DNA from: Lachnospiraceae bacterium MD335
Lineage (GTDB): Bacteria > Bacillota > Clostridia > Lachnospirales > Lachnospiraceae
Assembly: GCA_000403335.2 (NCBI GenBank)
Contig: KE159628.1
Coordinates: forward strand, 614,241 to 678,240
Reading direction: 5' to 3'
DNA: 64,000 nucleotides
Made by a program: the position numbers and the translations under genes. Shown here in pieces: positions 1 through 64,000 of the stretch. Within the stretch, counting starts at the first letter, position 1; each line of letters starts with the position of its first letter. The notes under the pieces were generated by a model that saw nothing but the letters and a program-made list of their open reading frames with translations, did no database searches and was not told where the DNA came from.

Positions 1-269
1 TTCCGTCAGTCAGGACCCTGGCGAAGGATTTAAAGGTGAGTGCGCTGACAGTGAAAAAGGCGTACGACCAGCTTGAGGCAGAGGGCTTTATCGTCACGGT
101 GCATGGAAAGGGCAGCTTTGTGACGTGCGCGAATCAGGCGCAGATTTTGGAGGAGAGCAAAAAGGAAGTGGAGGCGGAGTTTGAGGGTGCGATTCGAAAG
201 GCTCGCAGCTGCGGACTGGGAAATGATGACATTCGGGAGATGTTTGAGATTGTTCTTACAGACAGTTAG
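1..269 (+). CDS. GntR-family transcriptional regulator, YtrA type (3' part only)
   Basis: The reading frame is open from base 3, so this is the C-terminal part of a gene that begins before the window; the GTG at 36 is internal. The first visible residues, PSVRTLAKDLKVSALTVKKA, are the recognition helix region of a GntR winged helix, followed by the wing (EGFIVTVHGKGSFV) and a short helical tail of about 45 residues. The short tail instead of a ligand-binding domain places it in the YtrA subfamily, whose members usually repress a neighbouring ABC transporter. The ABC ATPase gene starts 110 bases downstream on the same strand, which fits that role. Regulation of the transporter is inference. 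Confidence 0.85.
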   Translation, partial: PSVRTLAKDLKVSALTVKKAYDQLEAEGFIVTVHGKGSFVTCANQAQILEESKKEVEAEFEGAIRKARSCGLGNDDIREMFEIVLTDS

Positions 270-379
270 TGCTTGTCGGCTATAAATATTGCAGAGGCAG
301 CAAAACACAGACTGCCAAATCTGCGTTTCCTGACAAAAAGAAATAAAATGACAGGTCTTTATAAGAATGGGGGATTATC

Positions 380-1225
380 ATGGTAAAATTGGAAAAAGTA
401 AAAAAACAATATAAAGATTTTAGTTTGGACTGTTCCTTTGAGATACCGACGGGACAGGTGACAGGAATTATCGGAAGAAACGGAGCAGGAAAAACGACGG
501 CGTTTAAGGCAATGCTTGGACTGATAAAAATTGACGGCGGAACGGTGGAGTTGTTTGGGAAAAATATACGTGACCTGACGGTGAAGGACAGGGAACGGAT
601 TGGCGTGGTGCTTGCGGATTCGGGATTTGGCGGGTATCTGACGATAAAGGATTATGTGCCGATGCTTGACGCGATGTATCATGATTTTTCGAAGGAAACA
701 TTCGTGTCGGAGTGTGAGCGCATGGGTTTGCCGCTGAAGAAAAAAATCAAAGAATTTTCGACGGGAATGAAACGCAAGCTGCAAATTCTGACAGCACTGT
801 CACATAATGCGGATTTGCTGGTGCTCGACGAGCCGACGGCGGGACTTGACGTAATCGTGCGCGATGAAATTTTGGAAATGTTACAGGAATATATGAAAAC
901 GGAGGAGCGCAGTATCCTTATCAGTTCCCATATTTCAAGCGACTTGGAGGGGATTTGCGACGACGTATACATGATTGATAAAGGCAGAATTGTCATGCAT
1001 GAGGATACGGATGTGATTTTGGGCAGCTATGGGTTGATTAAAGCGACACGCAGTCAGTTTGAAAAGCTTGACAAGACGTATATTATAGATAGCTTTGAGG
1101 AGCAGTTTGGGTATAACTGCATCACAAATCAGAAGCAGTTTTATGTGGAAAATTACCCTGATGTTGTGGTTGAGAATTGCGGTTTGGATTTGATGATGCG
1201 TATTCAAAACATTAAGAAACACTAA
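380..1225 (+). CDS. ABC transporter ATP-binding protein (YtrB-like)
   Basis: Cytoplasmic ATPase subunit of an ABC-2 type exporter, 281 residues. Walker A is GRNGAGKT near residues 34-41, the signature is the degenerate FSTGMKRK near 129-136, and Walker B is LLVLDEPTAGLD near 147-158, followed by the switch histidine in SSHIS. The ATG at 380 has a GGGGG ribosome site 8 bases upstream. The last 80 residues form a divergent C-terminal extension common in this subfamily. The gene sits between a GntR regulator and a membrane permease (1306-1947), the usual regulator-ATPase-permease order of ytr-like operons that respond to cell-envelope stress. The substrate cannot be told from the sequence. Confidence 0.92.
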   Translation: MVKLEKVKKQYKDFSLDCSFEIPTGQVTGIIGRNGAGKTTAFKAMLGLIKIDGGTVELFGKNIRDLTVKDRERIGVVLADSGFGGYLTIKDYVPMLDAMYHDFSKETFVSECERMGLPLKKKIKEFSTGMKRKLQILTALSHNADLLVLDEPTAGLDVIVRDEILEMLQEYMKTEERSILISSHISSDLEGICDDVYMIDKGRIVMHEDTDVILGSYGLIKATRSQFEKLDKTYIIDSFEEQFGYNCITNQKQFYVENYPDVVVENCGLDLMMRIQNIKKH

Positions 1226-1305
1226 GGCTACAGCCTAAGATTTTCTAAATGTTTATGAGACTTGACAGTTATTGTGGAAAAATATTTTATTTGGAGGTTT
1301 TCGAT

Positions 1306-1947
1306 ATGAAGGGTTTACTGATAAAAGATATAAAGCTGATAAAAACACGCGGAATTTTTATCCTGTTTGTGGTTGCGGCGTATGCAGTGCTGCAATTGGG
1401 TGCAGGAAACATTGAAATGAGTGTCGGACTTACGACATTGATTCTTTCGATTTTTTCGATTACATCAATCACATATGACGAGTACGATAACGGAATGCCG
1501 TTTTTGTTTACGCTGCCGATTACGCGCAGGGAATATGTGCGGGAAAAATATGTTTTTGGATTTGCGCTTGCGACGATAACGTGGGTGGTTATGAGTATAA
1601 TCTGCTTTTCCTTTGAGTACTTTGTGTGGACGGAATCCGTAAATGCTTTGCCGGAAAAACTGGCTTTTACGGTGGCGTATCTGTTGGTGGTTTATTTTAT
1701 GGTGGCATTTGAAATTGCAATGAAATTGAAGTTTGCGGAGCGCAGCGGGCTTGCGACAATGATTATTATGGCAGTTATGGGCGCGCTGATTGTGTTGGTT
1801 TACTCGACGTTTGATTTGGGTACAAAGCTGATAGACACAAAGTTTTTGGAGGTGAAGCTGTTCATCGGAATGGCAGTCGTTTTTGCGGCAATGATTTATG
1901 GGTTTTACCGCTGGTCGGTTCGGATTATGGAGATGCGGGAGTTGTAA
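1306..1947 (+). CDS. ABC-2 type transporter permease
   Basis: Integral membrane partner of the ATPase just upstream, 213 residues with about six hydrophobic segments. The start is set at the ATG at 1306, which has GGAGG eight bases upstream; an in-frame ATG at 1249 would add 19 residues that look non-coding. The N-terminus MKGLLIKDIKLIKTRG is the typical amphipathic opening of ABC2_membrane_5 proteins, followed by a conserved SITYDEYDNGMPFLFTLPIT stretch between TM2 and TM3, where such permeases have a DE..GW....LP motif. It should form the channel with two copies of the ATPase. Cargo is unknown; envelope-stress or peptide export is a guess from family habits. Confidence 0.85.
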   Translation: MKGLLIKDIKLIKTRGIFILFVVAAYAVLQLGAGNIEMSVGLTTLILSIFSITSITYDEYDNGMPFLFTLPITRREYVREKYVFGFALATITWVVMSIICFSFEYFVWTESVNALPEKLAFTVAYLLVVYFMVAFEIAMKLKFAERSGLATMIIMAVMGALIVLVYSTFDLGTKLIDTKFLEVKLFIGMAVVFAAMIYGFYRWSVRIMEMREL

Positions 1948-2030
1948 TTATTATAGTAATTGCCGTTGAGATGGTTTATAATAACTGTAACTTGTTATGA
2001 AGAGACAACTACAACAATGAGGGGATTCGT

Positions 2031-2195
2031 ATGAAAGAAGTTGCCGGTTATTATGATGGTAATTCAGTACAGCTTTTGGAAGCGGTTACGGTTTTCTCCG
2101 CTCCAGTAACAGGTAAAAATTCGTGCCTCCTTATTATTTTTCTGCAAATGTTAAATTGCGTTGCTTGTGGCAACGGGCAGTTTCGCCTACAATAA
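2031..2195 (+). pseudogene. Relic of a short antitoxin-like gene
   Basis: A 54-codon frame with a good ribosome site (AGGGG before the ATG at 2031) begins MKEVAGYYDGNSVQLLEAV, which resembles the first strand of small AbrB/Phd-like antitoxins of Clostridia (pattern of a short beta strand, 'Y-D-G-N', then 'LLE'). After about residue 19 the translation becomes hydrophobic and cysteine-rich and no longer looks like a folded antitoxin. No toxin gene follows; an unrelated XRE regulator starts at 2224. I read it as a 3'-truncated or frameshifted remnant. It could be a real short peptide; the match is by eye. Confidence 0.35.
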
Positions 2196-2223
2196 GGGAG
2201 AAATCGAAAGGAGGCTATCACGA

Positions 2224-2733
2224 ATGCTCAACGAAAATATTAAAACAATCAGAAAATCAAAGGGACTTTCACAACAAGAGCTTGCTGTCAAGCTGAATGT
2301 TGTGCGGCAGACTGTTTCGAAATGGGAACAAGGACTGTCAGTTCCCGACTCTGATATGTTAATTTCCTTATCGGAAGCGCTTGAAACACCCGTAAGTACG
2401 CTGTTGGGAGAAACTGTTGTCAAAACGGAAGATGATACGTTAAAAGCCATTTCAGAAAAACTGGAGGTGATAAACCTGCAACTGGCACAAAGGAAAACCA
2501 CGAGAAGAAAAATGATTCAGTGGTCGCTTATTTCATTATGCGCAATCATAGTAATTTTTTTTGTAATCTTACTGAAGTTAGAAAGCCCTTACTTGGGGTG
2601 GAATTATAGTGATCCCGAAACCGCTGTCCTTGGAGTGGCATTTCACTCATTGGAATGGCTGTTTGTCAGAATAGCGCCGATTATCCTTGTTGGTGCAATC
2701 ATTGGAATTTTCTTAACATGGAAGAAAGAATAA
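2224..2733 (+). CDS. XRE-family regulator with C-terminal membrane anchor
   Basis: 169 residues. An N-terminal helix-turn-helix of the XRE type covers residues 1-65 (IRKSKGLSQQELAVKL, then RQTVSKWEQG), followed by a coiled region to about 95 and two hydrophobic segments near 99-120 and 145-166. The start at 2224 is chosen because AAGGAGG lies 10 bases upstream; an in-frame ATG at 2161 would add 21 residues within a relic region. Membrane-tethered XRE proteins are frequent in Clostridia, often next to small transporters or bacteriocin genes. The neighbours here are decayed, so the target is not evident. Confidence 0.85.
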   Translation: MLNENIKTIRKSKGLSQQELAVKLNVVRQTVSKWEQGLSVPDSDMLISLSEALETPVSTLLGETVVKTEDDTLKAISEKLEVINLQLAQRKTTRRKMIQWSLISLCAIIVIFFVILLKLESPYLGWNYSDPETAVLGVAFHSLEWLFVRIAPIILVGAIIGIFLTWKKE

Positions 2734-2746
2734 AATAATCATACTT

Positions 2747-3031
2747 TTGGGGAACAGTTCGGACTTATATTATATCTTGAATGAGTTATATGATTTATGT
2801 GAATGGATAATCATGTGGTACGGGGAAGAATTTGACAATTTTATCAGGCGTTGGAGGCGTTTGCGTGCGGAGCAGAGCGTGTTTTGGAACAGGTTTATCT
2901 GCTGGAATTGGGACTTACGGAAAATGGTTTTTTACCGAGCGTGCTAAGCCTCAGCCGGTGATTGACTGCAGGAAAATGCACGGGATTTTCGTGGACGCTT
3001 TGCGCAACGGCGCGGAAGGAGAGCAGCATTG
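2747..3031 (+). pseudogene. Decayed coding region, origin not recognised
   Basis: All three forward frames carry protein-like stretches that do not join. One frame opens with LYDLCEWIIMWYGEEFDNF, a second continues with a helical stretch QALEAFACGAERVLEQV from about 2839, and a third ends in PQPVIDCRKMHGIFVDALRN just before 3031. This is what a gene with one or two small indels looks like. No ribosome site of good quality is present. I do not recognise the family. It could also be non-coding sequence with chance open frames. Confidence 0.3.
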
Positions 3032-3051
3032 AATCAAAAAGGTCATTATGC

Positions 3052-3483
3052 ATGGGACTGCATCGGGGAATTGGCTGGGAAGCGGTTGTTGAATATGGAC
3101 GAAAAAGCGGCAGTGTTGTCATTTTTTTTGGGTCGGTCATTTATATCGCGACCGCATTGTTCTTTTATCTTGTAAAGGAAATATGGGTATACGACAGGTG
3201 GAAGACGCAGGAAAAAGAGGTTATGAAAAAAGACGTGTACCGCGTGCCTGTCACGATTGGGGAAACCTTTCGGGCAGGCGGTAAAAAGAAACACTGCTAT
3301 GCAACGCTCAAATATACGCAGGACGAGAACTTTCTTGATACCTATCAAATTACGGAACATTTATATAATCATGTAAATGAGACAACGCCATATTGTTGCT
3401 ATTATGAAGGAAAACCCGAAAAGTACAATGCGGGAAAGTATAAATTGTTTTTTATTTCTGCGGGCAACGAATTAGAAGAATAA
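3052..3483 (+). CDS. Hypothetical single-pass membrane protein
   Basis: 143 residues if started at the ATG at 3052; the frame is open to 2962, but that part overlaps the decayed region. One clear membrane segment near residues 19-43 (VVIFFGSVIYIATALFFYLV) is followed by a soluble domain of about 100 residues with alternating charge and several Cys (TPYCCYYEGKPEKYNAGKYK). With the short N-terminus inside, the soluble domain would face outside. The ribosome site is weak (AAAAGG about 11 bases upstream). No family recognised. A hairpin with a short T run follows at 3564. Confidence 0.55.
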   Translation: MGLHRGIGWEAVVEYGRKSGSVVIFFGSVIYIATALFFYLVKEIWVYDRWKTQEKEVMKKDVYRVPVTIGETFRAGGKKKHCYATLKYTQDENFLDTYQITEHLYNHVNETTPYCCYYEGKPEKYNAGKYKLFFISAGNELEE

Positions 3484-3563
3484 ATTACTACGGACTTTGC
3501 AGTAAATGTGAAGACCTGTCTGAACAGGAACAAATGCTGTGCCTTATGGCAGCAGGACGTTTT

Positions 3564-3588
3564 CGCAGGGGCTTTCATCACCCCTGCG
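3564..3588 (+). terminator. Hairpin between convergent genes, probable terminator
   Basis: CGCAGGGG at 3564-3571 pairs perfectly with CCCCTGCG at 3581-3588 across a 9-base loop, and four T follow on the plus strand. It lies after the plus-strand gene ending at 3483, and its right arm overlaps the last codons of the minus-strand permease gene. On the minus strand the hairpin is followed by A residues, so it should work mainly for the plus strand. Confidence 0.6.
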
Positions 3589-5128
3589 TTTTCACATCAT
3601 TATGCTTAATATAGACCACACTCAGCAAATAAAACAGCAGTATAAAAATAACCGAAGAAGTCAAAAACAGTTCATAATTCAACGCCCTGTTCGGATTGTT
3701 CGCGCGCAGTCCAATACTCAGCAGACCGTAAGGCAATGCATACGCGAACCCTTTTGCAGTGACAACCAGCCCCGCGACGCCGCCGACCAGCCCCAACCCG
3801 ATTGGAATGGCGAAGCTTCGGATGATAAGCGACAAAAATAACTGTACCGCACAGACCGAAACACTGCCGATAAATCCAAAAAGCATCCAGTCTGCAAGCT
3901 CAATGGGAACCGGTGCGGTAAGGCCTGCACACCGTCCGCAGACGATAAACAGAATGCCAAGCCACAGCATGGTAAACAACGAAACAACTGCACAGACCGC
4001 GAGCTTGTTCCACACAATCCGATATGCGGAGGAATGCGTCAAAATCATGTTCCAATTCGAGCCGTTATGCTCCAAACGCCACAGATAACTTGCGTAAACG
4101 CCAAGCAAAGGCGGCATGAAAATATAGCAGAGAAACAGCGAAACCTGCGTCCACAGCGAGTACCAACCACTCGTTAAAATCTCAAGGTTGTTCAGAAAAT
4201 TCGCCGTCCCAATCAATGCGGAAATCAGCGGAAGAACGAGGAACGCAATCCATATCGGAGTGCGTTTTATCTTCATCAGTTCCGTTGGCAGGAGCGGAAT
4301 GCGCACAGGCTTTTGCGATACCAAAACCGCATTTCGTTTGCCGAAAATACCCTGAAAATGATAGCCGTCCGTGTCCATGTTTTTGAACAATAGCCATCCG
4401 CCGACTGTCAGAACAATAAACCACACCGCGATAAACCATACTGCACCGTTATCCTGCCGCATATAATAAAATCCGACAAGCTTTCGCGTTTCCGCATTCC
4501 AGTCCATGCCTACAAACATCGCCGCGCCGTAGTGTCCCCACGGTATAATACACCGCAAAATCGGGCACTGCGGAAGAAACATCAGAAACAGTCCCGCCAT
4601 ACTTCCGCAAAGCCCCACGCAGAGCGCAACCGCCTGATTTGAGAACACTATGGAGATAATCATTTGAAGCAGATACAAATTGAAGCTGATGACAAGCGTC
4701 TGCACAAAAAACAAGCCAAGAGACCACCAATCGGGTGTCCCTGCAAATCCAAACAGCGTTCCGAGCACGAGAAATCCGAACACTTCCGCAAGGGAAAAGA
4801 GCAAAACGGCGCAAAAACCGTATAGTGTTTTTGCAAGAAACAGCGCGCGCCTGCTTTGCATGGTCTCAAGCTGTTTCCACATATTACCTTTATGCTCCAT
4901 ATCAATTATCCTGCTTGCAAGTACTGCAATTGCTGTCGGAATCAAAATTGCGTTGAGCAGCGGTGTATAGTAAAGCACATCCATCCAACCGTATTGGATA
5001 TGGCTGTTACCGTTGCTGCCTGTGTAGGAGTGCCCAAGCCATATCATAAGGAAGAAAAACAGTGCGGTGGGAACAAGCCAAATGCCGCGCCGTTTTGTTT
5101 TTCGCAATTCTATTGATAAATAATTCAC
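3578..5128 (-). CDS. ABC exporter permease, two lantibiotic-type permease halves fused
   Basis: 516 residues, about twice the usual 240-250 of LanE/LanG or BcrB-type permeases. Two similar halves can be seen: the first starts YLSIELRKTKRRGIWLV, the second starts at about residue 278 with LLPTELMKIKRTPIWIAFLV; each has about six membrane segments and the same W...HNGSNWN-like motif (HKGNMWKQLETM in half one, HNGSNWNMILTH in half two). The start ATG overlaps the stop of the upstream ATPase gene by four bases, so translation is coupled. The pair would form a complete exporter or immunity pump for antimicrobial peptides. The fusion is read directly from the sequence; the substrate class is inferred from the family. 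Confidence 0.88.
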   Translation of the reverse strand: MNYLSIELRKTKRRGIWLVPTALFFFLMIWLGHSYTGSNGNSHIQYGWMDVLYYTPLLNAILIPTAIAVLASRIIDMEHKGNMWKQLETMQSRRALFLAKTLYGFCAVLLFSLAEVFGFLVLGTLFGFAGTPDWWSLGLFFVQTLVISFNLYLLQMIISIVFSNQAVALCVGLCGSMAGLFLMFLPQCPILRCIIPWGHYGAAMFVGMDWNAETRKLVGFYYMRQDNGAVWFIAVWFIVLTVGGWLLFKNMDTDGYHFQGIFGKRNAVLVSQKPVRIPLLPTELMKIKRTPIWIAFLVLPLISALIGTANFLNNLEILTSGWYSLWTQVSLFLCYIFMPPLLGVYASYLWRLEHNGSNWNMILTHSSAYRIVWNKLAVCAVVSLFTMLWLGILFIVCGRCAGLTAPVPIELADWMLFGFIGSVSVCAVQLFLSLIIRSFAIPIGLGLVGGVAGLVVTAKGFAYALPYGLLSIGLRANNPNRALNYELFLTSSVIFILLFYLLSVVYIKHNDVKTQG

Positions 5129-5847
5129 AGACTTTCACCGCCTTCCGTCAGTTTTAGAAAGACTTCCTCAAGCTCGTCGCCCTGTGCCTCAAGCGTCGCC
5201 ATTGTCCCCTGAAAAACAAGCTTTCCGTGATGAATAATGCCGACCATGTCCGCCATCTGCTCCACTTCGCTCAAAAGGTGGCTGGATACGATGATCGTCA
5301 TTTGGTGCGTCGTTGGAAGGTCCTTGATAAATTCGCGCATTTCCCGTATGCCTGCAGGGTCCAGTCCGTTTGTCGGTTCGTCCAAAATCAGCACGCGTGG
5401 GTTGCCAAGCAATGCCATTGCAATTCCGAGCCGCTGTTTCATGCCGAGCGAGTATTGCTTGACCTTTTTGTCTTTCTGCTCATAAAGGCGTACGGTGTTC
5501 AGCGCTTTTTCAATTTCCGCGGCGGGAACTTTTTTGAGTTTTGCAATAATCTGAAGGTTTTCCAGTCCCGTCAGATGCCCGTAATAACTTGGATTTTCAA
5601 TCAGGCTCCCCGTGTGAGCAAGAATGGACAGGCGGTTTTGCTCCGTCATTTTCTGCCCGAAAAAAGTGATTATGCCGTTTGTCGGCTTAAGCAGCCCGAG
5701 CAGCAGTTTTAATGTCGTCGTTTTGCCCGCGCCGTTCGGACCAAGAAAGCCGTAGACGCAGCCCTCGGGAATTGCCAGGTCAAGATCGCTGACGCGCATA
5801 GCTGCGCCGCTGCCTTTAGTAAGGTTTTTCGTTTCAATAATGTTCAT
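5125..5847 (-). CDS. ABC transporter ATP-binding protein, lantibiotic/bacitracin type
   Basis: 240 residues counted from the ATG at 5847, which has AGGAAGG about 10 bases upstream; the longer frame to 5898 adds 17 residues without a ribosome site. Walker A is GPNGAGKT, the signature is YSLGMKQRL, Walker B is VLILDEPTNGLD and the H-switch is in SSHLL. It resembles LanF/BcrA ATPases that energise removal of antimicrobial peptides from the membrane. The gene is first in a two-gene operon with the fused permease, and is divergent from a two-component system (6055-8071), the usual arrangement for peptide-sensing detoxification modules. Confidence 0.92.
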   Translation of the reverse strand: MNIIETKNLTKGSGAAMRVSDLDLAIPEGCVYGFLGPNGAGKTTTLKLLLGLLKPTNGIITFFGQKMTEQNRLSILAHTGSLIENPSYYGHLTGLENLQIIAKLKKVPAAEIEKALNTVRLYEQKDKKVKQYSLGMKQRLGIAMALLGNPRVLILDEPTNGLDPAGIREMREFIKDLPTTHQMTIIVSSHLLSEVEQMADMVGIIHHGKLVFQGTMATLEAQGDELEEVFLKLTEGGESL

Positions 5848-5937
5848 GGTGGTTTCGTCCTTCCTGTTAGAATAACAGCAAATTTTGATTGCTTTCAACA
5901 GAAATCATAAAACCGTTATATTAAAAGAACATGAATG

Positions 5938-5985
5938 TTACCTTATAATTACCTTAATTTTGGCAAAAATAAATGCGAATGCCAA
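5938..5985. promoter_or_regulatory. Direct repeats in the divergent control region of exporter and two-component genes
   Basis: TTACCTTA occurs twice, at 5938-5945 and 5949-5956, exactly 11 bases apart, the one-helical-turn spacing of sites bound by OmpR-family dimers. Read on the minus strand, the repeats lie upstream of an AT-rich TAATAT/TATAAC -10-like element (about 5914-5922) in front of the ATPase gene. An inverted TTGGCA (5960-5965)/TGCCAA (5980-5985) pair follows, then a TATAAT at 5996-6001 that may serve the regulator operon. Binding by the 6055 regulator is inference. Confidence 0.5.
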
Positions 5986-6054
5986 TAATCCGTATTATAA
6001 TGAATACAAACCAATATAAATGCAAATTGAACAACAGAAGGAAGGTGTGGAAAC

Positions 6055-6753
6055 ATGACACTATATGACAGCAAAATACTTTTGGTCGACGACGAGGCGC
6101 CGCTTTTGAAAATGTTAAAAGACCTGCTTAAAAACGACGGTTTTTGGCATGTGGACACAGCGGCAGACAGTGCGCAGGCAATAGCGCGAATTGAAAAAAA
6201 CGAATACCATCTGCTGATTTTGGATGTCATGCTACCCGATGGCGACGGCTTTCAACTGTTTGAAAAAATGAAGAAAATAAAAGGAAATGACATCTGTGTC
6301 ATATTTCTCTCGGCGCGCGATGAAGACAGGGCAAGGCTGCGTGGTTTGGGACTTGGCGCGGACGATTACGTGACCAAGCCGTTTCTTCCCGAAGAACTGC
6401 TGCTCAGGATTAAATCCGTCTTAAAACGCACTTATCATATCGATGCCGAAAACGCGGCGGACAAAATCGGAAAAGCCACCGTCGATTGGAATGCAGGCAC
6501 AATCAATGTGGGAGAGGAAAGTTATGCACTCACGGCAAAAGAGTACGTACTTTTGAAAAAACTATGCGAAAATAAAGGGCGCATTTTGTCCATTAACACG
6601 CTCTGCGATACGCTTTGGCCCGACGGCAGCTATGGTTATGAAAATTCCCTGATGGTGCATATCAGACATCTGCGCGAGAAAATTGAGGAAAATCCGTCCA
6701 AACCCACGCATCTGCTCAATATCAGGGGTTTAGGATACAAGCTGAAGGATTAA
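6055..6753 (+). CDS. OmpR-family response regulator
   Basis: 232 residues. Receiver domain 1-120 with the acidic pocket VDDE near 11-14, the phosphate-accepting Asp57 in LILDVMLPDGDGF, and the conserved lysine in VTKPF. A winged-helix output domain follows from about 130 to 232 (LTAKEYVLLKKL, NSLMVHIRHLREKIE, IRGLGYKL). GAAGGAAGG precedes the ATG at 6055. The histidine kinase gene starts 13 bases after the stop. With the divergent exporter and the 11-base-spaced repeats between, the simplest reading is that it activates the exporter when a membrane-active peptide is sensed. Confidence 0.95.
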   Translation: MTLYDSKILLVDDEAPLLKMLKDLLKNDGFWHVDTAADSAQAIARIEKNEYHLLILDVMLPDGDGFQLFEKMKKIKGNDICVIFLSARDEDRARLRGLGLGADDYVTKPFLPEELLLRIKSVLKRTYHIDAENAADKIGKATVDWNAGTINVGEESYALTAKEYVLLKKLCENKGRILSINTLCDTLWPDGSYGYENSLMVHIRHLREKIEENPSKPTHLLNIRGLGYKLKD

Positions 6754-6766
6754 AAGCGAAAGGTGC

Positions 6767-8071
6767 ATGGTTAAAAACGTGAAAAAACTCGAAAGCAATA
6801 TTTACAATATTATAAAATACATTGTACTGACAATTGCAACGCTGTTTTTCCTGTTTTGGGCGGACATTTTTGTACTTGCATATATACAGGCAAAAGACAG
6901 TATAGCAAATGTATATGTTGAATATGTTGCAAGCGGTCTTGAAAAAAATACGGATGAAAACGGAATAAACCATTATGATTTGACGCAGGAACACAAGGAT
7001 TATGTGGATGCGCATAACGGATTTGTGTTTTTGCTGGACAACGACGGTACTGTGCTGTGGGAGTATTGTATGCCAAAGGAGCTGCCGCGGCAGTACACAA
7101 TAGCAGACGCGGTGAAATTTTCGCGGTATTATCTGCAGGATTATCCCGTCTACACGCATATCACGGATAACGGAATTGTAGTCTTCGGGACGGAAAAAGG
7201 AAAGACATGGAAATACACATTGACCTATCAGGGAGCAACCGTTGTAACATATATTTACGCTTTGCCAAGCATGTTAATTGTAAATATAGCGGTACTAATT
7301 GCCACCCTGGTTGTTACGGTAAAACAGGATCACCGCAGGCGTGAAAAGGAGCGCACGACATGGATTGCCGGCGTGTCACACGACATCCGCACACCACTGT
7401 CCTTGGTGATAGGTTACGCCGACGAAATTTTGCATATTGCACAGGACGCCGACAAAACCATGATGCAGGAAAATATGACACATGTGTCAGAAAATGAAGG
7501 CGGCATTTTTCGCCGTGCACAGGCGATAGAGGAACAGGCGGTGCGCATTAAAAATTTAGTCACCAACCTGAATACAGAAAATAAGCTTACTTATGGAATG
7601 GGAAGCTGGAAAAAGGAACCGGTTTTGCTGCCCGCAGTTATCCGTGATACAATCTGCGAAATCGTAAATAGGAATATTGATGATGAATATGACATTTGTG
7701 TTAGTATATCCGAAGAACTGGAGCAGCTGTCCGTCAAAGGCGATAAGGAGCTGATAAAACGGATGATTGAAAATTTAGTGAACAATTCCATTATTCACAA
7801 TCCTCAGGGCTGCAAAATTGCGGTATCCCTTACGAAAAAGCAGTCTCCCACGTTTAGGAAATACATATTGGAATTGTCCGACAACGGCTGCGGCGCAAGC
7901 GGGGAACAGCTGAGGCGTTTTAATGCAAAGATAAAATCAAACAAACTTCCTGAGCACGGACTCGGTATCCGCCTTGTGCGGCAGATTGCGGCGTTTCATC
8001 ATTGGCGCGTGCGATTCGACAAGGGAGAGAGCGGGGGATTTTGCTGTAGGATTATAATACCGAAACGGTAA
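6767..8071 (+). CDS. Sensor histidine kinase
   Basis: 434 residues, membrane bound. A first membrane segment lies at about 15-38, an extracytoplasmic domain of about 120 residues follows, then a second segment near 165-185. The H-box WIAGVSHDIRTPLS gives the phosphorylated His205; the N-box is ENLVNNSIIHNP, and the ATP lid glycines are LSDNGCGAS and HGLGIRLVRQIA. It forms an operon with the regulator ending at 6753. The sensor domain is larger than in BceS-type kinases, which have almost none, and closer to the LanK/VncS size. Its ligand is unknown. Confidence 0.93.
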   Translation: MVKNVKKLESNIYNIIKYIVLTIATLFFLFWADIFVLAYIQAKDSIANVYVEYVASGLEKNTDENGINHYDLTQEHKDYVDAHNGFVFLLDNDGTVLWEYCMPKELPRQYTIADAVKFSRYYLQDYPVYTHITDNGIVVFGTEKGKTWKYTLTYQGATVVTYIYALPSMLIVNIAVLIATLVVTVKQDHRRREKERTTWIAGVSHDIRTPLSLVIGYADEILHIAQDADKTMMQENMTHVSENEGGIFRRAQAIEEQAVRIKNLVTNLNTENKLTYGMGSWKKEPVLLPAVIRDTICEIVNRNIDDEYDICVSISEELEQLSVKGDKELIKRMIENLVNNSIIHNPQGCKIAVSLTKKQSPTFRKYILELSDNGCGASGEQLRRFNAKIKSNKLPEHGLGIRLVRQIAAFHHWRVRFDKGESGGFCCRIIIPKR

Positions 8072-8167
8072 GAATATTGGCTTGTGGATTTTAGGATAAT
8101 CTTAATATAAGAAGATACGGCTCAAAAAGGTTTAAAAACAATCATAGTAATTGTATAAATCCTATGC

Positions 8168-8239
8168 TATACTAAATTTAAAAGAATAAAATTTACCGTG
8201 AAACGAATACAGTCTGTCTGCACGTTTTACGGTATTTTT
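8168..8239 (+). promoter_or_regulatory. Promoter and terminator-like hairpin in the leader of the LytTR regulator
   Basis: A TATACT -10 element sits at 8168-8173 with a poor -35. The leader then contains a 12-bp stem, arms 8194-8205 and 8223-8234 with one G-T pair, a 17-base loop and five T (8235-8239). The gene's ribosome site AAAGGAG follows at 8247 and its ATG at 8264. The hairpin could end read-through from the kinase gene or attenuate the regulator gene. Confidence 0.5.
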
Positions 8240-8263
8240 GTGGGAAAAAAGGAGTAAGTACAT

Positions 8264-8998
8264 ATGAAGATTGTAGTCTGCGACGACGACGAGAAGGATT
8301 TGGCAAAGATTGAAAGGCTGCTGACAAGTTACAGGCAAGCCAATTCAAATATAAGACTTGACACAGAGAAGTTCTTAGATGCCGAAACACTCTATCAGAA
8401 AATACAAACAGAAGACCTGGCAGACATTTATATATTAGACATGATTATGTCAAAAAAGACGGGGATTGATATTGGGAGCGAAATCCGGCGTATCGGCAGG
8501 GAAAGCGTTATTGTCTATATTACTTCGTCAGACGATTTTGCATTTGAGGCATACGGTGTGCGTGCCATACGGTATCTGTTAAAGCCGGTCAGCGAAGAGC
8601 AGTTTTTTGAGGCGATTGATTATGCGCTGTCCCTTACCAAAACGGAAAAGGAGCCTGTCTATTCGGTAAAGACAAAAAACGGGCTTGTGGCAGTGCCATA
8701 TTCTAAAATCGAGTATATTGAGAATTATTCCCGCGTATTGAATATTTGGCTGACGGATGGTGAATTAATAAAGAGCATTTTTATTAGAAAATCGTTTAAT
8801 GAGGAAATTAAGGAAATTGCAGAAGATAAGAGTTTTATACAGGTTCACAAATCCTTTTTGATTAATATGCGCTATGTTAAAAAATTAACACAAAAAACTG
8901 TACTGATGGAAAGCGGAAAAAGTATTCCGGTTAGCAAAAACAGGGCGGCGGATGTTAAGAAGGAATATCTTCTTTTTGTTACGGACTATTACAGTTAG
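8264..8998 (+). CDS. LytTR-family response regulator (AgrA-like)
   Basis: 244 residues. Receiver domain 1-120 with CDDD near 6-9, phospho-acceptor Asp59 in YILDMIMSKKTG, and the lysine in LLKPVSE. A LytTR DNA-binding domain follows from about 133 (SKIEYIENYSRVLNIWL, FIQVHKSFLINMRYVKKL). Such regulators bind direct repeats and commonly control peptide quorum sensing or virulence and bacteriocin genes. The partner kinase gene starts 12 bases after the stop. No agrD- or agrB-like gene is adjacent, so the signal is unknown. Confidence 0.93.
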   Translation: MKIVVCDDDEKDLAKIERLLTSYRQANSNIRLDTEKFLDAETLYQKIQTEDLADIYILDMIMSKKTGIDIGSEIRRIGRESVIVYITSSDDFAFEAYGVRAIRYLLKPVSEEQFFEAIDYALSLTKTEKEPVYSVKTKNGLVAVPYSKIEYIENYSRVLNIWLTDGELIKSIFIRKSFNEEIKEIAEDKSFIQVHKSFLINMRYVKKLTQKTVLMESGKSIPVSKNRAADVKKEYLLFVTDYYS

Positions 8999-9010
8999 GG
9001 GGCGCAAACA

Positions 9011-10297
9011 GTGTATTATAACAATATGTACTATATGATAAGCCATATTTTCCTGATGCTGTTTCTGTACCTGTTTATTGCGTGCCGCTATTCCAGGAGG
9101 AAGACGGCGGTTATCTGTGTGCTTGCCTTTGTTACATTGTGCGTAACGGACTGCATGAAACTGAACGCGTTTCCGGACAGTGACGGGTGTTATACATTTG
9201 TGACAATTTTTCAGATATTCGTGGTACAGTTTACGGGACTTTTTCTGTCGCAAAAAAGGGACAGCAAGGCGCTTTTTGCAGGTCTGAGCGCCTCCAATTA
9301 TGTGATTGTGGGAAGTGTTGCCGCGACTGTGTTTGACATTTGGACAGGTAATGCGGCTGTTTCTTTGGCAGGAAGCTTTGCGGTTCATGCCGGTATTTTG
9401 TTTATTTTGTATCGGAGAACCCGGGAGATTTGGCTTAAATTTCAATTTAAGGAATCGGTTAAAAACTGGTGGGAGCTGTGCTTGATTCCGGTGCTTTTTT
9501 ATTGCAGTTTTTCCTACTTTGCCTTTTTCCCGAACACGCTGTATGACATTCCGGAAAATATTATTGGTGTTATGGTGCTGATTGCGACTATGCTGACGTC
9601 GTATGTGGTTGCGTTCCGGTATGTGGAGAGTGAATCCGACCGGGCAGATACCTATTGGAAAAACGTGATGTTTGAAGCATATATTAAAGGATTGGAAAAT
9701 CAGTATTATTCAGTGGAGCAGTCGGAGAAAAATCTGCACATTCTGCGGCATGACATGCGTCATTATTCCAATATGATTGATGCATTTTTGGAGCAGGGGG
9801 AGTATGGCGAGATTAAGCGTGTGACGGCGCATATCAACACAGTTGCGGATGAGAATAAAATCAAAAAGTATTGCGAGAATTTGATTGTGAATACCATCCT
9901 TTCCCATGTGATGGAAAAGGCGGATTCCTTGAATGTTGTGGTGCGGGGGGATATTGTCGTCGCAAAGGAGATTCCGGTCAACGGTTATGAGTTCGCGCTG
10001 GTGCTTGCCAATCTTTTTGAGAATGCAATGGACTGTGTTAGGGATTTTGAGAATGAGCGGAAGTTTGTGGATGTAAAGATCCGGTGTGAGGATGACCACT
10101 TGCTGATTCATATGAAAAACGAATATGATACGGAGATTGTGTTTGACTCATACACAGGTCTGCCAAAAAGCAGAAAAGGAGGCAATCACGGATGGGGAAT
10201 GCAGAGTGTGCAGGCGTTTTCGGATAAAATCGGCGGGGAGATTACCTGTTATTGTGAGAGCGGGATATTTCATATAATGTTATTTGCGAGATTTTAA
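9011..10297 (+). CDS. AgrC-like sensor histidine kinase (GHKL type)
   Basis: 428 residues beginning at a GTG at 9011 behind an AGGGGGC site that overlaps the end of the regulator gene. About six hydrophobic segments fill residues 5-205, typical of peptide-sensing AgrC/HPK10 kinases. The dimerisation helix carries HDMRHYSNM, with the likely phosphorylated His247, the N-box is LANLFENAMDC, and the ATP lid is HGWGMQSVQAFSDKIGG. It is translationally linked to the LytTR regulator. The N-terminus should read an extracellular peptide or other amphipathic signal. A strong terminator at 10504 ends the operon. Confidence 0.92.
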   Translation: MYYNNMYYMISHIFLMLFLYLFIACRYSRRKTAVICVLAFVTLCVTDCMKLNAFPDSDGCYTFVTIFQIFVVQFTGLFLSQKRDSKALFAGLSASNYVIVGSVAATVFDIWTGNAAVSLAGSFAVHAGILFILYRRTREIWLKFQFKESVKNWWELCLIPVLFYCSFSYFAFFPNTLYDIPENIIGVMVLIATMLTSYVVAFRYVESESDRADTYWKNVMFEAYIKGLENQYYSVEQSEKNLHILRHDMRHYSNMIDAFLEQGEYGEIKRVTAHINTVADENKIKKYCENLIVNTILSHVMEKADSLNVVVRGDIVVAKEIPVNGYEFALVLANLFENAMDCVRDFENERKFVDVKIRCEDDHLLIHMKNEYDTEIVFDSYTGLPKSRKGGNHGWGMQSVQAFSDKIGGEITCYCESGIFHIMLFARF

Positions 10298-10503
10298 AAG
10301 TTTCATTACATAAATATATGATAGATGTTTCTTATGTATAAACTGCGTTGAAAATGTATGTGTTATAAATAAACATTAATTATTCTGATAAGGATTTCTT
10401 AATTATTAAAACTTTATCCAAAGTATTTAACAGACTTTTAGAGAATAAGAAAAGAGAACGAAACTATAAACAATTGTTAATGTTTTAAGTATCTAACAAT
10501 AGA

Positions 10504-10550
10504 AAAAGCATCATATGATAACTTATTTATAGTTATGGTATGATGCTTTT
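10504..10550. terminator. Strong bidirectional terminator
   Basis: Arms of 20 bases at 10504-10523 and 10531-10550 pair with one G-G mismatch and one G-T, over a 7-base loop. The stem begins with four A and ends with four T, so it can stop transcription on both strands: the AgrC-like operon from the left and the DUF4870-like gene from the right. Confidence 0.85.
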
Positions 10551-10579
10551 TATAGGTAATGTCAATTAAAAATTGTGAA

Positions 10580-10891
10580 TTACTTTAAGAGCTGAATATT
10601 ACCAATGACAGGAACTGCCTTCTCTTCCTGCTTGCATGCTGCAATAAGTCCCATAATCCAAAATACGAATAATGCGAGACTAAGAATGCCTACTACAAGG
10701 GAAATGATTAACCCTACTACAGGTATTACGCCTGCTACAACAGACAAAATTGATAATACAGTCATACCAATCATTATAACCAATGATTGGTTTAAATGAA
10801 ACTTTGCGCCTTCCTTGTCTCCTGCAAAAAATGCAATAATCCAACCAATCCATGATAAGTATGATACAATACCAGTTACCTTTGCGTCCAT
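10580..10891 (-). CDS. DUF4870-like small membrane protein
   Basis: 103 residues from the ATG at 10891, chosen because AAAGGA lies 8 bases before it; the ATG at 10909 has no such site. Three to four hydrophobic segments: one near 7-23 (YLSWIGWIIAFFAG), then after the conserved KEGAKFHLNQSLVI loop a long segment near 39-55 and one near 57-90. The pattern 'W...FF..D..GAKFHLNQ.L' is the DUF4870 (Tic20-like) signature. Function in bacteria is not established. It is a single gene with its own terminator side. Confidence 0.8.
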   Translation of the reverse strand: MDAKVTGIVSYLSWIGWIIAFFAGDKEGAKFHLNQSLVIMIGMTVLSILSVVAGVIPVVGLIISLVVGILSLALFVFWIMGLIAACKQEEKAVPVIGNIQLLK

Positions 10892-11060
10892 CTTTTGTCC
10901 TTTCCGCATTGTGACTTTAACAATGCATAAAAAATATAAAATAATGTTTAGTGAAATTATAAAATATTTTACTACTTTTTATCAGATTCTGTCAAGTATA
11001 ATATAGTTAAATGTAAACATTTATATGTAAATAACCGGAAAATTTTTCCAAACTAATATA

Positions 11061-14000
11061 CTAGTACACTAGGTTTTTCCACCAAACCAACACTTTCGAA
11101 TTAATCGTATAGGAAATTTTTTTCTCGCCTCCGTAATTCTTGCCAAGCCCTTTGAGTATGACGCTTGCTTTGCCCTTTTTCAAATTGTTGGCGTAGGTTG
11201 CGGTGTCTATGGTATAGTCCGTTCCATATTTTAAAGTGTCGCCGTTGAGCGTAATTTGAATGTCATCTGCCGTAAGTGTAACGGCATCGCCATTCTGATA
11301 TGCTTTTGCTTTTACACTGACTTTTGCTTTTGCAATGTCAGAGCTGATAATACGATATGTGCCGATAATGGCAGCGCTGTCATCCCCTTTGTATGCACCC
11401 AAACCTTTCACGGTTACACGGATTACCGTATCTGCGTCGGGAATGTCGTTATCATTGACAGTATCGCCTGCCTTGCGAGATACCTTGCTGCCGTCGGCAG
11501 TTTTTATAACGGTATCCGTATCATATGAAAATAGGACACTCTTGTCATAATCTTTGCCAGCCGAAAGCTTTGCCCCGTTCGCGTCAATTAAAGTGACAGC
11601 AGTCTTAAACTTACCCGGCTTGTTCTTGTATACCATATCTTTCAATACAAGCTTTACCTTATCACTGCTGCCGCCAAATGCGCTGTCCGTAATGACCCAC
11701 GTACCTTTTAACGAGCCTTTAAAATTACCTTTGCCCGTCACGGTAATTGCGGGAAGTTTTTTCTCCTCCAAATCCGAAGTAGTAACCTGCTTGTTATTTG
11801 CGTATTTAACGGTATAATCTTTACCCTTTGTGAGCGGTGTGCCGTATAAATAAAGCTGTATATCCGGACAGGTGCTTCCTTTCATGTAAGGCGAGGTTAT
11901 CTGCGACAGCGAGGTAATTGAAATTGGTGTGTCCGCTGCATCCTGCGTCGTGTAAGTCATGGTAATTGCGTTGTCGGTAATGTCAAGCGGCGTAATTTTG
12001 TACGTTTTTTTAAGCTGTCCGCTGTAACCGTTAATGCCTTTGAAAAGGATTGACGCAGTGCCTGCTTTTGTGGTGTTCGAGTAGGAAACCGTGTAATCCT
12101 TGTTTTCCTGAAGGGCTTTACCGTTATATGTAAGAACCGCGTCTTCCTGCAGAACATCGCGTTCCATGCCCGTGTAGGATTTAGGCTCAATTCCGCTGAC
12201 CACAGCTTTGTTGACAGGTAATCCGACAATTTTGTAAGTCACTGACTTTGTACCGGAAAATCCGGTTCCGTTCTTGGCGGTAATGTAAGCAGTAGCTGTT
12301 CCGACGGACAGATGATTTGCATATCTGACAGAATAGTCCCTGCCCTCCTCAAGGATGCGGTCTCCATAAGAAACATTTAATTTATTAGGTGTCATGCCTT
12401 GTCCGCTGTCTGCCAAAGCTTCATCATAAGTTTGATTTGGTATTTTTTCAACCTTTACTTTGCTCATCAATATGTCAGAAGTGATTTTTTGGTAAATGGT
12501 CAGCGTACCGGAGTAGCCGCCTGCGCCTGTAATAGTTACAGGATAAGTGCCTGCGTCGGTATATGCATTTTTACCGGTTTCGGGATAGGACAGTGTAAAG
12601 TCTTTTTTCACCGAAAGCTTTTTGCCCGCGCGGTATATTGCAGGCGTCGGTTTTTGGACTTTTCCGTTGTAGGCGACCGTCATATTTTCAACGGAAATAT
12701 CTTTGTCTGTCAGCGGCTTAGGAATAATGTTGAAGTAGGTGTATTCCGTACCTGTGTAATTGCCCTTTCCTTTTATTACGACAGCAGGAGACGCGCTGTC
12801 TTTCGTATTTGCATTTTTGTTATTTTTATAAGCAACCGTATAGTCCTTTCCTTTTTCCAGTGTAATCAGTCTGTGGGTCCCGTCGGTGTTCAGAACGCTG
12901 TCAAATACCTGCACTTCAGGTTTTATGGCGCTTCCCGTGTATACGTGGTCGCTTATGGGAAGAACATAAAAGCCCTTTCCTTGTACTTCACAATACGGGT
13001 AAACGACAAGTTCATTTGCGGATAGAACAGTGGTACTGTCAAAAAGTGTGCCTTTCCCGCCTTTTTCCGTAAACCAGCCGATAAAAAGTTCGTCGTCACT
13101 AACTGAAATTATAGGAAAATCCGTTTCCGCGATGCTTCCCTCATACGGCGTTTCAATGGTTTTTAATACAGTCGTGTTATCTTTATCCATAAAGGTAACC
13201 GTACATGTTTCAATTTCAGGAGCAGGAGCAAGAACGCGAACCTGGCAGTCAGCGGTTTTTACCGTCGTATTGCCTGTGTCAGGATCTTTTGCAGTTGCGG
13301 TTGCCGTAATCGTTGCCGTACCTTCGCCTTCGGCAGTAACAAAGATTTTGCCGTCGCTGTCGGAAGCAGTGATTCCTGCAACATTTAAATTTGATGATTT
13401 CCATTTGACGGTAATTTCATCAGAGGTGTTTGCAGGATTGTAGCGAACGGTCAACGCGTCATGTGTGTCAAGGTCCGTTGGAGCTCCGGTAAGGGAATCA
13501 GGAGTCTGTAAGATCAGCGTGCTCTTATCAAGTGAAATGCTTTCAAGATGCTGTTCCTCAGGCATATTCAAAAATACCGGTATTTTAAACACAAATGCGG
13601 AATCAAGGCTTCCGGCGTTTGCATACATTTTTTTTGTGGTAATGGCTTCGCTTGCCGGCGCCTGAATATTTTGCATATATTGGTGCGTGTAGAGCGGATA
13701 GTAGCTTCCGTCCACGTTAAATTTTTCGAGATAGAGCGTATCCTGCCCCTTTAAAATGTAATTGTTTCCAATGGTTGCCGCGCCGCCCGCAAGAGATTTA
13801 TAATGTGTATTCCATCCCTGCGATTTGGCGTAGGAAAGACCGTTTTCAATAATTTCCTGTTCTGTCTTTCCGGATGCTTTTACATTAAAATAATTATAAT
13901 AGCCTTTATAATTGTTGTAAGTGCCCGAAATCAACGCGGACTTTCCGCTGCCTTGTTCCTGATAGACACGTGATGCCAAATGAATAGGACTGAGCGACCT

Positions 14001-15251
14001 GCTTTTGCCGATTTCAAAAAATGCCTGTGCGTACGTTTTGCCCGCATCATCGGGAAGCTTACCCTTCATAAACGTTCCGTTTAAAAAATTCTGAATGGCG
14101 GATACGGTATGGTAAGAGCTGTTGAATGTAAGCTGTTCGAACTGGAAAATGTAATTTTCCGTAAGGAAATTGCAGGGGTCCATATAATGCATAACCGCGT
14201 CTTTTGTGGCATAATACCAACCGCTTCCGTAAGTCTTTCCAACCCAGCCTTTTTCCGCGTTGCTATTTGTATTTTGAATAAGGCTTTTGTCACCCATTTC
14301 ATTTGTGACAGCCGTATTAAAATCAATCCCTGTATTCATGGGAACAAAGGTCCAGTTTGGGTGAAGCGCTTTCAATGCTCTGAGCTTGTCGCGATAAAAA
14401 ACGGGAAATGCGTCAATATCTGAGGTGTCCGCTTTTCCGTTGGAGGCAAATGAATTTATGACACTTGTGTCATTTAATGTGCTTACCCATGAAATCCAGT
14501 CCTCGTCAGAATATGCGAGATAATATGCCTCCGCATATCCCGTATATTCCGTACCGTTTAAGCCAAACTTCACCTGATACCATATATTGCCGTCAACTAT
14601 TGCTGCGGATTTTACATAGAGCGTATGACCGCTTTCAATCACGGCGACGGTATCACTGTCACAGGACGGGGACTGACGGACGTTGTAGGAATTCGTGCGG
14701 TATAAAAGCGCCATTAAAGGCTTGGTATCGGCAAGGGTGTTGAATTCTTCCACAGCGTTTTGCAGTTTTGCAACGTCCGTTGTATGTTCTGTTTCAGATT
14801 CCGTCTCCGATTCTGTTTCTAATTCAAGAGATGTCTCTGTTTCAGATTCCGCTTCAAAATCACTGCTCGCAGAATCGGTTTCCGTTTCCGGTTCGGTAAC
14901 TGTTTCTGAAGAAGTTTCTGTTTCAAAAGAAGTTTCCGTTTCCGAAGAAGTTTCTGTTTCAAAAGAAGTTTCAGGGGCTTCTGACGTATGAATCTCTGTT
15001 TCTGCTTCTGTCCGAACTTCAGATTCGGTCTCTTTTTCGGAAAAATTTTCCGTTTCGGCATGAGAGCTTTCCATATTAGAAAAACGTTCCGTTTCCTGTT
15101 CTGCTTCAGGCTCTGAACTTTCTTCATTTATGACATATGTGTCATTTTTATCATATAATTGCGCAGCATTCACTGTATGAGGTACAGCATTGGAAAAGAG
15201 TGCGGTACACAGAATAAGTGACAAAATGCGATAATATTTTTTATGTAACAT
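11061..15251 (-). CDS. Large secreted modular N-acetylglucosaminidase (peptidoglycan hydrolase)
   Basis: 1396 residues. Signal peptide 1-29 ends at VNA-A. An acidic Glu/Ser/Thr-rich linker with SETETS-type repeats fills about 40-165. A bacterial SH3-like domain lies near 190-245 (YNVRQSPS...DGNIWYQV), then a glucosaminidase domain near 275-540 with SRVYQEQGSG, where a catalytic Glu would be expected, and YYNYFNVKASG. A Big2-type domain is near 565-660, an InlB-like strand domain (GWFTEKGGKGT) near 670-740, and seven repeats of about 80-100 residues with the pattern 'G.DYTV.Y.N...GTA...KG...Y.G' run to the end. No sortase motif or S-layer domain is visible. It should trim cell-wall glycan outside the cell; the repeats probably hold it on the surface. 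The linker and end repeats reappear in the pectate lyase at 49902. Confidence 0.9.
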   Translation of the reverse strand: MLHKKYYRILSLILCTALFSNAVPHTVNAAQLYDKNDTYVINEESSEPEAEQETERFSNMESSHAETENFSEKETESEVRTEAETEIHTSEAPETSFETETSSETETSFETETSSETVTEPETETDSASSDFEAESETETSLELETESETESETEHTTDVAKLQNAVEEFNTLADTKPLMALLYRTNSYNVRQSPSCDSDTVAVIESGHTLYVKSAAIVDGNIWYQVKFGLNGTEYTGYAEAYYLAYSDEDWISWVSTLNDTSVINSFASNGKADTSDIDAFPVFYRDKLRALKALHPNWTFVPMNTGIDFNTAVTNEMGDKSLIQNTNSNAEKGWVGKTYGSGWYYATKDAVMHYMDPCNFLTENYIFQFEQLTFNSSYHTVSAIQNFLNGTFMKGKLPDDAGKTYAQAFFEIGKSRSLSPIHLASRVYQEQGSGKSALISGTYNNYKGYYNYFNVKASGKTEQEIIENGLSYAKSQGWNTHYKSLAGGAATIGNNYILKGQDTLYLEKFNVDGSYYPLYTHQYMQNIQAPASEAITTKKMYANAGSLDSAFVFKIPVFLNMPEEQHLESISLDKSTLILQTPDSLTGAPTDLDTHDALTVRYNPANTSDEITVKWKSSNLNVAGITASDSDGKIFVTAEGEGTATITATATAKDPDTGNTTVKTADCQVRVLAPAPEIETCTVTFMDKDNTTVLKTIETPYEGSIAETDFPIISVSDDELFIGWFTEKGGKGTLFDSTTVLSANELVVYPYCEVQGKGFYVLPISDHVYTGSAIKPEVQVFDSVLNTDGTHRLITLEKGKDYTVAYKNNKNANTKDSASPAVVIKGKGNYTGTEYTYFNIIPKPLTDKDISVENMTVAYNGKVQKPTPAIYRAGKKLSVKKDFTLSYPETGKNAYTDAGTYPVTITGAGGYSGTLTIYQKITSDILMSKVKVEKIPNQTYDEALADSGQGMTPNKLNVSYGDRILEEGRDYSVRYANHLSVGTATAYITAKNGTGFSGTKSVTYKIVGLPVNKAVVSGIEPKSYTGMERDVLQEDAVLTYNGKALQENKDYTVSYSNTTKAGTASILFKGINGYSGQLKKTYKITPLDITDNAITMTYTTQDAADTPISITSLSQITSPYMKGSTCPDIQLYLYGTPLTKGKDYTVKYANNKQVTTSDLEEKKLPAITVTGKGNFKGSLKGTWVITDSAFGGSSDKVKLVLKDMVYKNKPGKFKTAVTLIDANGAKLSAGKDYDKSVLFSYDTDTVIKTADGSKVSRKAGDTVNDNDIPDADTVIRVTVKGLGAYKGDDSAAIIGTYRIISSDIAKAKVSVKAKAYQNGDAVTLTADDIQITLNGDTLKYGTDYTIDTATYANNLKKGKASVILKGLGKNYGGEKKISYTINSKVLVWWKNLVY

Positions 15252-15315
15252 AGTATCTTAAATCCTTTCGTAATAAAATAAAAATATTGTCGAAATTAAT
15301 ACAAATACAGTAAAA

Positions 15316-15379
15316 GTTTATCAAAGCGGTATAGTTATGTCAACTCCGCAATGATTGGAAATTTAAAATTATGTCAACT
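15316..15379 (-). promoter_or_regulatory. Promoter of the glucosaminidase gene with a duplicated box
   Basis: On the minus strand AGTTGACATAA occurs at 15345-15335 and again at 15379-15369, 34 bases apart. The copy nearer the gene contains TTGACA (15344-15339), a 17-base spacer and TAAACT (15321-15316), a plausible sigma-A promoter about 65 bases before the start at 15251. The upstream copy has no good -10 and may be an operator or relic duplication. Confidence 0.5.
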
Positions 15380-15386
15380 TAAAAGC

Positions 15387-15415
15387 TTGAAATATAGCAG
15401 AGTATTCTATATAAT
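15387..15415 (+). promoter_or_regulatory. Promoter of the rhomboid operon
   Basis: TTGAAA at 15387-15392, a 17-base spacer and TATAAT at 15410-15415 form a near-consensus sigma-A promoter. It lies 74 bases before the rhomboid start and is divergent from the glucosaminidase promoter. Confidence 0.65.
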
Positions 15416-15488
15416 AAAGTACAAAAAGCGGCAGCGAAGAGAAAGAATGAAATACGATATATAAAATATAAAATTAAGGAAGAAAAAA

Positions 15489-16088
15489 ATGCAGGAACAA
15501 AAATCATTTGACTACCGTGACTATACAGTCATGATCATATTGATCGCGATAAACATTATCATATATATGTACTGTACATATGCGGGCGAGGTAGTGTATA
15601 ATAGGGGTTGCATGGACGCGGAGCGCGTGCTTTTGGACGGCGAGTATTACAGATTTTTTACAAGCATGTTCATGCATGGAGGAATAGACCACATTGTAAG
15701 CAATATGATTTTTTTGGCTGCGCTGGGTGAAATGCTCGAACGCGTCATTGGTCATGCCCGCTTTGCAATTTTATACATACTTTCGGGAATAGGCGGCGGG
15801 CTCTTTTCGATTGCAAATGTACTGCTCAGCGGAAATCACCACACGTCGGTAGGCGCAAGCGGAGCGATATTCGGACTAATCGGCGCAATGCTGATTCTTG
15901 TGGTCATTCATAACGGACGCTATCAGGATATTTCCGTAGGCAGAATGATTTTTGCAATCGTTTATATGGTATATGACGGTATGCGTTCGGAAGGTATAGA
16001 CAACGCGGCACATGTCGGCGGACTGATTTTCGGTGCGCTGATTATGGCGTTTATGAATGTGATAGAAGCATTTAAAGGAAATCGATAA
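15489..16088 (+). CDS. Rhomboid-family intramembrane serine protease
   Basis: 199 residues, about six membrane segments. The family marks are all present: HGGIDHIVSNMIFLAALG in TM2 (His/Asn of the oxyanion site), the nucleophile Ser in GASGAIFG of TM4 and the catalytic His in AAHVGGLIFGAL of TM6. It cuts membrane proteins within or next to their membrane segments. AAGGAAG precedes the ATG at 15489. The flavodoxin-like gene starts 16 bases after the stop, so the two are co-transcribed. The substrate cannot be inferred. No extra cytoplasmic domain is present. Confidence 0.95.
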   Translation: MQEQKSFDYRDYTVMIILIAINIIIYMYCTYAGEVVYNRGCMDAERVLLDGEYYRFFTSMFMHGGIDHIVSNMIFLAALGEMLERVIGHARFAILYILSGIGGGLFSIANVLLSGNHHTSVGASGAIFGLIGAMLILVVIHNGRYQDISVGRMIFAIVYMVYDGMRSEGIDNAAHVGGLIFGALIMAFMNVIEAFKGNR

Positions 16089-16104
16089 ACGGGAGGAAAA
16101 TCAG

Positions 16105-17094
16105 GTGAAAATCAACATTTATTACGGAGGCAGGGGGCTAATCGGAGATCCTACCCTGTATGTGCTGAATAAAATGCAGGAGGTACTGCGTGAGCTAAAT
16201 GTCAATATGGAGCGTTATGATTTGTATGAGTTTAAGAACAACATTATCACGCTTTCGCAGACCTTAAAGGACGCGGATGGCGTTATTCTTGCGACTACAG
16301 TAGAATGGTTCGGCGTGGGAGGATGGATGCAGCAGTTTTTGGATTCCTGCTGGCTGTACGGGGATAAGGAAAAGATTTCTAATTTATATATGTGCCCGAT
16401 AGTTATGTCAACTACTTATGGTGAACGCGATGCACTGACAAGCCTTACGGAGGCGTGGGAAATTCTCGGAGGACTTCCGGTGACCGGCATCAGCGGCTAT
16501 TTTGCGGATGTTGCGGAGCTTGAGGAGAATGCAAATTATGCGAGAGTCATTGAAAAGCGCACGGAGGACCTGTACCGTTCCATTAATCAGAAAACGGCAG
16601 TATTCCCGTGCAGCAATCAGGCGGTAAAACAAAAAATATCCTTTACACAGAGTCTCAACCTGACGCCGCAGGAGGCAGAACAGCTTTCCGAGCTTGCAAG
16701 CGACGACCTTTACGTGCAGAAGCAGAAGGAGGATATTCAGGAGCTTGCGAGTATGTTTAAGGACTTGATGGGTGCGTCGGGGGAGATGGACAGCACCATG
16801 TTTTTGCAGGATCTGCGCGACCATTTCTATCCGCAGCCGGGATTTCATGCCGTATATAAGTTTAATCTTCCAGAATCAAAACAGCCGTTAATTGTGAAGG
16901 TGGACCATACGGAAATGGAATGTTTTTACGGTGACAGCGATACGTTTGATGTGGAGATGCGGCTGTCTTCGCGGATTATGAATGAGATTGTTCAGGGGCG
17001 CATGACCTTCCAAGGAGCATTTATGGCGGGCGACGTGAAGATGAAAGGCGATTTTAAGGCGCTTCGGACACTTGATTTGTTATATAAGTTTTAA
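16105..17094 (+). CDS. Flavodoxin-fold NAD(P)H reductase fused to an SCP2-like domain
   Basis: 329 residues from the GTG at 16105 behind GGAGG. Residues 1-180 form a flavodoxin-like fold (MKINIYYGGRGLIGDPT at the phosphate loop, then TTVEWFGVGGWMQQFLD and CPIVMSTTYGER), as in NAD(P)H-dependent FMN reductases. The last 90 residues resemble an SCP2 lipid-binding domain (FYGDSDTFDVEMRLSS, FMAGDVKMKGDFKALRTLD). Between lies a charged helical segment. The combination suggests redox chemistry on a hydrophobic ligand; this is inference. It sits between rhomboid and HIT genes in a compact operon. Confidence 0.8.
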   Translation: MKINIYYGGRGLIGDPTLYVLNKMQEVLRELNVNMERYDLYEFKNNIITLSQTLKDADGVILATTVEWFGVGGWMQQFLDSCWLYGDKEKISNLYMCPIVMSTTYGERDALTSLTEAWEILGGLPVTGISGYFADVAELEENANYARVIEKRTEDLYRSINQKTAVFPCSNQAVKQKISFTQSLNLTPQEAEQLSELASDDLYVQKQKEDIQELASMFKDLMGASGEMDSTMFLQDLRDHFYPQPGFHAVYKFNLPESKQPLIVKVDHTEMECFYGDSDTFDVEMRLSSRIMNEIVQGRMTFQGAFMAGDVKMKGDFKALRTLDLLYKF

Positions 17095-17116
17095 TGCATA
17101 CAGAAGGAGGATGAAA

Positions 17117-17527
17117 ATGAAAGACGATAACTGTATTTTTTGCAAAATTGCAAACGGTGAGATACCCTCGCGGACGATCTATGAGGATGAGGATTTTCGC
17201 GTAATTATGGATATGGCGCCTGCCACAAAAGGGCATTCGCTGATTATGCCAAAAAACCATTATAAAAATATTTATGAGATTGCGGACGATACCGCCGCAA
17301 AGGTGTTTCCGCTTGCAAAAAAAATGGCGGCGCTGATGACGGAAAAGCTGGGCGCGGACGGATTTAACATTGTGCAGAACAATAATGAAGTGGCGGGACA
17401 GACAGTATTTCATTTTCATGTGCATCTGATACCGCGTTACAATAACGATAATCAAAGTCTTGTGATGAAGCCGCAGGAAATGACGGATGCGCAGCTTGAT
17501 GAGATACGGGATACGATTGTGAAATAG
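17117..17527 (+). CDS. HIT-family nucleotide hydrolase
   Basis: 136 residues. The start at 17117 has AAGGAGG six bases before it; the ATG at 17111 abuts that site. The histidine triad HFHVHLIP lies near residues 97-104, and the N-terminal CIFCKIANGEIPS carries the Cys pair often used for zinc in Hit/HinT proteins. It cleaves phosphoramidates and related adenosine nucleotides such as AMP-lysine or Ap4A in the cytoplasm. Last gene of the rhomboid group, 22 bases after the reductase gene. Full length for the family. Confidence 0.95.
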   Translation: MKDDNCIFCKIANGEIPSRTIYEDEDFRVIMDMAPATKGHSLIMPKNHYKNIYEIADDTAAKVFPLAKKMAALMTEKLGADGFNIVQNNNEVAGQTVFHFHVHLIPRYNNDNQSLVMKPQEMTDAQLDEIRDTIVK

Positions 17528-17598
17528 AATAGAAATGACAGAAAGCCGTAGTAATTTAATCTATTGCACGTATAATTTAGAAAGGGGCGTAACGATGA

Positions 17599-18969
17599 AT
17601 GAGTAATTTTACAGTTGAATTACCTAACATTCTAGACAAGGAATACAATATCAAGGATTTTGGAGCAGTAAACGGCGGAACACAGTCAAACACGGAAGCG
17701 ATTAATGCGGCAATTTGGAAAGCAAATGCAGACGGAGGCGGAAAGGTGGTGGTTCCGTCAGGAATTTGGCTGTCGGGACCGATAGAATTAAAGTCCAATA
17801 TTGACCTGCATTTGGAGAATGGTGCAGTTTTGCTGTTTGATAAAAGTGAAGAAGAATATCCTCTTTATATGTCGGACTTTGAGGGGATGGAATGTATTCG
17901 TGCGAAATCCCCAATTATGGCGGAAAATGCGTCAAATATTGCAATTACGGGAACGGGAACAATTGATGGAAGCGGTCAGCTTTGGCGTCCTATTAAGCAG
18001 TTTAAAATGACACAGAGACAATGGGATGCGTTGTTAAAGAAATCTTCTTATACAGTGACGGAAAAAGACGGTCAGATTTGGCTGCCGACAAAGACGAGCT
18101 TTGACGGGTGGAATAAGAGTAAGGAGAAATCGCCGGAGCTTGAGAGACTTGATACGGCGCAAAAATATTGGGACTTTTTCCGGCCTGTTATGGTGCGTCT
18201 GTATCAGTGCGATCATATCTTAATAGAAGATGTAACGCTGCAGAACTCACCTGCGTGGAATCTGCATCCTTGTTTTTGCCAGCATGTGACAATTCGAAAT
18301 GCGAATATTCGAAATCCATATTATGCACAAAATGGGGATGGACTTGATCTTGAATCCTGCCGCTACGCGGAGATTACCGGGACGACATTTGATGTGGGCG
18401 ACGATGCGATTTGCATGAAGTCTGGAAAGGGTGAGAAGGCAAGGGCGACGAAGGTTCCGACAGAGGATGTGCGGATAAGTAACTGCACGGTTTATCACGG
18501 TCATGGCGGTTTTGTGGTTGGAAGTGAGATGTCGCGCAGTGTGCGCAATGTGGAGGTTAAGAATTGTACGTTTATTGGGACGGATGTTGGTATTCGTTTT
18601 AAGTCGGCGATAGGAAGAGGCGGTGTAGTTGAGAATATTACGCTTGACGGAATACAGATGATTGATATTGAAAAAGAAGCGATTATTTTTACAATGGGGT
18701 ATGTGCTTGATTATCGTGAGTCGGAGGAGAAGTCGAAGGTGATAAAGGCAGAGGATATACCGTATTTTAGAAATATTACCTTGAAGAATATTATCTGCAG
18801 CAGTGCGGAGTATGGATTAAAGGCAGAAGGTATTGACCTTACGGCGTTTGAAATTGTCGGAGACAATGACGGAAAGCCGGTCATTGATAATATTGTGATT
18901 GAGGATTCGGTGATTGTGTCGCATATTGAGAAAAAAATTGAGAATTGCGGCGAAATCCGTATTCTCTAA
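17599..18969 (+). CDS. Glycoside hydrolase family 28 polygalacturonase, cytoplasmic
   Basis: 456 residues with no signal peptide, so it acts inside the cell. The right-handed beta-helix of GH28 is clear: entry motif YNIKDFGAVNGGTQSNTEAI, then the active-site blocks NGDGLDLESC (usual NTDG), VGDDAICMKSG with the two catalytic Asp, GHGGFVVGSE with the catalytic-site His, and RFKSAIGRG (usual RIK). The ATG at 17599 follows AAAGGGGCG; an overlapping ATG at 17595 gives only three codons. A cytoplasmic GH28 is normally an exo-acting enzyme that removes galacturonate from imported oligogalacturonides, which fits the secreted pectate lyase and acetylesterase at 49.9-64 kb. Confidence 0.95.
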   Translation: MSNFTVELPNILDKEYNIKDFGAVNGGTQSNTEAINAAIWKANADGGGKVVVPSGIWLSGPIELKSNIDLHLENGAVLLFDKSEEEYPLYMSDFEGMECIRAKSPIMAENASNIAITGTGTIDGSGQLWRPIKQFKMTQRQWDALLKKSSYTVTEKDGQIWLPTKTSFDGWNKSKEKSPELERLDTAQKYWDFFRPVMVRLYQCDHILIEDVTLQNSPAWNLHPCFCQHVTIRNANIRNPYYAQNGDGLDLESCRYAEITGTTFDVGDDAICMKSGKGEKARATKVPTEDVRISNCTVYHGHGGFVVGSEMSRSVRNVEVKNCTFIGTDVGIRFKSAIGRGGVVENITLDGIQMIDIEKEAIIFTMGYVLDYRESEEKSKVIKAEDIPYFRNITLKNIICSSAEYGLKAEGIDLTAFEIVGDNDGKPVIDNIVIEDSVIVSHIEKKIENCGEIRIL

Positions 18970-19007
18970 CGGCTGCTAAGAATTGATAGAATTATAGAAG
19001 TATTTTG

Positions 19008-19060
19008 CGCCTGCTATTTTTGGGTCATTGTCGTAGATTATGACTCAAAAATAGCAGGCG
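19008..19060. terminator. Long hairpin between convergent genes, terminator
   Basis: Arms of 21 bases, 19008-19028 and 19040-19060, pair throughout with a single G-T, around an 11-base loop. It lies after the GH28 gene and before the end of the minus-strand chemoreceptor gene, so it probably serves both directions. The T run is short on both sides. Confidence 0.7.
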
Positions 19061-19101
19061 TTATTAATTAGCCTTTTTTCTGTTGTGAAGTTCGCCTTTT
19101 A

Positions 19102-20688
19102 TCACAAGTTAGCAAATGTTATTGTTTCCTGTTCCAATTCGGATGCAACCTTATGATTTACATCCATGCGGCTTGTGATTTCCGTCATATCTGTTACCAA
19201 ATGCTGAGCGCTGTCCGCGACGCCAGAAATACCTGAGGCGCCGTCATCAATGGCTTTTGTAATGGTTCCTATGGATGCTACGATTTCCGTCATGGAAGAT
19301 TTTAAACGGTCAGTGTTGGCATTAAACTCAGCCATAGCCTGCCGGATATAAGCGGCATCGTCCTGATATTGCTGCCCGGAGGCAACAAAGGAAAGAAATT
19401 CTTTTAGGATCGAATCCTCAATATAATTTACAAGATTTTGGGCATTTTCGGAAAGGTTGTATACAGCCTGGGTTACGGTAGCATTTACTTTTTGAATACG
19501 GTTTGCAGTTTCGCTGCTGGAGGCTGCAAGCTGGCGGATTTCTTCTGCGACTACGGCAAAGCCTTTTCCTGCTTCCCCGGCTCTTGCCGCCTCAACGGAG
19601 GCATTCAGGGCAATCAGGTTGGTTTGCGAAGCAATCCCTAAAATAGCATGAGTCAGGCTGTCTACCTGATCCACGCTGCGGCTTCCTTCAATGGCTTCGT
19701 TTAAGACATCTAAAATGTCTTTTATTTTGGCGTTAGTATTATTCAGGCTTACCTGTGCGGATTGTCCCATTTCTTCAGCCCTTATGTTCATTGCAGTGCA
19801 GTAATCCGTAATCTTTCCGCATTCCTCTGCCATACTTTCTGCATCCCGCTGTACGTTTTTCGCATTTTGATTAATTAGGGAAGTATTGCTTGCCACTTCC
19901 TGAATTGTTGCAGACAGCTCCTCGGCAAGAGCGGATAAGTCCATAGCGCTTTCGCTAGAAGTGCGTGTTCTTGACAAAACCTCGTCAACCACGCCGCTGA
20001 TACGTCCGGAACATCCCCGAAGTGTTTCCAAAATATTTTTTATCGGCTTAACGACAGATCTTAGGATAAGGGAAACCGTAGTGAATACGAGTATAATACA
20101 GGTGAGAGCGGATGCACTGTTCGTAATCATAGAGCTAAGGTAAACGGAAGAAAGCTGCGCTCTTGCCTGCGTTGTCCGGCTGCTGATGGAATTGTCCAAA
20201 ACAGCGATATTGTTTTCGACCGCAGTATTGAAGGATGCCACATCGCCGTTGGCAAAGGCATAGGCATCCTGCGTTTTTCCGGATGCACTGGCGCATACAA
20301 GAAAAACGAGAGCGTGCTTTAATGAATCGTAGTCGGAAAGCAGGGCATTATAAGTTTCCCTGTCGTCATTGGTAATGTAGATTTCGTATTCCGTCAGCAT
20401 ACCATCCAGTTTTTTCTCTTCTTCTTTGATGTCGTTGACAAGGGTAATCATCGTATTATAATCGGTAGCTACAATATGTGATAATGCCATTTTATGTATG
20501 TTCATAACGGACTGGTGGATTTTTGCCAGCTGGGTTCTTCCTTCCATATAATTATCCGCGATATTGGCGGCATTGTCATTGACATTTTTGATATTGGAAA
20601 CTGCAAGGATATTTGATATAAGCGCTACAATTCCGAGCAGGGCAATGGGTAATATTAATCGATATTTGATGTTCAGTTTTTTCTTCAT
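19102..20688 (-). CDS. Methyl-accepting chemotaxis protein
   Basis: 528 residues from the ATG at 20688 (GGAGG 11 bases upstream; a TTG at 20706 within that site is unlikely). A membrane segment near 10-30 is followed by a helical extracellular domain of about 150 residues, as in 4HB_MCP sensors, a second segment near 190-215, and the cytoplasmic signalling domain. The hairpin tip is present and canonical: [20 protein letters not shown] and [15 protein letters not shown]. The gene is second in a two-gene operon with a solute-binding lipoprotein, 36 bases upstream. It should pass a signal to CheA/CheW encoded elsewhere. Confidence 0.95.
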
Positions 20689-20724
20689 AATCCCTATATC
20701 CTCCAAACAAAACAGATGTATTTT

Positions 20725-21984
20725 TTATGGGGCGGTAATCCCTTCCACCATCGTATCAAGCTGTTCCTGCAATCTTTTTCCTCCCGGATTTCCGTTAGCC
20801 ATGTTTGTGGCAAATGCAGATACCGGATCCCAAAAATTGCCGCCGATTCGCTGCAGACAGGAGAATTCCGACTGATCAATTAAAGCGGTAATGGCTGGGG
20901 AATCCTGCACGCTGGCAGATGCCGCGGCGTTTGTATTTGCGGGTCCCTGACCACGCAATTCAAAGCGAAGCTGTTGGTTTTCTTCATTGGAAATCCATTC
21001 TGCAAGTCGGGATGCCCATATGTACTGTTTGGAATAGGCGTTGACGCCGATTAATTTATAGCCGGAAAAAGAAGCCATTTGTATTTGCCGGTTTGCGCAG
21101 GTATATGTAGGAAGTTTGGCTGCGCCGTAATTCGCTCCCAAGGTTTCTTTCATGGCAACCGCATTCCATACGCCGCTGACCCCGGCAATTACGGAACCAT
21201 CCTGAATTCCTGCAAGAAAGCCAGGTTCCTGGGTGTTTAGGAAGGAGGGACTGCGGGAAATAGAAAGCATGGCATTGGCAACGTCTACTCCTTTAATGTC
21301 ACCATCTGTCCCATTCCAAGTACAGTAATTCGTAATTCCGTCATCATTTAATCCGACTTCCAAACCGGTATTGCCAAAGAAGGCGTAAACATACCATGCA
21401 GAAGACCAGTCCATCGTAATCTTTTTTTCATTTTCTTCAGCAATCTGCAATATACGGTCAAAAGTTTTTATATCATTCTCATTGAAATATTGCTTATTAT
21501 AATAAAGGAAATAGCCGTTGTCTGCAGTTAAAGGATACGCGTACAGCACATCCCCGACGCAGGCGGCTTCTACGGCGCCAGACAGATTTTGCGATTTGAT
21601 TTGGTCCGCATTTTCTATCGGTTCCAAAGCGCCTGCTGCTACAAGGGTATTCAACTGATCATCGGCAAAAGCAAAGACGTCGGCGCCTGCTTCCAAATCT
21701 GCCATCAAAGCGTCTTTACAGCCGGATTCACTTTGGGGGGCAAATGTGATATTGAAATTAGCCTGTTCTTTGTATTCTTCCTGAAAGCTCTCAAAAATTT
21801 GCTGCAATAGCGCCTCGTCCTCTTCGGCGCCCCAAACGACCAATTCCACATCTTTGTTTTTACTGGTATTTTGTGATGCAGCGTCCGTATCGGCAATGTC
21901 ATTTTCTTCTCTTACACCGCCGCAGCCAAACAACGCAGTGGTCAACACAGCGGTTACAAAAAATATGCCAAATCTTTTGCTCAT
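20725..21984 (-). CDS. Extracellular solute-binding lipoprotein (family 1, sugar type)
   Basis: 419 residues. The signal peptide MSKRFGIFFVTAVLTTALFG ends in a lipobox (LFGC), so the mature protein is attached through Cys21. The body has the features of type 1 binding proteins: VELVVWGAEEDEALLQQIF as the first strand, TFAPQSESGCKDALMADLEA and DVFAFADDQLNTL around the hinge, and YAYPLTADNGYFLYYN. Unusually no permease or ATPase gene is nearby; instead the next gene, on the same strand, is a chemoreceptor. The protein may therefore serve as ligand sensor for chemotaxis, or share a permease encoded elsewhere. Confidence 0.9.
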   Translation of the reverse strand: MSKRFGIFFVTAVLTTALFGCGGVREENDIADTDAASQNTSKNKDVELVVWGAEEDEALLQQIFESFQEEYKEQANFNITFAPQSESGCKDALMADLEAGADVFAFADDQLNTLVAAGALEPIENADQIKSQNLSGAVEAACVGDVLYAYPLTADNGYFLYYNKQYFNENDIKTFDRILQIAEENEKKITMDWSSAWYVYAFFGNTGLEVGLNDDGITNYCTWNGTDGDIKGVDVANAMLSISRSPSFLNTQEPGFLAGIQDGSVIAGVSGVWNAVAMKETLGANYGAAKLPTYTCANRQIQMASFSGYKLIGVNAYSKQYIWASRLAEWISNEENQQLRFELRGQGPANTNAAASASVQDSPAITALIDQSEFSCLQRIGGNFWDPVSAFATNMANGNPGGKRLQEQLDTMVEGITAP

Positions 21985-22325
21985 AATGTTCTAACCTCTC
22001 ATTCTGTTATTTTTTATTAGCGTTATTATAAGCGAGATGCTCATAAGACAGTATTAGAATTTTTTCTTTCCTTTATATACAACAGTTTTTTCTTTTGCGT
22101 ATTTTAAACAATGCTGTCAGATTAGTTTCTGTTGCTGATGTTATTATATCGGTTTCATAATTTTTATTCAATGTTTTTTCTGAATTTTCTGTTTTGAATT
22201 TGATACTTTATTTATGCAATTTTATAAACTGGCAATAAGTTTTTGTATGCATTATTGACAGACGGAAAAAAATTACATACAATAATTGAAAATTTCCAGT
22301 ATTCCCTTGTAAGCGGAGGTATTTT
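21985..22325. other. Intergenic region between divergent genes
   Basis: 341 AT-rich bases between the minus-strand binding-protein gene and the plus-strand MGMT-like gene. It must hold both promoters. I see no convincing -35/-10 pair of consensus quality, no RNA structure and no open frame with a ribosome site. Confidence 0.5.
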
Positions 22326-22643
22326 ATGGAACAATCCGTATTTGAAAAAATATATGAAATTGTAAAACAGATTCCGTACGGGCAGGTTGCGACGTATGGC
22401 CAGGTTGCCGCGCTTGCGGGGAACAGACGGTGGGCGCGGGTGGTTGGGTATGCGCTTCATGTCAATCCGGACCCGGATAATATTCCTTGCTATCGTGTGG
22501 TTAATAGAGAAGGCAGGGTATCGGAGGCATTTGCGTTCGGAGGTGGAAACCGGCAGGTTGAATTGTTAAAAGCGGAGGGCGTGGAATTTGTTGACGGGTA
22601 TGTAGATATGAAGCGGTTTCAGTGGGAGAGACCTGTTTTTTAA
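22326..22643 (+). CDS. MGMT-family (alkyltransferase-like) DNA-binding protein
   Basis: 105 residues, only the C-terminal DNA-binding half of an O6-alkylguanine-DNA alkyltransferase: IPYGQVATYGQVAALAG, the RARVVGYALHVNPD helix-turn-helix and IPCYRVVNREG. The active-site Cys is kept but the usual PCHR is PCYR, as in many short clostridial homologues. These proteins either repair or flag alkylated guanine for excision repair. GCGGAGG precedes the ATG at 22326. Whether it can transfer alkyl groups is not clear, since the His that activates Cys is replaced by Tyr. Confidence 0.9.
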   Translation: MEQSVFEKIYEIVKQIPYGQVATYGQVAALAGNRRWARVVGYALHVNPDPDNIPCYRVVNREGRVSEAFAFGGGNRQVELLKAEGVEFVDGYVDMKRFQWERPVF

Positions 22644-22670
22644 TCGTGTGAGAAAGAATATGCAAAATAA

Positions 22671-22708
22671 AATCGCTGCACCGAATGAACGGACTCCGTG
22701 CAGTGATT
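22671..22708. terminator. Hairpin after the MGMT-like gene
   Basis: Eleven-base arms 22671-22681 and 22698-22708 pair with one G-T over a 16-base loop. There is no T run on the plus side (a G run follows), while on the minus strand the stem is followed by TTTATTTT. Its position suggests the end of the MGMT-like transcript, but its shape fits minus-strand termination better. Confidence 0.4.
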
Positions 22709-22963
22709 AGGGGGGAGCTATTATTTGTAACAATTGTAAAAATAATAGGGTGCTTATTTGTGCATAATAATACAACCAACTATAGTATAGCGCGTATTTT
22801 TAGTAAAATGCAATAAAAGATTATCGACATACTGCAAAATCAGAATAATAATGCTGCCGGAACGCAGTGAATCGTAACATCATTACGGCGGATATGATAG
22901 TAGTTGTAGAAACGTTAATTTTATGTTATTCTGTTTTATATAGATTAGCGACAAGAATGGACG

Positions 22964-23923
22964 ATGTCAATGAATTATATTATTTTGGATTTAGAATGGA
23001 ATCAGGCGGATGATTTAAAGACAAAGCTCGAAAGTGAACTTATGTTTGAAATTATAGAAGTCGGAGCGATAAAACTAAACAGCGAATACATGCAGATTGA
23101 CAGCTTTCATGAGTTAATCAAGCCGCAGGTTTTTAATCGGATGAATCAGGTGACAGGAGAACTGATTCATATTAGTATGCGCGAACTTGAGAATTGCCGC
23201 AATTTTTGCGAAGCAGCGTCAGACTTTTTGCGTTGGTGTGGTGATGACTATATTTTCTGTACATGGGGAAATGTGGATTTAACGGAATTGCAAAAAAATA
23301 TGGACTTTTATCATATGCCGGGCTTATCGAAAAAGCCGATAAAATATTATGATGTACAGAAGCTTTTCAGCATTGCGTTTGAGGACAAGAAAAAAAGACG
23401 TGCGCTTCAGTTTGCCGTAGAGTTTTTAAATATTAAAGAGGAAGTGGCGTTTCACCGTGCCGATGCCGATGCGTTCTATACAGCGAAAGTTTTTAAGAAG
23501 GTGGCGGCTGCCGATGGTGTTTTGAAAAATTACTCCTTTGACACATACCGTCTTCCGAAAAATAAAGCAGAGGAAATCAATGCAGTATTTGAAGATTACG
23601 CGAAATATATATCGCGTGAATTTATTAACAAGCTTGCCGCAATGAATGATAAAGACGTGGTTTCTACAAAGTGCTTTCTTTGCGGTGCGAAAACGAGGAA
23701 GAAAGTACCGTGGTTTTCCAATAACGGGCGAAATTACTATTCCGTGATGGTTTGTCCCAGGCATGGAAATATTAAGGGAAAAATCCGAATGAAAAAATCT
23801 GTAAACGATAAGATTTACGTGGTGAAAACCATGAAGCAGGTCAATATGGATACGGTAAATGATATTATAATGAAAAGAAATCAGCTCCGTGAGGGCAGAA
23901 GAGAAAGGAGACATCGTACATAA
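22964..23923 (+). CDS. DEDDh 3'-5' exonuclease with C-terminal Cys/His cluster
   Basis: 319 residues. Exonuclease domain 1-190: ILDLEWNQ gives the first Asp and Glu, WGNVDLTEL the middle Asp, and FHRADADAFYTAKV the His and last Asp of a DEDDh active site. A basic C-terminal region holds CFLCGAKT and VCPRHGNIKGK, a probable zinc site not found in the minimal family. Members trim RNA or DNA 3' ends. Two close ATGs (22964, 22970) are possible; neither has a strong ribosome site. It is a single gene with a terminator overlapping its stop. Confidence 0.88.
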   Translation: MSMNYIILDLEWNQADDLKTKLESELMFEIIEVGAIKLNSEYMQIDSFHELIKPQVFNRMNQVTGELIHISMRELENCRNFCEAASDFLRWCGDDYIFCTWGNVDLTELQKNMDFYHMPGLSKKPIKYYDVQKLFSIAFEDKKKRRALQFAVEFLNIKEEVAFHRADADAFYTAKVFKKVAAADGVLKNYSFDTYRLPKNKAEEINAVFEDYAKYISREFINKLAAMNDKDVVSTKCFLCGAKTRKKVPWFSNNGRNYYSVMVCPRHGNIKGKIRMKKSVNDKIYVVKTMKQVNMDTVNDIIMKRNQLREGRRERRHRT

Positions 23924-23939
23924 GACGTGCCTCCTTTTT
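23904..23939 (+). terminator. Rho-independent terminator overlapping the exonuclease stop
   Basis: AAAGGAG at 23904-23910 pairs with CTCCTTT at 23931-23937, with an imperfect inner stem, and the right arm runs into a T tract (23934-23939). The stop codon of the exonuclease gene lies in the loop side. Confidence 0.65.
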
Positions 23940-23950
23940 GATTCCTGACT

Positions 23951-25552
23951 TTATCTTCTTTTCTTGTAATCTGTCCGCCGCTTGCGTTTGAGCTGCTTTT
24001 CCCGCATTCTGCGGCGGAATGTATGAAACTGTGCCAGGCGGCTTTCCTGCCTGCGTTTTCTTCTGCGTTTTTGGCTTTGTCCCCGCGCGGAAAAGCTGTA
24101 GCTGTTTATCACGGAAATGATAAATAGTACGATAATTGCAAGAACAGCCAAAAGGACAATTCCGAAAATTACATTTTGCACATTGATGAAAATTACATTG
24201 TTGACCTCGCCGGAAGAGTCTGTTTTATTTTGCGTATTTTTTTCATTTCCTGTCGTAATCTCAGCAATTTCGGGAATCGGATTTCCAAAAGCGAACTGAT
24301 AGTCATTTTTTTCGGACTTAGAAAATATTATTTTGCAGCTTCCGACAGGAATATCGGAATAGGTATAATTGATGGCAGCAATTACATTTTCGTCGTTTTT
24401 ATCAGTATTGTCTTCATAATTGAGTGAGGAAACCATGTCTGAAAATTCCGCCGTATTCGGTAAAATGACGTAGCTGTCCTCCTCCAATGTCATCAGAGGA
24501 GTAGAGTCTCCGAACAGGTCATTGTCCGTGTCAAAAAGGTCCCCCGTGATAATTTTATAGTTTGTCTCATTTTTGCTGACAGATAATTGCTGAAAATTTT
24601 CAAAACCATACTGAAAGAGCGTGACCGTGTCCTCAAACTGATAAGGTGTTTCTTCGTAGAATATTACACAGACAAGCTTCATTCCGTTTTTTTCTGCGGC
24701 AGAGACGAGAGTCTGCCGTGACTGCGATACAAAGCCTGTTTTACTTCCGAGCAGATAACTGTATTCGTAAGGTTTTCCTTTGTATAACTGGTTTTTTGAG
24801 CTTATCCAGCGTTCATCCTCATCAGAGGCTCTTAACTGAAAATGATACTGCGGTGTCGAAGACATTTTACAGAGCAGTTCATTGTTAAAAAATTCACATC
24901 CAATCAGCGCAAGATCATAGGCGGTTGTATAATGGTTGTCATTGTACAATCCGTTTGCGTTTGTAAAGTGGGTATCTTTACATCCAAGCTTTTCTGCCTT
25001 ATCGTTCATCAAATCAACAAAAGCATCTATTGGCATTTTACTTTCTTCTGTCAAACCAAGTTTTTTTGCAACATGTTCGCCTACAGCGTTTGCAACTTCG
25101 TTTGCGGACTGTACAAGGATGCAGTAGAGAGCCTGTTCCATTGTTAAGGCGTCACCTTCGTTAACTTCACCAAGTTTTGAACCATCGAGAGGAACATCAT
25201 GGATAGAATCATACGAAAAGGTGACGGTTTCGTCCAGCGTACAATTCTGCATGGCAAGCAGACAGGTCAGGATTTTGGTGGTACTGGCGGGATAATTCTT
25301 TTCATGTATATTTTTAGCATACAATATTGTGTGGGTATTCATTTCCATCAGGATTGCAGAACGTGCGCCGATTGCAGGTCCTTTCGGCCAGTTTTCAATG
25401 GTGTTCGTTTGAATGGGCAGTGCTTTATGCTCCTCCCGCTGCGCCTCACGGTCAGGTTCTGCGGCATAAACCGTAAAGCCTGTGTTTGTCACAAGCAGAA
25501 CGATTGCTATGAAGGTGGAAATGAATTGATATAATCGTTTAACCAGTTTCAT
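23951..25552 (-). CDS. D-alanyl-D-alanine carboxypeptidase (peptidase S11, DacF type)
   Basis: 533 residues, exported. Signal peptide about 1-31. The three penicillin-binding motifs are intact: STTK in PASTTKILTCLLAM (nucleophile Ser), SAN in SANEVANAVGE and KTG in GSKTGFVSQSRQTL. It removes the terminal D-Ala of peptidoglycan stem peptides. After a second domain, one membrane segment lies near 463-485, followed by a very basic tail of about 45 residues (repeated RRKRR, KRKRR) that should be inside the cell. A C-terminal anchor is usual for the family; the long Arg/Lys tail is not. Confidence 0.93.
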   Translation of the reverse strand: MKLVKRLYQFISTFIAIVLLVTNTGFTVYAAEPDREAQREEHKALPIQTNTIENWPKGPAIGARSAILMEMNTHTILYAKNIHEKNYPASTTKILTCLLAMQNCTLDETVTFSYDSIHDVPLDGSKLGEVNEGDALTMEQALYCILVQSANEVANAVGEHVAKKLGLTEESKMPIDAFVDLMNDKAEKLGCKDTHFTNANGLYNDNHYTTAYDLALIGCEFFNNELLCKMSSTPQYHFQLRASDEDERWISSKNQLYKGKPYEYSYLLGSKTGFVSQSRQTLVSAAEKNGMKLVCVIFYEETPYQFEDTVTLFQYGFENFQQLSVSKNETNYKIITGDLFDTDNDLFGDSTPLMTLEEDSYVILPNTAEFSDMVSSLNYEDNTDKNDENVIAAINYTYSDIPVGSCKIIFSKSEKNDYQFAFGNPIPEIAEITTGNEKNTQNKTDSSGEVNNVIFINVQNVIFGIVLLAVLAIIVLFIISVINSYSFSARGQSQKRRRKRRQESRLAQFHTFRRRMREKQLKRKRRTDYKKRR

Positions 25553-25690
25553 TTTAAGTGTCCTTTATGCGTTTGGATTTTTTTGCATATTATTAATTAG
25601 ATTGTACACTATTTTAAAAAAAATGTAACTAAAATAAAAGTCGCATATTTCTAAAATTTATATAAATTTATCCCTTAATTTGATGAATTT

Positions 25691-25718
25691 TTGTAAAACA
25701 TTACACAACTTTTATAAT
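25691..25718 (+). promoter_or_regulatory. Probable promoter of the trmB-mrp operon
   Basis: TTGTAA at 25691-25696, a 16-base spacer and TATAAT at 25713-25718, 68 bases before the trmB start. It is the only good candidate in the gap after 25552, and the genes that follow to 35996 overlap or nearly abut. Confidence 0.5.
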
Positions 25719-25785
25719 GACAAAGAGGAATGTATGGAGTAAAATAGGGTTGGTAAAATATAGAATGATTCAATAGGGGATGCAT

Positions 25786-26445
25786 ATGAGACTTAGGAAT
25801 GTAACAGGTTCAAGGGAAATGATTGCGGACAGCCGTTTTGTGGTACATGATCCATTTGACCATAAAGGAAAGTGGAAGGAAGTGTTTGGCAATACCAATC
25901 CCGTACACATTGAGATTGGTATGGGGAAGGGACGGTTTATCATGGATTTGGCGGCGGCAAAGCCTGACGTAAATTATATCGGCATTGAGAAGTATTCGAC
26001 GGTGCTTTTGCGTGCAACACAGAAGATGGCGGAAAACGAGCTTCCGAATTTATGCTTTATCCGTATGGATGCGGAGGATATTTGTGAAGTTTTTGACAAA
26101 GAGGAGGTTGCAAAGATTTACCTGAATTTTTCTGATCCGTGGCCTAAGGACAGACATGCGAAACGGCGGCTTCCGTCGAGACAGTTTTTGGCGCGGTATG
26201 ATGCGATTCTTGCTAAGGACGGACGAATTGAGTTTAAGACGGATAATCAGGAGCTGTTTGACTTTGCGCTGGAGGAGATTGAGCCTGCGGGCTGGGAGCT
26301 GGAGGCAGCGACGAGGGATCTTCACCATGATGAAAAGATGATGGCGGGAAATATTATGACGGAATATGAGGAACGGTTTTCATCGCTTGGGAATCCGATT
26401 TATAAATATATTATTTACCGGCAGCAGTTTGAAAATGGGGGATGA
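25786..26445 (+). CDS. trmB: tRNA (guanine-N7-)-methyltransferase
   Basis: 219 residues from the ATG at 25786, which has better spacing from AGGGGA than the ATG at 25780. The SAM-binding motif is VHIEIGMGKGRFIMDLA, followed by YIGIEKYSTVLLRA, and the conserved TrmB blocks LNFSDPWPKDRHAKRRL and FKTDNQELFDFAL. It methylates G46 in the tRNA variable loop. Its stop overlaps the ATG at 26442 of the mrpE frame, so a housekeeping tRNA gene heads the ion-transport operon. Length is normal. Confidence 0.95.
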   Translation: MRLRNVTGSREMIADSRFVVHDPFDHKGKWKEVFGNTNPVHIEIGMGKGRFIMDLAAAKPDVNYIGIEKYSTVLLRATQKMAENELPNLCFIRMDAEDICEVFDKEEVAKIYLNFSDPWPKDRHAKRRLPSRQFLARYDAILAKDGRIEFKTDNQELFDFALEEIEPAGWELEAATRDLHHDEKMMAGNIMTEYEERFSSLGNPIYKYIIYRQQFENGG

Positions 26446-26447
26446 AT

Positions 26448-26915
26448 ATGTATTTATTGTTTTTTCTTCTGTGGATTATTTTTAATGGAAAGATTACGGC
26501 GGAAATTGTGCTGTTTGGGCTTGTGATTTCGGCAGCAGTATACGGGTTTGTGTGTAAATTCATGGATTTCAGTCCGAAAAAAGAGCTTATGTATTTGAAG
26601 AAATCAGGCTATCTGATACAGTATCTTTTTGCCTTAATAAAAGAAATTGTGACGGCTAATTTTGCGACGCTTCGGTTGGTGTGCTCTTCAAGCCATGAAG
26701 TGGAGCCGGTATTGATACAGTTTGACATGAATTTTAAGAGCGATACGTCTAAATTTATGCTGGCAAATTCCATTACGCTGACGCCGGGGACAATTACGGT
26801 ATCCGTGGAAGGAAATACGTTTACGGTGCACTGTCTCGACAAGTCGTTAGCACAAGGAATCGAAACGTCGGTGTTTGTTAAGCTTCTTGAAAAAATGGAA
26901 GGGGTGATGTCATAA
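26448..26915 (+). CDS. mrpE: Mrp-type antiporter subunit E (MnhE/MbhA)
   Basis: 155 residues from the ATG at 26448, six bases after a GGGGG site; an ATG at 26442 abuts that site. Two to three N-terminal membrane segments are followed by a soluble domain with the family blocks LANSITLTPGTITVSVEGN and FTVHCLDKS. MrpE is needed for assembly of Mrp Na+/H+ antiporters and is MbhA in membrane-bound hydrogenases. First transport gene of the operon; its stop TAA shares an A with the ATG of mrpF. Confidence 0.93.
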   Translation: MYLLFFLLWIIFNGKITAEIVLFGLVISAAVYGFVCKFMDFSPKKELMYLKKSGYLIQYLFALIKEIVTANFATLRLVCSSSHEVEPVLIQFDMNFKSDTSKFMLANSITLTPGTITVSVEGNTFTVHCLDKSLAQGIETSVFVKLLEKMEGVMS

Positions 26916-27280
26916 TGTACAGCGCAAATGCGGCATTGAATCAGGCTTACGGCATTGTGCTCACGGCGCTTCCCATTGTGCTTGCGGTAATGGTTATTTT
27001 GTGTCTGATTCGCGCGATAAAGGGACCAAAAATTGCGGATCGGATTGTGGCGATTAATATGATGGGTACGATTACAATGGTAATTATCGCAATTCTTGCG
27101 GTCAGGATGAATGAAGGGTATCTTGTTGATATTTGCATTATATATGCCATGATTTCGTTCCTTGCGGTAACGCTTCTGACGAAGGTTTACATGGGAATTT
27201 ATGCCGAATATAATCAGAAGCGCGGCAAAAAGCAGGAGAAGAGGGAGGATAAGACAGATGATCGTGTTACAGTGGATTAG
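26915..27280 (+). CDS. mrpF: Mrp-type antiporter subunit F (MnhF/MbhB)
   Basis: 121 residues, three membrane segments. The loop RAIKGPKIADRIVAINMMG is the diagnostic MrpF motif (GP...DR..A.N), followed by the conserved Asp in YLVDICIIYAMISFLA. The C-terminus is a charged tail (KRGKKQEKREDK) that overlaps mrpG. TAATG overlap with mrpE gives translational coupling. In structures of Mrp and Mbh complexes the F subunit sits beside G and E at the ion-translocation end. Confidence 0.93.
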   Translation: MYSANAALNQAYGIVLTALPIVLAVMVILCLIRAIKGPKIADRIVAINMMGTITMVIIAILAVRMNEGYLVDICIIYAMISFLAVTLLTKVYMGIYAEYNQKRGKKQEKREDKTDDRVTVD

Positions 27281-27593
27281 ATTTCTTTTGGGAACAGGAT
27301 TTTTGCTTTGCGGAATCCTTGTATTTGGAATAGAACTTTTTGGCGTGTTTAAATTTCGATATGTGCTGAACCGGATGCATGCTGCGGCGATGGGCGATAC
27401 CTTTGGAATTGCACTGTCCATGATCGGACTGATTATTTTGAACGGTTGGAACTTTACGTCCGTAAAAATGATTTTGGTGGTCGTCTTTTTGTGGTTCGCA
27501 TCGCCGGTCGCGTCTCATGTGTTGGCGCGTTTTGAGGTTGCAACAAATGAGAAGTCAGAGGGCTGTTATGAGGACAAAACAACAAAGGTTTAG
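27258..27593 (+). CDS. mrpG: Mrp-type antiporter subunit G (MnhG/MbhC)
   Basis: 111 residues from the ATG at 27258, with GGGAGG eight bases upstream, overlapping mrpF by 23 bases; the longer frame from 27201 is within mrpF and unlikely. Three membrane segments with the MrpG signature FKFRYVLNRMHAAAMGDTFG (usual 'R.HA...D..G') and ASPVASHVLAR near the end. A normal-length small subunit of the E-F-G group. The next gene starts 45 bases later. Confidence 0.92.
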   Translation: MIVLQWIRFLLGTGFLLCGILVFGIELFGVFKFRYVLNRMHAAAMGDTFGIALSMIGLIILNGWNFTSVKMILVVVFLWFASPVASHVLARFEVATNEKSEGCYEDKTTKV

Positions 27594-27638
27594 CGCTGTG
27601 TCCAAATTTACAGGATTTGGTGAGAATGGAGGAATTAT

Positions 27639-27911
27639 ATGAAAGTATTTCAACTGGTACTTTTCCTTTTTTTGATTGTGTGCGCGATTTCCGTAAGCTT
27701 TTCAAAAAATCTGCTCAATTCCATTATTATCTTTATGTCATATAGTCTGATTATGTCGATTATTTGGATTCTTTTGGAGTCGCCTGACCTTGCAATTACG
27801 GAGGCGGCAGTCGGAGCCGGCATTACGAGTATTTTGTTTTTTGTGACGCTTAAAAAGATACATGCGATGGTTGAGGTCGAACAGGACAGGGATAAGGAGG
27901 GAGAAGAGTGA
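27639..27911 (+). CDS. MbhD-like subunit (DUF4040; equals part of the MrpA C-terminus)
   Basis: 90 residues with three membrane segments and the diagnostic SPDLAITEAAVGAGITSILF stretch of MbhD/DUF4040, which in standard MrpA is part of the C-terminal third of the large subunit. Here it is a separate protein, as in Mbh hydrogenases and in split Mrp systems. GGAGG lies seven bases before the ATG. Its stop overlaps the GTG start of the next gene by four bases (GTGA). Confidence 0.9.
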   Translation: MKVFQLVLFLFLIVCAISVSFSKNLLNSIIIFMSYSLIMSIIWILLESPDLAITEAAVGAGITSILFFVTLKKIHAMVEVEQDRDKEGEE

Positions 27912-28870
27912 GCCGCTTATTATCGGAGCAGGAATATCGAAAGACGAGGGCATTTAAAATAAAGCGCTGGTACCGCGGCGAGAAGGATGCTTATATCGGA
28001 AACATTGAGATGAAACCGCAAAGTCCGTTTCACGAGGATATAGAGACGGCAAAGCAGAGGACGCACGATGAAGCGATGCTCAGGCGGGCAATTTATGACA
28101 TTGAGCATAATAAAAAGCTTGCCGTTTTTTCTAAGCTTTATAAGGTTGTTTCTGTTCTTTTTGTGTTTGCACTGATTGGTATTTTGTTGTATATCGTGTC
28201 GTATCTGCCGCCTACGGGAAACGCGGCAAATCCTGACAATAATGAGGTTGCGGCAAAGTATATTGAGGACGGCATGAAGGATACGGGTGCAGTGAACATT
28301 GTTACCGGTATGATTTTGGACTACCGTGCTTTTGATACGTTAGGTGAGTCTAACGTGCTGTTTGTCGCAACCTGTACGGTATTTATGCTTCTGAGGATTG
28401 ACACAAAGTCAAAGAAACGGGAGGCGGAGGAAAACGACCGTGTTTATGAGCCGAAAAATGATATTATTCTGCAAAAGGTGGCGTTTTTCCTTGTTCCGAT
28501 GATTATTATTTTTGGCATTTACGTGATTTTAAACGGACATCTTTCGCCGGGCGGAGGCTTTTCGGGCGGCGCAATTATCGGTTCGGGATTGATTTTGTAT
28601 GTGAATGCTTTTGGATTTAAAAAGATAGAGCGGTTTTTTACGCAAAAAACATATAAATGGATTTGTTTTACGGCGCTTTTGTTTTACTGCCTTGCAAAGA
28701 CGTATTCGTTTTATTGCGGGGCGCATCATCTTGAAACGGGAATACCGCTTGGCACGCCGGGAGCGATATTGAGTTCCGGACTTATTCTGCCGCTGAATAT
28801 TTGTGTGGGACTTGTAGTGGCATGTACGATGTACGCATTTTATGCGATGTTCAGAAAGGGAGGCTTCTAG
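27908..28870 (+). CDS. mrpB: Fused MbhE-MrpB subunit
   Basis: 320 residues starting at GTG 27908. A cytoplasmic N-terminus of about 70 charged residues precedes an MbhE-like membrane part (about 75-170; FALIGILLYIVSYLPP, then NIVTGMILDYRAFDTLGES), and the C-terminal 140 residues are MrpB (VILNGHLSPGGGFSGGAII, AKTYSFYCGAHHLETG). In MrpA and in Mbh the E part and the B part are separate; here they form one chain. The charged N-terminal extension has no match I recognise. Coupled to the MbhD-like gene by a 4-base overlap. Confidence 0.88.
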   Translation: MSRLLSEQEYRKTRAFKIKRWYRGEKDAYIGNIEMKPQSPFHEDIETAKQRTHDEAMLRRAIYDIEHNKKLAVFSKLYKVVSVLFVFALIGILLYIVSYLPPTGNAANPDNNEVAAKYIEDGMKDTGAVNIVTGMILDYRAFDTLGESNVLFVATCTVFMLLRIDTKSKKREAEENDRVYEPKNDIILQKVAFFLVPMIIIFGIYVILNGHLSPGGGFSGGAIIGSGLILYVNAFGFKKIERFFTQKTYKWICFTALLFYCLAKTYSFYCGAHHLETGIPLGTPGAILSSGLILPLNICVGLVVACTMYAFYAMFRKGGF

Positions 28871-28876
28871 GATAAA

Positions 28877-29251
28877 ATGGGCGGAAATCTGTTTACGAAT
28901 TATGGGGAAGCGGTCGCGATGATTTTGTTTGGCATCGGTTTTTCCAACCTGCTTTTGCAGAAGAATCTGATAAAGAAAATTATCGGGCTCAATATCATGG
29001 ATACCGCGACGTATCTCTTTTTGGCGGAAAAGGGATATATTGTTGGAAGGGCGGCGCCGATTGTGGTAAATAATGTGACAAGTGTGGATGCATATATCAA
29101 TCCTGTGCCGAGCGGGCTTGTGCTTACGGGAATTGTGGTGTCCGTGTCGACAACGGCGTTGATGCTTTCTTTAACGGTACGGCTTTACAGGAGGTACCAT
29201 ACGCTTGACATGGATCAAATTTCGACGCAGCTCAAGAAGGAGGGCAAATAA
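28877..29251 (+). CDS. mrpC: Mrp-type antiporter subunit C (MnhC/NuoK-like)
   Basis: 124 residues, three membrane segments, NuoK family. Conserved pieces include YGEAVAMILFGIGFSNLLLQ, IIGLNIMDTATYLFL and NPVPSGLVLTGIVVSVSTTA, where MrpC has 'DPLPQALVLTAIVI'. It links the B part to the D-type channel subunit. Starts six bases after mrpB and its stop TAA overlaps the next ATG by one base. Confidence 0.92.
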   Translation: MGGNLFTNYGEAVAMILFGIGFSNLLLQKNLIKKIIGLNIMDTATYLFLAEKGYIVGRAAPIVVNNVTSVDAYINPVPSGLVLTGIVVSVSTTALMLSLTVRLYRRYHTLDMDQISTQLKKEGK

Positions 29252-30765
29252 TGGATTTTGTACAGAATGTTCCCTTTTTCAGCATATTGCTGTCGCTTGG
29301 TTCCGGCGTACTTACCTCAATTATGAGCAAAAAAATCGCGCGTATGTGGAATACGTTTGTTTTAATTGCGATTACGGTGATGTCGGCGGCGCTTTTCGTT
29401 TACATGCTTGATGTGAGGGAACCGTTTATCTTTATGATGGGACATTTTCCGGCGCCTTGGGGAAACGAAATCAGAGCCGGTGTGCTTGAGGCGGGAATGG
29501 CGTTGTTTTTCTGTATCATTATGCTGCTTTCCATGAAGGGCGGGCAGAAGCATATTGACGAGGAAGTGGAAGAGGCAAAGATTAATCTTTTTTATATCAT
29601 GATTAATCTGCTGTTAAGCTCGCTGCTTGCGTTGATTTACACGAACGATTTGTTTACGGCATATGTTTTTGTGGAGATTAATACGATAAGCGCGTGTGGT
29701 CTGATTATGATTACACAGCATGGCCGTACAATTGAAGCGGCGATGCGCTACATGATTATGAGTGCGCTCGGCTCCGGTCTTTTGCTGATGGGACTCTGCA
29801 TTCTTTATGATATTACGGGGCATTTGCTGATGAGCAATATCAAAGCGAGCGTTGCATATGTATATGCGCAGGGAACGTATAACGTGCCGCTTATCGCGTC
29901 GATTGGCATGATTTGCGTGGGTCTTGCGATTAAGAGTGCGCTTTATCCCTTTCATACATGGCTGCCGGATGCGTATGGATATTCAACCGTATCAAGTGCG
30001 GCAATCCTGTCGAGCCTTGTATCAAAAGGTTATATCTTTTTGCTAATCAAGATATTTTTTAGGGTGGTCGGTTTTGATATTGTTGTGGATTCGAAGATTG
30101 TCAATATTTTCTTTGTGTTCGGTCTGCTGGGGATGATTATGGGCTCCGTAAACGCGATTTTGGAGATGGATATTCGGCGTATGGTTGCCTTTTCTTCGGT
30201 CGCACAGATTGGCTACATTTACATGGGCTTCGGACTTGGGACGACGTTTGGCGTGATTGCCAGTATTTTTCATATTCTTTCCCATGCAGTAACGAAGTCG
30301 CTGCTCTTTATCGCGAGCGTAGGGTTGACGGATGCCTCAAATAACAGCAGGGATTTTGAGGATTTGACAGGAAGCGGGTATCGGAATCCCGTGGCAGGCA
30401 TTGCGTTTACGATAGGCGCCTGTTCGATGGTGGGGATTCCGATGTTTTCGGGCTTTATCAGCAAACTGTTGTTCGCGCAGGCGGCGGTACAGAACAGTAT
30501 TTTCAAACTTTTGCCGACGCTGATTTGCCTTGCGATCAGTACGGTGCTGAATGCGATTTATTTTATGAAAACGGTTATTCGTATTTATACGCCTGCAAGC
30601 GCTGTGCGGTATGGATATTTGAAACATGCGGTAGGTAAGGATGTAAAGGCCTACCCGGTTTATACGCTTGCATTGGTTCTGTTAATACTGCTTAATATGG
30701 TGCTTGGCTGCTGTTCCCAACCGATTGTAAACTGGATTTCAAGCGGTCTTGGCATGTTTGGATAG
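29251..30765 (+). CDS. mrpD: Proton-channel subunit of MrpD/MbhH/NuoN type (first of four)
   Basis: 504 residues, about 14 membrane segments. All residues of the proton path are present: Glu in FVEINTISACGL (TM5), Lys in GLAIKSALYPFHTWLPDAY (TM7), Lys in SSLVSKGYIFLL (TM8) and Lys in FSGFISKLLFAQAA (TM12). By position after mrpC it corresponds to MrpD or MbhH. It should move H+ or Na+ across the membrane. Its neighbours are three further subunits of the same superfamily, which is more than the two (MrpA, MrpD) of a standard antiporter. Confidence 0.92.
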   Translation: MDFVQNVPFFSILLSLGSGVLTSIMSKKIARMWNTFVLIAITVMSAALFVYMLDVREPFIFMMGHFPAPWGNEIRAGVLEAGMALFFCIIMLLSMKGGQKHIDEEVEEAKINLFYIMINLLLSSLLALIYTNDLFTAYVFVEINTISACGLIMITQHGRTIEAAMRYMIMSALGSGLLLMGLCILYDITGHLLMSNIKASVAYVYAQGTYNVPLIASIGMICVGLAIKSALYPFHTWLPDAYGYSTVSSAAILSSLVSKGYIFLLIKIFFRVVGFDIVVDSKIVNIFFVFGLLGMIMGSVNAILEMDIRRMVAFSSVAQIGYIYMGFGLGTTFGVIASIFHILSHAVTKSLLFIASVGLTDASNNSRDFEDLTGSGYRNPVAGIAFTIGACSMVGIPMFSGFISKLLFAQAAVQNSIFKLLPTLICLAISTVLNAIYFMKTVIRIYTPASAVRYGYLKHAVGKDVKAYPVYTLALVLLILLNMVLGCCSQPIVNWISSGLGMFG

Positions 30766-30782
30766 GTGTGGGGGTTATAAAT

Positions 30783-32282
30783 ATGAATGAGTTAATTTTA
30801 TTGCCGATAATTCTGCCAATCCTGTTGGGGCTTGTGCTGCTGCTTTTGCCGGAGCGGGTATTTGGAAACAGAAAATGGCTGGTAAATATGACAGGTGTGT
30901 CATTTCTTTTATGTGCGGCGCTTGGCTGCTTTGCGGTCAGCGGGGCGGCGGGAGAGCAGTCTGCACTGCTGTTGTTTCGGATTGTTGGTGAGATACCGGT
31001 TTATTTTGCGATTGACGATTTGGGCAGGCTCTTTGCAGGGGTTGTCACGCTTGTGTTTTTATTAGTCGGATTTTTTTCGCTGTCTTATATGCAGAATGAG
31101 GAACATGAGAAGCGGTATTATGCGTTTTATCTGATTACGTACGGTGTGCTGATGGGACTTGATTTTGCGGGAAATTTGGTGACGCTTTATCTGTTTTATG
31201 AGCTGATGACGATTGTATCTGTGCCGCTGGTTCTGCATCATGGGACAAAGGAAGCCGTTATGGCGGGACTGAAGTATTTGATTTATTCGTTTTGCGGAGC
31301 GTATATGGCGCTTTTTGGAATTTATTTTTTGTATTCGTTTGAGGCTTCCAATATGCTGGCTTTTACACCGGGCGGTTCGATGGATATAGGGCGTGCAGCA
31401 CAGTCGGGAAACAGCGGTATGCTGCTGGCGGCGGTATTTTTGATGCTGCTTGGTTTTGGCGTGAAGGCAGGTATGTTTCCGCTGCACGCGTGGCTTCCGA
31501 CGGCGCATCCTGTTGCGCCTGCGCCTGCATCGGCGTTTCTGTCGGGAATTATTGTAAAAGGCGGTGTTTTGGCGATTATCAGGACAGTTTTTTACTGTGT
31601 GGGGGTGGATGCCCTGCGCGGTACATGGGTACAGACGGTGTGGGCAGTGTTGGCGGTTGTAACACTTGTTATGGGGTCTGCGCTCGCTTTTAAGGAGAAG
31701 GCGCTTAAAAAGCGGCTTGCGTATTCTACAGTGTCAAATCTCTCTTATATTTTACTGGGACTTTCCATGATGAACAGGACGGCGTTTGTGGGAAGTCTGC
31801 TGCATGTGGTATTTCATGCCGTTATTAAGAGTGCACTGTTCCTCTTTGCCGGCGCTTTGATTTTTAATACGGGCAGGACAAAGGTAAATGATTTTATCGG
31901 TCTTGCGAGAAGAATGCCGACACTTTACTGGTGCTACACGGTTGTTTCTTTGGGACTGATTGGTATACCGCCGACAAGCGGGTTGGTAAGCAAGTGGTAT
32001 TTGGCGATTGGATGTTTGGAAAGTCAGATGGGCGCTGTTGGATGGATTGGCGCTGCGGCGCTTTTGGTGTCGGCGCTTTTGACAGCGGGATATTTGCTTC
32101 CGATTAGCATTAAGGGATTTTTATATGCACCTGTGGATTCTTCGCTGATTACAAAGTATCATGAGCCGTCGCCGCTGATGCTTGTGCCAATTATGATTTT
32201 TGCGGCGCTCACGATACTGTTTGGTGTTTTTCCGATGCCGTTAATCCGGTTTCTTGGTGGGATTGCAGCTGCATTGATGTAG
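30783..32282 (+). CDS. Second MrpD/NuoM-type proton-channel subunit
   Basis: 499 residues from the ATG at 30783 (GGGGG eight bases before); the GTG at 30768 lacks a site. About 14 membrane segments. Proton-path residues: Glu in LFYELMTIVSVPLV, Lys in FGVKAGMFPLHAWLPTAH, Lys in SGIIVKGGVLAIIR and Lys in TSGLVSKWYLAIG. It is more like NuoM/MrpD than the preceding gene, so the two are old duplicates rather than recent copies. Eighteen bases separate it from the next subunit. Confidence 0.92.
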   Translation: MNELILLPIILPILLGLVLLLLPERVFGNRKWLVNMTGVSFLLCAALGCFAVSGAAGEQSALLLFRIVGEIPVYFAIDDLGRLFAGVVTLVFLLVGFFSLSYMQNEEHEKRYYAFYLITYGVLMGLDFAGNLVTLYLFYELMTIVSVPLVLHHGTKEAVMAGLKYLIYSFCGAYMALFGIYFLYSFEASNMLAFTPGGSMDIGRAAQSGNSGMLLAAVFLMLLGFGVKAGMFPLHAWLPTAHPVAPAPASAFLSGIIVKGGVLAIIRTVFYCVGVDALRGTWVQTVWAVLAVVTLVMGSALAFKEKALKKRLAYSTVSNLSYILLGLSMMNRTAFVGSLLHVVFHAVIKSALFLFAGALIFNTGRTKVNDFIGLARRMPTLYWCYTVVSLGLIGIPPTSGLVSKWYLAIGCLESQMGAVGWIGAAALLVSALLTAGYLLPISIKGFLYAPVDSSLITKYHEPSPLMLVPIMIFAALTILFGVFPMPLIRFLGGIAAALM

Positions 32283-32300
32283 AAGGGGAGGAGAAATTTG

Positions 32301-33794
32301 ATGATTTTATCGTTGATGATTATTGTAATACTGCTTCCCTTTGCGGGCGGGCTTTTACTTCAGCTTTTGCGGTTTCAGGATAAACGGTATAAGCAGTGTT
32401 TTATTTTTGGATATGTTATGCTCAACACACTCTTGACTTACACGCTGATTGCGCATGGGGCGACGGAGGATATTGAGCTGATTAATTTTGCGGGAGCAAA
32501 GCTTAATCTTTCGCTCAAGCTTGACGGCATGGGAATTATTTTTGCAGGGCTTGTGGCGACGCTTTGGCCGCTTGCGACCCTTTATTCGTTTCCGTATATG
32601 GAGCATGAGAACAACAGCCGTATACACGAAAATACGTTCTATCTATTTTACACGGCGACATATGGGGTGACACTGGGCATTGCGATGTCGGGTAATATGC
32701 TGACGATGTACTGTTTTTACGAGTTATTGACGCTTGTGACGGTGCCGCTTGTAATGCATACGCTGACTCAGGAGGCGGTGCTTGCGAGCCGCAGGTATTT
32801 TTACTATTCGCTTGGCGGTGCCGCGTTTGCGTTTATCGGGATGATCTTTTTGATTATGTATGGAAGCACTTTGGAATTTGTTTTTGGCGGTGTCCTGAAT
32901 AAGACGGCAGTCGCAGGCAAGAAGGATTTGCTTTTGATTATTTATGTATTGTCTTTTATGGGGTTTGGCGTAAAGGCGGCGATTTGTCCGTTTAATTCGT
33001 GGCTTCCGAAAGCGGGCGTTGCCCCGACTCCCGTGACGGCATTGCTGCATGCGGTGGCGGTTGTGAAATCGGGTGCGTTTGCGATTATGCGTCTGACGTA
33101 TTTCAGCTTCGGTACGGAATTTTTAAAGGGTACCTGGGCACAGTATTTTCTGATGTGTGTCGTGATTTTTACGATAGTGTACGGGTGCAGTATGGCGGTT
33201 AAGGAGACGCATATTAAGAGACGGCTTGCGTATTCGACAATATCCAATCTTTCTTATATTTTGTTTGGTGTGTTGATTATGACGCCGCTTGGACTTGTAG
33301 GCGCGCTTTGCCATATGGTGTTTCACGGCGTGATGAAGATTTGCTCGTTTTTCTGTGCCGGTGCGATGATTACGCAGGCACACGCAAATTATGTGTATGA
33401 GATTGACGGAATGGCAAAGAAGATGCCGAAGGTCTTTGGAATATTTACGGTGTCGGCATTTGCGCTGATGGGTGTTCCGGGGCTTTGCGGTTTTATCTCA
33501 AAGTGGAATTTGGCACAGGCGGCGTTTACGAGTGAAAATATTTTGGCAGTCGTGGGTGTGGGTGCGCTTTTGGTCTCGGCGCTGCTGACAGCAATTTATA
33601 TGCTTGCAATCGTGATTCGGGCATATTTTCATGAAAGGGTTTCTGACAGTGAGCGTATGGAGCATAAGGCAAAGGACCCTGACTGGCGGATGATTTTGCC
33701 GCTTGGACTGTTTGCGGCTGCGATGTTTGTGCTTGGCGTTTACAGTTCGCCTTTTGTGGAATTTTTCACAAAGGTAGCGAACGGATTGTTGTAA
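32301..33794 (+). CDS. Third MrpD/NuoM-type proton-channel subunit
   Basis: 497 residues from the ATG at 32301, nine bases after GGAGG; a TTG three bases earlier is less likely. Sister of the preceding gene. Key residues: Glu in FYELLTLVTVPLV, Lys in FGVKAAICPFNSWLPKAG, Lys in AVVKSGAFAIMRL, Lys in CGFISKWNLAQAA. The otherwise constant His of 'FPLHAWLP' is Asn here (CPFNSWLP), which may alter the proton path. It lies 24 bases before the last large subunit. Confidence 0.92.
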   Translation: MILSLMIIVILLPFAGGLLLQLLRFQDKRYKQCFIFGYVMLNTLLTYTLIAHGATEDIELINFAGAKLNLSLKLDGMGIIFAGLVATLWPLATLYSFPYMEHENNSRIHENTFYLFYTATYGVTLGIAMSGNMLTMYCFYELLTLVTVPLVMHTLTQEAVLASRRYFYYSLGGAAFAFIGMIFLIMYGSTLEFVFGGVLNKTAVAGKKDLLLIIYVLSFMGFGVKAAICPFNSWLPKAGVAPTPVTALLHAVAVVKSGAFAIMRLTYFSFGTEFLKGTWAQYFLMCVVIFTIVYGCSMAVKETHIKRRLAYSTISNLSYILFGVLIMTPLGLVGALCHMVFHGVMKICSFFCAGAMITQAHANYVYEIDGMAKKMPKVFGIFTVSAFALMGVPGLCGFISKWNLAQAAFTSENILAVVGVGALLVSALLTAIYMLAIVIRAYFHERVSDSERMEHKAKDPDWRMILPLGLFAAAMFVLGVYSSPFVEFFTKVANGLL

Positions 33795-33818
33795 GTTTTA
33801 GGTGAGAAGGAAATTGCG

Positions 33819-35996
33819 ATGAATACAATAATTTTTGCAGTAATTTTTCCATTAATAGCGGGGTTTTTTCTTTGGCTTCTGTTTCGGAATAAGCGTTTGG
33901 AAGGCGACAGGTCTGCACTTTCCATAGCGATGATTGCGGTAAGCGTGATTGAGCTTGCGGCGGTTGTCAATCTTTTTGTCTGTGATTTAACGGGCGTCGG
34001 GTTTGACAGGGTCTGGCTTGGATGGGGCGTGGGCGGTCTTGGTCTTAGCTTCCGGTATACGGGCTTTCGGGGCATATTTGGAATGCAGGCGGCGTTTGCG
34101 TGGTTTGTGACGTTTTTGTTTGCAAAGCAGTTTATGAAAAATGACACGCGTGTCATAAGATATGATTTTTTTAATCTGATGACGCTTGGCGCAACAATGG
34201 GAATTTTTTATGCGGCGGATTTTTTCACATTGTTTTTCTTCTTTGAAATGATGTCCTTTACGTCGTTTATGTGGGTGGCGCACAGGCAGACATATGCTTC
34301 GCAGTACGCGTCGGGGACGTATCTTGGGATTGCTGTTGCGGGCGGAATGGCGATTCTTATGGGAATGTTTATCATATATGTGTCTTTTGGCACACTTGAT
34401 TTTGCGGCGCTTGGGGAATTGAGAGCTGCGGAATCGCTTCCGGTTTTTGCGGCAGCAGTCTGTATGTTTTTGGGCTTTGGCGCAAAAGCGGGCGCGTTTC
34501 CGGTGCATGTGTGGCTGCCTGCGTCTTATACGGAAGCGCCAGCGCCTGCAACGGCGCTTTTGTCCGCAATTCTTAGTAAAACAGGTGTATTCGGGCTTCT
34601 TCTTGTGACGGTGGAGCTTCTTCCGTATAGCAATAATTGGGGAAAACTGGTTTTGGTTCTTGGCGTGATTACGATGGCGCTTGGCGGTATCAGGGGCGTA
34701 ATGAGCAATAATTTCAAGACAACAATTGCTTATTCGTCAATGTCACAGATTGGGTTTATCCTTGTAGGTGTGGGAATGCAGGCGCTGACTGCGGAAGCGA
34801 TGGCTTTGGGCAGTGCAAAGGGGATGTCATCGGAAGCACATTTTGCAGCGGAAGCGTATCAGGTGTATCATATGGCGGTGAATGGGACATTGCTGCACAT
34901 GATAAATCATTCGCTTGTAAAGCTGGCGTTGTTTATGATTGCCGGTATTGTCTTTCTGAATGTGGGGAGTTATGAGTTGAATAAGGTGCGTGGTTTTGGG
35001 CATGGAAAGCCGTTTTTACTTGTGACGTTTTTAGCGGCAGCTTTGGGTGTGGGCGGTATTCCGCTGTTAAACGGGTATGTCAGCAAGACGCTTTTGCATG
35101 AGAGCATTGCGGGTTATGCAGAGGTTTTAAATGGCCTTTCCGGCGCGGGCGTATCGGTAGGATTATCGCCTGCGTTTATTAGGGGAACAGAATATTTGTT
35201 CCTGTTTTCGGGCGGTTTGACGCTTGCATATATGGCAAAATTGTTTGTAGTCTTGTTTGTGGAGCGAAATGAGGATTCATTGCTTCAGTATGAATATGAA
35301 GAGAAAAACAAATATGCGTCCGTGCTCAGTAAGGCAGCAGTGGCATTGTGTGTATTTCCTATTCCATTGATTGGTATGCTGCCGAATATAGTTGCTGATG
35401 GTGTGGCAAAGTATGGATTTATGGGAGCGGCAATTGAGGGCGCTTTGGCGGTTGAGCAGGAAAGAATGCAGTATTTTTCAGTGCGGAATCTATCGGGTGC
35501 GCTCATTTCGATTGCGGCGGCGGTTGCCGTGTATCTTTTCATTGTGCGGGTTTTGATGCTGCGCAAAAAGGGTGAAGGCTATCGTGAAATTTTCCCTTCA
35601 TGGCTAGATATGGAAAAGTATGTGTATAGAGATGTTTTTTACAGGTTTTTTGCATTTCTTTTGGGGATAATTGCGCGGATTTTGGACAGCATTGTGGATA
35701 TTGCGGTTGTATTCCTGCGGAAAACCGTTTACAGGGATAAAGCGCTTCCCTATGCGCTTCCCGAGGGGAACCGCGTGACGCATTTGCTTGGCAGAAGTAT
35801 GGAGTGCGCAAGAAGATTTTACTGTGTGGTGACGAAAAAGGAGTATAAGGCGAAAAATTATGAGCATAAGCTGGCGTTAAAGAGTATGGATCTTTTTGAG
35901 AATCTGCGTATTATTGAGCGGAGTCTTTCGTTTGGATTGTTTATGTTCTGTGTCGGGCTTGGGCTGACGATGATTTATCTGTTGTTGGTGAATTGA
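33819..35996 (+). CDS. Large NuoL/MrpA-type proton-channel subunit
   Basis: 725 residues. The first 500 form a NuoL/MrpA-N-type channel: Glu in FFEMMSFTSFMWV, Lys in FGAKAGAFPVHVWLPASY, Lys in SAILSKTGVFGLL and Lys in LNGYVSKTLLHES. The remaining 220 residues hold two or three more membrane segments and long charged stretches (LDMEKYVYRDVFYRF) reminiscent of the end of long subunits with a lateral helix. MrpA itself ends with MbhD/MbhE parts; here those are separate genes at the front of the operon. A terminator follows at 36039. Confidence 0.92.
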   Translation: MNTIIFAVIFPLIAGFFLWLLFRNKRLEGDRSALSIAMIAVSVIELAAVVNLFVCDLTGVGFDRVWLGWGVGGLGLSFRYTGFRGIFGMQAAFAWFVTFLFAKQFMKNDTRVIRYDFFNLMTLGATMGIFYAADFFTLFFFFEMMSFTSFMWVAHRQTYASQYASGTYLGIAVAGGMAILMGMFIIYVSFGTLDFAALGELRAAESLPVFAAAVCMFLGFGAKAGAFPVHVWLPASYTEAPAPATALLSAILSKTGVFGLLLVTVELLPYSNNWGKLVLVLGVITMALGGIRGVMSNNFKTTIAYSSMSQIGFILVGVGMQALTAEAMALGSAKGMSSEAHFAAEAYQVYHMAVNGTLLHMINHSLVKLALFMIAGIVFLNVGSYELNKVRGFGHGKPFLLVTFLAAALGVGGIPLLNGYVSKTLLHESIAGYAEVLNGLSGAGVSVGLSPAFIRGTEYLFLFSGGLTLAYMAKLFVVLFVERNEDSLLQYEYEEKNKYASVLSKAAVALCVFPIPLIGMLPNIVADGVAKYGFMGAAIEGALAVEQERMQYFSVRNLSGALISIAAAVAVYLFIVRVLMLRKKGEGYREIFPSWLDMEKYVYRDVFYRFFAFLLGIIARILDSIVDIAVVFLRKTVYRDKALPYALPEGNRVTHLLGRSMECARRFYCVVTKKEYKAKNYEHKLALKSMDLFENLRIIERSLSFGLFMFCVGLGLTMIYLLLVN

Positions 35997-36038
35997 TGGA
36001 TAGATAGGGTTTTTTGAAGTACTGATAAGATTTGGTAT

Positions 36039-36074
36039 GCGGGAAGTGTTTTTGGTGAAATGCTTCCCGTTTTT
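36039..36074 (+). terminator. Terminator of the trmB-mrp operon
   Basis: GCGGGAAG at 36039-36046 pairs with CTTCCCGT at 36063-36070 (one G-T), and TTTTT begins at the right arm end (36070-36074). It is 42 bases after the stop of the last proton-channel gene. Confidence 0.8.
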
Positions 36075-36195
36075 GATGGCACGCTGTAATATTTAAATTT
36101 TGACTTTTTAATATTTATATGATAACAATATAGTTATATAATTGTCAGAGATTATAAATAGATATTAATAAGCCAAATTACAAAGGAGGAAATTT

Positions 36196-37092
36196 ATGTA
36201 TACAGATAAAGCGCAATTGTTATCATATTTTCGAACTATAAGTAGTACAAAATTGGCGTATATTCAAAGAAAAACAAAAGATTATAGAACTCAGGCATCA
36301 TTAATTAATAATTGTATTAAAAATGTTAAGGGGCAGAGAATACTTGGAATGTTAGATCAGGCAAAAATAGAACGATGGAATAATAGTGATATTTTAGAGG
36401 CTGTTCTTATGATTACATATGCTGCGGATATTGTTATGCTGGAGTCAAGAAACGATGTGTGGCCTTATGAGTATATGGCGTTTGCACGAAGAATAGGGGA
36501 GCTTTGGGAACCGTTTTGTAAAGAAGCTTTTAAGTATCCTGTTAAAGATCTTGATTTAAATAACCCTCCAAATTTTGAGGAAGTAAGGGAAGAAATTATC
36601 GAAAGCATAAAAAAATATATCTCTTTTCTTAATGTCGAGAGTACAATCAAGAGGGATTTAATGTATTATTATCAAATTCCATGGAAAATGGTTGATAGTG
36701 GCAGAGTAAAATTAGGATTGGACTTACATTTTTCTCAAGCGGGTTTTCATTATAATTGTGATTTTAAAAGCGGATTCAGCTCTAATGAAAAAGGGAATAC
36801 AAATAGACTGCTAATGGTTGCAACGATATATCATTTCATAAGTCATAAAGAGAAAATGATACTTTTTGTGAGACAAGCAGAAAAACAAAATAATCATTAT
36901 TTACAAACGTTAAAGAATTCAAACTATTGGGAAGTATATTGTGCAGATGAAGCGTATACGAAAATTTTTGAGTTTACAGGGTTTGATTTGCGTAAGTGGT
37001 TGGATATGAATGCTTTTTGGGAACAGGATATATCTGATGAGTTTCGGAATCATTTAAGTAAAAATGATTTGCTTAAATACTTGACTTGGTAA
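36196..37092 (+). CDS. Unknown protein, candidate restriction endonuclease
   Basis: 298 residues, no membrane segment. AAAGGAGG precedes the ATG at 36196. I recognise no domain with certainty. The middle part reads LGLDLHFSQAGFHYNCDFKS then GFSSNEKGNTNRLLMVATIY, which could be the core strand-helix unit of a PD-(D/E)XK nuclease (Asp in NCDFKSGF, a later Glu/Lys in SNEKG). A DNA adenine methyltransferase gene starts 54 bases downstream on the same strand, and both are far more AT-rich than the mrp operon, which is how a type II restriction-modification pair looks. The nuclease role is inference from context and a weak motif. Confidence 0.55.
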   Translation: MYTDKAQLLSYFRTISSTKLAYIQRKTKDYRTQASLINNCIKNVKGQRILGMLDQAKIERWNNSDILEAVLMITYAADIVMLESRNDVWPYEYMAFARRIGELWEPFCKEAFKYPVKDLDLNNPPNFEEVREEIIESIKKYISFLNVESTIKRDLMYYYQIPWKMVDSGRVKLGLDLHFSQAGFHYNCDFKSGFSSNEKGNTNRLLMVATIYHFISHKEKMILFVRQAEKQNNHYLQTLKNSNYWEVYCADEAYTKIFEFTGFDLRKWLDMNAFWEQDISDEFRNHLSKNDLLKYLTW

Positions 37093-37145
37093 CCTATATA
37101 TTTTATGCTCTTCTTAAGACAATACTTAAGCTAAGGAGAAGAAAA

Positions 37146-38657
37146 ATGAAAAATATATACTGTTCATATTATACAAATTCAGAACCTATTACGGTATATA
37201 TGACAAAACGTTTGGAACTGCAGGACGGAGATAAAGTTCTAGAACCATCGGCGGGGGAAGGAACATTTATAGAATCTGTATTAAATGAAGGTAAAAGTGT
37301 AGAGATAGAAGCATTAGATATGAATTCGGGAGCAATAGAGATATTAAAAAGAAAATTCATGCACAATGATCAAGTAACATTAATACGTGAAACGGATACT
37401 CTTTTTGATTCACAATTAGATATGTATATGATGTTTAGCGGGTATTATGATAAAATAATAGGCAATCCGCCTTATGGCGCATGGCAGGATTATGATAAAA
37501 GAAAAGAGTTGAAGCGCAAGTATATTGGATATTATGTTAAAGAAACATACTCTCTGTTTTTACTAAGATGCCTTTCTGTCTTAAAGGAAAATGGAATTTT
37601 ATCATTTATTATTCCTGACACTTTTCTTTTTTTGAATATGCATGAAAATATAAGAAAAACATTATTAAAAAATGCAGAGATATTAGAGATTCTTATATTT
37701 CCTTCAAAATTCTTTCCAGGAGTATGTTTTGGGTATTCCAATCTGTCTATTATTACATTAAAAAAGACATGTGATGAAGCAAAAGCATTGGAGAATACAA
37801 TTCGTGTAATACGCGGATTTAAGAAAGCAGAGGAATTGCCTAAAGTTCTGCTTGATGAATATACAAAAGATATTCAGATAGATACGATAAAACAGTCTGA
37901 TATATTCAAAAATTCTAATACACGTTTTTTACTAAAAGATGCAAATGTAAAATTAGATCTTAATAAAGCAAAAGTAACTTTAGGAGATGTTTCGGATGTA
38001 GTAACTGGATTTTATTGCGGGGATAATCTCAAATTTATTCGCGTGAAGGATAAAACAGTAAAAGGTTCAAAAAATTATGAAATAATTAATGAAGATGAGA
38101 TTGCAGAGTGTACATCATTAGAAGGAATTGAGGAAAAGGGAAAGAAATATATTCCTTACATAAAAAGCACTTCTGCGAAAAGATATTTAAGAGATGACGA
38201 TGAATGGTATGTGAAATGGGATAAAGATACAATTGCATATTATAATTATAATAAAAAGTCAAGATTTCAAAATTCAAAATATTATTTTAAAACGGGCATT
38301 GCGATACCTATGGTAAAATCCAAGACATTAAAAGCAACATTGATTCAAGACAGAGTATTTGACCAGTCAATAGTAGGCATTTTTCCTAAAAATGAAAAGT
38401 ACCTATATTATATTTTGGCATATTTGAATTCAGACATTGTATATAAAATGATACATATTTTAAATCCTACTACAAATAATTCTTCTAATTATGTTAAACA
38501 GTTACCATTTAGTATACCTAATGAAAATGAATTGAAGATAGTTAATGAGCTGGTCAGTAAAATTATGAATTCATTTGAGGAAGAAGCAATAGTAGATGTA
38601 GCTCAGAAAGAATTAAATGTTATTTTTGAAAAAAAATATCTGAAATTATTGGCATAG
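37146..38657 (+). CDS. N6-adenine DNA methyltransferase, TaqI/Eco57I-like
   Basis: 503 residues from the ATG at 37146 (AAGGAG six bases before); the longer frame to 37086 overlaps the upstream gene. The SAM motif is VLEPSAGEGTFIESV, the catalytic motif is NPPYGAWQDY, and motif order I-IV is that of gamma-class adenine methyltransferases. The C-terminal half (from about 290: VTLGDVSDVVTGFYCGDNLK, later YILAYLNSDIVYKM) is a TaqI-like target recognition domain. It would methylate adenine in a specific sequence and protect DNA from a partner nuclease, probably the gene just upstream. Strongly AT-rich (12 of 60 bases are G or C at 37621-37680), a sign of acquisition. Confidence 0.88.
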   Translation: MKNIYCSYYTNSEPITVYMTKRLELQDGDKVLEPSAGEGTFIESVLNEGKSVEIEALDMNSGAIEILKRKFMHNDQVTLIRETDTLFDSQLDMYMMFSGYYDKIIGNPPYGAWQDYDKRKELKRKYIGYYVKETYSLFLLRCLSVLKENGILSFIIPDTFLFLNMHENIRKTLLKNAEILEILIFPSKFFPGVCFGYSNLSIITLKKTCDEAKALENTIRVIRGFKKAEELPKVLLDEYTKDIQIDTIKQSDIFKNSNTRFLLKDANVKLDLNKAKVTLGDVSDVVTGFYCGDNLKFIRVKDKTVKGSKNYEIINEDEIAECTSLEGIEEKGKKYIPYIKSTSAKRYLRDDDEWYVKWDKDTIAYYNYNKKSRFQNSKYYFKTGIAIPMVKSKTLKATLIQDRVFDQSIVGIFPKNEKYLYYILAYLNSDIVYKMIHILNPTTNNSSNYVKQLPFSIPNENELKIVNELVSKIMNSFEEEAIVDVAQKELNVIFEKKYLKLLA

Positions 38658-38701
38658 TGACGCATTTGGGCTGCAGTATTGTATGTTTTATGATATACAG
38701 A

Positions 38702-38722
38702 AAGCGTAAGCATTTTACGCTT
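38702..38722 (+). terminator. Hairpin after the methyltransferase gene
   Basis: AAGCGTAA at 38702-38709 pairs perfectly with TTACGCTT at 38715-38722 over a 5-base loop. No T run follows, so its role as terminator is uncertain. Confidence 0.4.
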
Positions 38723-38764
38723 GATAAATCCTCATATCCCAAAGCGTAGTCAAGTAATGATTAA

Positions 38765-39076
38765 TCCATTTTGCCACGCTTTATTGATATTTTTCATTTA
38801 GGTTTAAATCCGGTTAGCGGCGAACTGGAAACCATTACGGAGGAGTATGTCTTTACACCGTATGACAGCGAAGGAAGGCAGATTGAAAATGAAGATGAAG
38901 AGCTTCACGTTGATGTATCATCTGCGCTTGGGACACAAATTTATTCGGAGCTTTCAAAATAAGAATGTGCAAAAAAGCGCAATTGTGCTATGGCTCTTGT
39001 ATTGGAAACTAAGTACAGAAGAGGTACTTCGTTTTATGATATTACACCAACAGACGTAATTACGGAGGAAGTTTAA
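38765..39076 (+). pseudogene. Gene remnants between methyltransferase and Cys-rich gene
   Basis: A frame without ribosome site encodes NPVSGELETITEEYVFTPYD followed by SEGRQIENEDEELHVDVS, ending at 38962; a TTG at 38771 is the only start. A second short frame (ATG at 38990, 28 codons) ends in FYDITPTDVITEEV at 39076, directly before the next gene. Both look like coding sequence with the same base composition as the following genes, not like the AT-rich methyltransferase. They may be pieces of truncated immunity- or regulator-like genes. I do not recognise the families. Confidence 0.3.
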
Positions 39077-39427
39077 ATGGTTATTGAAGGAAATCAAACA
39101 GAAATCGATGCAATGAAGGAATTTCACAATGGTAATCGGAAAAAGGGGCTTGAATTGCAGGAACAGTTTGCGGCGGAATTTCGAGAAGAATATAAAGAAA
39201 AAGACCACTGTCCATGTAAAAAAGCATGCAGGTATCACGGCAACTGTAAAGAATGCGTTGCTATTCACAGGGCACATCAGGAGCATGTTCCGAACTGTAT
39301 GCGACCGATTATAAACGCAAAAATTAAATTGCTGTCCGAATTAACAGAACATACGATAGCTGAAGAAATAGAGCCGCCTTCCGAAATTTTGCGTAAGGAA
39401 TTTCAGGAATCGGAGACCGTTTTATAA
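39077..39427 (+). CDS. Small Cys/His-rich protein, probable zinc binder
   Basis: 116 residues, cytoplasmic. The ATG at 39077 follows GGAGG by eight bases. A helical, charged N-terminal part precedes a compact cluster CPCKKACRYHGNCKECVAIH followed by RAHQEHVPNCM, with six Cys and several His in about 40 residues, which suggests one or two metal sites. Similar short clostridial proteins have 'CPC....C..HG.C..C...H'. It is 33 bases upstream of the macrodomain gene on the same strand and may be co-expressed with it. Function unknown. Confidence 0.75.
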   Translation: MVIEGNQTEIDAMKEFHNGNRKKGLELQEQFAAEFREEYKEKDHCPCKKACRYHGNCKECVAIHRAHQEHVPNCMRPIINAKIKLLSELTEHTIAEEIEPPSEILRKEFQESETVL

Positions 39428-39460
39428 AATAGTATAGTTAAGAAAGGCAGGGTATCCGAG

Positions 39461-40288
39461 ATGAATGCAGACAATACAACAGACCGTTTTTTGGAAAGGC
39501 TGAAGGAAGATTCCGTGGAATATCAATCGCTGGAAATCGATGCTTACGATCTTACGGAAAAGAAAAACGCAATCCGTTCGCTGATGAATATCCGTATGCC
39601 TTTGAAATTGTCAGCGGAGCTTTTAATGGCGCAGGACAATTATCTGCAGGAGGAGCTTTCGGCAAAAGGCATTGTTGCGTTGAGTGATATTCCGACCATA
39701 AAGGACCAATTTAACAGCAGTGTATCTTTCGCGGAAAAGCTATGTCTTTGGCAGGGCGATATTACGAGGCTGAAAATCGGAGCGATTGTCAATGCCGCCA
39801 ATTCGCAGATGTTAGGGTGCTTTGTGCCGTGTCACAGATGTATTGATAATGCAATCCACAGCGCTGCCGGGTTGCAGCTGCGCGATGAGTGTTATCATAT
39901 TATGCAGGAAAAACGGATACGATACGGAAAGCAATACGAGGAACCGACCGGAACCGCTACCTTGACGAAGGCGTATAATCTTCCTTGCGATTACATTATC
40001 CATACGGTTGGTCCGATTGTATATAACGGATTAAAGGAGACACATTGTCAGGACTTGCGAAACTGCTACAAAAACGCACTGAACTGTTGTTTGGAAAATG
40101 GCATTTCGTCGGTGGCATTCTGCTGCATTTCAACAGGCGAATTTCATTTCCCAAATGAGGAGGCGGCGAATATCGCAATGCAGACCGTTACGAAATTTTT
40201 GCAGACAAATACACAGATTGAAAAAGTGGTGTTTAATGTTTTTAAGCAGCAGGATTATGATATTTACCGCGGGATTTTTAATAATTGA
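39461..40288 (+). CDS. Protein-ADP-ribose hydrolase, zinc-dependent macrodomain
   Basis: 275 residues. An N-terminal helical part of about 85 residues, typical of the SauMacro/TM-macro group, precedes the macrodomain (about 88-275). The ADP-ribose loop is VNAANSQMLGCFVPCHRCID; its GCFVPCHRCID contains the Cys/His/Cys that bind the catalytic zinc in this group. The second loop is FCCISTGEFHFPN. These enzymes remove ADP-ribose from proteins and in many Firmicutes sit with SirTM sirtuins and lipoylated GcvH-L; none of those is next to it here, where its neighbour is the Cys-rich 116-residue protein. Confidence 0.92.
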   Translation: MNADNTTDRFLERLKEDSVEYQSLEIDAYDLTEKKNAIRSLMNIRMPLKLSAELLMAQDNYLQEELSAKGIVALSDIPTIKDQFNSSVSFAEKLCLWQGDITRLKIGAIVNAANSQMLGCFVPCHRCIDNAIHSAAGLQLRDECYHIMQEKRIRYGKQYEEPTGTATLTKAYNLPCDYIIHTVGPIVYNGLKETHCQDLRNCYKNALNCCLENGISSVAFCCISTGEFHFPNEEAANIAMQTVTKFLQTNTQIEKVVFNVFKQQDYDIYRGIFNN

Positions 40289-40294
40289 GAAATG

Positions 40295-40692
40295 CTAAAA
40301 AGGGGCGGCTGATTTCTCAGCTACCCTAGTGTGTAATCTAGTCGGAATGCTAATTGGAAGCAGAGGCGTATATTGAAAACGGCTGCCCTCAAAAATCAAA
40401 TTATTATCATCGTCCTCCGCATCAAAAATTGCCATGCAAAATCCAGTATCCTTCCACTGCTCGTCTAATGCGTCGCACCAGTCATAGAAATCGCCTTCCA
40501 CATTAAACGCCGCCTTGTCCACGCAAAGTCCGTTTGCTTTAACACCCCCCGTCTCAGCAAACAGGTCTCAAAAATCATTTAATTCAAAATTACTATTGCA
40601 ATAACACAAATAATGCCGCTCCGTCAGCAGCGAATATCCAAATCCGGATCTTCCATTTTACTTGAATTTAATACAACAACAATTGTTTCCAT
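40295..40692 (-). pseudogene. Broken small gene, immunity-protein-like
   Basis: A good start is present: ATG at 40692 with GGAGGG seven bases before, opening METIVVVLNSSKMEDPDLDI. The frame hits a stop (TGA) after RC at 40624. Shifting frame there continues smoothly with LLTERHYLCYCNSNFELNDF, then an in-frame TGA, then DLFAETGGVKANGLCVDKAA and FYDWCDALDEQWKDTGFCM to 40295. So one frameshift and one nonsense codon break a protein of about 130 residues. The composition (acidic, WC and WK motifs) is like polymorphic-toxin immunity proteins; that label is a guess. Confidence 0.55.
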
Positions 40693-40811
40693 ATTTATCC
40701 CTCCATTCTTATCAAAGTCTGCAAATGCAACATGAACTCCATTACAATGCGCAAGCACAAATTTACCGACTGCTCCGTGACTAAAAAATTTCCTATGTAA
40801 AGTTATGCAGT

Positions 40812-41183
40812 TTACATATGAATTGCCGTTCCGATATGTTTGTCCAACCTCCATTGGGGTGCAATACCATCGTCCGCCCAATATTCATCAATAGCTGCAA
40901 TTTTATCATCAACCGTTATGATAAAGGAAGTCACATGAAACGACATCTCCCGATTTTGTGAAAATACATGTGTTACAGTCACAATCAAATCGTTTATTTT
41001 TTCCACCCGTTCCACTTCGCCGCCCCAAGCGCCCGGGTACTCACAATTTGCAATAATAAATTCCTCCACAGTAAAATGCTCATTTGTACAATGCCAGTTG
41101 ATATAAGCATTCTCGTGAAAATAGTTTCTGATGGCATCTGCATTTTGCGCCAAAACATCGTTCCAAAACTGATAGATATTCAT
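40812..41183 (-). CDS. SnoaL/NTF2-like domain protein
   Basis: 123 residues, cytoplasmic. The ATG at 41183 has GGGGGC seven bases upstream. The sequence has the NTF2-like cone pattern: an N-terminal helix with FWNDVLAQNADAIRNYFHEN, INWHCTNEHFTVEEFIIANC, then strands ending in KIAAIDEYWADDG, the usual 'I....EYW...G' closing motif of SnoaL-like proteins. Such proteins are small ligand-binding or isomerase-like folds; no substrate can be given. It reads toward the broken gene at 40692, from which it is separated by about 120 bases with a partly open frame. Confidence 0.8.
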   Translation of the reverse strand: MNIYQFWNDVLAQNADAIRNYFHENAYINWHCTNEHFTVEEFIIANCEYPGAWGGEVERVEKINDLIVTVTHVFSQNREMSFHVTSFIITVDDKIAAIDEYWADDGIAPQWRLDKHIGTAIHM

Positions 41184-41318
41184 TTTATGCCCCCATTCTG
41201 CCCTTATAATAGATTTAAAAGTTCATCTCTAAAGAAAAGTTTATCACAGAACCCTTGCAAACGCTATAATAAAATCCGTTCTTTCTTTTTATAATTAAAT
41301 AAAAAAGAGACGGAACCG

Positions 41319-42680
41319 CTATACTATGTTCTTTTCAAAGAAATTATCAATTTCCTTTTTTACGATTTCCGGTGCAAGGGATTTCGACAGGTATCCGTTT
41401 GGTTTCAGCTCAATCACCTTTTTTACGCTTTCCCTATCCACCTTGCTTGTCAGAAAAATAATCGGAATGTCTGCAAAATCTTCTTCGGAACGTATCATTT
41501 CCAAAACCTGATTTCCTTTGCAGACAGGCATCTCATAATCCAACAGAACCAAATCCGGACGGTTAAGCGTAATACTCCGGATTGCGGACAATCCGGACGT
41601 AGCCGTCAGCACTTCATAATCATTCTCCAACAGCTTCTGCATCATTGTCAGCATAAAATCCGAATCATCTACAACAAGCACCTTCTTTTTTAAACTTGCC
41701 GCAATGCTTTCCGCCTTATTTTGTTTCAGATAATTCTCAACCGCCGACATTGCATTCTCTGTAATAATCGAAATACCGTCTTCACTTGGTACCATATCGG
41801 ACGTTGTCATGCAATACGAAAAATACCCTTTACCGGTATCAAACAACAAGCTGAACTGCGGACTGTGCTTCTCAAATACTTTTTGAAACTGTTCATAGGT
41901 CAGCAGCTGTTCTTCCTTTATTTTTGCGTCGTGCAATTCTGCAAAATGCTCCTTAAGATGCTCTACAAGCTGCCTTGCCGTATACCGCGCTACGTTCATA
42001 ATCATCACATTTACGGATTCGGATTTCGTTTCAATCACGTTTCCAATTGTGCTGACAATCAACTGCTCTTCAAAAATCAGCATAAACTCCCATCTCTTTT
42101 TTTCCCGCGTGATGTAAATGAGGCGGTAATAAATGCCGTTGCCAAACTTTTCGCCGCCATAGCAGTTGCTGATAAGCTTGGAATTGAGCTGAAACATCGT
42201 ATAGAGACGGCTGATTATTGCCTGCCCCATCACTGCCTGCTCCTCATCCGGCAAAAGATTTTCCCATTGTTTCACGGTTTCGCCGCTTACAATTGCATGA
42301 TCCTCAATCGTGGTGTGCCCAATTAACCATCCTGCGCATACACCAAGAAAATGATTCACCGCATCCTGTGAATAACCGGTTGCATTTAGTTCCTTTTCAA
42401 GCGCCGGAAGTGTTGTTTCCCGAAAGTTTTTATGAATTCGTCTATGTATATCGATTCCCGCATAATTAATAGACGCCATATAAGCCTCTTCATCAATAAA
42501 ATGCTGAAGGGCATGGTCTTTAAAATATTTCACTGCCTCCTGACAAACCCATTGGCTTTTGTCCTCCTGCTGTCCGAAATCAAACAGCTTATTGAGAATA
42601 CTGAATAGCTTTTTATGTTCTTTGTCAATAATTTCCACACCAAGATTGTACCGGTTATTCCATACCAATTGATTTCCCAT
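41319..42680 (-). CDS. Bacteriohemerythrin - CheX-like - receiver domain fusion
   Basis: 453 residues; AGGAGG precedes the ATG at 42680. Residues 1-130 are a hemerythrin: iron ligands fit His in DKEHKKLF, His and Glu in HALQHFIDEEAYM, two His in IHRRIHKNF and His/Asp in IGHTTIEDHAI. Residues 150-300 look like a CheX-type domain (GQAIISRLYTMFQLNSKL, NVMIMNVARYTARQLVEHL). Residues 330-453 form a receiver domain (VLVVDDSDFML, Asp in LVLLDYEMPVCKG, LTSK). An oxygen or redox sensor joined to a chemotaxis phosphatase-like part and a phospho-acceptor suggests aerotaxis or oxygen-dependent signalling. The domain order is seen; the role is inferred. Confidence 0.85.
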   Translation of the reverse strand: MGNQLVWNNRYNLGVEIIDKEHKKLFSILNKLFDFGQQEDKSQWVCQEAVKYFKDHALQHFIDEEAYMASINYAGIDIHRRIHKNFRETTLPALEKELNATGYSQDAVNHFLGVCAGWLIGHTTIEDHAIVSGETVKQWENLLPDEEQAVMGQAIISRLYTMFQLNSKLISNCYGGEKFGNGIYYRLIYITREKKRWEFMLIFEEQLIVSTIGNVIETKSESVNVMIMNVARYTARQLVEHLKEHFAELHDAKIKEEQLLTYEQFQKVFEKHSPQFSLLFDTGKGYFSYCMTTSDMVPSEDGISIITENAMSAVENYLKQNKAESIAASLKKKVLVVDDSDFMLTMMQKLLENDYEVLTATSGLSAIRSITLNRPDLVLLDYEMPVCKGNQVLEMIRSEEDFADIPIIFLTSKVDRESVKKVIELKPNGYLSKSLAPEIVKKEIDNFFEKNIV

Positions 42681-43035
42681 TTAACGTTCCTCCTGATAAC
42701 TGTCTTTTTGTTTTCATCAATTACATATGTTTTTATGTCCCTGCGCGGCGGTTTTTCTTTGCAATTTTGTGTTCGCCAGCCGCCAGCCGAAAAATTCTTC
42801 TTGTATTATACCATTATATATTGATTTTGATAAGTGCCGATTTTTCGCGTATTGCTCCCTTTTTTACACATTTTTTGAAGGGGTATGTATTCGGATAATT
42901 ACAGGATAAAGCCAATGAATCAATAAGATAGAGCAGTAGGAAAATAAATATGGAAAGATAAATACTGACGTGATAAGATAAAATTGTAAGCGTAATTTTT
43001 GCCGGAAGCATTTTGAAAATAGAAAGGGGATTTCT
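42681..43035. other. Intergenic region between divergent genes
   Basis: 355 bases between the hemerythrin fusion (minus) and the AAA-like gene (plus). It contains ribosome sites for both genes. I see no open frame with a ribosome site, no RNA structure and no consensus promoter. Confidence 0.5.
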
Positions 43036-44733
43036 ATGGAGAAAAAAAAGAGCCTTCCAATGGGAATGGAAAATTTTGAACGGATTCAGAATGAGGATTT
43101 TTATTATATTGATAAAACGGGACTGATTAAGGACCTTTTGGAAAATAAGTCGTATGTGACGTTGTTTACGCGGCCGCGGCGGTTTGGAAAAACGCTTACG
43201 ATGAGTATGCTGAAATACTTTTTTGAAATCGGAAGCGACAGTACGCTTTTTGACGGGCTTGAAATCGCTAAGGAAAAACGGCTTTGCGATGAATATAGGG
43301 GAAAGTTTCCTGTTATATCAGTTAGCTTAAAGGGTGTGAGCGGCATCAATTTTAACGAGGCAAAAGCAATGTTGCGCGGGATTATCGGAACAGAGGCGCT
43401 TAGGTTTGAAGGCATTCTGCAAAAGGATAGTTTATCGGAAACAGACTATCAACAGTATAAACAATTAATTATGTTGGATAACAACTGTGAGTTTGCAATG
43501 ACAGACGGGCAGTTGAAAAACAGCTTTTTGACGTTGTCACGCCTTCTGCAAAGGCATTATAATCAAAAGGTTATAATTCTGATTGATGAATATGACGTTC
43601 CTTTATATAAGGCGTATCGGTCAGGCTATTATGATGAAATGGTAGAATTAATGAGAGGACTGTTCGGGCAGGCGCTGAAAACAAATGACAGCCTGTATCT
43701 TGCAGTGCTGACAGGGTGTCTTCGCATATCAAAAGAAAGCATATTTACCGGAATGAACAATTTTAATGTATATACTGTAAAAGATATGCAATATAATCAA
43801 TACTTTGGTTTTACGGATGCGGAAGTTACGGAAATGCTGGAATATTACAGTTTTATGGAACGCAGCGATGTCATAAAAGAATGGTATGACGGCTACCATT
43901 TCAGCGGTTTGGATATTTACTGTCCGTGGGACGTTATAAGCTATTGCCATGCATTAAAAATGAACTTTTCCATCATGCCGCAAAACTACTGGGTCAACAC
44001 AAGCAGTAATGATATTATCCGAAAATTTATCAGTAAAGCGAAATCCGTTACCAAAAGCGAAATCGAACTGTTAATCGACGGCGGCAGCGTAAAAAAGAAA
44101 ATACGGCAGGAGCTGACCTACCGCGATTTGGACACAAATATCGACAACCTTTGGAGCCTGCTTTTTACAACAGGTTATCTGACACAATTCGGTGAAGACA
44201 ACGGCGGATTGACAGAGCTTGTCATTCCAAATAAAGAAATACGCTGGATTTTTGTGGAACAAATACAGGAGTGGTTTGCCGAGGAGACTGCAAGGGACAG
44301 TACGACGCTTGAACAGTTCTGTAAGGCATTTGAGGAAAACAATGTAGCTGCCATTGAAGAGGGTTTTACGTTTTACTTGAAAAAAATGATTAGCATCCGT
44401 GACACAAATGCAAAAAAGGAGCGGAAGGAAAACTTTTATCACGGTATTCTGCTGGGTCTTTTTAGCAATATGGACGGGTGGATTATCATGTCAAATGCCG
44501 AGACTGGCGACGGTTACAGCGACATTCTCGTCGAGGCACAGGATACGGAAGTCGGTATTGTGGTAGAATTGAAATATGCGGAAAATGCAGCGTTTGATAC
44601 TGCATGCAAGAATGCATTGGAGCAGATTGCGGACAGAAATTATGAGGAACGGCTGCTTGATGACGGAATGAAAACGATATACCGGTATGGCATTGCGTGT
44701 TATAAAAAACGATGCAGGGTTGTTTCTGAATAA
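43036..44733 (+). CDS. AAA-ATPase-like protein with PD-(D/E)XK nuclease domain (DUF1703 family)
   Basis: 565 residues. The N-terminal AAA-ATPase_like domain opens with the hallmark SLPMGMENFERI and YYIDKTGLIKDLL; the nucleotide loop is FTRPRRFGKTLTMSML and Walker B is VIILIDEYDVPLYKAY. The C-terminus has the nuclease core: GYSDILVEAQDT, then VVELKYAENA (D...ELK). This family is abundant in gut Bacteroidetes and Clostridia, often in many copies per genome, and its role is not known; mobility or defence has been proposed. AAAGGGG precedes the ATG. Length is normal and no domain is broken. Confidence 0.92.
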   Translation: MEKKKSLPMGMENFERIQNEDFYYIDKTGLIKDLLENKSYVTLFTRPRRFGKTLTMSMLKYFFEIGSDSTLFDGLEIAKEKRLCDEYRGKFPVISVSLKGVSGINFNEAKAMLRGIIGTEALRFEGILQKDSLSETDYQQYKQLIMLDNNCEFAMTDGQLKNSFLTLSRLLQRHYNQKVIILIDEYDVPLYKAYRSGYYDEMVELMRGLFGQALKTNDSLYLAVLTGCLRISKESIFTGMNNFNVYTVKDMQYNQYFGFTDAEVTEMLEYYSFMERSDVIKEWYDGYHFSGLDIYCPWDVISYCHALKMNFSIMPQNYWVNTSSNDIIRKFISKAKSVTKSEIELLIDGGSVKKKIRQELTYRDLDTNIDNLWSLLFTTGYLTQFGEDNGGLTELVIPNKEIRWIFVEQIQEWFAEETARDSTTLEQFCKAFEENNVAAIEEGFTFYLKKMISIRDTNAKKERKENFYHGILLGLFSNMDGWIIMSNAETGDGYSDILVEAQDTEVGIVVELKYAENAAFDTACKNALEQIADRNYEERLLDDGMKTIYRYGIACYKKRCRVVSE

Positions 44734-44734
44734 T

Positions 44735-44762
44735 AGTGTGGGAGAAAAACTCCTCCCACACT
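44735..44762. terminator. Hairpin after the AAA-like gene
   Basis: AGTGTGGGAG at 44735-44744 pairs perfectly with CTCCCACACT at 44753-44762 across an 8-base loop. Neither side has a good T run, so termination efficiency is uncertain; it lies between convergent units (the AAA-like gene and a minus-strand relic). Confidence 0.55.
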
Positions 44763-44767
44763 GCAAG

Positions 44768-45085
44768 CTATTTCAAGTCTTCAATGCGGCCGGACTGAAT
44801 TGCATCAATATTTTGTTTTATTCTGCTTTCGGACCAATTCCACCATTGCAGTTTCAATAGTTCCAAAATCACCTCGTCTGAAAACCGCTTTCGGACAAAA
44901 TAACAGCCTCAAAGCCGATCCAAACATCATTGCCGACTACAATATCGCCCTTGTTATCCTATGCACGCGTAATGTCTTTGACATCAAGTCCCCACTCCTC
45001 AAAAAAATCGGAAACGGATAGGTTGAAAGGGAACGCATCGTATGGTTTGCGCTGGTAAACAGGAAGAGAATTTGCTGTTTCATGG
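44768..45085 (-). pseudogene. Relic of a Vat/CatB-type O-acetyltransferase
   Basis: Read on the minus strand, frames must be switched several times, but the order of motifs is that of hexapeptide xenobiotic acetyltransferases: TSANHTMRSLSTYPF (usual 'NH....ST.PF'), then FFEEWGLDVKDI, then NKGDIVVGNDVWIGFEAVIL (left-handed helix core), and finally LLKLQWWNWSE...IDAIQSGRIEDL, the typical end of Vat proteins. The 5' third is missing and the active centre between VWIGFEAV and the tail is deleted. It is a dead copy, not a resistance gene. Confidence 0.7.
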
Positions 45086-45225
45086 AAAATATATTTTGAA
45101 AAATGAAGACATGATTTTGGCGTGAAAATAGCGGTTGCAACTTCAAATTGCGAAGGTGCAACCGTATTTTGATAGACATCATGAGGGAATTTTCGTATGC
45201 TGATATTCAAAAGGAGGAGATACAT

Positions 45226-45996
45226 ATGACGTTAGGTCAAAGATTACAAAAGGCAAGAAAAGAGAGCGGTTTATCGCAGGAGGAGCTGGCAGAACAGTTG
45301 GGCGTCTCAAGGCAGGCGGTCAGCAAATGGGAAAATGACAGCGGCTATCCCGAAATGGAGAAAATGATACGGTTGAGCCAAATTTATCAGGTCAGCCTGG
45401 ATTATTTGGTTGGAAACGGTCAGGAACAGGAACATGCCAATGAGGAAAACGCTGCAGCAGGGTGGTATGTCAGCCGTGAACTGGCAGCAAGCTATTTATC
45501 GTATCGAAGAACAAAGTTTATGAAAATAGGAATGTGCGTTCTATTAGTGTTTTTGTCAAGTGCATTTTCTTACATAGACATATATTATTATGAATACGAA
45601 GGGATAGGAGACATCCTCAGCACATTCCTGATTATGGTGGCGATTATTCTGATTTTTATCATTGCGATAACAGGTAATCCCTATAAAAAGCTGAAGACAG
45701 AGCCGTTGGTATTTGATGATGAAGTATTGAAACAATTGCGTGTTGAATTTGTAGAAAGCAAGATAAAACTGCAGATTATGCTGATAGGCGGCGTATGTAT
45801 CTGCCTTACGGGATGTATGCTGTTTCAGGAGCTTGGCGATTTTATCTATGAGGAGCGGCAATATTTATGGTATGCAGCAGGAGATGTGCTTACAGGAATT
45901 GGCGCGTTTTTTGTACTCTATGCATGGGGAACGTGGAACGCATACAGGATATTGACTATGAATGAACACTATCATAAAAAGAAGGAGAGAAAATGA
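45226..45996 (+). CDS. XRE-family regulator with four membrane segments
   Basis: 256 residues from the ATG at 45226, with AAGGAGG nine bases before; the frame is open from 45148 but those codons overlap a relic. An XRE helix-turn-helix fills 1-65 (LQKARKESGLSQEELAEQL, SRQAVSKWENDSGYPEM). Four hydrophobic segments follow near 105-128, 135-153, 185-205 and 217-240. A membrane-embedded regulator may respond to membrane state or a partner protein. Its stop overlaps the ATG of the lipoprotein gene by four bases, so the two are expressed together. Confidence 0.88.
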   Translation: MTLGQRLQKARKESGLSQEELAEQLGVSRQAVSKWENDSGYPEMEKMIRLSQIYQVSLDYLVGNGQEQEHANEENAAAGWYVSRELAASYLSYRRTKFMKIGMCVLLVFLSSAFSYIDIYYYEYEGIGDILSTFLIMVAIILIFIIAITGNPYKKLKTEPLVFDDEVLKQLRVEFVESKIKLQIMLIGGVCICLTGCMLFQELGDFIYEERQYLWYAAGDVLTGIGAFFVLYAWGTWNAYRILTMNEHYHKKKERK

Positions 45997-46457
45997 TTAT
46001 GAAACGTGTATATTTATTTGTTTTGTTTATTGCAGTTTGTACTTTTACGGGCTGTGGGCTGAAAATAAGTGAGAAGGAGAACGAAAAGCTGTCCCGTATT
46101 GAAATCTGCGATGCAGACGGTAGCAGTATTGCCGTATTGGAAGATCAATCAAGTTCTGATGTCAAATCTTTTTTTGAAGATGAAATGTGGGTTAGCGAAG
46201 AGCAGCCTGATGAGACGCTGACACCGCAATATACCATTTATTTGTATCAGGAAAAAACGCGCACGCTGTTACAGGAAGAGGACGCGGAACGTTATGAAAA
46301 AATTGTGACTTGTGTAACATATGAAAATTCGGATGTCGTAAAATATGTTATAAATGTTGACACGGTACCTGGTATTGTATCAGAGGAGGATTTAACGTTT
46401 TATTTTACGGGGACAAAGGCATTTTTTTCTGAGATAGAGAAAATATGTTCTGTGTAA
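45993..46457 (+). CDS. Small lipoprotein of unknown function
   Basis: 154 residues. Signal peptide with a lipobox FTGC near residues 19-22, so it is anchored outside through the Cys. The body has no recognised domain; it is acidic, with short strands (TPQYTIYLYQEK, DVVKYVINVDTV). It starts within the stop of the membrane-bound XRE gene (ATGA overlap; AAGGAGAG upstream). The pair may be a sensor unit: external lipoprotein and membrane regulator. That is inference. Confidence 0.75.
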   Translation: MIMKRVYLFVLFIAVCTFTGCGLKISEKENEKLSRIEICDADGSSIAVLEDQSSSDVKSFFEDEMWVSEEQPDETLTPQYTIYLYQEKTRTLLQEEDAERYEKIVTCVTYENSDVVKYVINVDTVPGIVSEEDLTFYFTGTKAFFSEIEKICSV

Positions 46458-46531
46458 AATAAATATTTGTTTAGAGATTATTTGGAAACTTGTGTGCTAT
46501 TCTACAGCGAATGTTGGTCATAAATTGAAAA

Positions 46532-47050
46532 TTGGACTGGCTGTTTGCAAATGATGTGGAGGTTCTGCTATGCTGCGGCTGCTGCGGTGTTCTTGCGGAC
46601 ATTCCGGCAGGTGACGTTATTATTCCCACACGGGCGTTACGGGGTGAAGGCGCATCATATCAATATTTACCGCCGGGCAGATACGTTGAACTGCATCAGC
46701 AGCCGATACAAATATTTAAAGACGTGCTTGAAGAATGCAAGATTTCATATATGGAATGTACGACATGGAGCACCGACTGTTTTTACCGGGAAACAAAAGA
46801 CATGGTAGCGCACCGGATAAAGCAAGGCTGCCTAGCCGTTGAAATGGAATGTTCCACAATGGCGGCAGTCGCACAGTTCCGCGGCAAAATATTCGGGCAG
46901 TTGCTCTATAGCGGTGATATTCTTGTCGGCACGCAGGATTATGACGACCGGAACTGGTTTTCCAACAAATCTGCACGGGAAAGGCTTTTTCAGATAACCG
47001 TAAAAGCGTTAATACGCTTTTCTGAAGCAGATAAAATCTCAGAAGAATAA
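46532..47050 (+). pseudogene. 5'-truncated nucleoside phosphorylase
   Basis: 172 codons that match the second half of a uridine phosphorylase-like enzyme: LLCCGCCGVLADIPAGDVII, PTRALRGEGASYQYLPP, then CLAVEMECSTMAAVAQFRG, the nucleoside-binding EME motif. About 80-100 N-terminal residues, including the phosphate loop, are missing; a stop lies two codons before the first phosphorylase-like residue, and there is no ribosome site at the TTG at 46532. The rest of the frame is intact, so the truncation is fairly recent or the fragment is selected. Confidence 0.7.
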
Positions 47051-47052
47051 AG

Positions 47053-47241
47053 GGGGATGTCGGTAACGCCTGGTCATTAGAGCTGGTCGGTACAGGAGAT
47101 TTTGATGACGACCCCGGAAATCCCGACTGGGCATGTGAGGAAGTGACGGATTTTGACACAAGAGAAGCCCTACCCGCTTTTGCCATATCTATTTTACAGA
47201 TTGGACAAAGGCGGATATTTTTTCTTGACATATATAGATAA
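47053..47241 (+). pseudogene. C-terminal-like fragment of an unknown small protein
   Basis: An open frame without start codon follows the phosphorylase fragment: GNAWSLELVGTGDFDDDPGN then PDWACEEVTDFDTREALP. The acidic, Trp-rich pattern (W.LELVGT, DWACEEV) is protein-like and is reminiscent of small immunity-type proteins, but I cannot name the family. The last codons run into the PadR promoter, so the end is not original. Confidence 0.4.
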
Positions 47242-47278
47242 CCGATATATAATTCCATATATAGATAATCTACATATA
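47225..47278 (+). promoter_or_regulatory. Consensus promoter overlapped by tandem PadR-type operators
   Basis: TTGACA (47225-47230), a 17-base spacer and TATAAT (47248-47253) match the sigma-A consensus at all 12 positions. Two 23-base repeats, 47229-47251 and 47256-47278, share CATATATAGATAA at the left and ATATA at the right and are 27 bases apart. The first covers the spacer and -10, the second the start of transcription. This is a layout for tight repression, most simply by the PadR protein encoded next. Confidence 0.75.
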
Positions 47279-47300
47279 ACAAACGAAAGGAGTTATCACA

Positions 47301-47627
47301 ATGGCAATTGACAAATCTTTAATTTCCGGCAGCACTTCTATGCTGATCCTGCGTCTTTTGGAAGAAAAGGACATGTATGGCTACGAGATGATTGAAACAC
47401 TGGAACAGAAATCAAACAACGTATTTACGTTGAAAGCAGGAACGCTTTATCCGCTGTTACATTCTTTAGAGGACAAAACCTATCTCACTGCATATGAGAG
47501 TGAAGTAAACGGAAAAGTGCGAAAATATTACAGCATTACAAAGAGCGGCAGAAAGTACCTGAAATCCAAGAAGGAAGAGTGGAGCGAATATCAGACAGCC
47601 GTGCTGAATGTGCTGTGCATGTCATAG
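47301..47627 (+). CDS. PadR-family transcriptional regulator
   Basis: 108 residues, PadR subfamily 2 size. Winged helix: LISGSTSMLILRLLEEKDMY, GYEMIETLEQ, LKAGTLYPLLHSLEDKTYL, then GKVRKYYSITKSGRKYL. A short C-terminal helix gives the dimer. AAGGAG precedes the ATG at 47301. The next gene starts 21 bases later; PadR genes with such permease-prefix membrane partners are common in Firmicutes. The tandem operators upstream suggest autoregulation relieved by a membrane-active compound or envelope stress. Confidence 0.93.
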   Translation: MAIDKSLISGSTSMLILRLLEEKDMYGYEMIETLEQKSNNVFTLKAGTLYPLLHSLEDKTYLTAYESEVNGKVRKYYSITKSGRKYLKSKKEEWSEYQTAVLNVLCMS

Positions 47628-47647
47628 CGAAAGGAGGGAAGAAATTA

Positions 47648-48931
47648 ATGAATATTGAAGAATATCTCACCACACTTACAGAGCAGATACGGTGCAAAAA
47701 AGCAAGACAGGGAGTGGCGCGGGAAATCAGGAACCACATTTTAGACCAAACGCAGGCATATGAACAAGGCGGTATGGAACACGACAAAGCTGTCGAAGCG
47801 GCAGTGCATGAAATGGGGGATCCCGTAACGGCAGGCGCGGCGCTTGACCGTATTCACCGCCCACAGTTTGACTGGCGTTTTTTTGCCATGACAATACTAT
47901 TCAGTGCGGCAGGCATCTTTGTCATGTATGTTACGGGCGCACTCGGATCAAATGCAGAATGGTTTCCGCGGCAATGCCTGTTTACACTTTTTGGAATCGG
48001 AGTAACAGTTGCTATTTATTTTATGGATTACACCTTTATCGGAAAATATGCATTGCCAATTTACATTTTTATGAGTATTGTATTCTATATATATCAAAAA
48101 ACCGGTACAAAGGTAAACGGCACTGTTCCCGCATTTAGAAGTCTTGTGTATCTGTATGTGCCTGTTTATGCGGGACTTTTATATAAATACCGCGGTGAAC
48201 TGCTCAGTAACATTATCAAGCCGCTCGCCTTCATACTGTTGACCACCTTTTTTTCAAAATTTCTTGCGTCAAGCATGTATGTCGGTTTTTGCATTGGCGC
48301 AATCTGTACCATTCTGTTTTTGTATGCTGTTCTAAAAGGATGGTATAAAATAAACGAAAAACGAACAACGGTATTTGTTATAGTATTTTTATTTGTATCA
48401 GTATTGTTTGCCGGATATATTTTCTTCTTCGCTGCCGATTACCAAAAAATGCGGATAATGGCATTTCTTTATCCGGAAGGATACAGGGATGCAAATTATC
48501 AGCTTTTGGCGACACGCCGTGCCATAGACGGCGCACGGTTTATCGGCGAGAGCACAGAGGGCATTCTTATAAAGCAGTTTGTGCAGCAGGATACGTTTTT
48601 GATTTTTGCGCAGGTGGTCGCAATGTACGGGCTGATTGCAGGAGCGGCAATTATCACCGTATTTGCAGCATTCGCATACCGCGCGCTGCATGTCGTAAGG
48701 CATCAGAAAAGCCAACTTGGAATGATATTGTCGGCAGCATGCTTTTTACTGGTATTTTTTAATTGTACCACAGGTATTTTGATGAATTTCGGACTTTTGC
48801 CGATGGGCAGCCTGCAGTTCCCGTTTCTTAGCAGAGGCGGCAGCGGCACAATTATGTACGCCGTAATTATTGGACTTTTAATGAGCTGCCGCCGTTATGA
48901 AAAAGTAATTGACCTTTCCGCAGATGTGTGA
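47648..48931 (+). CDS. FtsW/RodA-family protein with N-terminal permease-prefix domain
   Basis: 427 residues from the ATG at 47648 (AAGGAGG upstream). Residues 1-75 are a cytoplasmic helical domain (NIEEYLTTLTEQIRCKKARQ, VEAAVHEMGDPVTAGAALDR), as found in front of some PadR-controlled membrane proteins. Then about ten membrane segments of the SEDS family, with the long extracellular loop (KMRIMAFLYPEGYRDANYQL) and the family end LPMGSLQFPFLSRGGSGTIM (usual PFLSYGGS). SEDS proteins polymerise peptidoglycan or support spore and septum wall synthesis. Its control by PadR suggests an inducible wall function rather than the constitutive RodA or FtsW. Confidence 0.85.
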   Translation: MNIEEYLTTLTEQIRCKKARQGVAREIRNHILDQTQAYEQGGMEHDKAVEAAVHEMGDPVTAGAALDRIHRPQFDWRFFAMTILFSAAGIFVMYVTGALGSNAEWFPRQCLFTLFGIGVTVAIYFMDYTFIGKYALPIYIFMSIVFYIYQKTGTKVNGTVPAFRSLVYLYVPVYAGLLYKYRGELLSNIIKPLAFILLTTFFSKFLASSMYVGFCIGAICTILFLYAVLKGWYKINEKRTTVFVIVFLFVSVLFAGYIFFFAADYQKMRIMAFLYPEGYRDANYQLLATRRAIDGARFIGESTEGILIKQFVQQDTFLIFAQVVAMYGLIAGAAIITVFAAFAYRALHVVRHQKSQLGMILSAACFLLVFFNCTTGILMNFGLLPMGSLQFPFLSRGGSGTIMYAVIIGLLMSCRRYEKVIDLSADV

Positions 48932-48990
48932 TAGACTTTCTCTGTTGCGATGCCCACACAAAGGTCGAATGGGCAGATACTTTACCAAAC

Positions 48991-49033
48991 CGTGTGTTCG
49001 AGACCTTCCACACGTAAAACAAAACTAAAGGAG
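48991..49033 (+). ncRNA. preQ1-I riboswitch
   Basis: CGTGTG (48991-48996) pairs with CACACG (49009-49014) around a 12-base loop TTCGAGACCTTC, followed by an A-rich tail AAAACAAAACTAAAGGAG. Stem, 12-base loop with a terminal C and the AACTAAAGG tail are those of the class I preQ1 aptamer; the tail contains the ribosome site, so ligand binding should hide it and lower translation of queT. The gene downstream is a predicted queuosine-precursor transporter, which agrees. An upstream hairpin (TGCCCA 48951-48956 with TGGGCA 48970-48975) may end the preceding transcript. Confidence 0.85.
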
Positions 49034-49043
49034 ATAACTGAAT

Positions 49044-49565
49044 ATGAAAAACAAAAACGTAACATTCATCACACAGGCAGGCGTAATTGCGGCTCTGTAT
49101 GTGGTACTGACACTGCTGGCAAACGCTTTGGGACTGGCAAACTATGCCATTCAGGTGCGGTTTTCGGAGGCGCTTACAATTCTTCCGTTCTTTACCCCTG
49201 CGGCAATTCCGGGACTGTTCGTAGGATGTCTGCTCAGCAATATCATTACAGGCTGCGCGCCGATGGACGTGGTATTTGGCTCTCTTGCGACACTTGCCGG
49301 AGCAGTCGGAACGTATCAGCTTAGAAAATACAAATGGCTGACACCAGTACCGCCAATTGTTGCAAACATCATTGTTGTGCCGCTTGTACTTGCATATGTG
49401 TACCAATTTGAGGGAAGCCTCCTGTACTTTGCGGTAACGGTCGGTATTGGAGAAATCATTTCCTGCGGTATCCTTGGCATGATTTTGCTGAATGTGTTGA
49501 ACAAAAATGCACATGTGCTCTTTCCGCAATTTGAGGGTGTAAGTATAAAACGACAGGTAGAATAG
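49044..49565 (+). CDS. queT: Queuosine precursor transporter QueT
   Basis: 173 residues, about five to six membrane segments, QueT family of ECF-type substrate-binding membrane proteins. Typical parts: TQAGVIAALYVVLTLLANAL, IQVRFSEALTILPFFTPAAI and GCAPMDVVFGSLATLAGAVG, and the conserved PPIVANIIVVPL. It should import preQ1 or preQ0 with the shared ECF energy module encoded elsewhere. The preQ1-I riboswitch overlaps its ribosome site, and a terminator follows at 49568, so it is a single regulated gene. Confidence 0.93.
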   Translation: MKNKNVTFITQAGVIAALYVVLTLLANALGLANYAIQVRFSEALTILPFFTPAAIPGLFVGCLLSNIITGCAPMDVVFGSLATLAGAVGTYQLRKYKWLTPVPPIVANIIVVPLVLAYVYQFEGSLLYFAVTVGIGEIISCGILGMILLNVLNKNAHVLFPQFEGVSIKRQVE

Positions 49566-49567
49566 AT

Positions 49568-49600
49568 AAAAAGGGGTTGCCTTATCGGCAGCTCCTTTTG
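49568..49600 (+). terminator. Terminator of queT
   Basis: AAAAGGGGTTGCC pairs with GGCAGCTCCTTTT across a 5-base loop with two internal mismatches, followed by GTTTTA. It lies two bases after the queT stop. Confidence 0.7.
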
Positions 49601-49901
49601 TTTTATGCATACGGTACGAATGGGAGCATGTATTGGCAGAAACAGATTCAGAAGGTTATCTGTTAGCGTTTTTTATGATGGTCTTGGTAAGATGGGGAAT
49701 TTCACCGCAGCAGACTCAGGACGGTGACAGAAAGAGAAAATACTCAAATTTTTTTTAGGATATTGAAAAAAATAAGAACCTTTGCTAAAATTAAATTATT
49801 TCATAAAGACAAAAACACACAAAGTTTTATAACAAATAGTACATAATCAAACGAAAATTTTGTGATGTTTGCACAATCTAAAACAAGGAAGGGAGACGTA
49901 C
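49601..49901. other. Intergenic region upstream of the pectate lyase gene
   Basis: About 300 bases. A short coding-like stretch (AETDSEGYLLAFFMMVLVRW, near 49633-49760) lacks a start site and looks like chance or a relic. The last 130 bases are AT-rich and should carry the promoter of the pectate lyase gene; no clear consensus was seen. AAGGGAG lies eight bases before the ATG at 49902. Confidence 0.45.
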
Positions 49902-52900
49902 ATGAGCAGATTGGGAAAAAGTTTTAAAAACAGATTCCTGCGGCAGGCGTTGGCACTGGTATTGGCGGGTTCGATGGTGATGTCAGGAATGCCGGCTTCG
50001 CTTGCTGCTGAATCATCGGATGGTAAGACATCCATAGAAACAGAAGTTCAGGGAGCATCGGTTTCAGAGGAAGCGGCAGAAGACGAAGAGGTAGAACAGA
50101 AGGAATCATCGGAGGCGGAGACGCAGGAGAAGGAGAGTGCGAAGCCGACCGAAGAAACGGAAACTGCTTCAAAAACGGAAACTACGACAAAGGAAACGGA
50201 TAAAGAAACGGAAAAGTCGTCAGAGGAGACATCTAAAGAGTCGACGAATTCCAGTGAAATCAGGGAAAGCGAGGAATCCGAGAGCGAATCGGAGGAGACC
50301 TCTGAGACAGAAGGGTCTGAGGAGGAGAATGAGGCAAACAGTTTTACATCAAATGATGCAGCTCTTGCAGAGGGGCATTCATATGCATTATGGGATGTGA
50401 ATGGATTAGTACAAAATAATAAAGGGACAACAAGTGGAATACAAAGTACAAAAGGCATATATAAAAATTCCGAAAACGATAATGATATTTTATTTGTAGA
50501 CGCTATAGCTGATAATGCTAAATTTGCGGTTTCAAATGAGGGTGACAGGATTCAAATAAATTTTAATACAAAAATTTATATACCTGTGAAGGTGGATAAT
50601 AATGTAGCCAAAATAATACTATACCAGTCAGGAGTTAGTAAAAAAGAAAATCTTATGGTTGCTAACCAAGACAGCAGTGGCAATGCAAAGAGCTATTTTG
50701 CTATTTCAGAAGCAGAAGGAAATTTACAAGAAGCAGAGTGTACTGCGTTTGATTTGGGCGAGACTGTAAGTGGAAGAAAATATTATAAGACAGAGTGGAC
50801 TTGCACATTGAAGGATAGTGTGAGTTCTGCCCTTATTTGTGTTGAAGTAAAAGATGCAAACAATTATGTGACAAAAATCATTAGTGGAAAAGAGGTAGAA
50901 AAACCAAGAGACGACGTATATGATGATGCAGCAGGCGATTCCGCAGACCTCGTAAAATATAATATGGAGGGCTATGCAAACAATTATGGTGTCACAGGCG
51001 GTGGCGCCATGAAAATTGACGCAGCTAATTATCATAAAGTAGGCACAGCAGAAGAATTCTTACAGGCGCTTGTAGACATAAAAAAGGCGTCAAAGCCGTC
51101 TGTAATCAGGATAACAAAAAATTTAAATCTTGGCTGTAATGAAATTAAAAATATCTCTAATTATAGTCAGGTTATAAGTGCGCATAAAAATCAGCCGCTT
51201 TGCTCTCCTGTTTTGGGAACTAAAGATGAGCCGGGGACAGGCGTTTCAATGCTGTCATTGGATGGATTTCAGAACTTGACAATTTTTTCAACAAACGGGG
51301 CAGCTATTAAACATTGTTGTATCGTGTTGAAGGACAGTAAGAATATTGTTTTCAGAAATCTTGTTTTTGATGAACTTTGGGAGTGGGACGATCTCGTTTA
51401 CTATAAAGCGGATGAAAACGGCGACCCCGAGCTGAAAAATGGCGAGCTGCAATTGACGCAAGGTGATTATGATAGAAATGACTGGGATTACATAGGCGTA
51501 GATATGAACAGTGATGGAATATGGATTGACCACTGCACCTTCTACAAGTCATATGACGGAGTCATTGATATAAAAAATCCAAAAGAAGATGGAGAGGAGC
51601 GCGTTACAGTATCATGGTGCAGATTTGAGGGTAAGAGTGCACCTGATAAGAACGGAAATCACCCGTTTTATGACAAACAGCTTGAGTGGCTTAAGGAAAA
51701 CATAGACAGCACAAACTATTACAGGGCGCTTATGAGCGAAGAAGGAACATCTGTTGCGGTAACGGCTACAGATGGAAAAATTTTTACGAAAACGCAGAGT
51801 GCAACGATACAAGGCGAAGGCTTTTCGGATTCTCTTATTGAATCCTATACCCTCGGACAGAAAAAGACACATCTTTTGGGACAAGGAGACGAGGCTACAA
51901 ACGCAGTAGGGATACGTGCAACATTTGCAAATAATATATATAAAAATTCAATGGACAGAATGCCAAGGCTTCGTTTTGGCAATGCGCACATGTATAATAC
52001 GGTATTGGATGCGTCAGATATTTATTATGCACACAAATTGGAAGGCGGCGATTCTGAAGAGGCGGAGGCTGAAAGAAAAAAACTTGACGGTCATTTGGTA
52101 AGTAACGGTGCAATTTCCACGATGGATGGAAATGTGTTTATTGATACATGTTATATAGATGGAATTGAGGGACCTATTCTTTCAGGAAACGGTGGCAGCG
52201 CACCAGGATATATTGGCTGGGACAACTGTAAGTATAAAAAAGGTGACGATACACTTGAGTTGGATATTCAGTATAAGAATAATACTGACAATAAAGATTA
52301 TAAATTAACAAAAGAGGCATTTACAAATAAGCTGCCGGAGAACTATGTATATAGTCTTTACACAGGGGAGTTGGATAATTTAAGGGAATACCTTTCAAAT
52401 AAGACAGGTGCGGGCGTTGTTTCGATGACGGACTTGCAGTGGACTAAGGTTTCTTATGGTGACGGAAATACAGATAACTCTAATCCGACTAATTGGGATC
52501 CGAGTGCAGATAATGATCCTTCAGAAGATGAAGGAACAGAGCCGCCAGAACCGGACAATCCTCCCGTTGTACAGAATGACAAAGAATTAAGGGCGGATAC
52601 ATTAGATACACAAGCGGCGCTTACGGCTGATTTGAAGGTAAATGATTACTTTACCGTTACAAAAGGATGTGAAGTCGCAGAAGGCTCGGCAACAATAAAT
52701 GATATAACATTCACAAAATATATTAAGCTTTCAACCAAAGGTTCGAAAGAAAATAGCATACAGATTACTTCATCCGGCAAGGGTACGGCGACGGTATATG
52801 TTGCGTCAAATGATGGAATAGCAGTAAAGACTGTACAACTTCTTGATTCTACAGGCAAAGTTGTGGCAGATTTTGTAAGTGATGTTACACAGGCGGAAGC

Positions 52901-55900
52901 AGTCACATTACAGATACCGGAAGCAGGCACTTATTATGTGGCATCGGCAGATGGGGAGTTGCATGTATATGGTATTGATCTTAAGGAAGATGAGAGCTCA
53001 GGGGAAGAAACTCCTATTATTGAGTTCAGTCTTAGCGCGGATGAAATAAAGTGGATAAATCTCACACAAAATAGTGATGGTAAAGATCAACGTGTACTGA
53101 AGGAAAAGTACCGAAGAAATGGATTTACGATACAGGCGACAGAGGCTAATACGGTTGTAGTAGATAAGAGTAAGAAAAGTGTAGATGGAAAGCAATTTAC
53201 GCAAAGAATTAAATTAGGATCTGCAGGCAGCGCTGATAGCCGCAGTATTCGTTTTAAAGCAGAAACAGCAGGTACACTTACGGTATTTGAGGCAAGCGCA
53301 TCAACAAAAGAAACAAGAGAGTGTCGCTTATATAAAGTGGGTACAACGCAGCCTATATTAACAGAGGAAGCGCCTATGGGTGATCCTGTAAAGAAAACAT
53401 TTGAAATTACAGAGCCGGGCGAGTATTATGTTACGGGAAACGGCGCTATTAATATTTGTTATATTGCATTCTCTAACCAAACAGGAGGAATCACTCCTCC
53501 CGACCCAGGTGAGTATGCACCGGAGGAAGTCGATGCGGAATGGACAACCTTACCTGCCCTTATAGCGGAAAGTGTGTATGATGCAGAGGATGCTAAGGAT
53601 GCATCAAAAGTAATGTACAATTTGGAAGGCTATGCAGGCGCAGCAAATGTTACAGGTGGCGGTCTTATTAGAGAAGATACCGCAGGATATTATAAAGTAA
53701 CGGACGAAAAAGAATTTCTTGAGGCACTGTCAGAGGTTCGGAATGTTACGGACAGACCGAATGTAATTGAGATCACCACAGACCTGAACCTTGGAAAACT
53801 TGAACTTAAAGAGAAATTCGGCTTGAATATACTGGCGAAGGGAGAAAAGACGGAAGATGGTAAAAATGGTGACTTTAGCGCTGTCATAAAAGCATATACA
53901 ATACAGCCAAGAATGCATCCGACGTTGAAAAAGACAGGTGTTTCTTACTTAAATATGCATGCTTTTCAAAACCTGACAATTTTTTCAAAGAATGGAGCGA
54001 CCATTAAACATGCAGGCTTAAAATTTGAAGATGTGTCCACCAAAAACGTGATTATTAGAAATCTTGCGTTTGATGAGCTTTGGGAGTGGGATGAAGGTGG
54101 TCTTGACGCAAAAGGAGAATATAAGGTTCCTGGTGATTATGACATAAATGACTGGGATTATATAACGATTGATGAACATGCGGAAGGAATATGGATTGAC
54201 CATTGTACTTTTTATAAGTCATATGATGGTCTGATTGATATTAAGAATAATTCAAACGACAATAATTATTATCAGCGTGTGACGATTTCATGGTGTGAAT
54301 TTCTGCCCGGAAGTAAGGACAATGTTTTCTTTAATGAGCAGATGAAATGGCTTGAGGATAATATCAATAATGAAGAGGTAGAGATAGCATACTACAGACA
54401 ATTGCGCAAGGAAAAAATGAAAGCGCCTAATGCAGATAAAACGATGAGCGCAAAAGATGTATGGTGGTATGTATATGGACAAAAGAAAGCGCATTTGCTT
54501 GGTTCGGCTGACAGTGCGACTGCAGATAAAGTAATGCGTGTGACATTTGCGAATAACTACCACAAAAACGCAATGTCTAGACTGCCAAGATTACGTTTTG
54601 GTAAGGTGCATGAATATAACTGTGTATTTGATGCGCAGCAAATGGACGTGCAGTATCAAATAGGAAATCCGCATATTACCGGAAATGGTGCAATTTCAGC
54701 ATGCAATGGCGAGATGCTTCTTGAAAATTGCTACATTAGAGGTCTTAGATCTCCATTGCGTTCAGGTTATAGCAGCAGCAAGGATGATAGGGGATACATT
54801 AATGCCGTCGATAGTGTTTATTACTATATAGATAAAAATACAAAGCAGATGCAGCTGACAACGCCTGAAATTTCAGAGAGCTCTGCTGGCAAGAAAATTA
54901 CGGATGAAGTTAAGTTCAAAGAAAAACTACCGGAAGGATATGTTTTTACTACCCGTGATGCAACACAGCTTTACAAAACGGTAGTACCATATGCAGGCGC
55001 AGGAAAGCTTGATATGACTACTGTGCAGTGGGAAGCAACGAACTATGGAACAAACAATGTAGGAAGTGAAACACCGTCATCACCATCTCAAATTGAACCG
55101 GCAATACCAAGCGAGTATGACGAAATGCCGACAACGCCGTGGGATGACCCGGAGAATCCGGACAACCCTCCTACAGAACCGACTACAATAGACGCTCCAA
55201 CCGCATCACCTGCGGAAGAGGCGCAGTTCCCAAGCACGGGCGGCGAGATTACATTAGACTGCACAACAGACGGCGCAACGATTTATTATACAATCAGTGA
55301 CACGGAGTCTGGATTGACAGACCCGGCGGATGCAGCAAACAAAAACCGTGTACCGTATGATAAAGGAACAAAGATACCAATTACAAAGGAAACCTATATT
55401 TGGGCAGTGGCAGTAAAAGATGACAAAGCGAGCGAGCCGCTCAAATGCCATTACACGGTCCTTGCGGAAGGCGCTGTGGCAAGACCGATTGCAACTCCTG
55501 GTTCATCAAAACCCGTGGCAACCGGAACAAAGGTTACGCTGTCCGCAATGGGTGAATTTGACAGCATTTATTACACAAAGGGAGCAACCCCTGACACTAC
55601 GGCAGATCCGACCAAGGAAGACAGCGGACGTGAACCATTTAATAGCGAAACAGGCATTATCATCACGGAAGCAGTAACAATCAAAGCTGTTGCAAAGAAA
55701 GGCGACACTTACAGTGATGTTGCAACGTTTACGTACACAATAAAAACAGATACTCCGGATGACGGGAAGAAGGTTAAGGCACCTGTGGCAGATCCGGAAG
55801 CAGGAGCGGTCAAGAAAGGAACGCAAGTTCGGCTGAAATCTGAAACGCAGGGAGCCGCAATTTACTACACAACAGACAAAACAGATCCGGCTGCCGAAAG

Positions 55901-57779
55901 CAAATATCTTTATAATGACGAGACTCCGATTACAATTGAGGAGCCTGTGACGATCACGGCGTTTGCGGTAAAGGACGGCTTGGATAACAGCGATGTTGTT
56001 TCATTTACGTACACAATTACAGACGAATCTCCTGTCGATCCTGAAAAACCGGAAATTAAGACAATTAATATCAATGAATGTACGATAACGGTTCCTTCTG
56101 CGATTTATAATAAAAAGGCAGGAAATAAACAGTCGGTAACATATGTGACCTATAACTACACTGACGCAGCCGGAAATGAGAAGAATGTCAAATTTGCAGA
56201 GGACGTTGATTATGAGGCTGCATGGGAAAAGGCAGGCAATGAGTATAAGGTAACATTACAGGGTAAAGGAAGATCTGCATCAGGAAGAGACGTAGACGGA
56301 TTTATTATTGATAAAGACTCCAAAACGGAACCTATTACATATAAGGTATACGCATCTGCAAAGGATGCCGGTCTTGTCAATATCAGTAAAGCAAAAGTAG
56401 ACTTTAAGGCGAATGTAAAAGCGAATTTGAAAACGGCGCATTATACCGGTTACGCGCATGAAGTGCGTTATGAAGATCTCGATTTTTCAAAAGACAAAAC
56501 CGGACTGAAAAATGTACCTAAGGATTATATAAGAATTGCTTGCAGAAACAACATCAATGCAGGAAAAGCAACCGTGTCAATTTCGGTGGATCCAAAGTTT
56601 GAGAATGGCAAATATGCAGGTTCAAAGACGCTTACGTTTACCATTAAAAAAGCAGCGTTAAATAAAAATTCTGCTAAAGCAACCGCGCTTGCAGAATTCG
56701 ATAAAAATGCTTCCGAGAAGCAGCAGTACATGGGCTCTGCCATTGAGGCAAAGAACCTTAAAGTGAAACCGAAGAATGGCAGAGAAGGCTCTCTGCGCAA
56801 GAATGAGGACTACACGGTAACCTACAAGAACAGCGTCAAGTCAGGAACTGTAACAGTAAACGTGACCGTAAAAGGTGTTGGAAATAATCTTTCAGGCAGT
56901 TGGTCAGGCTCCTTCACAATAAAGCAGCTTGATTTAAGCGATAAAACGCTTACTTTTGACACGAATGAAGGAAAACTGCCCTATTCACCAAAGGGCGCAA
57001 AGCTTGGAACAATTACCGTAACAAAGGACGGAAAAGCTTGTACGCTGCGCGCGGGTGTTGACTATACCGCGAAATACGTGTACACGGATAAGGCAAAGAA
57101 GTACGATGTTGGCGGCAAAGTGACAGCAACCATTACGGGCAAAGGCTTGTGCAAGGGAACGACGACCTTTAAGGATCTTGAAATCATAAAGGCTGATTTC
57201 GATGAGCACATTATCGTGTCCGATGATGTAACTGCGGATAGTGATTCATTTAAGGCAGATAAAGGCAAGGCATTGTCAAAGGCTGTCACGGTAACGGATA
57301 CAGCGGGCGTGAAGCTGAGCTTAAATAAGGATTACAAAATAATCGACATAAAAGGCGTATCCGATACGGAGGAAAAGACGTTTACAATCCAACCGATCGG
57401 TAAGAATGCAAAGAACTATACGGGAACAAAAATCATTCCGTACAGAGTAGCGAAAAATCTTGCAAAGGATAAAAACTTTATATTTAATAAAGATTTAGAA
57501 AAGAAAGATCCACTTGCATACGACGGAAGAAATCCCGTAAAGCTTACGACAGCTCAAATTGATAAATATATCAATAAAAATATCAGTACGGATAATCCGC
57601 ACTACGACACACGTACCTACAGACTTGGCGGTAAGAATGCAAACATTGAGATTGTACCGGGAACGTACAAGAACAATGCGAAGAAAGGAACAGCGCAAGT
57701 CACCGTACGCGGCATTGCCGGAGTAGACGGCGGCTTCTATGGTCAGAAGGTATTGAAGTTTAAGATTGTAGAGAAATAA
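49902..57779 (+). CDS. Giant secreted pectate lyase with two PL1 domains
   Basis: 2625 residues from the ATG at 49902 (AAGGGAG upstream). Signal peptide 1-36 (ends SLAA-E). A Glu/Ser/Thr-rich linker fills about 37-150, then a beta domain to about 310. Two PL1 parallel beta-helix domains lie near 344-856 and 1226-1713; both have the calcium/catalytic blocks WIDHCTFYKSYDG, VSWCRF or ISWCEF, and RMPRLRFG or RLPRLRFG with the catalytic Arg. Between them are two beta-sandwich modules ending in AGTYYVASADGEL or PGEYYVTGNG. Three Chb_hex-like repeats (GATIYYTI, DSIYYTKG, AAIYYTTD) lie near 1761-2043, and six end repeats of the 'DYTV.Y.N...G...V.V.G' type reach the stop. It cleaves polygalacturonate by elimination outside the cell. 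Two catalytic copies differ enough for distinct product ranges. Confidence 0.93.
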   Translation: MSRLGKSFKNRFLRQALALVLAGSMVMSGMPASLAAESSDGKTSIETEVQGASVSEEAAEDEEVEQKESSEAETQEKESAKPTEETETASKTETTTKETDKETEKSSEETSKESTNSSEIRESEESESESEETSETEGSEEENEANSFTSNDAALAEGHSYALWDVNGLVQNNKGTTSGIQSTKGIYKNSENDNDILFVDAIADNAKFAVSNEGDRIQINFNTKIYIPVKVDNNVAKIILYQSGVSKKENLMVANQDSSGNAKSYFAISEAEGNLQEAECTAFDLGETVSGRKYYKTEWTCTLKDSVSSALICVEVKDANNYVTKIISGKEVEKPRDDVYDDAAGDSADLVKYNMEGYANNYGVTGGGAMKIDAANYHKVGTAEEFLQALVDIKKASKPSVIRITKNLNLGCNEIKNISNYSQVISAHKNQPLCSPVLGTKDEPGTGVSMLSLDGFQNLTIFSTNGAAIKHCCIVLKDSKNIVFRNLVFDELWEWDDLVYYKADENGDPELKNGELQLTQGDYDRNDWDYIGVDMNSDGIWIDHCTFYKSYDGVIDIKNPKEDGEERVTVSWCRFEGKSAPDKNGNHPFYDKQLEWLKENIDSTNYYRALMSEEGTSVAVTATDGKIFTKTQSATIQGEGFSDSLIESYTLGQKKTHLLGQGDEATNAVGIRATFANNIYKNSMDRMPRLRFGNAHMYNTVLDASDIYYAHKLEGGDSEEAEAERKKLDGHLVSNGAISTMDGNVFIDTCYIDGIEGPILSGNGGSAPGYIGWDNCKYKKGDDTLELDIQYKNNTDNKDYKLTKEAFTNKLPENYVYSLYTGELDNLREYLSNKTGAGVVSMTDLQWTKVSYGDGNTDNSNPTNWDPSADNDPSEDEGTEPPEPDNPPVVQNDKELRADTLDTQAALTADLKVNDYFTVTKGCEVAEGSATINDITFTKYIKLSTKGSKENSIQITSSGKGTATVYVASNDGIAVKTVQLLDSTGKVVADFVSDVTQAEAVTLQIPEAGTYYVASADGELHVYGIDLKEDESSGEETPIIEFSLSADEIKWINLTQNSDGKDQRVLKEKYRRNGFTIQATEANTVVVDKSKKSVDGKQFTQRIKLGSAGSADSRSIRFKAETAGTLTVFEASASTKETRECRLYKVGTTQPILTEEAPMGDPVKKTFEITEPGEYYVTGNGAINICYIAFSNQTGGITPPDPGEYAPEEVDAEWTTLPALIAESVYDAEDAKDASKVMYNLEGYAGAANVTGGGLIREDTAGYYKVTDEKEFLEALSEVRNVTDRPNVIEITTDLNLGKLELKEKFGLNILAKGEKTEDGKNGDFSAVIKAYTIQPRMHPTLKKTGVSYLNMHAFQNLTIFSKNGATIKHAGLKFEDVSTKNVIIRNLAFDELWEWDEGGLDAKGEYKVPGDYDINDWDYITIDEHAEGIWIDHCTFYKSYDGLIDIKNNSNDNNYYQRVTISWCEFLPGSKDNVFFNEQMKWLEDNINNEEVEIAYYRQLRKEKMKAPNADKTMSAKDVWWYVYGQKKAHLLGSADSATADKVMRVTFANNYHKNAMSRLPRLRFGKVHEYNCVFDAQQMDVQYQIGNPHITGNGAISACNGEMLLENCYIRGLRSPLRSGYSSSKDDRGYINAVDSVYYYIDKNTKQMQLTTPEISESSAGKKITDEVKFKEKLPEGYVFTTRDATQLYKTVVPYAGAGKLDMTTVQWEATNYGTNNVGSETPSSPSQIEPAIPSEYDEMPTTPWDDPENPDNPPTEPTTIDAPTASPAEEAQFPSTGGEITLDCTTDGATIYYTISDTESGLTDPADAANKNRVPYDKGTKIPITKETYIWAVAVKDDKASEPLKCHYTVLAEGAVARPIATPGSSKPVATGTKVTLSAMGEFDSIYYTKGATPDTTADPTKEDSGREPFNSETGIIITEAVTIKAVAKKGDTYSDVATFTYTIKTDTPDDGKKVKAPVADPEAGAVKKGTQVRLKSETQGAAIYYTTDKTDPAAESKYLYNDETPITIEEPVTITAFAVKDGLDNSDVVSFTYTITDESPVDPEKPEIKTININECTITVPSAIYNKKAGNKQSVTYVTYNYTDAAGNEKNVKFAEDVDYEAAWEKAGNEYKVTLQGKGRSASGRDVDGFIIDKDSKTEPITYKVYASAKDAGLVNISKAKVDFKANVKANLKTAHYTGYAHEVRYEDLDFSKDKTGLKNVPKDYIRIACRNNINAGKATVSISVDPKFENGKYAGSKTLTFTIKKAALNKNSAKATALAEFDKNASEKQQYMGSAIEAKNLKVKPKNGREGSLRKNEDYTVTYKNSVKSGTVTVNVTVKGVGNNLSGSWSGSFTIKQLDLSDKTLTFDTNEGKLPYSPKGAKLGTITVTKDGKACTLRAGVDYTAKYVYTDKAKKYDVGGKVTATITGKGLCKGTTTFKDLEIIKADFDEHIIVSDDVTADSDSFKADKGKALSKAVTVTDTAGVKLSLNKDYKIIDIKGVSDTEEKTFTIQPIGKNAKNYTGTKIIPYRVAKNLAKDKNFIFNKDLEKKDPLAYDGRNPVKLTTAQIDKYINKNISTDNPHYDTRTYRLGGKNANIEIVPGTYKNNAKKGTAQVTVRGIAGVDGGFYGQKVLKFKIVEK

Positions 57780-57792
57780 ATTTTCTGGCAGA

Positions 57793-57829
57793 CACCCCCG
57801 CCCTTGGATGTGATTCCGAGGGCGGGGTG
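57793..57829 (+). terminator. GC-rich hairpin after the pectate lyase gene
   Basis: CACCCCCGCCCT (57793-57804) pairs with AGGGCGGGGTG (57819-57829) with a single bulged C and a 14-base loop. It starts 14 bases after the stop. The T run is poor, but the stem is the most stable in the region. Confidence 0.7.
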
Positions 57830-57972
57830 CTTGTGCGTTTGGAGACGGGTAAATATATGCCTGCAAGGAAAAGATGACAGCAGAAAACATACATATAGCT
57901 GACATTATAAAATTATATTTTTAATTTATTGTAAAAAAAATAAAAGAAAATTTAAGAGTTTTGGAAAAATAA

Positions 57973-58001
57973 TTGAACAAGGCACAGTAATATGTTATAC
58001 T
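57973..58001 (+). promoter_or_regulatory. Promoter of the RelA/SpoT-domain operon
   Basis: TTGAAC (57973-57978), a 17-base spacer and TATACT (57996-58001). Transcription would start near 58008, fifty bases before the ATG at 58058. The operon thus has its own strong promoter, separate from the pectate lyase gene. Confidence 0.7.
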
Positions 58002-58057
58002 AATAGCGTCTTTGATAAATGTTTTTCTTGAAATAAATACGTGATGGTGAAGAGAGC

Positions 58058-59080
58058 ATGAATGAACAGTATGTAGAAGCGAGAATTCGGGAATTCTCTA
58101 AAAAGCGAATTTTTTATGAAAATTTTGCAGAGCAGGTACTCAACATTTTGAAGGTAATTATAAAGGAAGAATATCCGGATATAAAAATCGCATCGTATTC
58201 TAAACGGGCAAAAGAGATAGAAAGCTTAAGGAAAAAGCTCCGTAAGGATAAATATAATGAGACCAGTGAAATTACGGACTTAGCGGGTGTCAGAATTATT
58301 ACATATAGCAAAAAGGATATTCCGTTAATTGCAGGAATCATTAAAAGCAGTTTTGACGTTGACATTCAAAATTCCATTGATAAAACACTTTCTTTGGGGA
58401 ATAATAAAGTGGGCTATCGTGGTGACCATTATGTGGTATCTTTTAGTGCGGACAGGGCTCGGATGCCGGAAAATAAGAATTTTAAAGACTTAAAGTGTGA
58501 AATTCAGGTTACGAGCTTAATTGCGCATACATGGTCTGAGATTACACATGAGAAAGGCTATAAGTTTGAGGGAGAATTGCCAGAAGAATTAGAACGTAGA
58601 AAAAATTTATTGGCTGGAATGTTGGAACTGGCAGATTTAGAGATGGATGCATATGTAGAATCTTTTGATAGTTATGTCAGTAAGATTGAACAGGAAATAG
58701 AAAAGGGCTGTCTTAAATATCAGATAAATTCGATGTCATTGGAACGATTTATGGCTTGGAGATTTCCTGACATAGCGCCGCAGATATTTAGGGATGTGGA
58801 TTTAATTCTTAATGAGCTAAGGTTGTATGGTCTGAGTACCATAAAAGAATTAGATGAACTAATTCGTTCGGAATATGAAACGGAGATTCGAAAAGCTGAG
58901 TGGAGATCTTTGGATGGAATAATACGAAACATATTGATATTACATGATGCTGAACTATATTTCACAAAAGTATGGAATCCGTCCATGAATCAGATGAATA
59001 GAAAAAATTATGAGTTATATCAGAAATTCGGTGTGGATGTAGATAGAATTTGCAACGAACACAATATCTGTATTGTATAG
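58058..59080 (+). CDS. RelA/SpoT-domain nucleotide pyrophosphokinase with unknown C-terminal domain
   Basis: 340 residues. The synthetase domain covers about 20-190: KRAKEIESLRKKL, ITDLAGVRIITYSKKD with the ATP/Mg site Asp and Arg, GYRGDHYVV with the nucleotide-stacking Tyr, and EIQVTSLIAHTWSEITHEKG with the catalytic Glu. There is no HD hydrolase domain and no TGS/ACT, so it is a small alarmone synthetase. The last 150 residues are helical with RFMAWRFPDIAPQIFRDVDL, and I do not recognise them. Housekeeping small synthetases are about 210-260 residues, whereas toxic (toxSAS, CapRel-like) forms have extra domains and neighbours such as those here. It leads an AT-rich three-gene operon. Confidence 0.85.
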   Translation: MNEQYVEARIREFSKKRIFYENFAEQVLNILKVIIKEEYPDIKIASYSKRAKEIESLRKKLRKDKYNETSEITDLAGVRIITYSKKDIPLIAGIIKSSFDVDIQNSIDKTLSLGNNKVGYRGDHYVVSFSADRARMPENKNFKDLKCEIQVTSLIAHTWSEITHEKGYKFEGELPEELERRKNLLAGMLELADLEMDAYVESFDSYVSKIEQEIEKGCLKYQINSMSLERFMAWRFPDIAPQIFRDVDLILNELRLYGLSTIKELDELIRSEYETEIRKAEWRSLDGIIRNILILHDAELYFTKVWNPSMNQMNRKNYELYQKFGVDVDRICNEHNICIV

Positions 59081-59096
59081 AACAGAGGGGGGAACA

Positions 59097-59294
59097 ATGG
59101 AAAAGAAAAAACAATATTTTGGATATGATGAAGAACAGATTCGAGAGGTATTTCGTAACAGTAAGGATCAGGTAGATACAAATAGTAAAATTGAAGACAC
59201 TTCAACTTTGTCACAGTTAGTTGAAGCAAGTGGTAGATTGCTAAAAGAAAACAAAGATTTTTTGCATATGATATACAATGATTTAGATGATTAA
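59097..59294 (+). CDS. Small acidic helical protein, unknown
   Basis: 65 residues from the ATG at 59097, six bases after GAGGGGGG, the strongest ribosome site in this operon. Charged and helical throughout: YFGYDEEQIREVFRNSKDQ, LSQLVEASGRLLKENKDF, ending YNDLDD. No known domain. It is placed 16 bases after the alarmone synthetase gene. Size, charge and strong translation would suit an antitoxin for the synthetase, by analogy with toxSAS pairs; this is inference only. Confidence 0.7.
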   Translation: MEKKKQYFGYDEEQIREVFRNSKDQVDTNSKIEDTSTLSQLVEASGRLLKENKDFLHMIYNDLDD

Positions 59295-59318
59295 ATAGCT
59301 TGGAGGCATGATTTCGAT

Positions 59319-59822
59319 ATGTCAGAAAAATACAAATGGATGACCGAACAAGAATATATGGAAGAAATAAGTTATTTAGATAAACTTTTACGTGATTTTT
59401 GTGAGGGCAGTGATTTATATCCGTATGAGTCAGTGAAGACAAATATTAAGACTTTGAAGGATATTATTGTCAGGGTTCATAAAAGAAAGCATTATTTTAA
59501 AGTATTTCATAAAGAAATGATTACTTCAGAGTATAAGGAAACAGCTTTATATTGTTACTGGTATTTAAAATTACGGCCGTTATGGATTGAACCGGATAAT
59601 GTGAGTTCGGAAAGGATTAATGAAAAATTTGCATTATATTTATACATTTCACTACTGAAAAAATATAATGAGGATTTTTCTTTAAAGGACGGGATAAATA
59701 TATCGCATATCAGGGAGCTTTTATATTCCTTTCGGTTTAGAGATTTTACAAAAGAATCAATGATACTAATGCTAGAGCCGTACTATTATGAATATTTAAA
59801 GAAGAAAGATGCGGTATTTTGA
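59319..59822 (+). CDS. Unknown 167-residue protein of the RelA/SpoT operon
   Basis: 167 residues, no membrane segment, rich in Tyr, Lys and Glu. GGAGG lies about 12 bases before the ATG at 59319. Features: WMTEQEYMEEISYLDKLLRD, HKRKHYFKVFHKEM, YCYWYLKLRPLWIEP, LLEL-like end PYYYEYLKKK. Predicted mostly helical. I do not recognise the family. It is 24 bases downstream of the small acidic gene and is as AT-rich as the rest, so it belongs to the same unit. Confidence 0.65.
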   Translation: MSEKYKWMTEQEYMEEISYLDKLLRDFCEGSDLYPYESVKTNIKTLKDIIVRVHKRKHYFKVFHKEMITSEYKETALYCYWYLKLRPLWIEPDNVSSERINEKFALYLYISLLKKYNEDFSLKDGINISHIRELLYSFRFRDFTKESMILMLEPYYYEYLKKKDAVF

Positions 59823-60152
59823 ATAATTGTCTGTTTCTTGACGCAAAACAGTTTGTTTGAGCATAAAATATACTTGTCGTCTGTTGATGTGCAATCTCCA
59901 ATTAACTGGAGTGCAAAATTGGACACATTTGAGATCTTATAATTTTTAAGCGATGGAAGACTAATAGAGGTTCATAAAAAGGTGGTATTGTTGGGACAGA
60001 AGATTAAGCAAAATGAGAGTGGAAAATATCACGGGAACTGTTATTTAAATTTGGGAAAAGGATTTTCTCATAACACTATACGCACTCACCAGTAAAAAAT
60101 TCGCGATAAATATCAGGATTTATATGAAAACAACAAAACGCTTTATAATAAG
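59823..60152. other. Intergenic region, possible mobile-element relic
   Basis: About 330 bases without a credible gene. A TTG at 59992 opens a short frame, LGQKIKQNESGKYHGNCYLN, that stops at 60093 (LGKGFSHNTIRTHQ), and another stretch KIRDKYQDLYENNKTLYNKK follows in the next frame. These look like fragments of one decayed gene. The segment near 59915-59935 (GGAGTGCAAAATTGGACAC) is reminiscent of insertion-sequence ends, but no partner end was found. Confidence 0.3.
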
Positions 60153-60197
60153 AAAGCCCTACTTGTACAAAATTCACAGTACAAGTGGGGCTTTTTT
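60153..60197 (+). terminator. Rho-independent terminator
   Basis: A 16-base arm at 60153-60168 pairs with 60179-60194 (one G-T) over a 10-base loop and is followed by six T. It insulates the RelA/SpoT operon from the acetylesterase gene. Confidence 0.85.
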
Positions 60198-60322
60198 GTA
60201 AAATTATTTGTCAAAATTAGTTTGACTATGACCTTATGTCATACTTTATAATAAAAATATAGCATTAGAGTGTAAAAGGGCTTTTTGTGCTCTCAACGTA
60301 AAAAGGAAAAGGAGGAGCGGGT

Positions 60323-63300
60323 ATGCTAAATATGAAGAACAAACTGGCAAAGCGGATTATGGCGTTTGTGCTGTCGGGAGCAATGGTAATCTCCGGACTT
60401 GCACCAACGGGAATGACCGCGTATGCCGCTGAAGCCTCGGATGATACGGGGAGTGGTTACAGTAGGGAAGTAGACACGACCGTGACGGATGAAGTGTCAC
60501 AGGATGAGGAGAACGATGAAGAGGCGGCTTTCGACGAGACCGTTCAAGTGGTGAATACGGAGGAGACAGAGGCGGAAACGGCGGCTGAATCACAGATACA
60601 GACTTCTGAGACGGAGTCTTCTTTGCGTACGGTAAGTGAGGAAGAGACGGTGGCTCAATCACAGACTTCTGAAGTGAAGTCTTCTTTGCATGCAGAGGAT
60701 ATGGAGGAAGAAGTTGATGATAAAAATGTTCAGGCAACAGCGCCATCAGCAGATAGCACAGTTTGGACAGCATATCCAAGTGACGCTGAAAAGATTTTTA
60801 AGGGATCCTTTTTTGGAAATAATATAGGAACTGATAATGGGCAGGCTGTGATAAAAGCGGATGCGGATGGCAGTATGTATCTTGAGGATAAAGGTAAAGC
60901 TAAACTTGGAAAGAATGATGACGGATTTGTAATGTATTACTATCAAGTACCCAAGAACACAAAGTTTACTCTTACGGCAAGAGCAAGAATTGAATTTATA
61001 AAGACGGATAGTACACAATCAGCTTTTGGTCTTATAGCAAGAGATGATATGTATGTTGATCAGCTAGTGAGTGGTTTAAATTCCAGCTGGATAGGTGCAT
61101 GCATGAATGGTCAGGTAGCAAAGGCTGGTTATAAAAGAGTTCAGGGACAGCAATTGTCCACTGAGCTATTCGATTTTAACGCTCCAGCGGCAACAGGCGA
61201 TGTCTATGATTTAGGCATTTCATATGATGGCACAAAATACACAATTCAAATTAATGATATACAATATGAAGAGGAGTCACTGGATCTTTTTGCTTCAGAT
61301 ACGGATAATCTGTATATTGGAATGATTGCGACAAGAAGTACAAAGGTAAAGTACGACAGAATATATCTAGCAACAGGTGACAATAATTCCAATGTCATTA
61401 TGGATCAAAGAGCAGATGTTTCCGGTACAATAAGCGGAATAACAACTGAACTTGAAACGGGTACAACAATTCACTTTACAGATGCCGATGGCACAGTGAC
61501 AGAGGGCGAAATCACAAAAGAGGGTGACACGTATAAGTATTCCGCTAAATTGTATGCAGGAGAATATACGGTTGCTCTGAGTGACACAAGCTATACTGTA
61601 TCTAACGGCAGTCCGGTAACAGTCGCGAACAAGGCGGCAACAAAACTGGATAATGTTACTGCGGATATTACAGTAAAAGGAATTCAGAGAGTTCAGGTAT
61701 CAGGAGCCATTACAGGAGCTTCTTTTGATGATTTAAAGCTTACCTTCTTATGCGAGAAAAGCGGAGATAAGGTTGAGGTAAGGGTTAACAGTGCAAACAC
61801 ATGGTCTGCTATGTTGGCAGTTAATTCGGCATATGCTTTAACTGCGGATGCAACAGGTATAAAAGATTACATAATTAACATGGAAAACATAACTGTTGCG
61901 GAGCAGGCGTTAACAGAACAAAATATCGAATTTACAGAAAAGACCAAACATAAAATAACACTCCAAAAGAGCATAGAAGGTCTTTATAAGGACAGCCTTG
62001 ATTTAAGAGATGTTAAAATAATTTTCTCTAATAAAACAGATGAGGGATATGAAACCAAACGAGGCATTGATGAAGAGGTTCAGCTTAGAGATGGCAGTTA
62101 TGCCGTTAGCTTGGAAATACCTGTTAAGATTAAGGTGGCAAATAATAATGATCCCGAAGGCAACGGAATAGCCGAGTATCCGGTTAGCATAGAATTGAAT
62201 GACTTAAACGTTTCAGGCGAAGCATCCTATCCGTTGGCTTTCGAAGAGCGAATGGTTTGGGATTTTGCAGCAGAAGATCCCTTGCTTCCGATAGGAGACA
62301 TACAAGCTTCTGAGGATTACTTTTACAACGGACTTCTTGTTAAAACAAAAAGTGTTTCAAATGTAGGAAAGTTTGGCGTGCAAGGTCCTTCGAATAACAG
62401 GGTGCAGATCAATGATGGTGCAGAAGTATGGATTCCCGTGGCTGGTTCAGGTACGGTTACAATCAAGACGAGCAGTACTAATGGTGATAAATACACAATA
62501 GATGGCGTTGCGGCAAGTACGGTGCAAGCTGGTACAGAGGGTGCAAGGACTTTTAGCTATGAAGATAAACCGATTGGCTCTTACATGGTTCTTAAGTCAA
62601 CTGCCGGAATAGAAAATGGTAAAACACTGTCAGTTTACCTTGAAAAGATTGCTATCACCCGCACAAAGGAACCAGAGGGCGGTAATGTCCCGACAAAGAA
62701 GCGCACGATATGGCTCGTCGGTGATTCGACAGTATGTACATACATTAATCCCGATGGTACACATAGAGATCAGGACCGGTATTATCAGCGTTGGGGTTAC
62801 GGCACAATGCTTGATAAGTATTTGGACGACAATTATAAAGTGAATAATATTGCACTGTCAGGAAGAAGTTCAAAGAGCTTTTTGAGTGAGAGTGTGTATT
62901 CAACTTTAATCGGCGCAAGCGGGATTCGTGAAGGCGATGTTCTTATCATTGGTTTTGGGCACAATGATGAGAAAAGGAATCCTACCCATTATACAAATCC
63001 GAACGGAGATTACCAAACAGAGGGAAGCTTTGCGAAATCATTATATGACAATTATGTAAAGATTGCGTTGGATAAAGGTGCACAGCCGATTCTTTGCACA
63101 CCGATTGTTCATTTGAGAAAAGACAATAATTATGCAAATGAGCATATTGTATCTAGTGGAGAAGGTCCGGATAGTGCAGGAAATACAATAACGTATGAAG
63201 GCGGAGATTATCCGAAGGCGATTCGTGATTTGGGAACGGCAGTTAATGTGCCGGTGGTAGATTTGACACAGCTTACAGGTGAAAAGTGGGCGGAATTAGG

Positions 63301-64000
63301 ATATGATGAAGCATTTTTCCTTCACGCATCTGATGGTTCAGATCCGAAGGTTCCTGACACAACGCATGTAAACAGCTATGGCGCAAAGATGATAGCACAT
63401 ATTCTTGCAACGCAAATAAGCGGGCTTGAGAATTTAGAGCTGGCGCAGCACATCACGAACCTTGATAATGTGGCTACAAAAGATGATTTGGATTTGAGCA
63501 TCAACGATCCAAACAAGGGCGATTATAAGCCGCCTACAACAGCAAGTAAGTACGGAGAGGACTTCGGCATCTTTAAGGCGACTGCTTTCGGCAGCCTCAA
63601 TGCGGAAGCTCCTGCAGGAACAATCGCGCTTGGAAAAGATGCGAATGGTAATATGAATATCAAGGTTACCGGAGATAATGGTAAGATTTCAGCGAAAAAT
63701 GACGGTATTGCAATGTACTATTATCAGATTCCAAGCAATGCTAAGTTTAACTTTTCTGCAAAAGCAACCATTAATGCAATCGGTGATGACGAGGAAGCAG
63801 CCTTCGGTCTGATGGCACGTGATGACATGTACATTGACAAGGTGGATGAAAATATTCTTTCAAATTATGTGGCAGCAGGTACATTTGCAAAGAATTCCGT
63901 AAACTGTTTCTATCGTAACGGAAAAGAGCTTAAACCGGGCGCTGCAATTACTGCTGTGAAAGCAGGCGATACCTATGATTTGAATATTTCAACAACGCAG
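60323..64000 (+). CDS. Secreted rhamnogalacturonan acetylesterase (CE12) multidomain protein, 5' part
   Basis: The frame is open from the ATG at 60323 (GGAGG seven bases before) to the end of the window, 1226 codons, so the gene is cut by the window edge. Signal peptide 1-37 (ends AYAA-E) is very like that of the pectate lyase. An acidic linker follows to about 145. A beta domain near 150-355 (MYYYQVPKN, FGLIARDDMYV) returns near 1075-1226 (MYYYQIPSN, FGLMARDDMYI). Strand-rich modules fill 370-790. The CE12 esterase near 795-1040 has the SGNH blocks VGDSTVCT (nucleophile Ser), ALSGRSSKSF, GFGHNDE and DTTHVNSYGA (catalytic Asp/His). It removes acetyl groups from rhamnogalacturonan and so opens pectin for lyases. 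A further catalytic domain may lie beyond the window. Confidence 0.9.
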   Translation, partial: MLNMKNKLAKRIMAFVLSGAMVISGLAPTGMTAYAAEASDDTGSGYSREVDTTVTDEVSQDEENDEEAAFDETVQVVNTEETEAETAAESQIQTSETESSLRTVSEEETVAQSQTSEVKSSLHAEDMEEEVDDKNVQATAPSADSTVWTAYPSDAEKIFKGSFFGNNIGTDNGQAVIKADADGSMYLEDKGKAKLGKNDDGFVMYYYQVPKNTKFTLTARARIEFIKTDSTQSAFGLIARDDMYVDQLVSGLNSSWIGACMNGQVAKAGYKRVQGQQLSTELFDFNAPAATGDVYDLGISYDGTKYTIQINDIQYEEESLDLFASDTDNLYIGMIATRSTKVKYDRIYLATGDNNSNVIMDQRADVSGTISGITTELETGTTIHFTDADGTVTEGEITKEGDTYKYSAKLYAGEYTVALSDTSYTVSNGSPVTVANKAATKLDNVTADITVKGIQRVQVSGAITGASFDDLKLTFLCEKSGDKVEVRVNSANTWSAMLAVNSAYALTADATGIKDYIINMENITVAEQALTEQNIEFTEKTKHKITLQKSIEGLYKDSLDLRDVKIIFSNKTDEGYETKRGIDEEVQLRDGSYAVSLEIPVKIKVANNNDPEGNGIAEYPVSIELNDLNVSGEASYPLAFEERMVWDFAAEDPLLPIGDIQASEDYFYNGLLVKTKSVSNVGKFGVQGPSNNRVQINDGAEVWIPVAGSGTVTIKTSSTNGDKYTIDGVAASTVQAGTEGARTFSYEDKPIGSYMVLKSTAGIENGKTLSVYLEKIAITRTKEPEGGNVPTKKRTIWLVGDSTVCTYINPDGTHRDQDRYYQRWGYGTMLDKYLDDNYKVNNIALSGRSSKSFLSESVYSTLIGASGIREGDVLIIGFGHNDEKRNPTHYTNPNGDYQTEGSFAKSLYDNYVKIALDKGAQPILCTPIVHLRKDNNYANEHIVSSGEGPDSAGNTITYEGGDYPKAIRDLGTAVNVPVVDLTQLTGEKWAELGYDEAFFLHASDGSDPKVPDTTHVNSYGAKMIAHILATQISGLENLELAQHITNLDNVATKDDLDLSINDPNKGDYKPPTTASKYGEDFGIFKATAFGSLNAEAPAGTIALGKDANGNMNIKVTGDNGKISAKNDGIAMYYYQIPSNAKFNFSAKATINAIGDDEEAAFGLMARDDMYIDKVDENILSNYVAAGTFAKNSVNCFYRNGKELKPGAAITAVKAGDTYDLNISTTQ

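Follow-up and report, generated by a model that had tools for sequence, protein, structure and literature searches.

The window analyzed here, a 64,000-nucleotide stretch of contig KE159628.1 from Lachnospiraceae bacterium MD335, contains three ORFs on the same strand, encoding a RelA/SpoT synthetase and two partner proteins designated p65 and p167 (Table 1). The gaps between the ORFs are 16 bases (synthetase to p65) and 24 bases (p65 to p167), and the three-gene operon proposed in the original prediction is thus present. The very strong ribosome-binding site that had been noted in front of the p65 gene was confirmed, and a GGAGG is found at this site in four other complete loci. The unit was also thought to have its own promoter. 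The promoter scan by itself provides no evidence for this, because 17 sites were found against 13.6 expected in shuffles. The promoter is instead borne out by conservation, with TTGAA[CT]-17-TATACT (-35 and -10 boxes) being the best conserved bases upstream in 7/7 aligned loci. The G+C content of the three-gene unit is 32.9%, compared to 41.7% for the window, in agreement with its description as AT-rich, although 4% of same-sized window stretches are as low. The unit had further been placed between two pectinase genes. This holds for the upstream gene, which encodes a pectate lyase (Pfam PF00544, 1.4e-32), but not for the downstream gene, whose sole match is a GDSL-esterase just below the Pfam cut-off. 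Similarly, of the two terminators said to flank the unit, the downstream hairpin looks like a real terminator, although at a distance from p167, while the upstream hairpin shows no clear T-run and possibly marks the end of the upstream transcript. Both hairpins were absent from the list of the first promoter/terminator scan.

Table 1. Features of the three-gene unit and its flanks; positions refer to the window.
Feature	Position	Strand	Remarks
RelA/SpoT synthetase gene	58058-59080	+	340 aa, synthetase-only
p65 gene	59097-59294	+	65 aa, acidic, without family match
p167 gene	59319-59822	+	167 aa, founder of a family adjoining RelA/SpoT genes
Candidate promoter, TTGAAC-17-TATACT, TG before -10 box	57973-58001	+	Promoter scan and conservation
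Ribosome-binding site of p65 gene, GAGGGGGG	59085-59092	+	Strong; from sequence
Upstream hairpin, GC-rich, strong	57793-57829	+	z -5.6; after pectate lyase gene
Downstream hairpin, intrinsic-terminator-like	60148-60199	+	z -8.4; starts 326 bases past p167

The RelA_SpoT domain (residues 49-171, 2.1e-17) is the sole Pfam match of the synthetase above the cut-off and no hydrolase domain was found, confirming that the protein is synthetase-only. The enzyme also matches phrog_9640 in PHROGs (residues 10-233, 5e-52) and PDC-S33 in PADLOC (residues 25-160, 3.8e-15). The catalytic domain lies within about residues 15-200 and is followed by a C-terminal part of about residues 212-340, which had been described as an unrecognised domain. 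This description fails for residues ~215-275, which resemble the same region of some other long synthetases in hhalign comparisons (probability 85 with all relatives together, 86 and 89 with two subsets, and <20 with three other subsets). It stands for the remainder, which seems to be peculiar to the clade of the window enzyme. The AlphaFold2 models of the synthetase and p167 are poor (mean pLDDT 56 and 43, respectively), with pLDDT <50 across most of the C-terminal part of the synthetase. The nearest folds and sequences of the window synthetase are RelQ-type (RelQ/RelP) enzymes. CapRel is its 45th fold match (E 4.7e-4, from the poor model); it is not among the sequence matches and appears only with a mixed profile.

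Protein p65 is acidic, with a pI of 4.7. Neither p65 nor p167 has a convincing match in Pfam, NCBIfam, PADLOC, or PHROGs, as expected from the earlier impression that both partners differ from recognised families. The two proteins match no antitoxin model, and no DUF4065 and no pZFD or Tis1-like sequence match was found in either of them with Pfam. A Y-F-G-Y sequence near the p65 N-terminus (window 59115-59126) is similar to the YXXY plug of toxSAS antitoxins, but may be due to chance; it is kept in the relatives, the one exception being an F for the second Y in L008. Homology of p65 with the small ORFs of other p167 loci was considered and rejected, as a relation was undetectable (hhalign probability 0.2).

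The p167 profile gave nothing convincing against solved structures (best E 0.37), and p167 is predicted to be helical in a model too poor to trust. With the window p167 as the sole query, 5/397 genomes of the host family were matched. A first profile (A1) matched 5/391 genomes of the class and an improved profile (A3) matched 20/397 family genomes. A RelA/SpoT gene adjoins p167 in 17 of these 20 genomes, window included. It is intact in 14 (G000, G028, G032, G042, G105, G111, G118, G221, G243, G262, G318, G333, G350, and G396) and broken or truncated in three (G022, G181, and G339); none was seen beside p167 in G240, G358, and G386. A separate small ORF (63-90 aa, mechanically called) accompanies p167 in 17/20 genomes; in G032 it is seemingly fused to p167, and G181 and G358 lack a recognisable one. 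In 11/14 intact loci the synthetase is followed by the small ORF and then p167, and in G221 and G262 the small ORF is the first gene. In G022, a frameshifted p167 precedes the synthetase remnant, and p167 is cut short in G358. Outside the host family, p167 homologues were found beside two-transmembrane (2TM) proteins in G703 and G645, and a p167 fragment in G552. The 2TM proteins are weakly SLATT-like (best match 2.3e-4, 20.7 bits against a cut-off of 60). At L067:6391-7499 and L068:6374-7470, a p167 homologue is directly followed by such a protein in place of a RelA/SpoT gene. Among 23 distinct p167 members, W81, P87, and N101 are invariant. Positions 52, 56, and 59 are R, R, and Y in five window-clade members and the orphan L050 (G386), and D, D, and R in 17 other members, including L067 and L068.

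The 13 other intact trio enzymes all match profile A7 at 5e-65 or better, and the three of them that were scanned have phrog_2211 as their best match. These enzymes are of a different class than that of the window, and the p167 partner family therefore serves two synthetase classes. Across the 397 genomes, A7 gave 28 strong matches (E <1e-60), 14 beside p167 and 14 stand-alone. In a tree of 13 trio and 14 stand-alone enzymes (frameshifted G339 left out, with a long-branch warning for the trio rows), the two sets split at one branch (99/99), and no A7-type enzyme without p167 falls outside the stand-alone clade. The stand-alone enzymes (L122-L135), from 14/397 family genomes, carry an E[IV]QGRT or EIQART motif, are short-branched, and have no p167 alongside. 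The distance matrices of synthetase and p167 are strongly correlated (12 loci, fused L101 left out; Mantel r 0.89), and 0/10000 shuffles gave a value as high.

The ATP-donor and catalytic residues are kept in the window synthetase (R50, K52, S56, K60, D74, R79, Y120, and E148), as mapped here from the FaRel2 residues given in the available text of PMC11782079. On the acceptor side, 5/5 enzymes of the window clade have Gly122 and Thr152, within the motifs GYRGDH (GYRGNH in L010) and EIQVTS (EIQITS in L012). In a first census, the Gly122 position is occupied by Ser (32) or Ala (1) and the Thr152 position by Arg (31) or Lys (2) in 33 other synthetases; the only other exception is L007, a FaRel2 homologue from the same genome as the window, with Gly and Asn. 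In a second census, Ser/Ala and Arg/Lys were found in 63/63 phage or viral-contig enzymes (62 distinct, many related), 13/13 trio enzymes, and 14/14 stand-alone enzymes; L071 and L052 are in both censuses. The comparison set is without CapRel and PhRel, and the motif serves as a sequence correlate only. According to the available text of PMC11782079, the positive acceptor patch is reduced in size in FaRel2, which does not produce an alarmone. Judging from sequence, Gly122 and Thr152 may be the cause of a FaRel2-like change of acceptor. In a tree with L007 as the sole toxSAS, on a very long branch and of unsure placement, the window clade lies among the long-C-terminus synthetases, where it clusters with a Cetobacterium plasmid enzyme (98/94), and away from L007. 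The likeness of its acceptor site to FaRel2 is therefore probably convergent. Because the commoner trio enzymes retain Ser/Ala and Arg/Lys, a FaRel2-like site is not characteristic of the entire system.

Besides the trio enzyme, the genome encodes a long RSH, two RelQ/P-like enzymes, a receiver-RelQ fusion, and one more long synthetase, and four of its synthetases other than the long RSH have canonical acceptor residues. With the curated YjbM model, the trio enzyme scores 60 bits, compared to 179 and 154 for the two RelQ/P-like enzymes; the cut-off of 320 bits is reached by none of the three. The possibility that the trio enzyme is the ordinary housekeeping RelQ/RelP of the organism is unlikely, given this lower score, the Gly122/Thr152 in place of Ser/Arg, and the other RelQ/P-like genes. 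The L007 homologue (L007:1300-1932; G000:C14:287895) belongs to a second RelA/SpoT locus and matches FaRel2 at 2e-66 (PDB 8pu4). The small ORF after it (1904-2131) encodes YEPY, a motif similar to the YXXY found in ATfaRel2. The receiver-RelQ fusion (L002:1366-2490, minus strand; G000:C12:20042) is a 374-aa protein that combines a response-regulator receiver domain with a RelQ-like synthetase.

A contig search with the synthetase retrieved seven related loci of Lachnospiraceae type among 119 pattern matches. The p65 gene follows the synthetase in 7/7 loci (the L011 contig breaks off 37 residues into p65), and p167 is present in the 6/6 loci where the contig reaches that far. The trio is thus conserved as neighbours, and the wider p167 survey agrees. 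Chance association of the three genes is ruled out by this linkage, the neighbourhoods of the p167 family, and the correlated distances. Proteins in the related loci share 67-85% (synthetase), 73-89% (p65), and 83-87% (p167) amino acid identity with those of the window. The mean dN/dS values from 10 pairs of five complete loci are 0.056 for synthetase residues 1-200, 0.086 for residues 201-340, 0.059 for p65, and 0.039 for p167, with a mean dS of 1.1-1.8 that is near saturation and pairs without computable dS left out. All three genes are under strong purifying selection.

In loci that include the 5' part of the unit, nucleotide similarity to the window sets in close to the promoter or start codon; it breaks off at the end of p167. 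Gene neighbours, with their kinds judged from sequence, vary between the related loci. Up to ~230 upstream bases are shared among L008, L009, and L010 and fewer among the rest, and a downstream stretch of ~45 bases is shared by L010 and L012. In six relatives the G+C content of the unit ranges from 30 to 43%, below that of the flanks (38.5-57%) in all six, with the mildest case being L012 at 43%. An empty insertion site was not seen, as the flanks have no match of >33 bases in seven other genomes sampled from the genus. A palindromic promoter-like element is located ~200 bases upstream of the trio at L008:202 and L009:7795 and is imperfect in L010; its pattern was not found in the window. At L014:7600-9500, a partner-only remnant is located beside a gene, part of whose sequence recurs at the opposite end of the unit, as if inserted with duplication.

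The synthetase is damaged in 3/7 related loci. L011 has a stop in the synthetase, L013 has an in-frame loss of 173 synthetase codons (~residues 6-179), and L014 is missing the first ~215 synthetase residues; p65 and p167 are kept in L013 and L014. Together with the family genomes, the enzyme is broken or missing and p167 is kept in six loci (L013, L014, G339, G181, G240, and G386), with an uncertain p167 start in G181. The converse, an intact enzyme of the trio clade with p167 missing, was seen in none, and both genes are damaged or missing in G022 and G358. This decay count is small, four of the six loci were found via p167, which favours p167-only loci, and errors in metagenome-assembled genomes may contribute.

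Single-gene relatives of the enzyme are carried by a filamentous Vibrio phage, a plasmid of Bacteroides that also bears phage genes, and a small plasmid of Klebsiella. Synthetases of the phrog_2211 type were found on 61 IMG/VR contigs (L141-L201). Among the 63 phage or viral-contig loci, namely these contigs and two phage records, 54 contain an ORF of ≥330 aa and none (0/63) has a p167 match. The search for p167 in phages, plasmids, and viral contigs gave only one weak partial plasmid match. The relatives on phage, plasmids, and viral contigs only suggest a phage-defence role for the trio.

The anatomy of the unit resembles that of toxSAS systems. Like the window unit, FaRel2-ATfaRel2 from Coprobacillus (PDB 8pu1-8pu4) has a synthetase-only RelA/SpoT enzyme with the donor-site residues kept and a small partner gene, and the two enzymes share a Gly after Tyr-Arg and the absence of Arg from the EIQxR motif. 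However, the window enzyme is not close kin of FaRel2 in the tree, where the FaRel2 branch is very long and its place unsure. It also has an extra C-terminal part of ~130 residues and two partners, neither with a detected antitoxin domain. FaRel from Cellulomonas marina is a RelA/SpoT toxin flanked by two partner genes, one for a small alarmone hydrolase and the other for a Tis1-like/pZFD protein (PMC11782079, available text), whereas p65 and p167 both follow the enzyme and have no Pfam match of those kinds. The fused toxSAS CapRel (PDB 7ztb, 9erv) is also a synthetase with a C-terminal extension and is described as phage-triggered in the available text of PMC9712102; unlike CapRel, the window enzyme has no recognised zinc-finger-like domain and its partners are separate. 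In the hyperpromiscuous PanA (DUF4065) antitoxins, one partner family serves several toxin classes, and only a small share of the loci has a third gene (PMC8832971, available text). Similarly, p167 adjoins two synthetase classes and 2TM proteins, but 11 p167 members have no DUF4065 match at E 0.1 and the third gene is constant here. The window enzyme matches the PADLOC PDC-S33 and PHROG 9640 synthetases and the three commoner trio enzymes scanned match PHROG 2211; the 63 phage or viral-contig loci examined differ from the trio in having no p167 match. Membership of the FaRel2, CapRel, or PanA systems is not supported by the tree, the sequence matches, or the DUF4065 scan. Because kinship with known toxSAS and a known antitoxin domain were both looked for and neither was found, membership of toxSAS is not claimed. 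A three-gene unit of this kind is not described in the available portions of PMC8832971, PMC10440598, PMC11559606, PMC9712102, PMC11782079, and PMC12691689; this coverage of the literature is partial, and an earlier description may exist.

We give an even chance to the reading that the trio is a horizontally mobile toxin-antitoxin-like unit, with a toxSAS-like effector that is under the control of p65 and p167, in the window probably tRNA-directed, and possibly acting by abortive infection. The acceptor substitutions shared with FaRel2, the patchy mobile distribution, and the loss of the enzyme with the partners kept lend indirect support to a toxin. In such a unit, p65 and p167 would hold the enzyme inactive, probably in a complex, which we infer from the strict linkage, the p167 residues that change with synthetase class, and the fact that it is the enzyme, not p167, that is lost. 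Release of the enzyme by a trigger, possibly phage infection, might then stop translation, although this step is speculative. The trio proteins are very conserved, which speaks against the toxin-antitoxin reading; phage sensors are fast-evolving. The RelQ-type nearest folds and sequences, the canonical acceptor in the commoner trio, the absence of p167 from the phages and viral contigs searched, the lack of an antitoxin-model match, and the lack of a demonstrable relation of p65 to the other small ORFs also count against it.

Strong purifying selection, the RelQ/RelP relatives, and the canonical acceptor residues of the commoner trio enzymes at the same time favour the main rival, a regulated signalling enzyme that makes (p)ppGpp or (p)ppApp for stress, with p65 and p167 as on/off sensors and no toxin involved. 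Protein regulators of Rel enzymes are known, for example DarB (PMC9848473, available text). Nevertheless, the patchy distribution with differing insertion sites, the loss of the enzyme while p167 is kept, and the loss of the acceptor Ser and Arg in the window clade speak against it, as does the presence in the genome of a long RSH and four other synthetases whose acceptor residues are canonical. We regard this explanation as unlikely, though a serious one. It is improbable that p65 and p167 form an independent immunity or sensor pair and couple to a nearby effector, either RelA/SpoT or SLATT-like, with p167 as a sensor and not an antitoxin. The p167 homologues with a small ORF and no synthetase in G240 and G386, and those beside 2TM proteins in G703 and G645, would fit such a pair, but the SLATT matches are weak, a RelA/SpoT gene adjoins p167 in most family loci, and the two diverge together. 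An addiction or selfish module that merely stabilises mobile DNA and has no phage role agrees with the several different insertion sites, and the single-gene relatives on phages and plasmids fit either this or a phage role, but we hold it to be very unlikely.

We tentatively propose, as a possibility that is on balance doubtful, two things together. The p167 family would be an undescribed group of control proteins in Clostridia that neutralise, or couple to a sensor, at least two RelA/SpoT classes and membrane effectors of the SLATT-like type, and its interface residues would switch with the enzyme class. In addition, a (p)ppGpp-type synthetase of the window lineage would have independently become a tRNA-CCA pyrophosphokinase by losing the same acceptor Ser and Arg as FaRel2. 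If true, an uncharacterised partner family would be added to the proteins that restrain RelA/SpoT toxins, and one partner family could serve different enzymes. The window clade would also provide a natural experiment, with two residues as candidates, on the switch of an alarmone synthetase from a nucleotide to a tRNA acceptor. The occurrence of p167 beside different RelA/SpoT enzymes suggests an undescribed way of restraining a growth-stopping enzyme, and the trio would, if this is correct, represent a testable growth-arrest or defence system in gut Lachnospiraceae.
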